Shown here in pieces: positions 1-64,000 of a stretch of 64,000 nucleotides of DNA (its first letter is position 1; each line of letters starts with the position of its first letter). The position numbers and the translations under genes are program-made. This stretch comes from Onchidella celtica (Eukaryota > Mollusca > Gastropoda > Systellommatophora > Onchidiidae): positions 35,833,584 through 35,897,583 of the forward strand of contig OZ007573.1 in NCBI GenBank assembly GCA_963931925.1, read 5' to 3'. The notes below the pieces were generated by a model. The model ran no database searches. It was not told the DNA's origin and saw nothing but the letters and a program-made list of their open reading frames with translations.

Positions 1-41
1 ACCTTGCCTCTAGACCACCTTGTCCCCTTTGACTCTGTTTA

Positions 42-157
42 CTTATCCACAGCATCCGTTCCACTCCGCTCCTCACCGCTATAGAGGCAAAGAGTGTTTT
101 ACTTTTTCATACCTCATTTTCCTTAAAAATAGCGGAGCGGAGCGGATGCTGTGGACA
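42..157. repeat. MITE-like inverted repeat, family F1, locus 1
   Basis: The left arm (44-70, TCCACAGCATCCGTTCC and on) is the reverse complement of the right arm (131-155, ending GGATGCTGTGGA). A short AT-rich centre contains AGAGGCAAAGAGTG and CTTTTTCATAC. The same arms and centre recur at 16240-16356 and 45225-45444, so this is a dispersed family and not a chance palindrome. No coding capacity is visible. A non-autonomous DNA transposon is the likely nature, but no clear target duplication is seen at this locus. Confidence 0.65.
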
Positions 158-167
158 ATACCACTGA

Positions 168-361
168 GGGAGGTATCATACTAAGCCTGGTCAGACAAAC
201 AGTGCACATCACAATTTCCTATGTTTTCTGAGTAAATCCGGGAAGACCCTATCATACTAAGCCCGGTCAGACACAGTCAGCTTCTGCCATTATTTCTTTT
301 GGTGTATATATTGCTGGCAGCATGGACTGTTTCTGACGGGGCTTAGTATGATATCCCCTTA
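168..361. repeat. MITE-like inverted repeat, family F2, locus 1
   Basis: The left end reads GGGAGGTATCATACTAAGCC. The right end is its near reverse complement (GGCTTAGTATGATATCCCC). A third copy of the motif lies inside at 249-290 (TATCATACTAAGCCCGG). The locus at 13701-13914 has the same three-motif structure in the opposite orientation. It abuts F1 locus 1 with a gap of about 10 bp. Non-coding; probably a non-autonomous DNA transposon. Confidence 0.65.
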
Positions 362-386
362 AGTGAATAATCTAGACTTCTAGACA

Positions 387-409
387 CAGCGGTTTGGGAA
401 CCACTGTGA
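387..409 (-). other. hAT-like terminal inverted repeat motif
   Basis: Read on the minus strand, the sequence from 407 leftward is CAGTGGTTCCCAAAC, which matches the usual style of hAT transposon ends (CAGNGGTTC...). No partner end or 8-bp duplication was found, so this is a suggestion only. Confidence 0.3.
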
Positions 410-1140
410 TACTCGATGCTCAAGCCCGAAGCTTTTGATGATTAACCCTGGGCGGATCCAATTATTTCCAATGGTGAAAGAAGCGCAGCTGAAGGGTATC
501 GGCATTGCTAAACAGTTGAGGTGTTGTGTAAGAGACATCGGCGCTAGAACCAAAATATTTGTGCCTGGTTTTTCTCGGGTGGTCTGACTGAAGACGGAGC
601 TATCAGCTATAGACAAGCGAGATTGGTGTGTGGATTTCAGTATGAAATGGACTCATTTGGAGATAGGGTTCGTTTAAGGCATGAAAAGGAACGTCCGAAA
701 ACGTGCCATCGGCTAAAGACAAGCGCGATTCGTGTATTTGGAGGTAAAAATCTTTCAAGATTTGAAAAAACTCATCCGATGACGTTCTATCGATCTCAGA
801 GTCTGGTAATATGTCAAACTGTGTAATGAATTCAGAGCGAAACTGATGTATTTGGAGGTAGGGTACCGGGTTTATTCAAGGTTTGAAATTCAGCGCCCGA
901 AGATGAACTATCAGCCAGATGACCATAGACGAGTGGGACTGTGTACAGTGCAATGATTTCAGAACGGAACTGGTGTATTTAGCGATTGGTTTCTTTCAAT
1001 GTTTGAAAAGCAGCAACTGAAGTCTGGCTGTCGGCCACTGACATTATGACAAGCGAGATTATGCCAGGACTTCAGAACAAAGTGGGTGTATTGAGGCTGG
1101 GCTCTTTCAAGGATCTAGATTTTGGGTCCGTGACAACATG
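410..1140 (+). repeat. Decayed tandem repeat, roughly 100-126 bp units
   Basis: Related blocks start near 638, 727, 832, 958 and 1071. Each has a core like TTCAGAACGAAACTGGTGTA followed by GGTTTCTTTCAAGGTTTGAA, then a CTGAAG...CTATCAGCC...GACAAGCGAGATT segment. Spacing between the last three is 126 and 113 bp. The units are heavily diverged, so this is an old minisatellite or satellite remnant. Sequence from 410 to about 560 shows nothing else I recognise. Confidence 0.45.
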
Positions 1141-2056
1141 TGTTTTAGTAGTAGCAGACGTGAAGTACTTGAATAATGTAGTAATGGGGAAAATTGTAGT
1201 ATCAATGGTTGTAGCAATCGAAGTTGGCATATTTTTATCAGTATTAGATTGGTGGTGATAGCAGCGGTAGAGGCTTTCCTAAGTGGTGGCACCCGTCAGT
1301 CATTCTTATTACTAAATAATGATAAAGTTAACGATTATTATACAGCAGATGATAAATAAGTGAATTGGATTCTTAAGGTAAACTTGTCGGTAATTGCTAA
1401 CTTAGTCAAATATTTGTAGCCATGGAGAAAACAGACATTGTAGATATTTGCCTGTCTGTCCGTCTCTCTCTCTCTCTCTGTTTCCCTCTCACACACTCTC
1501 TCTCATTGTGTCGAAGGCGCCACACTTACAGAAGACGATGTACTTCCAGCCTCTTGCACAGTTGAAATCTCCCCTGAGTAGCACGCCATGTATTGCGCAC
1601 ATTAAAACACACGATATGCTTGATAAACTATCAGGGAACCACTCCTTTTATCCACACAGGCCTGTACAGTGCTGGAGTGATAACACTCGTTTTTTCCACT
1701 TGAAGAAATTTATTCTCTTAAACGCAAATTACTAGATTTTAATTAGGCGTACGAATAAAACAGTGGTCTAGCTCTTTTTTTTTTTTCAAAGAAATTTGAC
1801 TTGAAGTTCTATTTTTTCTTTCATTTCTATAGTAGGGTAAGAAAAAAGATTAAAAAAAAAAAAAGTTTCTATTGTCTCAAGGGTCTTAGGGGCCATAGAG
1901 CACTGTGTCAAGTCTGTCTCGCATCGGTTTTGACTCAGATTTGAAATGCCTTTGGGTCAACTAGGGCAACAGGCTTGTTTCAGTTGTATCAGTATCAGTC
2001 TGCGATGTCTCGTTTAGCTCAGTAGACTAAATCTAACGGTAAAGCCGAGGCAAAAC
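1141..2056. other. Intergenic; CT microsatellite at about 1461-1505
   Basis: No gene-like ORF, splice-framed exon or recognisable transposon was seen. The stretch holds a CT-rich microsatellite and poly-T/poly-A runs near 1771 and 1851-1865. Confidence 0.5.
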
Positions 2057-2089
2057 ATGCTTGACTCAGTGCGTGGGCCGCTAGACCTG

Positions 2090-2390
2090 TACTCCAGTGC
2101 AAGATTGATGCTACAACAAAAGTGGAATTGGGCCGAAGACGTGGGAAGGATGAATGACAATATAGGTGGACAAAACGCTGCACTGAATGGCAGCCAAGGA
2201 CAGGAAAAAGAACAAGAGGACGACCAGGAAGAAGATGGAAGGACGACATTACAAAGAGAGGCGGAACGACATGGATGAGTAAAACAACAGACAGAAGAGA
2301 AAGGAAAGCTTTGCCGGGGGGGGGGGGGGCTACATCCTGCAGTGGGTGGACAACGTCTAGAAGAAGAAGACGCAGAAGAAGAAAAAGATT
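2090..2390 (+). pseudogene. LINE reverse transcriptase C-terminal relic with GAA-type tail (LINE-A)
   Basis: Conceptual reading across at least two frames gives the C-terminal signature common in RTE/CR1-like LINE polyproteins. It starts with KWNWA..V.RMND, continues with WQPRTGKRTRGRPGRRWKDD and TTWMSKTTDRRE, and ends in LQWVDNV before a stop at about 2359. Frameshifts occur before 2188 and within the long G run at 2317-2329. A GAA-rich segment (2362-2392) follows, as expected for a LINE with a 3' microsatellite tail. Only the last 90 or so codons remain, so it is a dead 5'-truncated copy. The LINE clade cannot be assigned from this end alone. Confidence 0.6.
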
Positions 2391-3713
2391 GGAAAGTCTT
2401 GGAAAGTACACCCACATTATCTTAAGAGTAACTCAGTTTTCAACAAAGGTAGAGTCCGACTTCTCTACGTTCATGACACAATTGATGTCTATGTTGAATA
2501 TCTTGCACTGATCTAACCAGCGCATCACTTCGGGCCTTCATATACTGACGGACGCCCTCTCCCAAAATTCAAGTCTGGTCTCGCCGCTTAATACACGTAT
2601 TGGTCTTACATTTTACATTATTTTTATTAGTGCAATTGTTTAATTCTCCACCCTGTTAATATTTTTTTTCCTGACAAAGGTAAATAAATACCGAAGCTTG
2701 GTTTGTCGTCCCTTTTCATTAGCTTTTTATTGCAGGGTTTCTGTATTTCTTACGCGAGGCTTTGCTATTAATATACAACTTTCTCTTTTGGCTATATTTT
2801 GTCTTATCATCCACTGCGCATACCACCATTACTTTCATCAAAGTTTTCAACAAATTTCAAGGGGTAACCCTTGGTTGACATTCCGCGCCAACATCAAAAG
2901 ACCAACTTGAGCCAAAATAACCAAAGATCTTCCATTGCATGTACCAGAACCATCCATATTTTATCAGAAAATTTCAACACATCTGAAAACATCACATAAC
3001 ACCTTTCAGTGGAAGAGTCTTTGCTTCCTGAACTATCAAAGACTAACATGAAAGAAAATAACCACGCCAACAAAAACACAGAATTACTCACTGTCGTCAA
3101 ATGTCACGAAGCTATCACTGGAAATCTCTGGACTGTCTCATGCATTGGCTAAATGCCATAGAACGGGCGTGCAGTGTGGTAACGATAATTTTTCGTATTT
3201 CTTGATACAGAAAGGGGCATTCAGTACGACCATGATAATCACTGTTTTGTGTTTATGAAAAATGCCCGAAATCTTTTTGTTAATTTTACAAAAAAAAATG
3301 AAATTTCTGATATAAAAGAGTCTACGAGGACAATTAAATGAAAACACTATCCTAATTAATTTCAACACGATTAAAATTTTCAGTAGATGTGGCTATCATG
3401 ACAACCCAGATGAGATGAGGTAAACAATTCTTTATGAACTGCTTTTCACACCTTCTGTTTTGAGGAGAATTATCTTGGATAATTAACTCTGACGCACTTT
3501 GTGACAACCCCTTTGTTTACTTGAGGTCAAACCTTCATTTTGAAAAGATCAAATGGGAATATAAACTGGTATCAAAGCACAAGTGTGCACTTGAGTTTAA
3601 TTTCTGCGATGATAACAGAAAAACAAAATGAAAAAAAAGAAACACGGTCATTGCAACGATAATAAGACAATATGTAGTAGGACAGACGAAGCTGCTGCAA
3701 CAAAAGTACAGCA
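2391..3713. other. Intergenic; 2655-2795 related to the foldback element at 41.3-41.65 kb
   Basis: Positions 2655-2795 align by eye with one arm of the inverted repeat at 41297-41652. Shared landmarks are a poly-T/CCT start, AATACCGA, TTTCTTACGC.AGGCTTTGCTA and ACAACTTT.TCTTTT. The rest, to 3713, shows no gene-like feature. Confidence 0.4.
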
Positions 3714-4040
3714 ATGTTAAAATCATCAACAACAGCAACGACAACAATGAAAGCAAAGACGACAACAAGAACAGCAAGTGCCGCAGCCAACAACAACAAC
3801 AACAACAACAACGACAATAACAACACAATACAGAAGAAGATCAGCCATAACAACTACGACGTCAGCAGCAACAACACTACACATACCATACCAGTAACAC
3901 TAATGACATTAGGAGCAAGAGTAACATTACCAACAACAACAAAAATAATAATAGCAGTAACAACAGTATCCCTAGCAACGGTAATAACAGTGGCAAAACC
4001 AACAACAATAACAATAACAACAACGAAAGTACTTTAGACC
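3714..4040. repeat. (AAC)n-rich low-complexity tract
   Basis: About 320 bp dominated by AAC/ACA/ACG triplets. It creates long Thr/Asn-rich and Leu/Cys-rich open frames on the two strands, and these are composition artefacts. Confidence 0.8.
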
Positions 4041-4077
4041 AAACAAAGTTTTGTTTAGCAGCCGAAAATCCTCCTTA

Positions 4078-4082
4078 CCGCT
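4078..4082. other. Target-site duplication CCGCT, left, LTR element copy 1
   Basis: CCGCT directly precedes the LTR start TGTGATG and is repeated exactly at 11579-11583 after the other LTR end. A 5-bp duplication is normal for Ty3/Gypsy integration. Confidence 0.9.
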
Positions 4083-5432
4083 TGTGATGTTTCCACTTTC
4101 TCTCACTAACTTTCTTCTGACACCAGCCGTGATGGGCACGGCACAAACACACTAAATAATCGACTATCTCTCTTCTATAAGTTATAACAAACGATATCTG
4201 TATTGCTTACATATATACAATAATTATTAATTCATTCAATAATAATAGGAACATAGGTCATACAATTTCATGTGAATTTCGATGGAATGAAGTTGATGCA
4301 AATCAGTACATGCTAATTAAATGGCTTCGTAATATTCAATCTCTAGCACATTTTATAAAACACATGGGAACATTCAGCATAAGGAAACCTCTCCTTTAGG
4401 GGTGTACGGCGCTATCTGGGCACTGGTTCTTCCTCTCTACCCTGGCTTGACTGCGCAGTTAGATCAACAGGTATCGGCAGGTACCAATAGGTCGGGAAGC
4501 CAAGAAGCCACGATGTCGTTAATCAAAGTACAAGAAGTTGAGACCAAGAAGGTGTTGTTCTTCCTCCTCTGTAGAAAAACAATCGCAAAGTCCTAATCTA
4601 CTGCTGGAAGGCATGACTTCCATACTTACTCCATGACGGATATTCATCATCAACACTTTTAACCGCTGACACTGTTATAAGTCAGGCTGCAGCTCCCATA
4701 CTCCATAGACTCCCATATAGGCAATAGAATAAACGATCAACACGGTTTTAATGATATTTACACGTTCCCCACGAAGAATAACGCTCTCTCTAACGGACCC
4801 CATCCTATAAGGTTTCGTAACATATATATAACGGCGTTTCCGTGACTCTCTCAGAGGCAGTAGTTATACTAAAGTAAACCCACTAGATTTAGGTTCTACA
4901 ATCATGAACATTAAGTAAAATACACATACATCGTACAATTAACTTACCACTCAGCAACAGCCCAAATGCCGACAAGATACCAAAGATACCACGCTCTGAC
5001 AAAGGATGTTTGCGGGTTCCCTGACCTTCCCCACTCACAAGACTAGTACAAAGTTACAGTTGCGGTTGTGGTCTCCTCTTCGGCACGAAGCTGGTGAGTG
5101 CTCTCAGCGGTCTGAAGTTGGAAGGAGCGTTCGGGGATTTATACCCAGTCAGGTAGCGTCCCAAGACGCTCACCGAGTGTACATTAGTTATCCTAATAGC
5201 CACCCCCGTCGACTCCACGTCAAATACTATTGAAACAGCTCTACCCCCCAAGCAATTCCCAGGTGATCTGATCGGCAAGTACGGCGGTCAAGTAAACACT
5301 ACCCTTTTCGGGTGTCAAAGCGCTTCAGTTGCATCGGCTACTTTCCCCCTTTGGCCTACAATAACTCTGTCTCCCCGCCGTTAGCTATCTTCCCACGCTA
5401 GCTATACCTTGCCTGTCTGTCGCCCTGTTACA
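4083..5432 (-). repeat. 3' LTR of copy 1
   Basis: Begins TGTGATGTTTCC and ends CCCTGTTACA on the plus strand, so it has TG...CA termini. It is identical by eye to 10229-11578. Confidence 0.93.
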
Positions 5433-5448
5433 ATCGCCCCCACTTAAG
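5433..5448 (-). promoter_or_regulatory. Polypurine tract, copy 1
   Basis: On the minus strand AAGTGGGGGCGAT lies directly before the 3' LTR, in the position expected for the plus-strand DNA primer of reverse transcription. The same sequence is present in copy 2. Confidence 0.6.
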
Positions 5449-5483
5449 TCGATTTTCCCTGGCAAAATCGGCTAATAAAATTA

Positions 5484-8400
5484 TTAATCTACTGGTAATC
5501 TAGATAGAGTGTCGGCCCATAGAGCGTCTCGCCCCCTGATGTTGCTGACTCGAAAGTTATATGGTTGCAGCGCCAGGTTCCATCTAGTTACCCTCGCGTT
5601 CTTCTGGTCTTTAGTTCGCATCCAAGTTAGAGGTCGGTGGTCCGTCTCTAACACGAAGTTTCTCCCATACAGATACGCCTGCAACTTACTAACGGCGAAA
5701 ACTATGGCCAGGCATTCCTTTTCAATTGTTGAGTAGTTCTTCTCCGCAGGTTTCAACTTTCTGCTAACATATACAACTGGATACTTCGTACCCTCGTCTT
5801 CTTGAAGTAGGCAGCCACTCACTCCAAGGTTAGATGCGTCCGTCTGGAGAATCAGTTCCTTGTTCCAGTCTGGCATCCGTAGTATCGGCTCGGAACTCAA
5901 ACAATTTTTTTTGGGCATTAAACGCGTTCTCCTGCGCGTGTCCCCACGCGAACTTTGTGCCCTGGGACTTCTTTGTGAGGTCTGACAACGGCGCCGAGAT
6001 TGCACTGTAATTTGGTACAAACTTCCGATAGTACCCCGTTAGCCCCAGGAAACTCCTCACTTGTGTCTTGGTCGTCGGTCGGTCACAGTCGACAATGGCT
6101 CGCACCTTACTCTCCTGCGGTCTTACAGTCCCCTGTCCCAGCTTATGGCCTAAGTACTCGACTTCTGTCATCCCTATTAGCGTCTTGGTAGGTCTAGCTT
6201 TTAAATTTGCCCGTCTCAGTCGCTCGAAGACATTCCGACAACGTTCCAAGTGGTCAGGCCAATTTGCACTGTGTATAAGACAGTCGTCTACAAATGCATC
6301 TACCCCTTCGCCAGCATCTTTTAATACTTTCCTCATGAGCCTGTTAAATGTGGCGGGGGATCCCTTCAACCCGAACGGCATGACCCTGTACTGGTATAGC
6401 CCAAACGGTGTGGCGAACGCCGTCAGGTGTTTATCTTCCTCGGCCATCGGAACTTGATAAAAGCCCTTTGTCAAGTCCAGCTTGGTGAAATATTTTGCCT
6501 CCGCTAGATTGGAAATAATGGCTTCTACCTCAGGCATCGGTTCGGCGTCATCGGCAGTCACAACATTTAGCCGCCTGTAGTCGTTGCAGAAACGATGTTG
6601 ACCATCGGGCTTCTTAACTAATACAACTGGACTATTGTACGGGGACTCGGACGGTTCGATGATTCTGGCCGCAAGCATCTTGCCTACCTCAGCATTGACA
6701 GCTTCTCTAGTTGAGTACGGTAGTTGGTAGGGTCTTACCTTCACAGGTTTTTGATCTAGCAATGGGATTTTGTGCTTGATCAGGTCAGTGAGCCCCGGTA
6801 CATCGGTAAATATATCTTTGTATTCTTCCATGAGCTCTTGCATCTGTTCTCTCTGATCCTGATCTAGCGTGTCCCCTAACTGTACATCCCTGTAGGTTTC
6901 GGTCTGTTCTAGCTTAGGCATGACTGTCTCCAGAGGCATCGAAGTCGCTTCCTCTCCTTCATCGGTCTCGTCAATTATAGCTGCAGCTATTGCCTCTGTG
7001 TTTTCCTGTTCGTCTTCCCTCTCAATATACTTCTTCAGCATATTCGCGTGATACAGTCGTCTCTTCCCCTTGACGTTCACCATGTAGTTCACTGACCCTC
7101 TCTGCTCTTCTACTTTGTAAGGCCCTTTCCAAGTCATCTGTAGTTTCGATCCGTCACTTGGGAGAAGTATGAGGACGGAATCGCCCACTTGGAATTTCCT
7201 CTGTTTGGCCCCCCTATCGTAGTATTTCTTCTGCCTGTGTTTTTCGACGCTGCTGTTCTCGGCTACGACTTTCATGGCATCCTCCAATCGTTCCCTCATA
7301 TCTACCACGTATTCGTACGATGACCTCGTTTCTGACTCCGCTTCCCCAGTCCACAGATTCTTCAGTATTGCAAGTGGTCCTCTCACAGGGTGACCGAACA
7401 CTAGTTCAAACGGCGAAAAACCTGTACTGGCCTGTGGGGTTTCGCGATACGCGAACAGCAGTGGACACAACATTCTGTCCCAGTCCTTGGGTCTGTCATG
7501 AGCTACTCGGCGAAGCATATTCTTCAGCACTCCGTTAAATCTTTCACACAGACCATTGGCCATCGCGTGGTAGGGCGAGCAGAATATCTGTTTCGTTTTG
7601 AGAAGTGCACTGACCTCTCTCATCAGCTCACCGGTAAACTGTGATCCCCTATCTGAAACTATTTCCTTTGGTATGCCTAACCGAGAAAATATTTCCATTA
7701 ACGCTTCACTGACCTGCTCAGCTGATATCCCCCTTAAGGCTACGGCATCCGGGAAACGCGTGGCATAATCTACTAGCGTCAAAATATAACGCGATCTCCC
7801 ATGTTCCGTACGCGGAAGTGGACCAACCAAATCTATGGCGACGCGCGAAAAGGGCGTGTCGATCAGGGGTGTCGGCACTAGGGGTACCTTTGTCACCCTA
7901 CCTTTATTGGATGTCCTTTGACACGCGTCACACGATCGACAGAAACGACCTACGTCCGCACCTATCCCAGGCCAAAAGAACGACTGCATTATTCTGTCCT
8001 GTGTGCGCGAAATTCCTAAGTGTCCCCCGAACACTCCTTCGTGAGCTATCTTCATCAGCTCACTTCGGTACTGCTTAGGTACCAACAACTGCTCCACATC
8101 AGCACGTCCAGCCCCGGCCTTCTTTACCCGATAGTAAATTCCCTTACTCTCCTTTATGTGAGTACCTACCTCAGCCGATTGCTCCAACGTGGCTCTCTCC
8201 CTTAAAACTCTCAAAGTTTCGTCCTCTCTCTGGGCCCGGGCTATCTCACCTGGTGTGAGTTCCCCTATCTTGGCCCCTACCCTTACCTCCTCCGTTGAGT
8301 TGCCCTTGGCCTCCTCATTATCTGTGGTCTGACTCACTTTCGCACTCGCATTCTCACACTCATGCTCTTCCTTGTCAATCTCCACCTTGCGAGATCGCGT

Positions 8401-9972
8401 GAGTACCACACTTATCTTCTCAAGAGACGCCCCCTTTATGTTTCCTATAATCAAATCGGCCACTGGGTCTTCCACTACTAGCGCTTTGAGAAGCCCAGTA
8501 TAAAATGGGGTTTCTACCCACATTTCCGCGACAGGAGCAGACCTTCTCGTCCCGTCCATCAGGACATAACTCCTGTTCTTCCCAGTTAAGCTGTTAGGAG
8601 GCAGTTTGTCCCTTTTTATAATCGCACACGTGCATCCCGTGTCACGAAGGATAGTAATCTCTTTATCCCCTATCCTCCCCTTCTCCAAAAATGGAGCGGA
8701 TAAATCATTCTCCGGAACATCGTCTTCGGGCTCATGTTCTGTCGAACCTTCTAACTCAATACTCTTACCTTCCGTCTCCCAAGAAATGAAGGTCTGTGGC
8801 CCAACACTCTGCTCAGCCCCTGGTTGAGTATTCGCCCTGCCCGATGACTCCCACTGACTGTCATCGGCTTCCTCATCGCTGGTTAGTACGACTGCGGTCG
8901 TCTCTTTCTGTCTCTTCCTACAGAATCTCGCAATATGGAGAAGTGACCCACACACAAAACAACCACGCCCACTCTCACGCTGGGACTTACCTCGGTTGTC
9001 CTCGACAGTGGCAGCAGCACCCTTCTTCGTCCTGCCCTGGTCACACTGCCTACTCAGGTGATTGGGAGAGCCACAGTTGAAGCATACCGGTTTACTCACT
9101 CCTAAACCCTTACTTCTGCTCTCCTCAACCCTCTTACCTGACTTCTGCTGTTGCTCCAGCCCTCGCTTCGACTGATGAGCCTCACTATACAAGTCCGCCA
9201 TCTCAACTAACTCATGCACGGACTTGGGGTCCCTCTCTTTCAAATATATGGAAAGATTACAGTCGACAATCTTCAACATCTGCTCCCTGACTAACAGATC
9301 CGTAATCCCTTCCATAGTTCTCTCTGCCTCTGAGAGGTCTACCCACCTCTCAAAATATCTCTGCAATCTCACGGACAGCTGCGTATAAGTTTCGTCCTTA
9401 TCTAGACGACTCTCCCTAAACTTACGCCTATAACCCTCTGCCGTGAGGTGATACTTCTTGAACAACACCTTCTTTACCTTCTCGTAATCCCTACTGTCTT
9501 CATCGCTGAGACCGGAATAAACATCTAACGCCCTGCCAGTTAACAATGCCCCTAACATGTCTGCCCAGGTGTCTTCTTCCCAATCATTTGCCTGCGCGAG
9601 CCTTTCAAATCTTTTCAAATACGAGTCGAGATCCTCGCGCGAGTCATCAAAAATGGCAATTTTAGGTACCTTCGGGGCAGCAGATTTTCCATTCCCTTTA
9701 CCATTGTGACACCCGTTTTTGGCTAGTTCCCGTTCGCATTCCATTCTCTCCCTTTCAAATTGTCTTTCCTTCTCCTTTTCTTCTCGTTCGCGCTCCTTTT
9801 CTTCTCGTTCGCGCTCCTTTTCTTCTCGTTCGATAGCCCTTTGTTCTCGGTTTTGGGCTTTCTCTTCGTCCCACCTAATTTTGAATTCCTCATCACTAAT
9901 GCCTTCTTGTCTGGAAAGCTTCAGTGCGCCCAGATAGTCCATCAGCAATTGACCTGTAAACAAAGCTAACAA
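5484..9972 (-). pseudogene. gag-pol: Gag-Pol polyprotein of copy 1, frameshifted between RT and RNase H
   Basis: The first frame (9972-5830, 1380 codons) covers a Glu/Arg-rich coiled coil (about residues 35-80), a Gag capsid-like region, two CX2CX4HX4C zinc knuckles, and a protease with DTG. It continues through integrase (HHCC, then D,D-35-E), a GPY/F module, and RT through the connection segment. A single extra T in the run at about 5909-5916 then shifts the frame. RNase H (DAS, ETDHRPL and ADTLSRL motifs) continues in another frame at 6020-5484 and ends at the same stop as copy 2. The coiled coil has two more copies of a 7-residue RE-REEKE unit than copy 2. Other differences from copy 2 are scattered substitutions, including Cys for Gly after the integrase catalytic Glu. 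Translation would yield a product lacking RNase H. I recognise the domains by motif only. Confidence 0.92.
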
Positions 9973-11093
9973 TAAAGCGTGGATCGTAACTGTGAAGTTA
10001 ACAACAATATTCCTGCAATAGCAAACAACAATTTTCTCTGTGACAAAAGATAAAATTGAACAGTCAATGCACAGGTAAAATCAGAGCATGTCGCAGGCAC
10101 TAAATGTCAATCTCTCTCACTCGCCTCAGGGCAGATGACCTGTCCACACAATCACACAATAGCCCCTTGACACGACCCAGATCAAAATTAAATGTTATTT
10201 ACTAGCAGGATCCCACTTCTGACACCATTGTGATGTTTCCACTTTCTCTCACTAACTTTCTTCTGACACCAGCCGTGATGGGCACGGCACAAACACACTA
10301 AATAATCGACTATCTCTCTTCTATAAGTTATAACAAACGATATCTGTATTGCTTACATATATACAATAATTATTAATTCATTCAATAATAATAGGAACAT
10401 AGGTCATACAATTTCATGTGAATTTCGATGGAATGAAGTTGATGCAAATCAGTACATGCTAATTAAATGGCTTCGTAATATTCAATCTCTAGCACATTTT
10501 ATAAAACACATGGGAACATTCAGCATAAGGAAACCTCTCCTTTAGGGGTGTACGGCGCTATCTGGGCACTGGTTCTTCCTCTCTACCCTGGCTTGACTGC
10601 GCAGTTAGATCAACAGGTATCGGCAGGTACCAATAGGTCGGGAAGCCAAGAAGCCACGATGTCGTTAATCAAAGTACAAGAAGTTGAGACCAAGAAGGTG
10701 TTGTTCTTCCTCCTCTGTAGAAAAACAATCGCAAAGTCCTAATCTACTGCTGGAAGGCATGACTTCCATACTTACTCCATGACGGATATTCATCATCAAC
10801 ACTTTTAACCGCTGACACTGTTATAAGTCAGGCTGCAGCTCCCATACTCCATAGACTCCCATATAGGCAATAGAATAAACGATCAACACGGTTTTAATGA
10901 TATTTACACGTTCCCCACGAAGAATAACGCTCTCTCTAACGGACCCCATCCTATAAGGTTTCGTAACATATATATAACGGCGTTTCCGTGACTCTCTCAG
11001 AGGCAGTAGTTATACTAAAGTAAACCCACTAGATTTAGGTTCTACAATCATGAACATTAAGTAAAATACACATACATCGTACAATTAACTTAC
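9954..11093 (-). promoter_or_regulatory. Possible 5' leader intron of copy 1 (LTR donor to gag acceptor)
   Basis: On the minus strand a strong donor GTAAGT lies in the LTR at 11093-11088, about 190 bp downstream of a TATA box. A good acceptor (CTTTGTTTACAG) ends at 9954, just inside the long ORF. Splicing would remove the primer site and the first Met codon, leaving the second in-frame Met (MDYLG) as the start. The arrangement is conserved in copy 2. This is inference without transcript data. Confidence 0.35.
10210..10227 (-). promoter_or_regulatory. Primer binding site, tRNA-Leu-like, copy 1
   Basis: The 18 nt TGGTGTCAGAAGTGGGAT (minus strand) starts one base after the 5' LTR. It is complementary to the 3' end, with CCA, of an animal leucine tRNA as I recall it (acceptor ending TTCTGACA). 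Copy 2 has the identical site. Confidence 0.75.
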
Positions 11094-11578
11094 CACTCAG
11101 CAACAGCCCAAATGCCGACAAGATACCAAAGATACCACGCTCTGACAAAGGATGTTTGCGGGTTCCCTGACCTTCCCCACTCACAAGACTAGTACAAAGT
11201 TACAGTTGCGGTTGTGGTCTCCTCTTCGGCACGAAGCTGGTGAGTGCTCTCAGCGGTCTGAAGTTGGAAGGAGCGTTCGGGGATTTATACCCAGTCAGGT
11301 AGCGTCCCAAGACGCTCACCGAGTGTACATTAGTTATCCTAATAGCCACCCCCGTCGACTCCACGTCAAATACTATTGAAACAGCTCTACCCCCCAAGCA
11401 ATTCCCAGGTGATCTGATCGGCAAGTACGGCGGTCAAGTAAACACTACCCTTTTCGGGTGTCAAAGCGCTTCAGTTGCATCGGCTACTTTCCCCCTTTGG
11501 CCTACAATAACTCTGTCTCCCCGCCGTTAGCTATCTTCCCACGCTAGCTATACCTTGCCTGTCTGTCGCCCTGTTACA
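10229..11578 (-). repeat. 5' LTR of copy 1
   Basis: Contains the element promoter. On the minus strand TATAAAT lies at 11289-11283 in a GC-richer context, with the presumed start site 25-30 bp downstream. The end ACA at 11578 is followed by the CCGCT duplication. Confidence 0.93.
11283..11289 (-). promoter_or_regulatory. TATA box in the 5' LTR of copy 1
   Basis: TATAAAT on the minus strand, conserved in all four LTRs. The equivalent position in copy 2 is 40717-40723. Confidence 0.6.
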
Positions 11579-11583
11579 CCGCT
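11579..11583. other. Target-site duplication CCGCT, right, copy 1
   Basis: Exact repeat of 4078-4082. Confidence 0.9.
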
Positions 11584-13030
11584 CGAACAAACCTCATCTA
11601 CGTCAAAATTAATAACATGTATTTAAACTCCTAGCGTCTGTCATAACTTTCATAACAAATCTATGCCCACGTTCAGAGTTTGCTGGTGGTAATGTAAACC
11701 AGACTGCGTATTTTAACTCCCCTGTAACAATAGAATGACACTCGCTATATGACAGTTACTAATCAGCCTTTCACTGACATTTATGTCATGTCACAAAGAT
11801 TCACAGATTTCCTATTGTTTGACAGCAGTTATTGAGATAATACTCTTTCTGACTTTCCCGGTATTTAAGCATTTAAATCTCGTGTCAAATTTCTTCGTAT
11901 TAATGAGCGCATGAAATGTCGTGAGGAGACGCCTTTGGTCGCTCCATGTGTCAAAAAAACAACAAGATCTTTTTACCACTACATTCCATCATTAACTTTT
12001 AATGACCGAAATTACTATGTCAAATTCTCTTAATGCGGCATCATTAACCTGTGAAATCCGTCAGTAATGATCCGTTTCATCGCAACTTTGGTCAGAATGT
12101 GATGCCACTTTCTTGTTCCGAATGAAATTCCACTGAAATTACATTTGTAAAGCACAGACAGACTTTTCCATCATAATTTATCTCCACTGGCCCGGAGTAC
12201 TCCCGGCGATTTTGCGAATCCAAAGTTTTGTCCAGTGTTTGACATCTGTAGTACAAGAACTGTGGTACAACAATATTTGAAATACATCACCTGGTACCCA
12301 ACCTATTATTAGCTTCTTAACAGTTTCTTATTTATCACAAAGTAATTTTTCATGACATTTAAAAAAAAGAAAAGATAAGATTACATTTATCTTAAGGTTT
12401 TAAATTAGCTGGTATATATCAGCAGTTTTGGAGAAAGGAGTCTACGTTGGAACACTAGACTGTTAGCGGTGAACTACATGCAGATAGGCCGGCCCCGTCA
12501 TTGAAGTATGGTATACTGAATTGCATTGCAAGATGTAACCACATGCACGTATTCACTGAAAATCTCCGAACTATTCGATACACGAAGATAAAATGCCCGT
12601 ACTATCAGACTTTGACTGCCGTTAAAAAATACGCACAATGGCAGGCGAGTCAGTCCCATGACACCAGATATAAAATACTTGTTTAAATGCCGCATCTGGT
12701 TAGAAAGAAGAAAAAAAAGGGGGGGAGGGGGGCAGATTATGCATGAGGGAATTAAGCTTCACCAAACGAGCATTTCACATGTGACATTCAAACTAAAGCA
12801 AAATCATTTCTATGTTGATCTGCACTCTTAAAGTTGCATAATAATGCTAAAAAAAATCTACGAGACTGTATAATCTTTATCAGTTATTTGAGTGTAGTTT
12901 CTGAACATTAATCATTTATGAATCCCGGTTAAGAAAATGGGTAGTCCCGTCTTATTCAAATTGCAAGCGGAGACATTCGTCAGTTTACCACCTGTCAGCG
13001 GCGTCTTTACAGCCAGGGTCTTCAGAACTG
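11584..13030. other. Intergenic, nothing recognised
   Basis: AT-rich sequence with no gene-like ORF. A G-rich run lies at 12720-12732. It is probably the unique locus into which copy 1 inserted. Confidence 0.5.
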
Positions 13031-13031
13031 C

Positions 13032-13395
13032 TCACATACAAGAAATCACAAGGTGGAAGTCTTGGAATAATTTGAAAGGATGAAAGTCTCTGGCAGCCCC
13101 GTATGATGTATCTAGTCTGTCTCCGGCGACGGGTGGACTTGATTCATTCAGCAGCAATGATGGATGTGTTGTACTGGGGACACGCATAGCCTGTACTACA
13201 TCCCGATAATTACAGGCGGCGGTGCTCAGAAAAAGAAGTGTAAAGTTAACCATCCCTCGGCCTTGTCCTCGTGTGATAAACGATCTCGTATTGTCCTCGA
13301 ATGTCACAGGGACCACAACGGTCGCTGCTCGGATGGAGGCAAGGTCGTGGAGGGAAGGACGTGAAAGAGACGAGACTTGGTCGGGGAGGACATCG
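13032..13395 (-). other. Open reading stretch of about 120 codons, possible exon, unrecognised
   Basis: On the minus strand a frame open from about 13393 to a stop at 13032 runs through a GC-richer island. It includes an internal Met followed by a hydrophobic stretch (MVNFTLLFLSTAAC) and then an ordinary mixed composition. A CTCCAAAAG sequence near its upstream edge could be a weak acceptor. There is no domain I know, and open frames also exist on the other strand, so chance is quite possible. Confidence 0.2.
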
Positions 13396-13700
13396 ATAAT
13401 TCATCTTTTGGAGAGTGCTGAAATCTATTAGTTGGCTGATGCACCCCTGTGCACCCTTGTTGTAAAGGCATCTCTCTCTATGTCTTGATTAGGGGGGAAA
13501 TATTGAACACAAGTGTTGGTTGGTCATTGTTTTGTCTTTGCAATGAAATGTATTTATAACTTTAGAAATGGCCAAAAGATTTGTTCGATTTCGAATCCGG
13601 AGGAACCATAAAAATCTCCCTATACTGTTACAATTTAGGATTTTTCGGGGAAGTTCCGTCTATGACAAAAGAAACAAACTAGATCTACGTCAAATGTCTA
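13396..13700. other. Intergenic, nothing recognised
   Basis: No ORF, repeat or structural signal that I can support. Confidence 0.4.
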
Positions 13701-13914
13701 AGGGAGGTATCACACTAAGCCCAGAACGCCACAGCCAGTTGCTGTCAGCCCCCCCCCAAAAAAATGCTGGAGGAAGCTAGCTGTGCCTGACCGGGCTTAC
13801 TATGATAAGGTCTTTCCGAATTTACTAAGAAAATACAGGGACTTTTGGTATGCTCTTCTTTTGTCTGCCAGCTGCTGGCTGTGCCCTTCCGGGCTTAGTA
13901 TGATACCCCCCTAA
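13701..13914. repeat. MITE-like inverted repeat, family F2, locus 2
   Basis: The ends AGGGAGGTATCACACTAAGC and, reversed, AGGGGGGTATCATACTAAGC pair over about 50 bp with some mismatches. A third inward copy lies at 13771-13800. The interior segment GGTCTTTCCGAATTTACTAAG matches the interior of locus 1 in the opposite orientation. TA lies outside both ends (CTA|AGGG and CCCCTA), so a TA or TTA target duplication is possible. Confidence 0.7.
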
Positions 13915-14230
13915 TTCTACATAAAAGACCGGTCTCTGCAATGCCCGATCTAAGCACATCAAAGTCTTAACGACACCAGTCCTCTCTGGCCTGTTCATAA
14001 GAAACGGATTTGTCTCAAGCCTGTCGGAAATCTGCATATTATAACCTTGCTTTAGCTTTTTTTTTTTTTCAATCACAAAGACAAATAGGTTAGAAAGTGT
14101 CCTTCTTTTCACAGAATTCCATGTAATCTATCCGTTCTGTCTTTGTGTTCGTGTTTCCCCATTCACCTTTCGGACTTCGTCATTTTTTATTTTTTTTGTT
14201 TTGCTTTTAAAATCATGATAAATCCGCTTT
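13915..14230. other. Intergenic, nothing recognised
   Basis: No gene-like signal; a poly-T run lies at 14059-14071. Confidence 0.4.
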
Positions 14231-14234
14231 TCAT

Positions 14235-14399
14235 TTGAAGAGAGAGAAGGAGAGAGAGAGGGGGGGGGGGAGAGAGAGGGAGAGAGAGAAAGAAAGGGAG
14301 AGAGAGAGGGGGAGAAAAAAAAAGAGAGAGAAGTTAAAAAACATAAAGAGGGCTTTTGTGGGAGTGAGGATGGGGTGAAGTGGGAACGGGGGGGAGGGG

Positions 14400-14473
<74 letters not shown>

Positions 14474-14477
14474 GAGA
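14235..14477. repeat. Compound (GA)n / (GACA)n microsatellite
   Basis: GA-rich blocks at 14240-14330 and 14398-14424 lead into about 12 perfect GACA units at 14425-14471. The Ser/Leu-rich ORFs on the minus strand are artefacts of this repeat. Confidence 0.9.
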
Positions 14478-15890
14478 ACAGACATGGAATATGATACACC
14501 GCACATATGCCAGACCTCAAGGGGCCAGAAGTGGTTTTCCTCCATGTTAAACAGATTACAATACAAAACGCTGTCGTGCATAAAACCAGTATTCTCAGTA
14601 GGTGATGGACCGCTGTTCGATGGCATTTCAGAATTAAGAATCCATTGTAAAATACGTTTGGCCATCTCTCAAGATCAGGCATGGAGAATGAAAGCCGTAT
14701 TTTGCTTGATGTCAAATCCGGAAGATTGATACTTTCCGGTGAAGTGTCCGAAACGAGACGAAAAGTGACCACAAAGTCAAGAAAATCATACCTGGATAAA
14801 CAGTGGATTTGGAACCACTCGACTGACCACATAAAAGACGCGCGGTCAAAATTATCGGTCGAGCAAAGGGTTGGACTTGGCTCTCTTTAGCAGGAACAAT
14901 TCGTAACGTCCGGAATTGATAAGCAATAACAGGAATCCTACTACAAAAACTCTTCGTTCCATGTCAAATGCTGCTAAGTGCTGAGCGATAGTGACATTAT
15001 AGGGAACCCCGTATTTTGTAGTCAGGTATCAGAGGCAAAAGGTCAAAGCTGGCTCGTGACAGTGTCGAGCAGGTGTTTTGTTACCGTGGCGCCCTCTAAT
15101 GGAGTTTACATGAAGATCAATGGGCGACCACTCCAGGGATGAAATATTACTCCAAGGGAGAGCAACCCCCAACCGCGTTTTTTAGCCTGAAATGATGATG
15201 ATGAAAACAAAGCAATAATTGTTATTTATCGCCTTTCTGCAGTCAACAGCAATTGTATTGCCCATCTGCGAGGGTGCAGTTTAAGACGCTGAGAAGTTTT
15301 TCGATTCTTAATAAAAAGGGGCGACGACTAAGGGGCAGACAAGTTAGTCAAGATTTATGGTTCGTGAATTGGTAGTTTTCATTTTGGTTGTGGGCGTGGA
15401 AATCTCAATATCTGCAGAAAGTATTGTAGAATTAATGGTCATTTTCTACGCGCTGACCAAATGCCAGGGTCACGTGTGGGGGTGTATGGTCGTAATTTAT
15501 CATGGTTAAATTCAGATACCAGTAATTATCACTGGTCAAGCGCTGGTGAAAGCCTGGAGTGACCGCGCTAGGATTTATTGGCAAAATAGCAACCTTTGCC
15601 ACCATGACAAGGTTAAAGGCTAAGGGTAATACCAAGGAGCTGATAGAAACTTTTCACGGTTTTTTGAAGTAGCAAGAACTGAATAATAATGTTAATTCTA
15701 TGTATAGTGGCAGTAAGGAAATTTGAGACTCACTCCAGCCAGTATGGACTTAATGTTTGTCTTTATCTTCACATCAAGAGCTCCCGTCATACAGGGAAGT
15801 AGGGAAGTAATAGGGCACTTTCAAACCAACTGATGTCTTTTCAAAGACAGTATTTGACAATTTGTTAGTTTTGATTCTGTAGTTCTTTGT
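14478..15890. other. Intergenic, nothing recognised
   Basis: Several short ORFs but no recognisable domain, splice framing or repeat. Confidence 0.45.
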
Positions 15891-15899
15891 TCGGGGTTG

Positions 15900-16105
15900 T
15901 TACGTCTCTTTTAAAACGCACTGGGACTGTTATCAGGACAAGACAAGGCCTAGGTCATCGTCAGATCGTCAGACCGCTCTCCAATAAGTGCCTTAAACAA
16001 AGATGCAAGACATTTGGGCGGACTCCAACATGAGCAGGATTCGAACCTGGGACCTGTCACATACGGTCAAGTGCTCTAACCACTGGGTCACTGCATCGGC
16101 TAGAC
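15900..16105 (-). mobile_element. tRNA-derived SINE, family 2
   Basis: On the minus strand there is a tRNA-like head. It has an A-box-like CAGTGGTTAGAGC (16085-16073), a B box GGTTCGAATCC (16047-16037), and a T arm pairing CAGG with CCTG. A non-tRNA body runs on to about 15900. RNA polymerase III boxes plus an unrelated body are the hallmark of SINEs. The 3' limit is uncertain. A more decayed relative may lie at 20200-20280. Confidence 0.55.
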
Positions 16106-16189
16106 TCAGTGTATTTCACATGGCACACACCTTGAAAAAAAAAAACTGCTCACCATTCACTTTAACTGGTCATTCCCTCCTCTCTACTA

Positions 16190-16357
16190 TTTTACGCAAA
16201 ATGACGTATGAAAAAGTAAAACACTCTTTGCCTCTGTATACTTGTCCATAGTATCCGTTCCGCTCCGCTCCTCACCGCAAAGAGGCAAAGAGTATTCTAC
16301 TTTTTCATACGTCATTGTCTGTAATATGGCGAAGCGGAGCGGATGCTGTAGACAAGA
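16190..16357. repeat. MITE-like inverted repeat, family F1, locus 2
   Basis: The core at 16240-16356 has the same arms as locus 1 (TTGTCCATAGTATCCGTTCC ... GGATGCTGTAGACAA). The centre AGAGGCAAAGAGTATT..CTTTTTCATACGTCATT also occurs in reverse just upstream at 16193-16236, so the locus is a nested inverted repeat. Confidence 0.65.
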
Positions 16358-16980
16358 CCAGTGACGCTAACAATTGATATCACGGCCCCTCACGAAGCAC
16401 CAACTGCGGTGACGAAAATGCACAACTCGAGAATTTGTAGACACAACTTTTAAGAAGAGTGCAGCCTTGCGTCGTATCACTGTGCTATCTGTCGCCAATC
16501 AAACTTTGATTCAACACAGGGGATAAAGGTAAAACAATGTCTTAGCCCCGGGCTTGGTTTTGTCTAAACTCTCCTCTCACTGTCAGCGTGTTTACTCTCC
16601 CTCGGCTCTTTGTTCACTGCCACAAGAACCTTCATATCTCAGGAGGCTAACAAACATCCAGCAGGACTACCTCTCCTTGCACAATCCCTGCTGATTTTCT
16701 GCAAAAGTTATTCTGGAACCTTCTGGTTTGTTCTATCATTCTTGCTTCATACGTTCGGGCCGCAAGATGTCTCAGGGCTCTGGAAGACGCCTCTGAGAGG
16801 ACTAGATGGTTGTAAATAGATTGTTGCCAGGTCCTGCTGTTATTCTATTGTTGTGAGTTAAATACTGACACTAAGAAGAAACACCAGACACACTGAGAGA
16901 GACAGCCAAAAAAGACAGACAGACTGAAAGACGGACAAATGGGCAGGCGGGAGGACGTACAGACAGAAAGTCACAGGCAT
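16358..16980. other. Intergenic, nothing recognised
   Basis: No gene-like ORF or repeat apart from scattered GACA near 16905-16965, which leads into the next array. Confidence 0.45.
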
Positions 16981-17228
<248 letters not shown>

Positions 17229-18112
17229 TAACCTCAATAACATTTCCTTGTGATGAGTAAATTATAACAATTCATCCCCACGGCTACCACCACGTGCAAG
17301 AAATTCAGTCTTACAAAACAGAATGCACTCTAATCTATCAACACACAGCGACTCACAAGGGCAAAATGCGGAACCTCTCAACGTAGATAGACTTTCAGCA
17401 TCAACACCGGAACATTCCGTAACTTTCCTTTGTTAACCTGAAATAAGCTCTATACTCTCTTGAAACAAAAGGTTACGTGGCTCTCTGTACAAACCTACAC
17501 AAGGTCCCCCTCTTAGTAAGTCAAGTGCTTGATTCTCGCTCTCTGAGAAGTGACAAATATTTATAGTTAGATCGATTAAGGAGGATAACTTTTCGTTAAC
17601 ACAGAAAAATGTTGCAGTAACGGTTTAATGGGTTATGAGTGGCGTGTTTTTGTTTGAAATTTAGTTTGTGGGTTTACAGTAAGATAAAGTTTGAGAAACG
17701 GCATGGAAAAGCTGGAGGAGCTACGAAAGGTTTGTTTATATAATAATATGTGGTACTTATTAGGATGTGTAGCTGTGAAAATAAACGTTTTAAAGCAAGA
17801 CGCTTGAAGGTGTGTGTGACATGTTGTCCCTAATTTTTTTCCAAGAAGATTGATTGATTGATTGATTGGGTGATTCACTGATTGATTGGTTTGATGTTTC
17901 GTTGACTGGATATTTATTGGCTGACTGACTGATTGATTGATTGATCGATCGACCGATGGATTGATTGAAGACCTAATTTTTAAAATTGATTGACAGAATG
18001 TTTCAGTGCATTATTTATTTATTGATTTGATTTTGATATTATAGATATTATTTATTTATCTATTTATGCGCTTGTCTGTTTATTTATATACTTTTTTTAT
18101 GTACTTATTAAA
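17229..18112. other. Intergenic with degenerate (GATT)n and (TTTA)n tracts
   Basis: GATT/GATTGG repeats at 17847-17965 and TTTA-rich sequence at 18010-18110. The remainder shows nothing recognisable. Confidence 0.6.
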
Positions 18113-19200
18113 ATCTATTTTTTAAAAACTGTTTTATCTGGATTAATATATAATAACCAAAAATCCCTTGCCATGTACCTACGTAAACAACAACAATAAC
18201 AAAAACAAGTTTTCCTTCCACAGTGAGCAGAAAAAACAGTTGAGACAAACATCGTTGGACGATTAGAAATATTAATTATCTCGCTCCACATACGTTCAGA
18301 GAGCTCCAGTTTTGCTGTAAACAATACAGGTGTTTATTGTTGTTTTCTTCCCTCTCATTTCCCCTGTACTGTACCAACCTCCTCCTCTGTCAGTTCACAC
18401 TGATAAATTTAATATCCCAACTTTACAACCCTTTCATCAGGCATTTTTCCACAAAAAACCCTCATGTTATTGAGATATTTAAGGAAACCGTGTATAAAGA
18501 ATAAAAACGTCAGCATTAGAAGGTGACATATGATGATACAGGAAGAACATCACGATTACTGAAAACCCATGCGAGCCTAATTAGGAAGCAAAGGTAAATA
18601 AATAAGATACGAATCTAGAACATTCGTTTGAAATGTCAACACACACAGACATACACACATCAACATCCGATAAGCGTAATCATAATGCAACGCCAGAGAA
18701 ATATAATATTTTTGGGTCTTTATCATTTGGGTTTTATCTGACAGATGTAAACAACACGTGCAGACCAACAAAAGCAAGAGCATTCTCGCACGACAGTAGA
18801 TAAACATTAAGCACTCATATCCACACGGACACAAGGCTGTACAGGTTCAAGCCTGCACCAAACTTGCCCCCTTTTTGTAGTGTCTCAAGAACCGTTCTCT
18901 CTTTCTGTTCCTCAGATTCCACATTAACACATTAACAATAGCATTGGTTTACAATGGTCACTATCTGCCAGTAACATATTGTACAGACGTTACGTATGTA
19001 TCTATTTCGTTATCTGCATACGTTCACAGGCTTCTATTTTCTTTTCTACCTATTGATTCACTTTAAATTCCTTTAATTATTTAAGAATGAACATCCATTC
19101 TATTTATTACTTTTTTTTTTTTGTTCTTTGAATTATGTACTTATTTATCAGTTCAGTACTCTGTAATCAATGAGTCATACACAGAATGAATACATTTCAA
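18113..19200. other. Intergenic, nothing recognised
   Basis: AT-rich, no supportable gene or transposon. Confidence 0.45.
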
Positions 19201-19650
19201 AATGACATATCAATCTGAGCCCCCCCCCCCCTCCAAAAAGAGAAAAATATTATACAGATATGACGTAAAAATTATGCTATTCCTGTATGAAGTAAGGTTT
19301 ATCGAAGTCTTCAAAGTACGCCATGGACATAACAACAACAAAGCCAACCTCCTCTTCCCTCCACCCCCCAAAAACAGCAACAAAACACAACAAGAACAAG
19401 AATACAACAACAACAACAACAAACAACAACAACAACCAATGAGGACGCCAGCAGTAGCAATACCATCCATTAACCCATTCTCGTTCACTCAAACCGCATC
19501 CCTCTCTCTCATCATTAAAAAACAGGATAACAGTAGCTACGATATCATCATTATCATCATCATCATCATCAATCTCGAGAGAGAGAGAGGGAGAGAGAAA
19601 GAAAGGAGAGGGAGAGAGAGAGAGAGAGATGCAAATCGAGAGAACAAGAC
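19201..19650. repeat. Low-complexity cluster: (AAC)n, (ATC)n, (GA)n
   Basis: AAC-rich at 19335-19440, ATC at 19545-19570 and GA at 19577-19628, with poly-C at 19221-19231. The Asn/Gln-rich open frame across it is compositional. Confidence 0.8.
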
Positions 19651-19652
19651 TT

Positions 19653-19722
19653 TCTGTAAAGCGCCTAGAGCGAACTTGTTTGGATCAGGCGCTATAAAAA
19701 TGACCTCCATTATTATTATTAT
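19653..19722 (+). repeat. SINE/LINE 3'-end hairpin with (ATT)n tail
   Basis: AAAGCGCCTAGAG ... CAGGCGCTATAAAAATG forms a stem (AGCGCCT with AGGCGCT). It is followed by CATTATTATTATTATAT, a short ATT tail. This hairpin plus trinucleotide tail is a widespread 3' terminus of invertebrate L2/CR1-type LINEs and of the SINEs that use them. Only the end is recognisable here. Confidence 0.5.
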
Positions 19723-20199
19723 ATACACTCACACAAACCTCATGGTTACTCTCTCAAACACACACACACACACACCCCGCCCTCAGCCCCAGAGATGTAG
19801 ACAATAAACAGTACCCCCATCATCCCGTTCACCTGTAATACAACACCCCCAGAACTCTACTGTCTCTCACTAAGACAACGTAAACATGTCAGTTGCACCG
19901 TTTGGCATGCCTAACTAGTGCCACACCAAGCGTTTGGCGCCCAAAGTAAACTAGCGCTGACGACTTCAGACTTCATTACTGATGCCTGGTCTCAGTTTCA
20001 AGTCAATATCAAGCTGTTGTCAGATCATTATCGAAATGTTTGCGTAATATATAAACACAATTATGTCTTCTTTTTTTTTTTTTTAATAAGTTAGGGTTTA
20101 CATCTCTTTTCGGCACAATGAGGGTAAATTATCATCGAATTCAGGCTTGGCGCCCTCGTCAGGACGCGGTCGAGCTAGAGTCTTAATAAAAACATTGAG
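19723..20199. other. Intergenic; CA microsatellite at 19757-19775
   Basis: No gene-like feature. Confidence 0.4.
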
Positions 20200-20285
20200 G
20201 GAAATAGCCTGGATAAGTCAGCGTTGAGTTTGAACCCGACACTTCTTGCATGCGGGTCAAGTGTCATAATTTATCTCCGATGTAA
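20200..20285 (-). repeat. Decayed tRNA-like SINE relic
   Basis: On the minus strand CACTTGACCCGCATGCAAG is followed by a B-box-like GGGTTCAAACTC. The layout resembles the tRNA-like head at 15900-16105. It is too eroded to define ends. Confidence 0.35.
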
Positions 20286-20995
20286 TAGGTATGTGTGCAG
20301 CAGCTTAATATATATTTGTATGTACATTTGGGTAAATTTGTATCAAAGTATGTATATACATAGTTCGTGTCCTTAGGTCTCGATGTGTGGGTGACCGTTG
20401 CAATTCAGTATCCAGAAAATATAGCTCTACGTGTTGCAAAATGTGTTTGTATAGGATATATTATTTGTGTATTATAATGAATATTATGTATATTGTGTAC
20501 AGAAGTGTCTACCAGTGTCTGTGTGTGTTTGTGAGTTTTTGTGAACGTGTGTTCTTGCCCTGTCAATGTGGGCGACCCGGTGCATTTAAATGTCTATCAG
20601 TCTATACGTTCGTGGGAGTGTGTGTGTGTGTGAGGGTGTGTGTGTGTGTTTATAATGGATGTGTGGGTGGGTGACCAGTATATAGAAGTTTGTGGGTATT
20701 TGTTCAGTTTGAGACGATGTACTACGCAGGTGTTCGGTTTATAGAGGGCCCGCCAGTCTATGTGTTTGTAAACGTAAATTCACGTATCAATAAGTCCATC
20801 TATGTACTTGTACGTAACTATGAGTTTGAGTCTGTCTATTTAGTCTGTGCGCATGGGTGACCTTTTTATAAAGGGTTATAGAGTTTATGTACTTGTAAGT
20901 ACATGTGCATGCTTGTGAGCAGTGCACCCGTGTACATGCTTGTGCATTAATTAGTTCACGCATTAGGTGATGAATAATGGCCTATCCGTGTGTTT
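20286..20995 (+). repeat. Decayed tandem repeat of about 93-95 bp
   Basis: The decamer GTGGGTGACC or a close variant recurs at about 20388, 20571, 20665 and 20854. That fits multiples of 93-95 bp, with weaker matches at the intermediate predicted positions. Between them TATGTGTTTGT-type sequence repeats. Unit divergence is high. Confidence 0.4.
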
Positions 20996-21180
20996 GTTTC
21001 TTCAGCAGAAATTCTATATTCTTTACATATCTTCCTAATCTCCTCTATGTTTTTACGTTAACTGTCAAGTTATTTCCGCTCAGTTAAACATAACCATATG
21101 TTTGAGAGAGATTATGCTGCTCTGTTGTGACGTTTTTGTTTGAACTTGGGAACTTCTGACATCAGACCTGTCTGTCTTAA
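20996..21180. other. Intergenic, nothing recognised
   Basis: Short unannotated stretch without signals. Confidence 0.4.
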
Positions 21181-21505
21181 TGTGTGTGTGTGTGTTGGGG
21201 GGGGGGGGGGGAGCTGTTCTTAAATTTCGTTAGTTGTGGAGTCGCTCTGTCTCTCGCTAGCTCTCTCTCTCTCCCCATCTCTCTCTCACTCTCTCTGTTG
21301 TCTCTTTCTGTCTCACTTTCTCTCACTCTCTTTCTCTGTTTCTCTCTCTTTCTCTGTTTCTCTCTCTCTTTCTCTCTCTCTCCCCCATCTCTCATTCTCT
21401 CTCGCTCTCTCTCTGTCCCTATCTTTCTCTCTCACTCTCTCTCTCTCTCTTTCTCTGTTTCTCTCTCTCTATCTCACTCTCTCACTCTCGCTCTTTCTCT
21501 CCTTG
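21181..21505. repeat. (GT)n, poly-G and long (CT)n microsatellite cluster
   Basis: GT at 21181-21195, a G run at 21197-21210, then about 260 bp of CT-rich repeat with TTT and CAC interruptions. Ser/Leu-rich ORFs here are artefacts. Confidence 0.9.
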
Positions 21506-21705
21506 AAGACGCAATCCTTTCAATTGGTGATTATGCGTTCTTAACCATCAGTGTCCAGACATGATTACCGTATCCAAAACTTCTTATATTTGCTGAACAA
21601 ACTTAAAATAGCCACACACACATGCCATAATATAAAGAATTATCACGACAATTCATTTATTCATAAATTAGAAAGTGCGTGGGAATATATAGATATATAT
21701 TAATA

Positions 21706-22010
21706 CTAGCTGAGGTCCCCGGCCCTGCCCGGGATAAATCAGTTTGGATATTGGTTTCAGTTCTGGGTGGTTATTATGGACCTGCTTCATCTTGCCTGTT
21801 CTAATTTGTTTATTATTTTTATTTTTGTTCGTTTGTTTTTAAATAAGACCTTACTGCTCTGCCTTTGTGAGTTGACACACTGCGCATCCCGTACAACAGC
21901 ATGATTTGCGCACGGGTTAGAGTGTTTGATAGTGAACACATCGCAGGAAGTGACAACGAAACCTTAAAATGGCGAACCATGACTCGAAATACATCTAAAT
22001 CATGGCGAAA
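21706..22010 (-). mobile_element. Helitron-type 3' terminus H2 (5' limit unknown)
   Basis: The minus strand ends ...CCCGG-GCAGGG-CCGGG-GACCTCAG-CTAG followed by T. That is a GC hairpin about 8 nt before a CTAG (CTRR) end, as in Helitrons. It shares the CAGCTAG end with 58911, 27840 and 30454. No Rep or helicase sequence is seen upstream, so it would be non-autonomous. The right-hand limit given is arbitrary. Confidence 0.5.
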
Positions 22011-22780
22011 CAATAAATTTCCAGTAAAAACAACAACACTGATTTGAGACTTCTATTAAAAACTGTGCACCCTTACATCCATTCTGATGTACCATAATAA
22101 AATTTGAAGTCTGAGTGTTGAGTGGTTCAGAAGCCTTTTGCAACGAAAAATCTCAAGTCCACAAATATATATTACGAAGGAAAGCGCTTAAAAAGGCTAC
22201 TGGAGTTTTTTTCCGGCCGATTTTTTGTTTGATTTTTCTAAAATCAGTAGAGCATCAAATTTCAAGAAGTATTCCTTAAAAACCTCGTACGTTTTGCTCT
22301 GCATCAGCACAAAAAATTTCAGAACTCTGTGTGCTGTGGTCATGGAATGCATAGAGGACAAAGTTTTCAAGTCCTCAAAAATATATATATATATAGAAGA
22401 TATAGATAGATATAAAAGGAAAACCTCAGTATAGGTCACCTGATGTCGAATTTCAAGTAATATGAACGACTGGGCAATAGAAGGCCTGGATTTGTAATAC
22501 CCGGATTTTAAGACAATTAAAAGGTATTGCTCTATACAGTGCCCAAGTCATAAAAAGCTTTTAATGGGATACGGTGCAAAAATGTTTCTATGTGCCTGGA
22601 ATTTACCCAGAAAACTTGAGCTCTGTCAAGGGACCTCATTGTAATAATAGCAGTCCTGGATTAATGTGTCCTGTATAGGAGACAGTATAATGGCTGATTT
22701 TATGCATTTATTATTATGTATTATTGTTTTTGGAGCCTGAGCGGGGCTTGGACATACAAAACTCGAAATATAAGAAAAAT
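22011..22780. other. Intergenic; (AT)n at 22379-22393
   Basis: Two loosely similar AT-rich blocks (22040-22175 and 22240-22400) each end in CAAGTCC.CAAAAATATATAT, suggesting a decayed repeat. No gene. Confidence 0.35.
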
Positions 22781-22819
22781 TGGAAATCAGCTAGTTAAAA
22801 AAAAAATTCCGTTTTTAAG

Positions 22820-23105
22820 ATGTACGTATGCACCCCTAGCGTTTTGCTCTAGGGGACGCTTACGTAAACGTACTTATCCCTCACCCCGTCCTTATCCTCA
22901 ACCCTAAATGTTATCGAATCCCTAACCCTGCCTCTTACTCTTTCAACCAAAAAACAGGAGGAAAACAACAAGAACATCTGAAAGAATACCTAATTAAGGC
23001 TGTTAAGGCTTTTTCGGGAGAAGCTCTCTAGCTCTGGGGTCACAAAGGGCTTTAAAATATGTACCCCTAGCGCAAAAAAAAAACTTAGGGGGACCTACGG
23101 ACAAG
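22820..23105. repeat. Pair of related palindromes, possible MITE ends
   Basis: At 22822-22868 ACCCCTAGCG...CTAGGGGACG lies inside flanking TACGT/ACGTA. At 23062-23102 a related TGTACCCCTAGCG...CTTAGGGGGACCTACG occurs. The two lie about 240 bp apart in the same orientation. They could be the ends of one element or two copies of one hairpin. Confidence 0.35.
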
Positions 23106-23710
23106 TAATAACAATCAAAACAAATACATCGTAGAACCAGAAATTAGTCACCCATGGCCACAAGAGCTTCACGCACGATGCACATTTTGAGAAACTCTGG
23201 TCCGATGAGTAATATTAAATACTTGACCTACATTCAGATTTCGTCAGTTTTTGACATACATGTATGTAGTTCTCGTCATGCAGGTAAGAGCTCATAGCTT
23301 TCATTTTAACTCAGGTTTTTAAAAAAAAAGGGGGGGGGGAGGGGGGACAAAAATTAGAGGCTCTCCCCGATTCTGCATTCCCGAGCAGTGAGTAAATAGA
23401 TGATATTAAGAGTTCTGACGTAGTGCTCATTTTTCAAACGACCAGATTAATACAGTAGCACCAGTCCTGTTCCTCTACCAGGCCCGTGAAAAGCCGGCGA
23501 AAGGCCCATGCCAGATGGGAAATGTAGCCACCCCCCCCACCCCCCCCCCCCCCATTTCAAACTGTTATTTTTGGTTCAATGTAATAAAAGATACATAAAT
23601 AATTTTTGGAACATAATTATTATTAGATTTTAATCACCATATCTTCTGCACTTATTTACCTACAGATTATCTGTATAGATCTCTAATGTAGGTCCCATTT
23701 CAACCTGCTC
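23106..23710. other. Intergenic; poly-G (23330-23348) and poly-C (23531-23553) runs
   Basis: No gene-like feature. Confidence 0.45.
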
Positions 23711-23714
23711 ATTA

Positions 23715-24078
23715 GGTACTTTTGTTTTAGTAATTATATAAGAAAGAGATTCATATGGGTACTTTTGTTTTAGTAATGTAAGAAAGAGATTCATATGGGT
23801 ACTTTTGTTTTTGTAATATAAGAAAGAGATTCATATGGGTACATTTGTTTTTGTAATATAAGAAAGAGATTCATATGGGTACTTTTGTTTTAGTAATATA
23901 AGAAAGAGATTCATATAGGTACTTTTGTTTGAGTAATATAAGAAAGAGATACATATAGGTACTTTTGTTTGAGTAATATAAGAAAGAGATACATATAGGT
24001 ACTTTTGTTTGAGTAATATAAGAAAGAGATACATATAGGTACTTTTGTTTGAGTAATATAAGAAAGAGATACATATTA
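23715..24078. repeat. 40-bp minisatellite, about 9 units
   Basis: The unit is AGAAAGAGATTCATATGGGT plus ACTTTTGTTTTAGTAATATA. Early units carry TTCATATGGG and later ones TACATATAGG, so the array has two sub-types arranged in blocks. The hydrophobic minus-strand ORFs are the repeat in translation. Confidence 0.95.
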
Positions 24079-24894
24079 TAATGCATTTGGAACATAAATT
24101 GGTTTCAGTTACCCTGTCTACGTTTTTTTAATCTATAAAACTATGTTATTTGTATTAATCTTTAATGAGTTTTCTTTAAAATAATAATATTATTTTTATG
24201 GTGATGGTCCTCTTTGACTTTCTCTACAATATCACTATTCTTTAATCAAAGGGTTCACCTCCGTTCGCCTCTCGCCCCCCCTCCCCCCTCCCCCTCTAAA
24301 GCATAAGCTTATGTCAACTGGCTAAACCCTCCCTCCTAGCCTGGCCTTCCTATGCCTTGTTATTTTTCTCTTTCCCCTAGTAAGAATTTTCATCATCTTT
24401 GTCGCCCAGCTTTTTATCTGGCAACGGGCAGAAACATGAACTGCTAGTGTTTTGTGTCTCTCCCCAGTAACGCATCCAACAGAGATATTTGTCTCCGTGA
24501 TTTATTTTCTTAAGCTAATATCAGCACCTTTGTCTGGCGAGCCGATGTTGTCACGGGCATGAGGGGGCCATCTTTAAAGTATATTCAATGGCCCCATGAT
24601 AAACTATCGTAACTCCACTTATTAAAAAAAAAAACAACAACTGAGATATTTGGCACGCTTGTGGTCATTCACAGCTTGCAGGTTGTATTACAAGTTGAGG
24701 GTTCAGTCCTGAACATTGAGAGTTGAATAACGATACAAGATCGTAACTACTAAGTCTGATAAAGAAGGTTAACTGGTTTTTCGCATCTCTTGAAAAATCT
24801 ACGATGCAGCCCTCGGACTCTGTCATGTCCTTACGAGAACAATCTTTAATAGTACAATTCATAGTGATATTACGAGAGTCAGAAAATAATTATT
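24079..24894. other. Intergenic, nothing recognised
   Basis: Poly-C tracts near 24277-24295 and a poly-A run at 24624-24635. No gene. Confidence 0.45.
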
Positions 24895-25134
24895 GTAACA
24901 TTTAAATACTGAAACATAAAATAATGAGGTGAGAAGACGGAAGGCCCTGCTTTCAAAGTGCAATGATGTGAAAAGTTGAGAAATTAATGAAGAAACTAAT
25001 GTTCCTGGAGTTTTGATACCTGTTAAAGAATGGTCTTCATGTAAGGACGGGACATAGGTACGCTAGAGCTTGGCAATTATTTTACTCCCCTCCCCCCCCC
25101 CCGGCCCCCTTTTCCCCTTTGTTTGATCCCACGT
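24895..25134 (+). repeat. Dispersed repeat R1, copy 1 left part
   Basis: Aligns with 26425-26670. Shared landmarks are TGTAACATTTAAA, GAAACATAAAATA, CTTTCAAAGTGCAATGA, GAAGAAACT, CCTGGAGTTT and a poly-C/CCT block, then AGGCTTTTCA. It is interrupted at 25135-25534 by LINE-B and resumes at about 25535. Confidence 0.55.
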
Positions 25135-25144
25135 AGGCTTTTCA

Positions 25145-25524
25145 ACAAGCTAGAGGCAAAGGAAATGTGCTTTTTAAGGAAACTCCTAAATATTTCATGG
25201 AAGGAAAGGAAATTGAATGAAATGGTGATGAAAGACGCCAACACGGAGCGATCACTAATTAAAACAATTATGAAGAGACAATTGCAGTTCATGGGACACC
25301 TGAATCGACACAAAGGTCTTGAGCACCTTGCTCTAACTGGAAAAATGACAAAACAAGCAGATGTAGTCAAAGAATAACATATTTAGAGAGTTTGAACAGA
25401 TGGGCGACAGGGAAAAACCAGAACAATATGGGCTTTTTGAGAGCATCCGAGCGGAGGATTGAGTGGCGAACCATGATCGTCGATACCATTCTGTTCCAGA
25501 TCCGGCACTTGAAGAAGAAGAAGA
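25145..25524 (+). pseudogene. 5'-truncated LINE insertion with GAA tail (LINE-B)
   Basis: Conceptual translation gives a LINE reverse transcriptase C-terminus: NKLEAKEMCFLRKLL, ISWKERK.NE, ERSLIKTIMKRQLQFMGHL, then HKGLEHLALTGK. The frame breaks after about 25375. A GAAGAAGAAGAAG tail ends the element. A perfect 10-bp target duplication AGGCTTTTCA flanks it (25135-25144 and 25525-25534). It interrupts repeat R1, whose uninterrupted relative at 26420-26745 serves as an approximate empty site. Confidence 0.7.
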
Positions 25525-25534
25525 AGGCTTTTCA

Positions 25535-26424
25535 TAGCTCAACTTCAAATACCCCCCCCACCCCCCAAACGTCTACTTAAATCTGTATGAGGAAAGGCCC
25601 CCCCCCCACCACCCCCCACCTATGTATACTCTATATGAGGAAAGAGGGGTAGGGAGAGTATAGATTCAGAATGGTAATGACCATGATAAACCTTTGTTAT
25701 TCTAAAGCCAGGCATGGGCATTTTGCATGAATTATTTGATTGTTTCATCAGAAACACTAATTGATCCGATATTTTTTTATGATTACATTCCTAAAACTCA
25801 TTTGTTGACAACAGAAATAGTAACTAATTAATGAAACGACGTTTTTAATTGAGAAACGTGCCCACGCACCCCAGATCCCCCACCCCCTCTTTTTCATGTA
25901 CACTTTTCATATGCGTAGGGCACCCGACCCTTGCGTATGCACCTTATAGATGACCCCTGACGTAAGCATGGATGTTGCGTATCCTTCAAGACCTACCTGT
26001 ACTCTCGCCTAATTGACATGTAATTAATTGCGTGCCACGGCTGTTTACTACAAAAGGTGTGGATCTGTCAACGTTTGAATTGCAGCGAGATCACAGCGAC
26101 TTAAGACTTTCCAGATCACCGTTTTTAATGGGTTGTTGTTTTTTGTTTTTGTTTGGGGGGGGGGGTGTGATAGGCTATTATGGTCGGGCGGCCATTCTCG
26201 GACTCGAATGTTTTCGCTCTGTTCTTGAACCGGGGACAGATAACACGTTAATTTTTTTGTTTTGTTTTTATATCATTCTGCATAATGAAAAGTTTCGGAT
26301 ATTGTGGTACCTGAAACATACTGAGCTTTAGGCTGTAACGTTGAGTAAACAGAGGGCAAAAATTGCCTCTCCTCAATGAAATACTCCTGTCGCTATCTTT
26401 CGTAAAAAGAAGATGTATTAAAAC
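25535..26424. other. Rest of repeat R1, then intergenic
   Basis: TAGCTCAACTTCAAATACCCC followed by TGAGGAAAGG corresponds to 26675-26720. Poly-C runs lie at 25596-25612. Nothing gene-like was seen to 26424. Confidence 0.45.
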
Positions 26425-26745
26425 ACCAAATAATTAATGTAACATGTAAATTTCGAAACATAAAATATTTAGGTAAGAAGTCGAAGCGTATGCTTTGAAA
26501 GTGCAATGAATTAATGAGCATTTGAAAAAGTGATGAAGAAACTGACACGCCTGGAGTTTAAGCTGTTAAGGACAGTTCTTCACATGAGGACATGACTTTA
26601 TTACGCTACATTCCAGTGATTTGTTTCATTAGCCCCCCCCCCCTCCCCCCTTCTCTCCCTGTAGGCTTTTCAAAGCTTAACTTCAAACACCTCTCCCCCT
26701 GTCCATTCGAGGAAAGGTGTGTTGGGGGAAAGAAGGAGTTGGTGA
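26425..26745 (+). repeat. Dispersed repeat R1, copy 2
   Basis: Counterpart of 24895-25134 plus 25535-25640 without the LINE-B insertion. Confidence 0.55.
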
Positions 26746-26804
26746 CAAGAAGTAGGTGACGAGAAGGCGTTTGGACATAAGATATCAATTTCGGGTATTG
26801 AAAA

Positions 26805-27335
26805 TAAAAAGTTAAAGAAAGAACAAAGGAGTTCAAACAGCACACAGTACATTCGAATGATAGAAAACAAATTATCATTTTAAGGGGAAGTTAAAAAATG
26901 AAAGAAAGAACAAAGGAGTTCAAACAGCACAGAGTACATTCGAATGACAGATAACAAATTATCATTTTAAGGGGAAGTTAAAAAATGAAAGAAAGAACAA
27001 AGGAGTTCAAACAGCACAGAGTACATTCGAATGACAGATAACAAATTATCATTTTAAGGGGAAGTTAAAAAATGAAAGAAAGAAGAAAGGAGTTCAAACA
27101 GCACAGAGTACATTGGAATGACAGAAAACAAATTATCATTTTAAGGAGAAGTTAAAAAATGAAAGAAAGAAGAAAGGAGTTCAAACAGCACAGAGTACAT
27201 TCGAATGACAGATAACAAATTATCATTTTAAGGGGAAGTTAAAAAATGAAAGAAAGAACAAAGGAGTTCAAACAGCACAGAGTACATTCGAATGACAGAA
27301 AACAAATTATCATTTTAAGGGGAAGTTAAAAAAAA
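26805..27335. repeat. 87-bp minisatellite, about 6 units
   Basis: The unit contains GAAAGAAAGAACAAAGGAGT, CAAACAGCACAGAGTACATT and CATTTTAAGGGGAAGTTAAA. Copies differ at only a few sites (GAACAAAGG or GAAGAAAGG; GATAACAA or GAAAACAA), so expansion is recent. Confidence 0.95.
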
Positions 27336-27780
27336 AAAAAGGAAAGAAAGGAAGAAAGGGAGGAGGTCAAAATGTGAAGAAAAAAAAAAGTCAGTTGATC
27401 AACTCGAACTTCGTCATCACCATCCTCATAACGGCCACGGCTGCGCGAAGCTTAACCTCATAAAAACAGATAAACATACACACAGCGTAAAGTTATGTCA
27501 ACAGATCTTTACTTACATTAGCCCTCTCCAGAGCTCGGCATTTCGTACAGGCCAAACCTTGCAGATTCCGGTCTCTGTTTGACGCGAGGAGAATCAAAAT
27601 ATAGACATGCGGTTCTAACCTCGTCAACGGGTTGTTCTTGACAAAAGGTCAGAGGCTGATCAAGGAATATGATCGAGCAAATTCATGGGCGATGATCGAA
27701 TAGCGAACAGCACGTCGTAATCGCGTCACGTGAGCAAGCACGAAAATGTTGTTTGTGAGTGGATCTGGCTTTTGAATTGG
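27336..27780. other. Intergenic, CpG-richer stretch with splice-like signals
   Basis: The stretch 27430-27740 is richer in CpG than its surroundings. On the minus strand it holds an acceptor-like CGCGTCAAACAG and, about 65 bp on, a strong donor-like GCTAAT|GTAAGT (27518-27513 region). A first exon or promoter is possible, but there is no product to name. Confidence 0.25.
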
Positions 27781-28520
27781 ATTTTAAGTTTGGGTTTTAC
27801 GGCGGATCACGGTCTATTTGGGAACGTACTTTATTTATACTAGCTGAGTTACCCGGGCCTACCCGGGAGAAATATCCTTATTACTTATAATGATCTAGAT
27901 CTAGAACACAAAGTAAAGTTCCTTCCACAGACAAAGAAATACCATGACAGAATCAGTATCGACTCGGATTCCGCGCCAACTCTGGAGTTTGTTTACCCTT
28001 TTTCGCTAAAGTTTACAGGCGATCCATGTTTTTGTTAATCCACAATTTGCTTCCTTCAGCGAATGAACGATGAGGGGTAACTGCGTCACGGTACTAAAAA
28101 TAGATCATAATAGCATGTCCCACTTCTAAAAGCATGGAAGTATCTGTTGCGAATTTTACGTGTGAATTTGCAAAATGAACAAATTACCCAAAGTTCGCAG
28201 CACTTTTATATTATCCCTTTACATCACAATAAGTCATGTTATAGGCGATAAGAATGCTTCCAGAGTCCTGGGGCCCTCCCAAAAAAGGCCTTTGAGGGCA
28301 GAACTTTCACCCTTAGCTCCATTAAGAGTCTCTAAATTTCACAATAAAATTAAATATTTTCGTATAATTTTATCATGTGGTAAAGTACTCAAAAGTTTTT
28401 TTTTGTATGGATCTGAAAAAAGTTTTGTAAATGAGTATAAAAGTTATTAAATCAAGTTGTAGATCTTAGCCTCTCTCAGAAAGGACAAGACACGCTCGGT
28501 GTCCATGTTAGAAAATAACA
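27780..28520 (-). mobile_element. LINE 3' end (LINE-D), interrupted by a Helitron
   Basis: The minus strand from about 28515 to 28320 matches the 3' UTR of LINE-C (43260-43445). Shared sequence includes CTGAGAGAGGCTAAGATCTA, CAACTTGATTT and TTTTATACTCATTTACA. After a gap filled by element H3, the 3' end resumes at 27836-27785 (AATAAAG.ACGT..CCCAAA.TAGACCGTGA, then CGTAAAACCCAAACT). The coding part is absent. Confidence 0.6.
27840..28305 (-). mobile_element. Non-autonomous Helitron H3 inside LINE-D
   Basis: The minus-strand 3' end is CCCGGG-TAGG-CCCGGG-TAACTCAG-CTAG followed by T, a perfect 6-bp hairpin 8 nt before CTAG. Comparison with LINE-C shows about 465 bp of unrelated sequence between matching LINE segments, which is this element. 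The 5' end is placed only to within 20-30 bp. No Rep or helicase is encoded. Confidence 0.6.
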
Positions 28521-28963
28521 AGCGAAGTCGGGCCTCAGGTAAGAAAACTTTTGTACCGCTTTAAAAAAATCAGAATAATGTACTTCTAGGAGGATTTCAA
28601 GTAAAATATTTTAACTGAATGCAGAAAACATGGATAGTCTTTTATTTCATAAACAAATGTTAATTTCCATGTGAAATGTTTCCCCCTTTGGACGGGTTTA
28701 CTTTGGAATTTGGTCTTTCACCTTAAACCCGATTTCGCCAGATTCTCTCACAGTTACCTCCAAATAAATATCATCAACTTCCTAATGAGCTTTTCTCCCT
28801 CCCTCCTTCCCCTTCCTTCTCCACCCCTTCTTCTTCTCTTCTCACTCATTCTCACCGGTACTCAATTTATTTCCTTCGTTATAAATAAGTCGTTAGGGAA
28901 CTGTATTCCAACTACAAAGACAGAAATAGAGAAAAAACTGAGAATGTGTTTACTGATCTGCTA
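28521..28963. other. Intergenic, nothing recognised
   Basis: CT-rich stretch at 28791-28850; otherwise no signal. Confidence 0.45.
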
Positions 28964-28965
28964 TA

Positions 28966-29369
28966 GGCCCATTGCGCATATCGGCCATCTTTGATGTAAG
29001 GACCGACGCATAACTATGGCGATTGTAGCAATTGATTTTGATTCGTTAGCTGATTTCCACTGCGAACCAACCAGCGGCGAGCTAAAAGTAATTCGCTACA
29101 GTAAACAATGGCACATGTGTACATGCACATGAGAGACGTTCTGTCAATTCTTCCACTTCCTTTCCCTTGTTTACATGGATGGTAGGGAATCTGACCAGTT
29201 TGGATACATCCTTTCCACCCCTGTCATAACAGCCAACTGCAATGCAACCAGCAGGCATTTTAACCGCTAAGACTTATCTCAAAGTTACACTCATCAGCTG
29301 ATCCACCGGCCATCTTGGGTGTCGGAAGAACAAAACAAAAACACTCTGTGACGTCATTCGCAATGGGCC
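28966..29369. repeat. MITE-like element with TA duplication (404 bp)
   Basis: Perfect 11-bp terminal inverted repeats, GGCCCATTGCG at 28966-28976 and its complement CGCAATGGGCC at 29359-29369, are flanked on both sides by TA (28964-28965, 29370-29371). There is no ORF. This fits a non-autonomous Tc1/mariner-like or related DNA transposon. Confidence 0.5.
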
Positions 29370-29371
29370 TA

Positions 29372-29869
29372 CAGCTTGCAATGTGAAATACCTAAGGGCG
29401 AGGCTTTTTTGGGTTACGAAACTTGAATACTTGCAGATGGATCCGCATAACCTTCTTGGCGAATTTCCCCAAACGTTATGGTGGCTATATCGTCAACGGA
29501 AAGGTCATTGTGGTCGACAATAGAAACGCAATCCTAACCCTAACCCTGACCTTTGCATTTTCCCAGAAGTTCACAGTGCAAAAAAAAAAAATGTGTCCAC
29601 ATCACTAACACGATCAGTCTATTCAAAGGCCTCTAACTCCAAGTCTTGCACAGATGAAAAATGAGTGATGCTGCAACAGTAATCGACAAATTCCATTTAC
29701 TTAATCTAAACCAAAAAATGGGCGTGGAATATTTTTGTTGGATATTCATGACCCGTCTTCTCTTTATGTCAAGATAAAGGTGAAATTATATGGAATTTAT
29801 TATGGTTGTCTTCACATGTACATAATGTGGAGTGAGTTTCTTGTAGAAAAGAGTAGAAGGACGAAAATG
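29372..29869. other. Intergenic, nothing recognised
   Basis: No gene-like signals. Confidence 0.4.
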
Positions 29870-30345
29870 GGTGGGGCGGAATGGGGGAAGAGAAGAGAGA
29901 GACAGAGAGGGAGAAAGGGTGAGAAAGGGAGAGAGAACGAAAGAGAAAGAGAGAGAGGGGAGGGAGGGAGACAGACAGAATGTGAGAGAGAAAAAACAGA
30001 GAGATGGAGAGACAGAGAAAGAGAGGGAAAGAAAGAACGCAAGAGAGGGAGAGAGAGAGAGAGAGAGAGAGAGGGACACTGAGGGGAGGGGGGGGAAAGA
30101 AAAAGAGAAAGTGAGACAGACAGACAGACAGAGAGAGAGAGAGAGAGTGAGAAGGAGAGAGGGAGAGACAGAGAAAGAGATAATAATTATGACAAGGCAA
30201 GAAGATGCCGGGTGGAATGAAGGCAGGAGGAGAGAATGGGGTGGAGGGTGAAGACAGAAAGGGGGCGAGAGAGAAGGCACTGGGAAAAAAAAGTCGAGGA
30301 AATCAAAGGGGGAAGGGGGGGGGGGGGCACAAGCCGGTGCTAAAT
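29870..30345. repeat. (GA)n-rich low-complexity tract
   Basis: About 300 bp of GAGA/GAAA/GACA-rich sequence (29885-30180) and flanking G-rich blocks, including a poly-G run at 30317-30327. The Arg/Glu-rich plus-strand and Ser/Leu-rich minus-strand ORFs are artefacts. Confidence 0.9.
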
Positions 30346-30453
30346 TTATAACAGACTCCTGAGACCGGGCTATGCTAAAATACTGTGTAAAAATTATGAC
30401 ATTTATAACGTAAACACAAAAAATAACAGGATACATAACTGACAATAAATCCA

Positions 30454-30600
30454 CTAGCTGTCTCGCCCGCGTTCTTGTTTTAATTAAGGCTAAGCATTCA
30501 TTGCCAACAAATGCCTTGTGTTAATGACAAGAACATTAAAACATGACACTAATATATTCTGGCAGTTACAGCTTTCTGCCAAACATTGTAAAATTGTCAT
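30454..30600 (-). mobile_element. Possible Helitron 3' terminus H4 (decayed)
   Basis: The minus strand ends GCGGGCGAGACAG-CTAG followed by T, sharing CAGCTAG with the three better ends. Only the right arm of a hairpin (GCGGGC) is recognisable. The extent is unknown. Confidence 0.3.
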
Positions 30601-30664
30601 AATTTTTTTGCAGATTACCAAATAGATCTAAGTTTAGTAATTCTAAATTGATACTGCTGTCTGC

Positions 30665-30673
30665 ATTGATTAT

Positions 30674-30705
<32 letters not shown>

Positions 30706-30899
30706 TCTTTCTCACTCTCTCTTTCAATCACTCCTTCTCTCTCTCTCTCTATTTCTCTTCCCTCGTCTCACATCACGCTCTCTCTAAATTAGTTGCGCAC
30801 AGTTACATTACTTGGCACTGAGACACAGGGCTCCAAAACAAAAGTATATTATATGAGTTATAGTATATTATATGAGTTATAGTATATTATATGAGTTAA
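30665..30899. repeat. (CT)n microsatellite and a 20-bp triplication
   Basis: CT-rich at 30672-30783, then three tandem copies of AGTATATTATATGAGTTAT at 30841-30899. Confidence 0.85.
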
Positions 30900-31047
30900 T
30901 GCAATGTAATAATTATGTGTTTTATATTGGGCTGTGTGCTCGAAACTGCCATCGTCATCTTCAGTGAGTTGGCATTTAACCCCCGCCCCCTCCTCCCCGT
31001 TTATAGTTTTAAAAGGTTAGTATTAGAAAAGTAATAGTAATTACAAC
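30900..31047. other. Short intergenic stretch
   Basis: Nothing recognised. Confidence 0.4.
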
Positions 31048-31338
31048 GGGGACACCGTGGTCTAGAGACAAGGTGCTCGCCTCTCATGCCGAAGGTACCG
31101 GGTTCAAATCCCGGTCGGTGCAGGCATGTTGGAATTTTGGGATTTTTCTCATATTTTCCTGTCCCTTGGATCCTATGGGAGGTAGGATAGAGCACCTAGT
31201 CTTCTCGGATAAGGACGAAAAACTCGGAAGACCTGTGTGCACGTTGGGCACATTGAAGATACCTTGGCAGTTGGAAATTGAAAAGAGCTGGCCGAAGAGG
31301 CCGCTGCCCGGGCAAAACTAAACAAAATTAAATAAAAT
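31048..31338 (+). mobile_element. tRNA-derived SINE, family 1, copy A
   Basis: The tRNA-like head has an A box TGGTCTAGAGAC and a B box GGTTCAAATCC within a perfect T-arm stem (CCGGG/CCCGG). The body contains GAGCACCTAGTCTTCTCGGA, AAGGACGAAAAACTCGGAA and GATACCTTGGCAGTT, then GGCCGAAGAGGCCGCTGCCC. An A-rich tail follows (AACTAAACAAAATTAAATAAAA). The same body occurs at 54611-55001 and, reversed, at 63142-63382. The head would have been a pol III promoter; mobilisation would need a partner LINE. Confidence 0.8.
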
Positions 31339-31955
31339 TCATCCTTACCACTCCCACCCCCTCCCCCATCATCCCCCTCCCACTGTGGCGACGACGCGTC
31401 TGCTCCAATTGTAACTGGGCTGCAATGACAATGGGGCAACCTCTCAAATGGGATTAAAGAAGTATACAAAATACAATACAAAAATTTAAAAAACCTATCT
31501 TGGCCAAATTCGATTGATCTGGTACAAAATGCGCCACCAAAAACATGCAGAGTTGATCACTTTTCGTACCTTATCTAAAAACACACTTTGAATGGTGCAA
31601 GTTTTAACACACCTGTCCAAACACCTCCTGAATGCTACAACACCTACAATTTACATGCTTTGACTGAACCTACCTGTCTCGTTTGTATATTCCTAGGTGA
31701 GTGTAAACTGACTTTCACTGATGTAGGTACCACCAACCAACGCGCGGTTGTAGCGCCAGACTCCACAGTTTTTCTCCCACTCAACATCAACAGTTGTGCA
31801 CGGTGTGTTCACTCCCGTAGGTGGCAAGCCCTGAGATTTTTGGGAGCTTACAAAGTTCCGTACTTGTGTATGCAGGGGTGCAAGTCGGTGTTAAGTACAT
31901 GTATGTATTATAATCTCACTGGTAGGTCTATCCGTTAGCATTGCAACTGTTGGCT
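31339..31955. other. Intergenic; 116-codon unassigned ORF at 31588-31938 (+)
   Basis: The ORF has ordinary composition but no motif I know and no splice or regulatory context. It is probably chance. Confidence 0.3.
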
Positions 31956-32720
31956 GACTAGCTTTGGGGGGGGGGGGGCGAGAGGGAGGGGGTAGGAGAA
32001 AGATGATTTTCGTAGTGTGTGTTTGTAGGGGTGGATTCTGAGCTGGAAGGCTGAGTGAGTGTGTGTCTTCGTATTTGGGGAGGTGGGGGGGGGGGGGTTG
32101 TGAATGGTCAAAATAAGAGTAAGGGCTATCGAAGGCTTATTATGGGGTAAAAAAAAAAATTAGAAAGAAAAAAATTGTTTTAAAAATAAAAGGGGGGGGG
32201 GGAAGGGGGGGGGGAGTTAAAAAAGTCAGAGGAGGAAATGAGGTGAAAGTAGTAGTTTGAAAAAAAAAAGGGGGGGTGGGTGGGTGGGGGGACTGAGGAA
32301 AATGAAATAATAGTGTGGGGAAAAAGAAAATTAAGCAACTCATAACAGAAAATAAACAAAAAAACCATCATGTTTAGCGGTGTCAAAACAGTAAAAAAAC
32401 ACACACAAAAAATAGGTTCCAGATAAAAACAACAAACCACTTTATTTTCGTGAAAGGGTCAATTTTTTAAATTTTTATTTGGGGTATGGCGGGGGGGGGG
32501 GGGTCGGCAGCCGGGTGGAACGTCCGTGTTTACAACAAACAATAATAATCATACCAGAACTAAAAGGAAAGGAAAAGAAATGTCCAGGACGGCTGAATAT
32601 GACGTGGAGAGTTTGGGGCGGGGAGCTGGTTGGGGGAGGTGGGGGGCGTGAGGGTGGGGGAGGAGGCAGGGAGAGATTATTATTAACAAATAGCCTTGTC
32701 TCAGTGCTAAAGCCGGTTAT
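31956..32720. repeat. Cluster of long poly-G runs
   Basis: At least eight G runs of 6-13 bases lie within about 750 bp (31967-31978, 32080-32098, 32192-32216, 32270-32290, 32490-32502, 32615-32665). Many are spaced closely enough for G-quadruplexes on the plus strand. Short A runs alternate. No coding meaning. Confidence 0.7.
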
Positions 32721-33450
32721 CCTGTTTATCTTCCTGCACAGATGCCATCAGTTACCACCTTATCGCAGCGGTACGAAGATGAAGGAAAGAGACAGCATCA
32801 GGCCTAGCCACGATACGCATAACATCATTAGCCTTGGATGATCATAAAAAGATTAGGGGAGGCAGAGATCAGTCTGCCCCCCACCCTCCCCCCCCCCCCC
32901 GTTCTAGTTTATGACCAAGGAAAACACGTTTGGAAAAAGAAAGATTGTTTAGTGCTAGATCTACAGGTCTACGCTTTGCAGGTTGGAACCGTGTTATCAT
33001 TATTTGTTTTTTAAAATTTTTTTTATAAATTTTCTAGTGCCCAGACGAAAATTATCAGTCCCCAAACTGCTGAAATAATATGCTCAACTAATTTCAAATA
33101 GTTAAACTGTCTCAAGTACATAAATATTTAATTGGATACACTACGTGTTAATTTTAATTCGGAAGAATACATGTATCAAAGTTAGAGCATTTTGGCTCCA
33201 TGGGACGAATTTTTCAAATATGGCGCACTGGGCGCTAGAGGGTCAAGAGCTACTTCGGGGTGGGTGGGGGGGGGGGGAATGCAACATCTACATCCAACTT
33301 AAAACCATCAACAATGCGGAAGATGCCACTCTTGCGACTTTTTTCTTTTTGAGAAAGAAAATTCATAGAAATAATTATAATGCTTTTTAAAGGTAACCAT
33401 TTTGCTGTTGTTAAACTGGTACCAGAAGAAAAGGTAAGTCAAGTGTAAAG
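32721..33450. other. Intergenic, nothing recognised
   Basis: Poly-C at 32890-32900 and poly-G at 33260-33278. No gene. Confidence 0.4.
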
Positions 33451-33520
33451 CAGTGGTTCTCAACGTGGGGTGTGTCGTCCCCCGGGGGGCGGGGGGTGGG
33501 GGTGGGCATTTTCTTTTAGG
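33451..33520 (+). other. hAT-like terminal repeat, next to LTR element copy 2
   Basis: CAGTGGTTCTCAACGTGGGG matches the typical hAT/MITE terminal sequence. Its right part is cut by the insertion of LTR copy 2 at 33526. No matching far end was found beyond 41047. Confidence 0.4.
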
Positions 33521-33525
33521 GAGGG
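33521..33525. other. Target-site duplication GAGGG, left, copy 2
   Basis: GAGGG precedes the LTR start and is repeated at 41043-41047. The surrounding sequence is G-rich, so some chance match is possible, but the length and position are as expected. Confidence 0.85.
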
Positions 33526-34907
33526 TGTGATGTTTCCACTTTCCCTCACTAACTTTCTTCTGACACCAGCCGTGATGGGCACGGCACAAACACACTAAAT
33601 AATCGACTATCTCTCTTCTATAAGTTATAACAAACGATATCTGTATTGCTTACATATATACAATAATTATTATTTCATTCAATAATAATAGGAACATAGG
33701 TCATACAATTTCATGTGAATTTCGATGGAATGAAGTTGATGCAAATCAGTACATGCTAATTAAATGGCTTCGTAATATTCAATCTCTAGCACATTTTATA
33801 AAACACATGGGAACATTCAGCATAAGGAAACCTCTCCTTTAGGGGTGTATGGCGCTATCTGGGCACTGGTTCTTCCTCTCTACCCTGGCTTGACTGCGCA
33901 GTTAGATCAACAGGTATCGGCAGGTACCAATAGGTCGGGAAGCCAAGAAGCCACGATGTCGTTAATCAAAGTACAAGAAGTTGAGAAGCCAAGAAGGTGT
34001 TGTTCTTCCTCCTCTGTAGAAAAACAATCGCAAAGTCCTAATCTACTGCTGGAAGGCATGACTTCCATACTTACTCCATGACGGATATTCATCATTAACA
34101 CTTTTAACCGCTGACACTGTTATAAGTCAGGCTGCAGCTCCCATACTCCATAGGCTCCCATATAGGCAATAGAACAAACGCTCAATACAGTTTTAATGAT
34201 ATTTACACGTTCCCCACGAAGAATAACGCTCTCTCTAACAGACCCCATCCCATAAGGTTTCGTAACATATATATAACGGCGTTTCCGTGACTCTCTCAGA
34301 GGCAGTAGTTATACCAAAGTAAACCCGCTAGATTTAGGTTCTACAATCATGAACATTAAGTAAAATACACATACATCGTACAATTAACTTACCACTCAGC
34401 AACAGCCCAAATGCCGACAAGATACCAAAGATACCACGCTCTGACAAAGGATGTTTGCGGGTTCCCTGACCTTCCCCACTCACAAGACTAGTACAAAGTT
34501 ACAGTTGCGGTTGTGGTCTCCTCTTCGGCACGAAGCTGGTGAGTGCTCTCAGCGGTCTGAAGTTGGAAGGAGCGTTCGGGGATTTATACCCAGTCAGGTA
34601 GCGTCCCAAGACGCCCACCGAGTGTGCATTAGTTATCCTAATAGCCACCCCCGTCGACTCCACGTCAAATACTATTGAAACAGCTCTACCCCCCAAGCAA
34701 TTCCCAGGTGATCTGATCGACAAGTACGGCGGTCAAGTAAACACTACCCTTTTCGGGTGTCAAAGCGCTTCAGTTGCATCCCATACTTTTCCCCTCTAGC
34801 CTACAATAACTCTGTCTCCCCGCCGTTAACTATCTTCCCACGCTAGTTATAGGCACAATATTATTATAACTACTAGTTATACCTTGCCAATCTATCGCCC
34901 TGTTACA
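33526..34907 (-). repeat. 3' LTR of copy 2
   Basis: TGTGATGTTTCC ... CCCTGTTACA, 1382 bp, identical by eye to 39661-41042. Confidence 0.95.
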
Positions 34908-34923
34908 ATCGCCCCCACTTAAG
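34908..34923 (-). promoter_or_regulatory. Polypurine tract, copy 2
   Basis: AAGTGGGGGCGAT on the minus strand abuts the 3' LTR, identical to copy 1. Confidence 0.6.
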
Positions 34924-34958
34924 TCGATTTTCCCTGGCAAAATCGGCTAATAAAATTA

Positions 34959-37900
34959 TTAATCTACTGGTAATCTAGATAGAGTGTCGGCCCATAGAGC
35001 GTCTCGCCCCCTGATGTTGCTGACTCGAAAGTTATATGGTTGCAGCGCCAGGTTCCATCTAGTTACCCTCGCGTTCTTCTGGTCTTTAGTTCGCATCCAA
35101 GTTAGAGGTCGGTGGTCCGTCTCTAACACGAAGTTTCTCCCATACAGATACGCCTGCAACTTACTAACGGCGAAAACTATGGCCAGGCATTCCTTTTCAA
35201 TTGTTGAGTAGTTCTTCTCCGCAGGTTTCAACTTTCTGCTAACATATACAACTGGATACTTCGTACCCTCGTCTTCTTGAAGTAGGCAGCCACTCACTCC
35301 AAGGTTAGATGCGTCTGTCTGGAGAATCAGTTCCTTGTTCCAGTCTGGCATCCGTAGTATCGGCTCGGAACTCAAACAAATTTTTAGGGCATTGAACGCG
35401 TTCTCCTGCGCGTGTCCCCACGCGAACTTTGTGCCCTGGGACTTCTTTGTGAGGTCTGACAACGGCGCCGAGATTGCACTGTAATTTGGTACAAACTTCC
35501 GATAGTACCCCGTTAGCCCCAGGAAACTCCTCACTTGTGTCTTGGTCGTCGGTCGGTCACAGTCGACAATGGCTCGCACCTTACTCTCCTGCGGTCTTAC
35601 AGTCCCCTGTCCCAGCTTATGGCCTAAGTACTCGACTTCTGTCATCCCTATTAGCGTCTTGGTAGGTCTAGCTTTTAAATTTGCCCGTCTCAGTCGCTCG
35701 AAGACATTCTGACAACGTTCCAAGTGGTCAGGCCAATTTGCACTGTGTATAAGACAGTCGTCTACAAATGCATCTACCCCTTCGCCAGCATCTTTTAATA
35801 CTTTCCTCATGAGCCTGTTAAATGTGGCGGGGGATCCCTTCAACCCGAACGGCATGACCCTGTACTGGTATAGCCCAAACGGTGTGGCGAACGCCGTCAG
35901 GTGTTTATCTTCCTCGGCCATCGGAACTTGATAAAAGCCCTTTGTCAAGTCCAGCTTGGTGAAATATTTTGCCTCCGCTAGATTGGAAATAATGGCTTCT
36001 ACCTCAGGCATCGGTTCGGCGTCATCGGCAGTCACAACATTTAGCCGCCTGTAGTCGTTGCAGAAACGATGTTGACCATCGGGCTTCTTAACTAATACAA
36101 TTGGACTATTGTACGGGGACTCGGACGGTTCGATGATTCTGGCCGCAAGCATCTTGCCTACCTCAGCCTTGACAGCTTCTCTAGTTGAGTACGGTAGTTG
36201 GTAGGGTCTTACCTTCACAGGTTTTTGATCTAGCAATGGGATTTTGTGCTTGATCAGGTCAGTGAGCCCCGGTACATCGGTAAATATATCTTTGTATTCT
36301 TCCATGAGCTCTTGCATCTGTTCTCTCTGATCCTGATCTAGCGTGTCCCCTAACTGTACATCCCTGTAGGTTTCGGTCTGTTCTAGCCTAGGCATGACTG
36401 TCTCCAGAGGCATCGAAGTCGCTTCCTCTCCTCCATCGGTCTCGTCAATTATAGCTGCAGCTATTGCCTCTGTGTTTTCCTGTTCGTCTTCCCTCTCAAT
36501 ATACTTCTTCAGCATATTCGCGTGATACAGTCGTCTCTTCCCCTTGACGTTCACCATGTAGTTCACTGACCCTCTCTGCTCTTCTACTTTGTAAGGCCCT
36601 TTCCAAGTCATCTGTAGTTTCGATCCGTCACTTGGGAGAAGTATGAGGACGGAATCGCCCACTTGGAATTTCCTCTGTTTGGCCCCCCTATCGTAGTATT
36701 CCTTCTGCCTGTGTTTTTCGACGCTGCTGTTCTCGGCTACGACTTTCATGGCATCCTCCAATCGTTCCCTCATATCTACCACGTATTCGTACGATGACCT
36801 CGTTTCTGACTCCGCTTCCCCAGTCCACAGATTCTTCAGTATTGCAAGTGGTCCTCTCACAGGGTGACCGAACACTAGTTCAAACGGCGAAAAACCTGTA
36901 CTGGCCTGTGGGGTTTCGCGATACGCGAACAGCAGTGGACCCAACATTCTGTCCCAGTCCTTGGGTCTGTCATGAGCTACTCGGCGAAGCATATTCTTCA
37001 GCACTCCGTTAAATCTTTCACACAGACCATTGGCCATCGCGTGGTAGGGCGAGCAGAATATCTGTTTCGTTTTGAGAAGTGCACTGACCTCTCTCATCAG
37101 CTCACCGGTAAACTGTGATCCCCTATCTGAAACTATTTCCTTTGGTATGCCTAACCGAGAAAATATTTCCATTAACGCTTCACTGACCTGCTCAGCTGAT
37201 ATCCCCCTTAAGGCTACGGCATCCGGGAAACGCGTGGCATAATCTACTAGCGTCAAAATATAACGCGATCTCCCATGTTCCGTACGCGGAAGTGGACCAA
37301 CCAAATCTATGGCGACGCGCGAAAAGGGCGTGTCGATCAGGGGTGTCGGCACTAGGGGTACCTTTGTCACCCTACCTTTGTTGGATGTCCTTTGACACGC
37401 GTCACACGATCGACAGAAACGACCTACGTCCGCACCTATCCCAGGCCAAAAGAACGACTGCATTATTCTGTCCTGTGTGCGCGAAATTCCTAAGTGTCCC
37501 CCGAACACTCCTTCGTGAGCTATCTTCATCAGCTCACTTCGGTACTGCTTAGGTACCAACAACTGCTCCACATCAGCACGTCCAGCCCCGGCCTTCTTTA
37601 CCCGATAGTAAATTCCCTTACTCTCCTTTATGTGAGTACCTACCTCAGCCGATTGCTCCAACGTGGCTCTCTCCCTTAAAACTTTCAAAGTTTCGTCCTC
37701 TCTCTGGGCCCGGGCTATCTCACCTGGTGTGAGTTCCCCTATCTTGGCCCCTACCCTTACCTCCTCCGTTGAGTTGCCCTTGGCCTCCTCATTATCTGTG
37801 GTCTGACTCACTTTCGCACTCGCATTCTCACACTCATGCTCTTCCTTGTCAATCTCCACCTTGCGAGATCGCGTGAGTACCACACTTATCTTCTCAAGAG

Positions 37901-39404
37901 ACGCCCCCTTTATGTTTCCTATAATCAAATCGGCCACTGGGTCTTCCACTACTAGCGCTTTGAGAAGCCCAGTATAAAATGGGGTTTCTACCCACATTTC
38001 CGCGACAGGAGCAGACCTTCTCGTCCCGTCCATCAGGACATAACTCCTGTTCTTCCCAGTTAAGCTGTTAGGAGGCAGTTTGTCCCTTTTTATAATCGCA
38101 CACGTGCATCCCGTGTCACGAAGGATAGTAATCTCTTTATCCCCTATCCTCCCCTTCTCCAAAAATGGAGCGGATAAATCATTCTCCGGAACATCGTCTC
38201 CGGGCTCATGTTCTGTCGAACCTTCTAACTCAATACTCTTACCTTCCGTCTCCCAAGAAATGAAGGTCTGTGGCCCAACACTCTGCTCAGCCCCTGGTTG
38301 AGTATTCGCCCTGCCCGATGACTCCCACTGACTGTCATCGGCTTCCTCATCGCCGGTTAGTACGACTGCGGTCGTCTCTTTCTGTCTCTTCCTACAGAAT
38401 CTCGCAATATGGAGAAGTGACCCGCACACAAAACAACCACGCCCACTCTCACGCTGGGACTTACCTCGGTTGTCCTCGACAGTGGCAGCAGCACCCTTCT
38501 TCGTCCTGCCCTGGTCACACTGCCTACTCAGGTGATTGGGAGAGCCACAGTTGAAGCATACCGGTTTACTCACTCCTAAACCCTTACTTCTGCTCTCCTC
38601 AACCCTCTTACCTGACTTCCGCTGTTGCTCCAGCCCTCGCTTCGACTGATGAGCCTCACTATATAAGTCCGCCATCTCAACTAACTCATGCACGGACTTG
38701 GGGTCCCTCTCTTTCAAATATATGGAAAGATTACAGTCGACAATCTTCAACATCTGCTCCCTGACTAACAGATCCGTAATCCCTTCCATAGTTCTCTCTG
38801 CCTCTGAGAGGTCTACCCACCTCTCAAAATATCTCTGCAATCTCACGGACAGCTGCGTATAAGTTTCGTCCTTATCTAGACGACTCTCCCTAAACTTACG
38901 CCTATAACCCTCTGCCGTGAGGTGATACTTCTTGAACAACACCTTCTTTACCTTCTCGTAATCCCTACTGTCTTCATCGCTGAGACCGGAATAAACATCT
39001 AACGCCCTGCCAGTTAACAATGCCCCTAACATGTCTGCCCAGGTGTCTTCTTCCCAATCATTTGCCTGCGCGAGCCTTTCAAATCTTTTCAAATACGAGT
39101 CGAGGTCCTCGCGCGAGTCATCAAAAATGGCAATTTTAGGTACCTTCGGGGCAGCAGATTTTCCATTCCCTTTACCATTGTGACACCCGTTTTTGGCTAG
39201 TTCCCGTTCGCATTCCATTCTCTCCCTTTCAAATTGTCTTTCCTTCTCCTTTTCTTCTCGTTCGATAGCCCTTTGTTCTCGGTTTTGGGTTTTCTCTTCG
39301 TCCCACCTAATTTTGAATTCCTCATCACTAATGCCTTCTTGTCTGGCAAGCTTCAGTGCGCCCAGATAGTCCATCAGCAATTGACCTGTAAACAAAGCTA
39401 ACAA
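34959..39404 (-). CDS. gag-pol: Gag-Pol polyprotein, order Gag-PR-IN-RT-RNaseH
   Basis: An intact 1481-residue polyprotein. In order it has a Glu/Arg-rich coil (about 35-70), a Gag capsid-like helical region (about 90-255), and zinc knuckles CX2CX4HX4C at C283-C296 and C324-C337. Next come a retropepsin with DTG at 430-432 and LIIG near 493, and integrase with H630, H637, C667, C670 and catalytic D700, D760, E796 (D,D-35-E). A GPY/F module (W934-Y938) follows. RT then has LVKKPDG, the LDLTKGF Asp at 1152 and FVDD at 1213-1216; RNase H has D1364, a Glu near 1403, and TDHRPL at 1429-1434. It ends soon after ADTLSRL with nothing beyond RNase H. Normal Ty3/Gypsy Pol has integrase last; here it is before RT. 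The enzymes would copy the element RNA and insert the DNA. The first Met is used here, but a leader intron could make Met11 the start. Confidence 0.96.
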   Translation of the reverse strand: MLALFTGQLLMDYLGALKLARQEGISDEEFKIRWDEEKTQNREQRAIEREEKEKERQFERERMECERELAKNGCHNGKGNGKSAAPKVPKIAIFDDSREDLDSYLKRFERLAQANDWEEDTWADMLGALLTGRALDVYSGLSDEDSRDYEKVKKVLFKKYHLTAEGYRRKFRESRLDKDETYTQLSVRLQRYFERWVDLSEAERTMEGITDLLVREQMLKIVDCNLSIYLKERDPKSVHELVEMADLYSEAHQSKRGLEQQRKSGKRVEESRSKGLGVSKPVCFNCGSPNHLSRQCDQGRTKKGAAATVEDNRGKSQRESGRGCFVCGSLLHIARFCRKRQKETTAVVLTGDEEADDSQWESSGRANTQPGAEQSVGPQTFISWETEGKSIELEGSTEHEPGDDVPENDLSAPFLEKGRIGDKEITILRDTGCTCAIIKRDKLPPNSLTGKNRSYVLMDGTRRSAPVAEMWVETPFYTGLLKALVVEDPVADLIIGNIKGASLEKISVVLTRSRKVEIDKEEHECENASAKVSQTTDNEEAKGNSTEEVRVGAKIGELTPGEIARAQREDETLKVLRERATLEQSAEVGTHIKESKGIYYRVKKAGAGRADVEQLLVPKQYRSELMKIAHEGVFGGHLGISRTQDRIMQSFFWPGIGADVGRFCRSCDACQRTSNKGRVTKVPLVPTPLIDTPFSRVAIDLVGPLPRTEHGRSRYILTLVDYATRFPDAVALRGISAEQVSEALMEIFSRLGIPKEIVSDRGSQFTGELMREVSALLKTKQIFCSPYHAMANGLCERFNGVLKNMLRRVAHDRPKDWDRMLGPLLFAYRETPQASTGFSPFELVFGHPVRGPLAILKNLWTGEAESETRSSYEYVVDMRERLEDAMKVVAENSSVEKHRQKEYYDRGAKQRKFQVGDSVLILLPSDGSKLQMTWKGPYKVEEQRGSVNYMVNVKGKRRLYHANMLKKYIEREDEQENTEAIAAAIIDETDGGEEATSMPLETVMPRLEQTETYRDVQLGDTLDQDQREQMQELMEEYKDIFTDVPGLTDLIKHKIPLLDQKPVKVRPYQLPYSTREAVKAEVGKMLAARIIEPSESPYNSPIVLVKKPDGQHRFCNDYRRLNVVTADDAEPMPEVEAIISNLAEAKYFTKLDLTKGFYQVPMAEEDKHLTAFATPFGLYQYRVMPFGLKGSPATFNRLMRKVLKDAGEGVDAFVDDCLIHSANWPDHLERCQNVFERLRRANLKARPTKTLIGMTEVEYLGHKLGQGTVRPQESKVRAIVDCDRPTTKTQVRSFLGLTGYYRKFVPNYSAISAPLSDLTKKSQGTKFAWGHAQENAFNALKICLSSEPILRMPDWNKELILQTDASNLGVSGCLLQEDEGTKYPVVYVSRKLKPAEKNYSTIEKECLAIVFAVSKLQAYLYGRNFVLETDHRPLTWMRTKDQKNARVTRWNLALQPYNFRVSNIRGRDALWADTLSRLPVD

Positions 39405-40527
39405 TAAAGCGTGGATCGTAACTGTGAAGTTAACAACAATATTCCTGCAATAGCAAACAACAATTTTCTCTGTGACAAAAGATAAAATTGAACAGTCAAT
39501 GCACAGGTAAAATCAGAGCATGTCCCGGGCACTAAATGTCAATCTCTCTCACTCGCCTCAGGGCAGATGACCTGTCCACACAATCACACAATAGCCCCTT
39601 GACACGACCCAGATCAGAATTAAATGTTATTTACTAGCAGGATCCCACTTCTGACACCATTGTGATGTTTCCACTTTCCCTCACTAACTTTCTTCTGACA
39701 CCAGCCGTGATGGGCACGGCACAAACACACTAAATAATCGACTATCTCTCTTCTATAAGTTATAACAAACGATATCTGTATTGCTTACATATATACAATA
39801 ATTATTATTTCATTCAATAATAATAGGAACATAGGTCATACAATTTCATGTGAATTTCGATGGAATGAAGTTGATGCAAATCAGTACATGCTAATTAAAT
39901 GGCTTCGTAATATTCAATCTCTAGCACATTTTATAAAACACATGGGAACATTCAGCATAAGGAAACCTCTCCTTTAGGGGTGTATGGCGCTATCTGGGCA
40001 CTGGTTCTTCCTCTCTACCCTGGCTTGACTGCGCAGTTAGATCAACAGGTATCGGCAGGTACCAATAGGTCGGGAAGCCAAGAAGCCACGATGTCGTTAA
40101 TCAAAGTACAAGAAGTTGAGAAGCCAAGAAGGTGTTGTTCTTCCTCCTCTGTAGAAAAACAATCGCAAAGTCCTAATCTACTGCTGGAAGGCATGACTTC
40201 CATACTTACTCCATGACGGATATTCATCATTAACACTTTTAACCGCTGACACTGTTATAAGTCAGGCTGCAGCTCCCATACTCCATAGGCTCCCATATAG
40301 GCAATAGAACAAACGCTCAATACAGTTTTAATGATATTTACACGTTCCCCACGAAGAATAACGCTCTCTCTAACAGACCCCATCCCATAAGGTTTCGTAA
40401 CATATATATAACGGCGTTTCCGTGACTCTCTCAGAGGCAGTAGTTATACCAAAGTAAACCCGCTAGATTTAGGTTCTACAATCATGAACATTAAGTAAAA
40501 TACACATACATCGTACAATTAACTTAC
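39386..40527 (-). promoter_or_regulatory. Possible 5' leader intron of copy 2
   Basis: GTAAGT donor in the LTR (40527-40522) and acceptor TTTGTTTACAG ending at 39386, the same as in copy 1. If spliced, the exon starts within codon 7 of the long ORF and the next in-frame Met is residue 11. Confidence 0.35.
39642..39659 (-). promoter_or_regulatory. Primer binding site, tRNA-Leu-like, copy 2
   Basis: TGGTGTCAGAAGTGGGAT, one base from the 5' LTR; identical to copy 1. Confidence 0.75.
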
Positions 40528-41042
40528 CACTCAGCAACAGCCCAAATGCCGACAAGATACCAAAGATACCACGCTCTGACAAAGGATGTTTGCGGGTTCC
40601 CTGACCTTCCCCACTCACAAGACTAGTACAAAGTTACAGTTGCGGTTGTGGTCTCCTCTTCGGCACGAAGCTGGTGAGTGCTCTCAGCGGTCTGAAGTTG
40701 GAAGGAGCGTTCGGGGATTTATACCCAGTCAGGTAGCGTCCCAAGACGCCCACCGAGTGTGCATTAGTTATCCTAATAGCCACCCCCGTCGACTCCACGT
40801 CAAATACTATTGAAACAGCTCTACCCCCCAAGCAATTCCCAGGTGATCTGATCGACAAGTACGGCGGTCAAGTAAACACTACCCTTTTCGGGTGTCAAAG
40901 CGCTTCAGTTGCATCCCATACTTTTCCCCTCTAGCCTACAATAACTCTGTCTCCCCGCCGTTAACTATCTTCCCACGCTAGTTATAGGCACAATATTATT
41001 ATAACTACTAGTTATACCTTGCCAATCTATCGCCCTGTTACA
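39661..41042 (-). repeat. 5' LTR of copy 2
   Basis: Contains the TATAAAT promoter element at 40723-40717 (minus). Its end is followed by GAGGG at 41043-41047. Confidence 0.95.
40717..40723 (-). promoter_or_regulatory. TATA box in the 5' LTR of copy 2
   Basis: TATAAAT, conserved in all LTRs of the family. Confidence 0.6.
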
Positions 41043-41047
41043 GAGGG
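41043..41047. other. Target-site duplication GAGGG, right, copy 2
   Basis: Matches 33521-33525. Confidence 0.85.
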
Positions 41048-41296
41048 GGGAGAGAGAAAGCGAAGAAAAGGGGGAGGGGTGAAACCGTGAATGGACGATG
41101 AGGTTTTATGAACAGAAGTTTTTATTTATTTTTTTATTTTAGTGCATTTGATAAAGAATGCTTTGTTTTGCAATGAATAATCAACACACGTACTGTCATT
41201 AACAAGGTTTTGAAAACATTTTCTGTGTACTCTGTCTTCTTCTGAAATATTATAAAAACCACAGAAAAACTCAGGCGTCGCATCAAGACTTAAAGC

Positions 41297-41652
41297 AGTC
41301 AAAACTGGCAAAAAGAAAAAGTTGTATGTAGCAAAGCCTAGCGTAAGAAATAATACCCAAACGATACAAGAAAATGTAAATGAAAAAGGGAATACAAAAA
41401 ATACCGATATTTCCGTTACAACCATTGTCAAGGAAAAAAAACCCAACAGCCACAGAAAAAAAATTGGAAAGTTGAACAGATAAATTTGTTTGTTTGTTTT
41501 TTTCCTTGGCAAAGTTTTTAACTGAAATATCGGTATCTTTTGTCTTCTCTTTTTCTTTTCGTTTTATTCTAGGCCTATCGTTTGGGTATTATTTCTTAGG
41601 CTAGGCTTTGCTACGTACAACTTTTTCTTTTTGCCAAATTTTGACCCTATCA
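41297..41652. repeat. Foldback element, arms about 145 bp
   Basis: The left arm (41297-41446) is the reverse complement of the right arm (41490-41652) at roughly 85-90% by eye. Landmarks include GGCAAAAAGAAAAAGTTGTA, GTAGCAAAGCCTA, AATAATACCCAAACGATA, ACCGATATTTC and CAAGGAAAAAAAAC. The loop is about 45 bp. The transcript would fold into a long hairpin. A single-arm relative lies at 2655-2795, so the unit is dispersed. Confidence 0.7.
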
Positions 41653-41787
41653 GTTACAGCCAGAACAGGATGGAGATGTCAGGTGTCAAAGATTTGCATG
41701 TCGTGGATTCTGATTTAGTGTCGTTAGACTGCTAATACACGGATGATGTGAATGTAGACTAAAGGGCTAATGATAGATGATATGTCT

Positions 41788-41788
41788 T

Positions 41789-41841
<53 letters not shown>

Positions 41842-41903
41842 GTACATAGACAGAAAGATAGATAGATAGATAGATGGATAGACAGATAGATAGATAGATA
41901 GAC

Positions 41904-41966
<63 letters not shown>

Positions 41967-42125
41967 CAGACGGATAGACAGACAGATAGATGGATAGACA
42001 GACAAATAGATAGATAAATAAATGGATAGATAGATAGATAGAATGGCAGACAGACAGATAGATAAAGAGGCAGACAGACAGACAGACAAACAAGTACCGG
42101 TAGATAGATAGGCAGATAGATGGGT
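41788..42125. repeat. (GATA)n array with GACA interruptions
   Basis: About 335 bp of GATA units with GACA and GGTA variants. Ile/Tyr/Leu/Ser-rich minus-strand ORFs are artefacts. Confidence 0.95.
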
Positions 42126-43120
42126 AGATGAACACAACTCTAAACTCCATTATAGGGTAACACACACACTCACATACACCTGGCGCAGTTTTCAAAACAG
42201 GTGCATAAATGATCCACTCAAAATGTTTGTATTTTGTGTAGTAAGTGCGTGAGTCACACTTCACGTGAAAAGAGATAATTGAGACATTCTTGAAATGGCA
42301 TAAACGACGTTTGTTTAATGGTCGCTGACAGGATGGGAAGAAAAAAAGTTACCTTCCAAGTCATTGCTGTTACTGTATAGCCGTAATGCAGAATGCTTGC
42401 ACGTCAGTTCAGTGTCCTAATTCAATTTCTCAGCAAACAGTTGAAGAAGATAGAGGTAAAAGTAATCAGACACAAAATGTCTATTTTGAGAAAATCGATC
42501 CTGAAAATTGAAACTTCTCGTGAAATCAAGCACAGTCATGTTGTCTTGAATTTTCTGAGCATTGTTGCACATTTTGTCATTTTGTGATGTTTGATGTGTG
42601 GACATCCCAGTGTGTTGCTTTCAAACTCAGTCTGATGCCTCGTAAATGAGATTTATTTGTTTGGGCTAAAGGCATTTCTTTCAGAAATCTAAGTGACTTC
42701 GGTACTTTTTTTTTTTACTTATCCTTGTGTCTTTGGGTACTTTTATGACAAAAGGACGTCAGCGTTTTTAGCATTGCCGTTATAGAGTGCAGTACTCTTT
42801 GTGCGCTAAATCTGATCGAAATGAAATCTATGCCGCAACGAAAACGTACTGAGGTACTTTATTTGTTTCCAATGTTCAGGCAGTGGAGTTAGGAATCTTA
42901 GGTTTCTTTTTTCGCTAAACACCACCTCCCTTCCTCCGTCAAAGATTACGGTCGTGTCTCACGTTATTTTATGGAATACATGGGCCTACTCTGCAAATTC
43001 ACCCGTAATCAATTTGTAGAAAAGGCACATACACTGCTGGGTACTTGAGTACAAGCATCTTGCTGTTCGGCTTAAAATACTCACTTGGAACTGAATCTTG
43101 CATGCTTCTTCCTATGGTAA
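42126..43120. other. Intergenic, nothing recognised
   Basis: No gene-like or repeat signal that I can support. Confidence 0.4.
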
Positions 43121-43129
43121 AACTAGTTT

Positions 43130-43575
43130 CATTATTTTGTCCTTCCTCCTCAGGGAGGACGATTCCCCTGAATGTATGGCATGCAATTGCGACCTATCAA
43201 TAAAACATATTTTGACTGAATGTGTAGACCTGCATATCCGTTGACGGCACTATGCTGAAGAATTATTTTCTAACGTGGACCAGCAACTTTTTCCCTTGCT
43301 TTCTGAGAGAGGCTAAGATCTACAACTTGATTTTAAAACTTTTATACTCATTTACAGAACTTTTTCCAATTCAGTACAAAACAGCTTTTGAGAATTTTAC
43401 CAATGTTATAAAAATTATATGAAAGTATTTAATTTACTGTTAGATTTAGAAGATCTGAACACGAAACATAAATAAAGAACGTGTACCCAAAATAGACCGT
43501 GAAGGTCGCAAAGTGGCCGTTGTCGTGCCGACGAGCGGTAAAATCCAAACTCAAACTCAAACTCCAAGCCCCTCC
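43130..43575 (+). pseudogene. LINE 3' end with zinc-finger-like C-terminus (LINE-C)
   Basis: Translation from about 43154 gives REDDSPECMACNCDLSIKHI then LTEC, the CX2C...H...C motif that ends many Jockey/I/CR1-type LINE polyproteins, with in-frame stops after it. A 3' UTR follows, containing CTGAGAGAGGCTAAGATCTA and TAGACCGTGAAGG. A (ACTCAA)n-like tail (CAAACTCAAACTCAAACTCC) closes it near 43566. LINE-D (27780-28520, minus) is a second copy of the same 3' UTR. It is 5' truncated and dead. Confidence 0.65.
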
Positions 43576-45220
43576 TCCCGGACCACCGTAGATTTATGAA
43601 TTCCTTTCTGAAGAGAATGTTTTTTTTAGCTTTGACTTCATAACGTCAATATTATTGAATGCTTTGTACACGAGAATCAGAGCAGAGCCAACAAATAAAT
43701 AAACAACCCTGTTCAGTAAGAGCAGCTTGGAGGTAAAGACCGCCCCTGTGTTCCCAGTGGTGAGGTAATAGATGTATAGGGTGTCTGTTTATTTCCCTTA
43801 CCCATGCCTGCCAGATCGTAAGCCGGTAATCGCAAAGGTGAGTTACGCCGCATGAAAACATTCCTATCACTCAGTGATCACTGCGGGCATACAGATCAAA
43901 TCAGGGGCGTACCCTGAGTTTTATGAAGAAACTTAGCTAACACCAACAGTAACACTGACAAGACGAACAAAATTTCAAAGAATCTGTTTACCAATCGGCC
44001 TATCTACATCATCCATTTCTCCATTATACTTATCCTATCCCACCCTAAGATATCGCTTCTACAAAAGCGTCAGGGACTTAAAAAGGAAGAAAAAACAAAT
44101 GCCCAACCGGCCAGTTCACGCACAGCACAATTTGTTCAGGGGTCATCGATAAAGTACATACCCTCAGAGGAGCGGAGGATGGCTGCGTATGAGCAGGGTA
44201 CATGGGGGTTTCTAGGGTGCGTGTGGGGGGGGGGGAGGGATACTCAGGCTTTCCAATGTGGCAATGAATTAAAACTAAACAAAGGAAGGGGTGGGGTAAA
44301 TAAAAATCGCGCATCACAAATACGACAAACAACGGGGAAAAAATGCAAATCAAGTGTTTCTGGTCAAATAGTCCTACAAAATGCCACTTACAGATTTAGA
44401 AAGTCGGAGCTTTCTCGTGAAATTTCACCATGCTGATAGCCGTACGCATGTAGGAAAAAGAGGGGGGGGGGGAGGGGGGTATAGACTACCAAAGTCATGA
44501 TGTCCTTCAGTGTTGTTATGAAAGCAGTTTGTGCAGACTACACGGTACTAGAAATAAGAATGAAGTGCAAAAACGAAGTGCAAGCACTGTAAAACTGGAG
44601 CTGTAGAATCATTTATAATAAGATAATCTACAAAAACACTACGCAGTTCGGTGGAATTCAGTACACGGTAACCATAAGCCGATGTTTATCACAAAGAGGG
44701 CGTCCGTGAAGAGGATGGGTCTTTGATAATTCATTTATTACCAAGGATATGGCTGAAAGAGAGAACTCGTGTCCTGAGTCAGATTTAGTACTCAAAACTG
44801 CCACCACTACGACTATTATTACCGTAAGTCAAGGTTACTGTTTGGTGGCGTTCCGAGTACTAATTCAGCACCGCTGTGCACCGTAAACAGTGAACGCACT
44901 CACATAATGCAAATCCCAGACTGTTGTCTCTCATGCTCAACTCGCCACTGGTCACCTGTTGTTATGGTAACTCCGACACATTAAAGATCCAGTGACTGTT
45001 TGTTTATCTTACACTCGGCCACATCAACATCCACTGGTCATCTCAGACTGACCATCGCTTGACGGTGGAATCCGGCTCAGGTTACGGGAAACCTTCTAAT
45101 GACTCGCATAAGACCGCACACAGATAAAATTAATGTCGCGCTTAAAATCCCTGCCCTGCGCACGTTTTATAAAAGAGCTCAAAATGCAAAATGCACCAAC
45201 ATCTTTAGTCATTTTGCAGT
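43576..45220. other. Intergenic; poly-G runs at 44227-44236 and 44462-44480
   Basis: No recognisable gene; a 72-codon ORF at 43652-43870 (minus) has no known motif. Confidence 0.4.
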
Positions 45221-45224
45221 GCAG

Positions 45225-45444
45225 AGTAACTGCCCTTGTCCACAGCATCTGCTCCGCCCCGCTATTTTTAAGGACAGTGACACAAAACACTGTTTGCATC
45301 TGTATAGGCCTACCTGTCCATAGCTTCCGTTCCACTCCGCTCCTCACCGCTATAAAGGCAAAGTGAATTTTTAAGACGTCATTTTCCGTAAAAAAATAGC
45401 GGAGTCCAGCGGAGCAGATGCTGTAGACAAGAGGCAGTTACCCA
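45225..45444. repeat. MITE-like inverted repeat, family F1, locus 3 (longest copy)
   Basis: The left end GTAACTGCCCTTGTCCACAG, continuing CATCTGCTCCGC..CGCTATTTTT, is mirrored by the right end (45390-45442), giving terminal inverted repeats of about 45 bp. Inside, at 45314-45432, lies the shorter structure seen at loci 1 and 2. This copy best defines the family boundaries. Confidence 0.7.
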
Positions 45445-47490
45445 CCATAATTATACAACGCGTAAAATGCTGGATTTTATGACTGTTTTATTTCGAGGTC
45501 CCCGAATATCTATGATTTGCTGCTTGGCGTCTACCGCAGCGACCCTACCGGGTGGCTTCTCTGACCTATATCTATTATGCCTGCAAGGTAGAAATAACAG
45601 TCTAGTTGATTTCTGATGCCCAGCAAAATTCCATTAGCATTGTCTGTAATGCATGTTGGGAGCGAGAGCTTCAATATAGGGGGTTTTCAACCAGATAGTC
45701 GCCGACCATTTTTTTGTGCGGGGGGAGGGGTGATAGCTGACAAACAATGACAATAATAATAGTTACAACCCCCCTTCTCCCCCCCCCTGCCTTTCTTCTT
45801 GTGTGCGTGAGTACGTATCTGTTGGTCTGTCTCTCTCCTTCTTTCTCTGTTTGTGTCTCGCCCTCTTTCTCTTTCTGTCCCTCTAGAGAGAGAGACGAGA
45901 GAAAAAGAGAAAGAGAGAGAGAGAAAGAGAGAGAGAGAGTGAACAAGTTAGTAAGCGGGAGGGGGAACTTAAGAGTACGTTGATTTTCAGGACAATGAAA
46001 AAAAGGGGGTGGGGGGGGCTGGGGGGGGTTAATCTCAACTGATACTCACAGTTTTGAAAAGGGGTCACCATACAAAAAGGTTGCAAACCCTCGCTTCATG
46101 GGAACATAATCCGGAGCTAATATGCATCTAGACCCGAGAGCATCAAAAATATGTAGGGCTGGCGGGAGAAGACTTTCCATGGTCTTTGCCCATTACAAAG
46201 CAATGTATTATCTATCTGGAACACCCAACGACTGAAGGTTGATATGTTTATTTGAATTGTGTAGGTTTCCCAAATTTCTGTCTCGCGAAGATTATCAAAA
46301 TAATTGTGTGCCTTTTTTTTTTTCATTTTCGTGTTACTTTTTTTATATTTTATTTCCAGAAACTTCTCAACATCATTGTTTTTCTATTTGTTGTCCTATG
46401 GCTGGTTGTGGTAACAGCGCGCGGTGATTATGCTTGAAGTGCTGAGGAAATTTACTGCAAAGAGGATGTTAAATTTGCCTTAGGAACCCTTCCTTGTTTT
46501 TTCTTTCCCTTTGTCCCCCACCCCCCCCCCCCCGCCACCACACAGTCACACACACTTTTTATATTATGAATAATGTAAAGATCTTTTTGTAGTTCGAGTA
46601 GTGTTGGTTGTTGATAAAAGATCTCGTACACACCATACTGCTATGGGGGCAATTTTGAAAAGAATTAAAAAAAAAAAAAATTGTAAATGACAATGAAATA
46701 AATGTAGAAGCAAGTGTTCAGTCATTACATCAATATAGAACATTCCCTAGACTCAGAACAAAAAACAAAAGTCTGTTGATGTCGGTGATATTATTTTATT
46801 CAGGATTTGGATTATCATTTTCAGCTTGTGCTGAGAAGGGACTTGCTTTTGGGCGATCCGAATTTTTTGGATCATGAACTTCAAAATGTCTGGATGTCCG
46901 GATGATGATCCAAATTTGAGATCAGTTAAGAAATCAGGCCTGAATCTTCGGCCCGTAACGAAGCACTTTGTCTTGCCGAAAAAATAAAATGTCCACTGCT
47001 TTCAGTCCCCAACCTCCTTCACATCCACGCTACAGCACCATACCTATACTAACAGTGCTTACAGACGTTTTGCCCCTCGAATCCTATCTCGTTTCATTGC
47101 CAATCGACAGATTAGCTCCTGAAACTGAAAGGTTACGTGTATGACACGCTCTAGACACGGGAAGTGTACGCTACCAGTCTTTTGGCCATTAATTATCTTA
47201 CTACAGGGCAAAGATCATGAAGATAATGACTGATTTCGGCCGTTCATTATTAAAAGATAAATGACGCTCAACCCATGTGTTCTTTGTATTTTATTTTCAT
47301 CCGGAAGTCGTCCACACTTTTCCTTTCTGGCTTGTGTTTTTTTTTTTTTTGCATGCAGATTACTTGCCTGTTACGTATGTATTTCTGCCATATGGAATGC
47401 TCATAATGAAATAATTCAGAGAAAATGTGAGAAAATTAGAAGTGTATGTGCCTAGTTAGTGCTCAGAAAAGGGAAGCGAGAGTGAAATGA
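45445..47490. other. Intergenic with simple repeats
   Basis: GA/CT-rich at 45800-45945, poly-G at 46006-46028, poly-C at 46517-46534 and poly-A at 46666-46680. No gene-like ORF. Confidence 0.5.
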
Positions 47491-47565
47491 AGAAAAAAAA
47501 AAAACGTGACCAAGAAGGGTATCGAACCTGCAACAGCACCAACCACCTTGATAGGGTTCCCTTTT
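47490..47565 (-). repeat. tRNA-like SINE relic
   Basis: On the minus strand AAGGTGGTTGGTGCTGTTGC is followed by a B-box-like GGTTCGATACCC (47528-47517), with a poly-A run adjacent on the plus strand. Too short to define. Confidence 0.3.
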
Positions 47566-48100
47566 TTTTAATGATGCACGTCTTCTGCGCCTGGTATTTC
47601 GGTCTCTTACATAAACTTAAAATACGGAAAGGAGCTCTAACTTAGTAACCAGATAATTATAATATCAAAACACAAGACAAATTTCGCATTAGCACAAGAT
47701 TTTCGGAGCCCCAGAGACAGCGAGGACAACTACACCATGTCAAAATTCTACAAGAAACTCCGACAACGACAACTCCAAGTAATTCTTTGGTCTATCATCA
47801 CAAAGACGGGGATATAATAATATACGTGTACTTAATTCAGGAACAAATTCTTCCTCTGCACCAAAATGCACACTCGTTCATTCAGCCTGGTGCTTCTACT
47901 CGTTTCCTGTCTCACGTAACAAGGCCGTATCTCCATTTCACACATAAATTAACTCTGGCTGAACCCCCGTCTCGGTGATGCAAGTCCAACCATTGGTTTA
48001 ATCAAGACCTTTTGCAAGGGTTAATGAAGGATGGGAACGTCGAGAGTTAACTGTGCTTTTCTTAGTTAATGACATCAGGGAGCGATGCTAAAACTAGAAT
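47566..48100. other. Intergenic, nothing recognised
   Basis: No supportable signal. Confidence 0.4.
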
Positions 48101-48212
48101 GAATGGACGCGTGAATGAACGAAACAACGAGAGATTGAACGCACGAACAGATGAATGAATGAATGAATGAATGTGAATGAATGAATGAATGAATGAATGA
48201 ATGACTGAATGT
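48101..48212. repeat. (GAAT)n microsatellite
   Basis: GAAT units at 48151-48212 with degenerate units upstream. A (GT)n plus poly-G tract follows at 48315-48339. Confidence 0.9.
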
Positions 48213-49515
48213 TAAATACAGGGAGGGATGAAAAAGATCAAGTATGTAAAATGAAAAGTTCGACAGGGTCGAATAAACCGACAATAGGGGTAGAGTAGAG
48301 GGTGGACATGAATGTGTGTGTGTGTGTGGGGGGGGGGGGTCGAGGAATAAGAGGGTGGGAAGAAGGAAGAAAACGGGAAATGATAGGGATACTAACATCA
48401 ACATATACACAACAGGAACAAAATATAGACCAAGAAAGAAGGGTGGAAAGATATAACATTGAGGCAACTGGGGAAAACAAAGTTCAAAGGCAGATAAACA
48501 ACAACAGTAGCATTAGAGAGTAGACAGGAAAGAAAGAAAGAAACAAACAAACAAAGACAGAAAGATAAAAAAAAATCAACCATACCATAAAGTAAAAGGT
48601 ACCATAAACCACAGAGGTTATACAAGGAAAGAGGAAGTGTGGACGTGGAGTTAAAAAGGAAAAAAAAACAACAGGAAAAAAGTGTGTATATTTATTATGG
48701 TGTGGGGTGGGACGGGTGGATGAGTTGGAAAGTAAAGAGAACATGGCTATGGTAGCGTAACCTGGCGTGAAATAGACTGAAGTGACGAGAAATAGAACTG
48801 AAGTAGCGAAAAACACCACTTGGCCACCACTGATGGTGAATCTATTCGAGAACGTTACTCCAACTTGCCAATAAGCTCCTAAAACATTGAATGAAAGTAA
48901 CACATTTTTTAAAGTCAGTAAGTACATGGTATTACATGAACACTCAGACAACAAAAACAGGCAGTGTGTAAATTAAATTAAATCAAATACAATAAACAGA
49001 CAACTAGAAACTGATGTCACGCTCTGAGGTCTCATTTCTGCCCCGATTCACTTGAAAGTATCAACATTTTACCATCTGACTGACAATGATTCTTTGAACT
49101 TTTGGCAACGCCACGTACATGAATTTTTGGTTGGTTGGCATCCGCAAGTCTCGAAAAACTGTGGGCCAGCCAGCCAAAAATCGCCAAATGCGAAAGGACG
49201 GCATCAGTTTGTTAGAAGCAATTTGCCAGTGGAAACTGATTGACATTAATGTACTGATTCAGATTTACCCGGATGCCCTTGTCAAGTTTCAGTTTCAAGG
49301 TCACAGTTGAAGGTCAGAGGTATTGTACAAGCTGTGAATGTCCGTATGTTTCTGTCTTGTGCAGCTTCGTGTGTGGCAGGACAAGCCAAGCCTTTCCGGG
49401 AGTGACAATCTCATCCACAAATGGTGCAGCCAAAAACATAAAAAAAACAAAAAAAACAAAACAACGGAAAAGGAGCGGGCGAAACTGGTTTATCCCATAA
49501 TGCAAGTAAATAAGT
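48213..49515. other. Intergenic, nothing recognised
   Basis: Several low-significance ORFs in AT-rich DNA; no known domain. Confidence 0.4.
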
Positions 49516-49700
49516 AAATGTCTCTCTCTCTCTCTCTCTCTCTCCCTCTCTCTCTCTCTCCCGTAGTCTTGTGGACCGTTTGGGGCGCCACAGGTGATCT
49601 GGCAGCCAGCATCCTCCAGTCCTCTCGGTTTTCTGACCTCCTGATTGATTGTATCGCTCAACCTCAAGCCTGCCCATTTCTAAATAAGTTGATAAAGAGA
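49516..49700 (-). pseudogene. (CT)n microsatellite and possible LINE RT C-terminal scrap
   Basis: CT repeat at 49519-49561. On the minus strand 49680-49563 reads through GLRLSDTINQEV ... CGAPNGPQDYG, resembling the last residues of some LINE reverse transcriptases. The fragment is under 40 codons. Confidence 0.3.
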
Positions 49701-50800
49701 TAAAGAAACAAACAGATATCTAGTATGATAATAATATAAAAAAAACAGTCTATACAAACTTTAGTCACGCCTGCAGACTTTATGTGGCAACGTATGTTAC
49801 TGAAATTTTGCAGAAAAGTAAAAAAAAACAAAAGAATTTGGACGAGTTTTATAATAAAAAAAACTCGCCACACAAGATCTAGTGCCTCTCAATCTCATAC
49901 AGCTCGGATTTGCCTGAAGTTTTACTTGTGCCTTCCCCTTCAACCTCCAGAGGGTTCTTTTTTAGATTTGGAGACTTGAAATACACATGTAGCAGGGAAG
50001 TATTTTTTAAAAGTTTGATTTGTGTCGCTAATTGACTACCTCCAATCCTTTATTTTCACGAACACAGGAGGCCATGACATCATCATTTCCTGAACAATTC
50101 TCGGTGCGCGCCACTCTACACTTTGTACTGTCCCATCTGTCTATTAATCGTTGAGTTTTGTGGACGAGTCTATGTACCATCGGTGTCAATGATTTTTTCT
50201 TTTTTTATGACTCCTTTCGGTCTGAAGTGATGTCCTCTATTTTATTACCATGGGAAGAATGAGGCAGTTACTACACTAGTAAATAAATAAATAAATAATA
50301 AATGAATACATAAATAAATAGACGTGGGTCGGAGTCCAGATTCACACTGTAAGAACAGAGAATTTGTGCTTACTATAAAGAATTATTTTTAATCCAAATT
50401 ATAAACACACACACCTGGTGTTTGAGGAGCAGGTACGGTATAAGTACGAAAGATAGCTAATATTCTACATTAACAATTAATTACTCACCAGTTGCTGCCT
50501 AACAACTGTTATTTTTGGAGACAAGCAGTGGGAGAGATCTTTTTTGGAGGGTGGAGGGGGGGGGGCGGTTAGTAATGAGGAAGGGCGGAGCAGTAAAAAA
50601 GGGCATTGGATAGAATTCTACTGTGTGGTCTATTAGCATGGGATGAGGGGCTTGGGGGGGGGTTGCATGGGCACACGCTTGGAGGAGAACATGACATCAA
50701 GTTTGAGAAAAGTAGTAAGTGTGTTTGTGTAGAGTCTGCGTGAGTGTGCGACTCGTACCTCTGTGCAAGGTGTGGGGAAAGGTGAGACAGCTACGGATAG
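49701..50800. other. Intergenic; (AAAT)n at 50280-50322
   Basis: Poly-G runs at 50560-50572 and 50653-50664. No gene. Confidence 0.45.
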
Positions 50801-50807
50801 GTAGGTA

Positions 50808-52650
<1,843 letters not shown>

Positions 52651-52654
52651 AGAG

Positions 52655-52678
52655 AGCAAGAGAGAGAGAGAGAGGTGG

Positions 52679-52726
<48 letters not shown>
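52655..52726. repeat. (GA)n microsatellite
   Basis: GA repeat with one GGTGGGAGG interruption. Confidence 0.95.
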
Positions 52727-53635
52727 CATCAAGACTGTAAAACAAAACCTGAAACAAACTAACCGTGACAGCTTCTATTATTCTTCCTGTAGCTATTAAG
52801 TGCTGACGGTTCAGTTAAGAAAACAACCTATCGTGACGGTAAGTGAAAAGTTAACACCGTATCAACTTTCTCAGTTCTTGTCTGCCTCTCTTTCGTGTAT
52901 TGAGAGCCTCGCGCGAGAGGGGCACACAAGTTTCTAGGGACGCCAGACGGTAGCCAAGACCACCTGCTGAGCGAGCGGGAAATGATAAGCTCCGCCTAAA
53001 GTAGGTGGGGCAAACTGACACTGAGTCAGCCTCTTGTGCCGCGGTTGTCCGAACCGAAAACTCGGATGTTTTTCTATTGTTAATCCTGAGTGGACGAGGG
53101 GAAAGGAAATTAGAAGATGCCCAAGACTTCATCCCGAAATAACATAAAAAGAGGGAAGACAGAACGAGAGATGAAGGGGGAGGGGGTGGGGGATTTCACT
53201 CATGAATAATTTCTCAGAGAGAGAGCGAAAGACAGAGACAGAGAGAGAGATGGTGGACGGGAAAGGGAGTGGGAGAGAGGAGACAGAGAGAGAGAGAGAG
53301 AGGGGGGGGGGGAGAGTGTGTTTTCAAATTAGCATAATCTTTCATTTTCTAACAGAAAAAAAAAAACAAGATAAGAATGTCTGATAACTAATTAGGGACT
53401 GTAAAGGGTCTAAATAATTAGTAATAAATTGTCTTTGGGATGACAAACAGGCGTGAAAATACACATAAAATGATGTCAAAGAAAAGGCCCCAGAAGAATT
53501 ACGCCTCCCCCCCCCCCCTCCACTTTGTCTCTCTCTCTCTCTCTCTCTCACGATTTCCTGTCTTCCCCCATCCTTTCCCCAATCCCATCCCCGGTTTCAC
53601 TGGCGTATTTTAATTGAGACATGTTTTTTACGCCA
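52727..53635. other. Intergenic; GA repeats, CT repeat, shared 55-bp segment
   Basis: GA-rich at 53213-53312, poly-C at 53507-53517 and CT at 53526-53549. Positions 53432-53485 match 57783-57838 (GCGTGAAAATACACATAAAA), a small dispersed repeat. Confidence 0.5.
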
Positions 53636-54366
53636 CAACAACGAAAACAACAGCCACGGCAGCAAAAGCAGCAACAACAATAACCACAACTACAGTAAGG
53701 ACAACAACGAACAACAACAACAACAAATAGCAACAACAAAAAACAAACAGCAACAACAAGGAGAACACAGCATCAACAACAACAGCAACACAAAAATAGC
53801 AACAACAAGAGGAACAACAACAGTAGAAACAACAGTAACAACTGAAGCAGCAACAACAACAACAGTAGAAACAACAGTAACAACTGAAGCAGCAACAACA
53901 ACAACAGTAGAAACAACAGTAACAACTGAAGCAGCAACAACAACAACAGTAGAAACAACAGTAACAACTGAAGCAGCAACAACAACAACAGTAGAAACAA
54001 CAGTAACAACTGAAGCAGCAACAACAACAACAGTAGAAACAACAGTAACAACTGAAGCAGCAACAACAACAACAATAGAAACAACAGTAACAACTGAAGC
54101 AGCAACAACAACAGTAGAAACAACACCGGCACATACACCAACAACAGCAACAGCAGCAACATCAACATCAACAACAGCCACAACAAAAACAACACAATAC
54201 CAGAAGTAAGCAACAACACTGGCAGAAACTACAACATTAACAGCCACAATAATAACCAGAACAACAGCTACAACACCATGAACAGCAGCAGCCACAATAG
54301 CTGCAGCAACAGCCAGAACAGCAACAAACAACAATAGCAACAATAACAGCAACAACAACAACAACA
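53636..54366. repeat. (CAA/CAG)n tract with an embedded 42-bp minisatellite
   Basis: AAC/AGC-rich sequence. From 53845 to about 54125 a 42-bp unit (GAAGCAGCAACAACAACAAC, AGTAGAAACAACAGTAACAA, CT) repeats about seven times. The long Cys/Tyr/Phe- and Val-rich minus-strand ORFs are artefacts of the repeat. Confidence 0.95.
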
Positions 54367-55385
54367 GATTTTGTCACTGTACGCTCTTGGAATAAACACA
54401 AAATCGTCAACATTTTTAATGTCTTTCTCCATTTGGTGCAATTCCTGGTTTGTTTGTACAGTCTAGTATGTAGGAATAGATTGCAAGTTTTGTAATCATA
54501 CTGCAGTTGGGACTAGAGGATGAACATGTAAACATGTAAAACTTTGTGAGTATACGTGACCAAATATTATGAAACTTTCTACACTGCCTCAATTCTAGTC
54601 CAATTCTAGAGGGACACGTATGCCTGGAGGCAATGTGCTCGCCTCTCATGCCAGAGGTACTGGGTTCGATTCCCGGTTGGGGCAGACATATTGGAATTTG
54701 AGTAGGAAACTCCTGCCCCTGATCCTTTGGTAGGTAGGATTGAGCACCTAGTCTTCTCGGATAAGGACGAAAAACTCGGAAAGTCTGTTTTGTACGTTGC
54801 CCACGTTATAGATACCTTGGCAGTTAAAAGCCGATAAGAGCAGACCTAACAAAGCCGCTCCCCAGGAAAGATTAAAAAAAAACAACTAATCCCTACAACA
54901 AAAACACACACACAAAAATTCAAGAACAAGAAAAACTAAGACAAAAATAAAAGACTTGCAAATACTAAAGGCAGAGATGCTCTGACAACAAAAAACTTAC
55001 ACCAATTCTAGATCCACTATAGTATGATACTGACATCTGCAACAACTGCTGTGTTTCTAACCAACTCTCCAGTTGGAATAATTACAGATATTCTGATGCA
55101 GTCCCCCACGGCCGCAAGTGCCGTGATCCTCTGCCACATCAAGCGAGTGGTCAGCACACTGAACGAAATAACAAGGATCTCCAGAGATAAATGGAAAAAA
55201 AAAAAAAGAAATCGGAGCTCAGTTTTACAGTATATGTGTATTTATTGTTCTGTAATCGCTACGTGCCCAAAAACACAGGTCTCGCTGTCCATGCACGTTG
55301 CCATGTCGTCACCAATCCTGCAAGCCAAAAAATGTACAAATATAAGTAGGCCCGTCACAAGGTTATATTCTCAGATTGCGCATGA
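54361..55385 (+). repeat. Dispersed repeat R2, copy 1 (with SINE B inserted)
   Basis: 54361-54600 and 55013-55370 align with 62290-62630 and 63505-63745. Landmarks include CAGATTTTGT, GTATGTAGGAATAGATTG, AACTTTCTACA, ATCTGCAACAAC, ACAAGGATCTCCAGAGATAA and AGCTCAGTTTTACAGTATA. Both copies follow an (AAC)n tract, so that tract may be part of the unit. Its nature is unknown; no coding is conserved. Confidence 0.7.
54611..55001 (+). mobile_element. tRNA-derived SINE, family 1, copy B
   Basis: The head has B box GGTTCGATTCC (54663-54673) and the body matches copy A (GAGCACCTAGTCTTCTCGGA, then AAGGACGAAAAACTCGGAA). A long A-rich tail (54885-55001) follows. A perfect 11-bp target duplication CCAATTCTAGA (54600-54610, 55002-55012) gives exact ends. 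Repeat R2 copy 2 lacks the insertion at this point (near 62545). Confidence 0.88.
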
Positions 55386-55404
55386 GTAGATAAATCAAAT
55401 TCCC

Positions 55405-55620
55405 AGATCAGAGTTTCTTAACTTTTTTTTTTTTTTTGTCCCACGCCCAGCTTCAATTTTCAAAAAAAATTTTTTTGTGCAGCACAATAAGACTGTTTTT
55501 GCCTCAACAAGAAATTATAGCTCAACGTTTTCCAGATTTTCCTTAATGTACATTATATGGACACACAAAAAAAAAAAAAATGTACATTATAGGGACACAA
55601 CGAAAAGAGGTCCAAGAACC
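55405..55620. repeat. Possible hAT-type MITE
   Basis: It starts CAGAGTTTCTTAACTTTT. It ends GTCCAAGAACCAGCTG, whose complement starts CAGCTGGTTCTTGGAC. The ends are similar to each other and to hAT termini but imperfect. An internal duplication of AATGTACATTATA occurs at 55543 and 55579. Confidence 0.3.
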
Positions 55621-56400
55621 AGCTGATTAAAGTGGGAAAAAATATCTTTGTAAGGGACTTGCAAACATTTTATATAATCGGTCAGTTGGTAAAAGAAAAA
55701 TTACTCCAAGAAAAAACAAAGGCTGATTTTTTTTCCATGAAACAAACTAGATCTCTATCACTAAGTCTTGATTAAAGCAGTTTATTTTGTAACAAATTTC
55801 AAACCTGCACTATATGCGGATTTTTTTTTAAAGCCTGCCCCTACGAAGGCCGAAGGCCCAAATAACTTGGAGTTTAGAGTAATAAAAAAAACAACGAGTC
55901 GAGCAATCAGCGACACAAAGCAAATTTAAAAAAAAAATACTTCCCCAACATTTGGAGACTCCAAATGTAATAAAGAACCTTCTTCAAAAGTTCATGTAAA
56001 TCACAGCTGTATGAGCCATTATTTTTGGGTGAACACACAGACAGACACATATTCGCTTTTATTTACTTACTTTATAACATCAAGTATTATTAGAAAACTG
56101 TATGGTTTTTTTTTAGTTTTTTTTTTTTTCTTTAGACCTGATAGCACAATCACAGATCCGTATACTATTTATTTTATTATTATACCAAGCATTTCTTTCA
56201 TATACTGCGCCACTGGGCCCCGCCCCCTGTCCCCCCCCCCCCCCCGATCAGAGCACAAACTATGTACACGCCTTTTTAGAGGTACGAAGAAGGGACTGTC
56301 CCATTTTATCTCTGGTCTCTTTGGTCAGACTGAACATCATAAATGCCATGGTCCTGCCCTCTTTCCTGTATTACTGCTAGCACTCACACAGATCTCACCT
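55621..56400. other. Intergenic; candidate poly(A) signals at 56168-56178 (-)
   Basis: Poly-C at 56231-56245. AATAAA-like signals on the minus strand lie about 235 bp downstream of the small peptide ORF and could serve it. Otherwise nothing was recognised. Confidence 0.35.
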
Positions 56401-56409
56401 CCTTTTGAA

Positions 56410-56583
56410 TCAACACCTGGTTGAGCAGTGGTTTGCGCAGTCATATCCCATCTCGTGCACGGTGGGAGGAGGTGAGTCTATGCAACGGATCAAACACTTA
56501 TAGAAGCACGAATTTAAATCGTCAGTGAACATGGCTGCCCTCACAAAGAACATCAGGAACGCAAGAATTACACCGATTTTCAT
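56410..56583 (-). CDS. Putative secreted 57-residue peptide with CX3CX3C-X14-CX3CX3C
   Basis: The start is the Met at 56583, chosen because the minus strand reads TTTAATTTCTCAACAG|ATG, a 3' splice-site-like sequence right before it. Residues 1-17 look like a signal peptide (MKIGVILAFLMFFVRAA: basic start, hydrophobic core, small residues at the end). The remaining 40 residues carry six cysteines in two symmetric triplets (C26, C30, C34 and C49, C53, C57) around a Pro-rich turn, with the last Cys as the final residue. The i/i+4 spacing suits two short helices joined by disulfides, a helical-hairpin layout seen in some small secreted or host-defence peptides. I know no family with certainty and infer no activity. 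Upstream 5' UTR exons are unknown. It could also be a chance ORF. Confidence 0.45.
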   Translation of the reverse strand: MKIGVILAFLMFFVRAAMFTDDLNSCFYKCLIRCIDSPPPTVHEMGYDCANHCSTRC

Positions 56584-56603
56584 CTGTTGAGAAATTAAAA
56601 TAC

Positions 56604-58480
56604 AGAAATATTTTCTAATTAAGTTGTGTTTCATAAGTTGTATTAATTTCGTAATAGCAACAAACAGCAACAGCCATGATAAACTATATAATTTTAACAG
56701 TCATTATCATATTATAAACATCTTCTTATTATACAAAAAAAAACAAAAAAAGGTGCGGAACTCATTCTCTGTGGTTCAGTGTGGCCACTTGTTTTTGCTG
56801 AACGCTAAAACCTAAATAACAGTGTCAAACATTATAAAATTAATATAATCCAAGCACTTTTGTATCCAACTATAATTGTGGATATTGAAGTTCCCGGCGA
56901 TCTTTTAAAAAATGTTTTTATGACAATAAAATGCAATGACCTTTTTTTTTTCTTTATTTTGGATCTCTTTGAAAAGCGCAGTGCAAGGGGAGATTGTATT
57001 TGATATAGATCTACGTTCAGCTTGAAAATTAGATTGGTGTTGGGAGGATAGAATTAGAAAAGGAGATACTGGGGAGTGAGATAGGTCGGGAAAGGGAGAA
57101 AACAAACCCATTCAAAACAAGACTAAGAGATTAAAGTTGGGTTGAAATCCAGTTTTTGTTCTTGGTTACTGAATGCTGAACATGACCATTTTCTCATTAG
57201 TAAGCTACAAGAATGATCTCTCTCCGCCCCCCCCCCCCTCTTTAAAAAAAAAAAAATGACCAAGTCACATGAACAGCGCAAACTACTCGTGCTGACAAAC
57301 TCCGACTTTAAACCATGACTTCCTTAAAAATTGTCTTTTTCGGAACTGAAACAATGACATTTCTGAAACAACAAAAGCAAAACGCAAAAAGAAAAACGTG
57401 TGCAGTCCAGCGAGGAGTTGGAAGATGACGCCATGACATTTAGTTTCAATGAGACAACAAGGACCAGCCAACCAGTTGCAGCTCACTCAAACCTAATGTT
57501 GTGACGTCACCATCCACTGACTAGGACCATCAACATCAGCTACAGCAGCCCTAGGCTTATAGATATAGACTCTATTCACTAAATAAGATCAGCATCTTAG
57601 AACAACATTTGACCACTTACTTTGCTGAAAGATGGATAAAACGTCTGAACTTGTGTGGCCCAAAACAATGATCCTTCCAGCAGGCGACACCACAGCATAG
57701 CTTGACCACTGAATATGTGCCACGTTTCGTCTAGGGGACGCTTTTATTCAAGCTTTGATGCAGTGAGATATAAATAAATCCTCTTGGGAATGGCAAACAA
57801 GCGTGAAAATACACATAAAAATGCTATCAAAGAAAACACCACTGAACAATAAATATTTTGGTACGGTAATAAAAAGAGATATCAGGTAATAAAGCTACTT
57901 TGCCAAGTTTAAGTTGCAATGATCACGTACAGACAAAATTCCCTCACTTTAACTCTAATATTCATAATAAATGGATTGACAATTAATTTCATACACAAAT
58001 ATGGAGAATATCTGTTGACACCTATGTCAGTTTACTGCCTGCCTGATGTGCAAGGTCTACTAAGTAAAATTTGCGACCCTGTGCTATATCTCGACATTAG
58101 ATCTTGTTTGTCCTGTCTCCATTTTCTGAACAACTGAAGATCTCTTTGACACTTAGGCAAAACATTCGAGTTGGAGTAAACAAGAACTAAGGCCCCGATA
58201 TGTAGAGAAAGGAAATCACATTAGCCTAAATTAATTTAAGTCCCTTGAATTTTTGTCAAAAGTATTAACTCTCTCTCATTGGCAGTGTCGTCAGTGTTGA
58301 CAACATGGAAGATATTGAAAGGATTATTATAAGGGGTGACTATAATCGTGGTCAGTATTATCATTATTGCTATCTGTTCTAGATGGCATTTTCTTAATGG
58401 AGAAACAAGTACAGATTTTAGACTGCAGAAAATTGAGGAGGTGTACCTCCTATTAAGAAACAAGCAAAACAAGAGAGATA
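56604..58480. other. Intergenic, nothing recognised
   Basis: Poly-C at 57226-57237. 57783-57838 matches 53432-53485. No gene-like exon could be supported. Confidence 0.4.
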
Positions 58481-58484
58481 CCGA

Positions 58485-58487
58485 GAA

Positions 58488-58537
<50 letters not shown>

Positions 58538-58632
58538 CGAGAGGGATAGAAAGAGAGAAATAGAGAGGCAGAGTGAAGGAGATAGATAGAGAGGCAGAGT
58601 GAAAGAGAGAGATAGAGGGGCAGAGTGAAAGA

Positions 58633-58678
<46 letters not shown>

Positions 58679-58835
58679 CAGAGAGACAGAGAGAGAGAGA
58701 CAGAGAGAGAGAAGGCGAGAGTGATAGAAGGAGAGAGACAGAGAGGCAGAGTGAAAGCGAGAGACAGACAGAGAGAAACAGAGACACAAATACGCAATCA
58801 GAGACAGAGAGAAAGAGAGAGAGAGAGAGAGAGAC

Positions 58836-58884
<49 letters not shown>

Positions 58885-58890
58885 AAGAGA
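58485..58890. repeat. Long (GA)n-rich microsatellite
   Basis: About 400 bp of GAGA/GACA-rich sequence next to the Helitron 3' end. It contains a partial higher-order unit (AGAGGCAGAGTGAA) repeated at about 58564, 58592, 58619 and 58741. The ORFs here are artefacts. Confidence 0.93.
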
Positions 58891-58910
58891 GTATCTACCA
58901 ATTATACAGA

Positions 58911-61100
58911 CTAGCTGACTTCCCCGTTCTACGAACGGGGTGGATGACATGCAGGGACATTATACACACACACACAACTGTCATTCAGTACCCCCATGAC
59001 ATTTTTCTTACCTTGTCTTGTCAGTTCTGGAGAACTTCTCTGTAGACCACATTTTCTGTGTGAAGAGAGCTGTTTCCCGTTAACAATCTCACAGAGTCCC
59101 TGGAGCCAACACGGCTCATGGCCACGTATAACTGTCCATGTGAAAAAAAAAGGCTGCTGCACATGAATGCCAATTTTTGTCAAAGTCTGTCCTTGTGACT
59201 TGTTTGCTGTGATGGCAAAGGCCAGTCGGACAGGAAACTGTTTCCGTTTCATTTGAAATGGGAATATGTTGTCTGATGGCACAATTGGGATGCGAGGAAT
59301 GAACAACTGTTTCCCAGCATGGGGTCCACATGCTATTTCAGCATCGATGATATGCTCATGTAGGTTCTGGACTGTGTAGCGAGTCCCATTGCAATGTCCA
59401 TTTGCAGGATCTAAGTTGCGCAGCAGTATGATAATACTGTTTTTCTTCAGCATCAGTTTGTGAGGTGGCATACCCGAGGGACACAATGAGTTTATAAACT
59501 CTAGGTGGTACTGGTGCTCATTTTCTTCCACTGAATCGTGACTTCTATATAATTTTGTTTCGCCAGGTAATTTCTCCAAAATTTTGCCATTTAGTTCATC
59601 AACATCCTTGTTTGTTGGACAAATGATTGAACGTGACGCCAGCCAATCAGAGTCATTATAGTTTTCTTCCATACCTCCGAATACAAAATCCAACAGCTCT
59701 TGTTCACTTTTCACTGTCATATCTTCAGGGAGTTTCATGGCAAATTCGCTAATACTTTTATCCACCAACTGTGTCCCATCACCGATGCTCAGCAGGTAGT
59801 CTGAAAATTCTGTTGATTCACCCGACAAAGCAACCCTCATATTTTCTTTCAGCTGATACACACTTACTTTGCCCCATAAATATGAAGACTTCAATGTTGC
59901 ATCAACAATCTGAGGTCTGGCTCCATGACGAACAACAGGTAGTATTTGGCGCCAATCACCGGCAAGCAGCACTGTGATACCCCCAAATGGTGACTCATTC
60001 CCATGTAGATCCTGCAAGTAAGTGCAAGGTTCTGTCCACAGCTTCAAAAATGTGCTTATTTCCCATTGATATTTCATCAACTATCAGCAGTTCAGTTTTG
60101 CGAAGTAACATGCCAGTCGCATCACGGGGAGAAACATTGCACATTGAGGTTTCATTGATGATGAGTGGAACTTTGCATCTGCTGTGTAGTGTTCTCCCAT
60201 TTGATAACAAAGTTGCTGCAATTCCTGACAGAGCTGTAGCCAGAGCAATTTTCTTGTGTGCGCGCACAGAATCAAGAATCAGGTTAATAGTGTGAGTTTT
60301 TCCAGTTCCTCCACTGGCATCCAGAGCAAAGATCTTTCCATATCTATTGAGAACTGAGTCCATTACTGCATCAAAAACTACTTTCTGTTGCCTATTAAGT
60401 TTTGGATATTCATTGTGGACTTTGTCTCTGAGCGCATCACAATTCTGATTCATTTCCTCGAAGATGATTGTCGGCATTCCATCTTGATATCTTTCTCTCT
60501 CTGCTTTCGGCAGCTGAAAATCCTTGTCGAAAAGTAGTCCTTCGTGATCAAGTATTTCTTGAAGGTAGATCAGTACCTGATTTTCAATGATGTTGCTGAG
60601 CTGATCAGTATTGTGTTGCCTCATAACACCCCTACACAGTTCCATTTTATGTCTGTTCCAGAACTCTAGAGGATTTGCTGGTCTGTTGTAAATTAAGATT
60701 GCAGCCTTGGCCTTGGGTCAACAGCACCTTCCACAAAAGTAGTAGCATTAAGAGCAAGTCCACATGTTGGCTCTCTTTTTCGTTGTCTAGGTCTATTTTC
60801 TACTATTTCAATCTCATTTTCTAGATCTAGGTGTTGACGATGCCTGACCCTCTCCTCCTCCTGAACTCTTCCAGTGTCTTCTAGCCTATCCCTCTCCTGA
60901 GCTCTTATATTGTCTTGTCTACGCGTTCTAGGAGAAAAGCAGGTACGATTGCTCTTCCTAGGCATTGTGCAACATTTATCTGGTCTATCACATGTTGCCA
61001 CTGTTATTTACTAAATTTTATAGAGTAGATCTAACCTGAATAACATCACTGCACGCCTCACATTCACATGCAACCAAGTTTACTTGAAAAAAAGCTAACA
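58911..61100 (-). mobile_element. Helitron, internally deleted and frameshifted (H1)
   Basis: The minus strand carries a Helitron N-terminal leader, a PIF1-like helicase and an exact 3' terminus. That terminus is hairpin CCCCGTTC-GTA-GAACGGGG (58940-58922), 7 nt, then CTAG at 58914-58911 followed by T. The replication-initiator (HUH) region is absent: helicase sequence follows the leader within about 50 bp. The 5' end (TC) could not be fixed and is given roughly. Helitrons replicate by a rolling-circle route and make no target duplication, consistent with none being seen. Confidence 0.8.
59021..61001 (-). pseudogene. Helitron RepHel remnant: leader plus PIF1-like helicase, Rep missing
   Basis: Read in three segments. 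Segment 1 (61001-60693, 102 codons) is a basic, Arg/Glu/Gln-rich leader containing MPRKSNR, typical of Helitron protein starts. Segment 2 (about 60720-60015) begins AILIYNRPANPLEFWNRHK and holds Walker A GGTGKT (near 60312-60295), LSGIAATLL and Walker B IVDEIS. Segment 3 (about 60030-59021) is in another frame. It has GGITVLLAGDWRQILPVV, ITANKSQGQTL and, after a further one-base shift in the A9 run at 59143-59151, YVAMSRVGSRDSVRLL and a stop at 59023-59021. At least three frame disruptions plus loss of the HUH nuclease make it non-functional. A host PIF1 gene is less likely, because the stop lies only about 110 bp from the Helitron terminus. Confidence 0.82.
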
Positions 61101-61855
61101 CCACTGACGCGTGCAAGAAGTGATACAATCTCATCCACATTCAGATTTCCTGCCTTTTAGAGAAAGATGACTTGTAAAAAAGCCAAATTTTAATTTAACA
61201 GAGGCCAAAAATAAGCCATACAGTTTCTTTTGTAGGCCATTATAAAATTCTTTTCCTGAAGGTAGGAAAGTCTATTTTTCACAAACTTAAATTTGAAAAT
61301 AAGCTATGCTTGTTATTCTGCTGTCAAACAAAAAGTCGAAGGGTAGAACAAACATTACTTATATCACAATTTTTGCAGACCAAACTTAATTATGTGGAGG
61401 CCAATATTTTTCTTTTTGGGTGAAAAATATGCTAACTTGGCAAGTACTGAAATAAATTACTGTCCCGGGCAAAATGGCTTAAAAATAGGTTCGGTGAGTC
61501 GTGGTGAATTCTCACCATTTCTATTCGCGATAAAAGCAGCAAAATATGATATTTTACCAAGCATAAAATTCCTTTCTCATTAGCATCCTGCACATTTCCA
61601 CTGGTCAACTAATGTAATGCATATTTTTGTATAATTTTTTGTTGTTTCTGTGGATCAGTAAGTGTGCCAACAGTTAGAGCCCTAGCTCCATTATAGTATG
61701 ATTTCAACCCTGATTACTAATGAAAATTGTTAACCTACAACTCTTATGTTTAATGGCTCTTCAGTCTATATTTGATCATGCTATACAATTTATGACCAAG
61801 TCAGTCAACCTCACCCCCCCCCCCCACCCAACCAACCCAACCCGCCCCCCTGAAA

Positions 61856-61886
<31 letters not shown>

Positions 61887-62109
61887 ACAGGCAACAACAA
61901 TAACACCACCATTCTCAATAAATACAACTTTGCACAGCTTTCAAAACCTGGCAAATGGTGAAAAATTATGTACTTTGTATAAATCTGTTTCATTGCTACA
62001 CAGTCTTCACAAATTTGACTTTACAGCCTCAGAATTTAAACATACAATCCTGAAAATGCTCGGTCCCCACTTTTGTACAAAGTTAATTTTAACCCCCTGG
62101 TATCCAAGG
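61101..62109. other. Intergenic; poly-C (61816-61828) and (AAAT)n (61854-61887)
   Basis: May include the undetermined 5' end of the Helitron. No gene-like feature. Confidence 0.4.
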
Positions 62110-62242
62110 TTGAACAACAGCAAGTACAACAACAACAACAACAGCAACAGCAACAACAGCAGCAATAACAACAACAACAACGACAAGTACAACAACAACA
62201 ACAACAACAACAGCAGCAATAACAACAACAACAACGACAAGT

Positions 62243-62275
<33 letters not shown>

Positions 62276-62290
62276 GCAACAACAAAAACA
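62110..62290. repeat. (AAC)n tract preceding repeat R2 copy 2
   Basis: ACA/AAC triplets with CAGCAG and a duplicated AACGACAAGTACAAC block at 62179 and 62232. Long Leu/Val/Cys-rich minus-strand ORFs are artefacts. Confidence 0.95.
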
Positions 62291-63770
62291 GATTTTGTTA
62301 TCTGTCTCAATTTTCACGAGTTTCAAGTCACTGTACAGTCTCGGCATAAACAAAATCGTCAAAATGGCCAGACTCCACATTGTGCAAAGCTGGTTAACAG
62401 TCTAGTAATGAGTATGTAGGAATAGATTGGCAAATTTTGTAATTCTACTGCAATGGGGCTAGAGGACGAACATGTAAGCATGTAAACCTCTATGAGTATA
62501 CGTTACCAAATATTATAAAACTTTCTACATTGTTTCAATTCTTTCTCCTTTATAATATGATACCGGCATCTGCAACAACAATAGTACTTCCACTCTCCGC
62601 TTGGAGGAATTACAAATCCTAGTCCACACGAGCAAAATAAATAATCTTTCAAATTCTTTTTGTCCAATTCTCATCAAATAGGTCACAATAAATAGGCCAC
62701 AAGGATTCGATGCAAAGACTAGTAAAACTCACTGTCATGCCACAATTTCACCTAGAAATACACAGATTTGATAAAGTTGATTTTCTACAAGCAAAGTATA
62801 AAGAGGGGAGTAGAAGGCAATTTCCGGTCATACGTTTCAATTTCAAGTAAGGAAAATGATTCCCTTTTTTTTCACAGCTCCAAACAATAACAAATAAATG
62901 AAATAAAAGGCTGAATTTTATACCAAATGGACGTGTGGACAGAACTTAAAGTCAACATTTCAGGCAGTTCCCAAAGTTTCATCATTATTTCTTTTGTTAC
63001 TTATGTGCAGGTCTAGAAGGTTCCGCTGTTCTTGGCATTTACAGATCACATTTCTTGTTTTTATTTTTCTTCTTCTTCTTTCTGTGTGTTTTTATGCTGA
63101 GGATTTGTTTTGTTTTGTTTTATTCGTTTTTTTGTAGAATTTGGCGAGGGCCGTGGCCTTCTTTGGTCTGCTCTTCTTGTCTTTTAACTGCCAAGGTATC
63201 TTTAAGGTGCGCAACGTACACACGAGCACTCAAACGTTTTTTTGTCCATATCCGAGAAGTCTGTGTGCTCGATCCTACCTACCATATGACCCCCCCCCCC
63301 CCCAAAAAAAAATAAATTCCAAAATGCCTTCACGGACGGGGATTCGAACCTGTACTTTTGGCATGAGAGGCGAGCACCTTGGATTGAGTTTTTTGTTACT
63401 TGGTCACAAAGTTTTAGCTACTTATAATAATGTTCAGTCTCTAGCCCCTATATAGTCAGTATTTGAATGCAGTCTACCCCCCTCCCCCACCCCCGGGTGA
63501 GTCCCGTGATCCTCTACCACATCAAGCAAATAATTATGATTAGCACACTGAACAAAACGACAAGGATCTCCAGAGATAAATGAAAAAAAAAAAAAGAAAT
63601 TCGAGCTCAGTTTTACAGTATAGGTGTATTTATTGTTCTGGCATCGCTACGTTCACAAAAAACACAGGTGCAGCTGTCCTTGCACTATCCCTTGTTGTTT
63701 ATCCTGGAAAATGTACAAATATTAAATACACCAGTCACAAGATTACATGATTATAGATGAATAGACAGGA
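62290..63770 (+). repeat. Dispersed repeat R2, copy 2 (interrupted)
   Basis: 62290-62630 and about 63505-63745 match copy 1. The roughly 870 bp between (62630-63500) are absent from copy 1 and include SINE C. Confidence 0.65.
63142..63382 (-). mobile_element. tRNA-derived SINE, family 1, copy C (5' truncated)
   Basis: On the minus strand AAGGTGCTCGCCTCTCATGC starts the remnant, missing the A box. A B box GGTTCGAATCC and a shortened body with GATACCTTGGCAGTT and AGACCAAAGAAGG follow, then a T/A-rich tail. A poly-C/poly-A block (63289-63311) interrupts it. Confidence 0.7.
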
Positions 63771-64000
63771 GCTGCAGAATAATACACATCAAAGCAAACC
63801 GATACCATTCTGATCAGACCTCGTAAGGGATAAAATTTTCGAAATACGTTTTTCAGGCTAAATGCGTTCTTTGAGTCAAGCTGCACATTACACAGAAACT
63901 CTGTATAGGAAAACCGGAGAAAAAGTGTTTTAAATCAATATAAACCAAAAAAACCTATGTCCACCCTCTCCATTTTCCATTCTGATCAGACCTCATAAGC
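63771..64000. other. Intergenic, nothing recognised
   Basis: CATTCTGATCAGACCTC occurs at 63807 and again at 63978, hinting at a tandem unit of about 171 bp that continues beyond the window. Confidence 0.35.

Follow-up and report, generated by a model that had tools for sequence, protein, structure and literature searches.

The Gmr1 clade of Ty3/Gypsy retrotransposons reportedly goes back to work by Goodwin and Poulter in 2002, as cited in PMC6238403. Four crustacean elements are given as the first Gmr1-like elements of protostomes in the available part of a 2013 report (PMC3587641), and a Gmr1 family of an annelid is given in that of a 2021 report (PMC8220671); this annelid clade was not found in the annelid data of PMC8556966. 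For molluscs, the available sections of a 2018 survey list six known Gypsy clades, with Gmr1 absent from that list, and describe 16 clusters as likely new mollusc-specific Gypsy clades (PMC6238403). A SCAN domain was detected in more than 50% of frog Gmr elements, and in those elements only (PMC4131045), and a SCAN-type domain has been likened to the Gag of Gmr1-like elements (PMC4592553). No mollusc report of Gmr1-like elements was found in the openly licensed literature.

An LTR retrotransposon of the Ty3/Gypsy kind in the window, that is the whole 64,000-nucleotide stretch of DNA analysed, can with high confidence be read as a mollusc member of the Gmr1 type that is young and has probably moved recently. 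The initial annotation had considered the phylogenetic range notable if the host were a protostome. The host is indeed a mollusc, as its hemocyanin clusters indicate, but the claim of novelty is weaker than supposed, because Gmr1-like elements had already been reported in crustaceans (2013) and an annelid (2021), as the available parts of PMC3587641 and PMC8220671 state. The integrase-first arrangement itself is already known, and what is new, as far as the openly licensed literature shows, is its occurrence in a mollusc. The element and its terminal signals were located as follows.

33526..41042, minus strand: complete LTR retrotransposon, 7517 bp (LTR pair, target-site duplication and coding frame)
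39661..41042, minus strand: 5' LTR, 1382 bp, TG...CA, with TATAAA at LTR position 320; identical to the 3' LTR
33526..34907, minus strand: 3' LTR, 1382 bp, compared with the 5' LTR
41043..41047, minus strand: target-site duplication CCCTC, 5' side
33521..33525, minus strand: target-site duplication CCCTC, 3' side
39642..39659, minus strand: primer binding site TGGTGTCAGAAGTGGGAT, one base past the 5' LTR, complementary to the tRNA-Leu 3' end plus CCA
34908..34920, minus strand: polypurine-tract candidate AAGTGGGGGCGAT, directly 5' of the 3' LTR

The duplications and the candidate tract were read from the sequence, and comparison of the 5' and 3' LTRs gave 0 differences in 1382 positions. The candidate tract was kept letter for letter before the 3' LTR in all six copies fetched from the host genome. 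ARAGORN called no tRNA within the window and none at the first primer-site match. Among nine further places matching the primer site, two were host tRNA-Leu(CAG) genes with matching 3' ends, and a third was called as Met with intron, which by its appearance looks like tRNA-Leu(CAA) with intron; no tRNA was called at the remaining six of the nine.

Between the two LTRs, a single frame with the following domains was identified.

34959..39404, minus strand: gag-pol open reading frame of 1481 codons counted from a TTG, the ATG at 39374 being the likely start
38643..38912, minus strand: Gag capsid, SCAN-type domain, residues 165-254 (PF02023, 1.9e-11, 44.1 bits)
38394..38558, minus strand: two CCHC zinc knuckles, from CFNC 283 and CFVC 324 (Pfam and sequence)
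37905..38117, minus strand: aspartic protease, DTG at residue 430 and LIIGN at 493 (motifs only)
36501..37556, minus strand: integrase with HHCC, DDE core and GPY/F (PF17921, 1.4e-19; PF00665, 1e-12)
35613..36092, minus strand: reverse transcriptase (PF00078, 1.3e-32)
35034..35420, minus strand: RNase H, final domain of the frame (PF17917, 2e-37; PF17919, 3.5e-35)

The order is thus Gag, protease, integrase, reverse transcriptase (RT) and RNase H, the last being the final coding domain. The earliest in-frame ATG is residue 11, and no ATG was present between the TTG and the preceding in-frame stop. The SCAN region of Gag matched a solved SCAN-region chain of PEG3 (E 0.0053); zf-CCHC (3.8e-08) covered one stretch, the first knuckle, the second being recognised from its letters only. 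Pfam searches of frame pieces gave no match for the protease region, and placed Integrase_H2C2 (1.4e-19) and rve (1e-12) upstream of RVT_1 (1.3e-32) and RT_RNaseH (2e-37), far beyond chance. The integrase motifs are HEGV 630 and CDAC 667 (HHCC), D700, D760 and E796 (D,D-35-E) and GPY 936; FVDD of RT is at 1213, and the RNase H motifs are QTDAS 1362 (D1364) and TDHRP 1429. The 3' LTR begins only about 50 bp beyond the pol stop, and therefore neither a second integrase, which was looked for downstream of RNase H, nor an env frame is present 3' of pol; the element does not classify as a retrovirus or errantivirus.

Integrase before RT is the order of Copia elements (PMC6238403, available part), but the RT-RNase H of the frame matched that of yeast Ty3 in PDB 4ol8 at 3.6e-79 and its integrase that of Ty3 in PDB 7q5b at 1.8e-29, and the Pfam matches consisted of RVT_1 and two RT_RNaseH models with no other RT model. 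As RT, RNase H and integrase all matched on the Gypsy side, a Copia origin was rejected and a Copia element is extremely improbable; the Ty3/Gypsy-like RT-RNase H indicates that the integrase-first order is not Copia ancestry. The results for the Gypsy element agree with the initial annotation, which had described a 1481-codon open frame at 34959-39404 with integrase before RT, a protein ending at RNase H, Ty3/Gypsy identity despite the copia-like order, and the domain order of the Gmr1-type group. Its positions for the HHCC, DDE, GPY, FVDD and RNase H motifs were reproduced on rechecking the frame. The LTRs, target duplication, primer site, SCAN-type Gag and second copy of the element are additions to that annotation.

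The window contains this element a second time, the gag-pol frame of that copy being disrupted near its 3' end.

4083..11578, minus strand: second copy, 7496 bp, with mutually identical 1350-bp LTRs and the 5-bp duplication AGCGG

In the 1.14-Gb host assembly, RT identity was 99-100% for all 150 scored matches (the best 150 of 12917 candidates, window copy included), and open frames of at least 1480 codons were counted by hand around 126 of these 150. The six fetched copies were drawn from the same best 150 of 12917 RT candidates. The LTR pairs were identical in seven of eight copies (two in the window and six fetched), with one mismatch in 1382 for the eighth pair, and 5-bp duplications were clear in seven of the eight, the other being in a C-run where none is readable. 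One difference in total among eight LTR pairs points to very recent activity, and the window element, with identical LTRs, target duplication and open frame, can be classed as recently inserted and possibly active. Judged from these comparisons the family is large and young; since the scored and fetched copies are the best-matching ones, its overall youth and intactness are overestimated. The dN/dS ratio between the two window copies was 0.90, on 23 differences only, with no sign of purifying selection.

The host genome contains three integrase-first families (A, B and C), A being that of the window element, together with several integrase-last ones; a fourth integrase-first family is likely. 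The order integrase, RT, RNase H was observed in 8 of 8 pieces (L001-L008, L005 being the window copy), and for the 30 best H2C2 loci (L013-L042) RT was found after integrase in 19 and before it in none. The SCAN match of Gag exceeded the PF02023 cut-off of 27 bits in families A (44.1 bits) and C (29.1 bits). For family C, Retrotrans_gag scored higher than SCAN (33.4 bits) and a PNMA match stayed below its cut-off; the partial piece of family B gave 22.5 bits for SCAN, under the cut-off. Another family B piece, L019, proved to be integrase and is uninformative on Gag.

The trees, of 9-14 rows, combined sequences of this genome with Ty3, clade membership being judged by domain order and SCAN. 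The integrase-first rows were placed on one side of a branch in both the RT-RNase H tree (96/95 with 12 rows, 94/95 with 9 rows) and the integrase tree (84/90 with 14 rows, 80/87 with 10 rows), the support of the latter being moderate (80-84). Pairing of the window element with integrase-last L074 was rejected (p-AU 0.0015 for RT, 0.0039 for integrase), as was pairing with L048 (both below 1e-36). The window integrase held with Ty3 was not rejected (p-AU 0.074), and the matching RT constraint was marginal (p-AU 0.038). Placement of RT and integrase in different clades, named by the initial annotation as evidence against its reading, was tested with these rows from this genome plus Ty3; the two trees agree, and therefore no RT/integrase recombination was seen. 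RT and integrase thus appear to share one history, with moderate support on the integrase side. This moderate support and the unrejected Ty3 partner speak for a mosaic, in which a Gypsy RT-RNase H was joined by recombination to the integrase of another element, hence the Copia-like order. However, families A, B and C stay together in both trees, L074 and L048 are rejected as partners for RT and integrase alike, and the integrase retains the HHCC, DDE and GPY/F layout that is usual for Gypsy; such a mosaic is very unlikely.

For the Gmr1-type element, one RNA would be driven by the LTR, and a single Gag-PR-IN-RT-RNaseH polyprotein would be made and then cut by its own protease. The particle would be formed by the SCAN-type capsid, and cDNA synthesis would be primed by tRNA-Leu. 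Integrase would be released from the middle of the polyprotein, not from its end, and would insert the cDNA, duplicating 5 bp of the target. Rather than arising by rearrangement of this copy, the integrase-first order presumably came from an ancestor common to several families of this genome. We tentatively propose, a little short of calling it probable, that an undescribed mollusc Gmr1 branch of three to four families represents a major expanding Gypsy lineage, and that, with the crustacean, annelid and vertebrate members, integrase-first order and SCAN-type capsid arose once, before the protostome-deuterostome split. If this is true, the Gag source of vertebrate SCAN proteins would be older than the vertebrates. 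The mollusc element closes a gap in the known host range of the Gmr1-like group, with SCAN-type capsid and integrase-first order seen together. Its many near-identical open-framed copies are material for studying the processing of an integrase-first polyprotein, and it is a reminder that domain order is invisible to surveys based on RT-RNase H alone.

No relatives were found by tblastn in IMG/VR viral contigs or GTDB genome contigs, and none were expected, since these collections contain no animal genomes. The element resembles Gmr1-like Ty3/Gypsy elements in the integrase placed upstream of RT within a single pol, the Gypsy-type RT-RNase H and the SCAN-type Gag; it differs in its mollusc host, and the likeness is one of architecture, the tree rows being from this genome plus Ty3. 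This scope of the trees, and the 16 likely mollusc-specific Gypsy clusters in the available part of the 2018 survey (PMC6238403), would suit a mollusc Gypsy lineage unrelated to Gmr1 that reached the integrase-first order independently. We consider this unlikely, as the SCAN-type Gag (PMC4131045; PMC4592553) and the domain order are two separate marks in agreement, and gag and pol share one frame of roughly 1500 codons, much like the fish Gmr families (1506-1634 codons; PMC11117352). The four fish families differ from the Gmr1-type element described here in LTR length, 337-518 bp versus 1350-1382 bp. The crustacean elements GyRex4, Gychoro2, GyMaja1 and GyLiva4 share a protostome host and are related to the Gmr1 clade according to the available part of PMC3587641; there, the description of GyRex4 is based on RT/RNase H domains and that of GyRex5 on part of an integrase, whereas the element here is complete. 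Annelid LGF3, of the Gmr1 family, groups with Gmr1 in the RT, RNase H and integrase trees of PMC8220671; fewer than 25 elements are given in its available part, whereas the family here is large and young and is accompanied by at least two further integrase-first families. Yeast Ty3 (PDB 4ol8, 7q5b) has homologous RT-RNase H and integrase, but differs in that its integrase comes after RNase H, on the same chain (residues 1087-1449 versus 611-1008).

The coding frame of 1481 codons at 34959-39404 (-) was open throughout, and the motif positions found in it matched those of the initial annotation, which had read it as a Ty3/Gypsy element with integrase ahead of reverse transcriptase (RT). When separate pieces of the frame were searched with Pfam, upstream pieces matched Integrase_H2C2 (1.4e-19) and rve (1e-12), and downstream pieces matched RVT_1 (1.3e-32) and RT_RNaseH (2e-37). 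The order is Gag, protease, integrase, RT and RNase H, with the protease assigned from motifs only, and there is no frameshift between Gag and Pol. RNase H was confirmed as the last coding part, the stop lying about 50 bp from the start of the 3' LTR with no coding sequence between. The element and its second copy in the window show the following features.

33526-41042 (-): LTR retrotransposon of 7517 bp, family A
33526-34907 and 39661-41042: LTR pair, 1382 bp each, identical direct repeats with TG at the start and CA at the end
One base past the 5' LTR: primer site TGGTGTCAGAAGTGGGAT, complementary to a tRNA 3' end with CCA
Adjoining the 3' LTR on its upstream side: purine-rich stretch AAGTGGGGGCGAT, in this element and all six fetched copies
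About 39703 and 33568 (-): TGGTGTCAGAAG inside the LTRs
4083-11578 (-): second copy, same orientation, 5-bp duplication AGCGG

CCCTC flanks the window element on both sides. The second copy carries two 1350-bp LTRs identical to one another, and its frame is broken near the RNase H region. The beginning of the LTR differs between the two copies, and the six fetched copies include LTRs of either type, of about 1350 bp and of about 1382 bp. Just outside the 5' LTR of the window element, nested inverted repeats (41301-41641, arms of 66 and 63 nt) overlap a 128-codon frame. Elsewhere, tandem repeats were observed at 26805-27333 (unit 87 bp) and 23709-24076 (unit 40 bp), and two overlapping frames at 58929-60645 (-) resemble, by eye, a Pif1-type helicase and may belong to a Helitron.

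A 20-base tRNA-end pattern matched the host genome exactly at 10 places, against none for the reversed control. A tRNA-Leu(CAG) gene was called at two of the nine places read together; the tenth is a tRNA-like fragment without a called gene. From what is known of LTR retrotransposons, the LTR would drive transcription, a single polyprotein would be made and then processed by the protease, tRNA-Leu would act as primer, and integrase would carry out insertion. Twelve primer-site bases, TGGTGTCAGAAG, recur within the LTR at position 1340, about 40 bases from its end. Six of the nine places (L094-L098 and L101) carry tRNA-Leu 3'-end letters, five of them with CCA, at which no tRNA gene was called; they may be tRNA-derived repeats, or else primer sites belonging to different LTR elements.

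An RT piece of 200 residues gave at least 150 matches in the host genome at 99-100% identity, the window copy included; the 150 scored are the best of 12917 first-look candidates. Open frames of at least 1480 codons were present in 126 of these 150 and absent in 24 (hand count). End-to-end comparison of paired LTRs covered eight copies (both window copies plus six fetched from the 150), a sample biased towards similar copies. Seven pairs were identical over 1350-1382 bases and the eighth showed one difference in 1382; clear 5-base duplications flanked seven copies, and the eighth sits in a C-run. The LTR identity suits very recent insertion, and gene conversion could also have kept the LTRs alike.

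Same-strand copies 6094-6147 bp apart were observed in the host genome at C3:17391823, C4:70449807, C5:22872179 and C6:10235113. This spacing is close to the combined length of the internal part and a single LTR (6135 bp in the window element), and we read these copies as tandem arrays, with unequal recombination, tandem cDNA or assembly as their origin. Other families show similar arrays, such as a series of seven matches on C13 with a spacing of 8108 bp. At C2:54934712-54935023, an RNase H match lies within an open frame of 3057 codons, twice the usual length.

The domain order was followed across the host genome in 30 loci of about 3.2 kb each, fetched among 150 scored with the H2C2 model. 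RT lay downstream of integrase in 19 and upstream in none, the other 11 having no RT match inside the fetched piece; Gag and/or protease preceded integrase in 29, integrase being the first match in L017. Integrases of 26 of these loci clustered into two large families (B and C) plus a single D (L029), four loci (L016, L023, L031 and L034) being left out as too broken. Since no RT was seen in L029, the order of D is only presumed. With the rve model (150 scored), RT lay upstream of integrase in 28 of 30 loci, and integrase stood alone in two. Long-enough RT rows of these loci and two larger pieces gave five integrase-last groups. Among seven larger pieces, two spanned Gag to RNase H in the integrase-first order (L078 in family B and L079 in family C), four were integrase-last, and one held only RNase H followed by integrase. 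Both orders are therefore present in the host genome.

In the RT-RNaseH tree (12 rows), the three integrase-first rows shared one side of a branch with support 96/95, as did the four integrase-first rows of the integrase tree (14 rows; 84/90); after removal of near-copies, the values were 94/95 (9 rows) and 80/87 (10 rows). The trees hold few rows, part of the branches are long, and test pairs were chosen after the first trees had been seen; within these bounds, forcing the window element together with the integrase-last locus L074 was rejected (p-AU 0.0015 for RT, 0.0039 for integrase), and with L048, also integrase-last, strongly rejected for both. With yeast Ty3, RT was marginal (p-AU 0.038) and integrase was not rejected (0.074). 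Placement of RT and integrase in different clades, which the initial annotation had named as evidence against its reading, was seen nowhere among the tree rows.

The Gag of the window element matched SCAN (PF02023) at 44.1 bits (cut-off 27). For family C, SCAN scored 29.1 bits against 33.4 for Retrotrans_gag, and PNMA 21.9, below its cut-off of 25; the L079 piece of this family, which starts late in Gag, gave no match. A truncated family B piece reached 22.5 bits, below the SCAN cut-off of 27. A solved PEG3 chain matched the Gag of the window element weakly in sequence (E 0.0053). According to published work, SCAN shares homology with the C-terminal capsid part of Gag in Gmr1-like elements (PMC4592553) and is present, for frog Gmr elements only, in over 50% (PMC4131045).

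The host assembly comprises 1.14 Gb in 43 contigs. The hemocyanin domain PF14830, which we take to be a marker of molluscs, gave 33 matches, all above cut-off and clustered on contig C7. It gave no match in 14 control genomes; those named are prokaryotes and therefore do not separate animal phyla. One exon matched best the hemocyanin chains of solved structures including KLH1, a hemocyanin of limpet origin, with tyrosinases weak.

A 2018 survey of molluscs lists, in its accessible part, six known Gypsy clades (C, A, B, CsRN1, Cigr-1 and Tor2) besides 16 MolGy clades described as new, and names Gmr1 only as an unusual integrase-first clade (PMC6238403). No report of a mollusc Gmr1 element was found in open-licence literature, mostly represented by titles and the start of abstracts. 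According to other sources, crustacean elements were the first Gmr1-like ones in protostomes (PMC3587641) and LGF3 of an annelid was placed in Gmr1 (PMC8220671); PMC8556966 counts Gmr1 among the clades of several phyla, yet did not find it in the annelid data of that study. Fish Gmr families have gag-pol of 1506-1634 aa and LTRs of 337-518 bp (PMC11117352). The window element, whose anatomy, ends, duplications and copy identity were observed directly, is a real, complete and young Gmr1-type Gypsy element. Its host phylum is one without such a report in the literature as seen here, and the element itself is of a kind already known.
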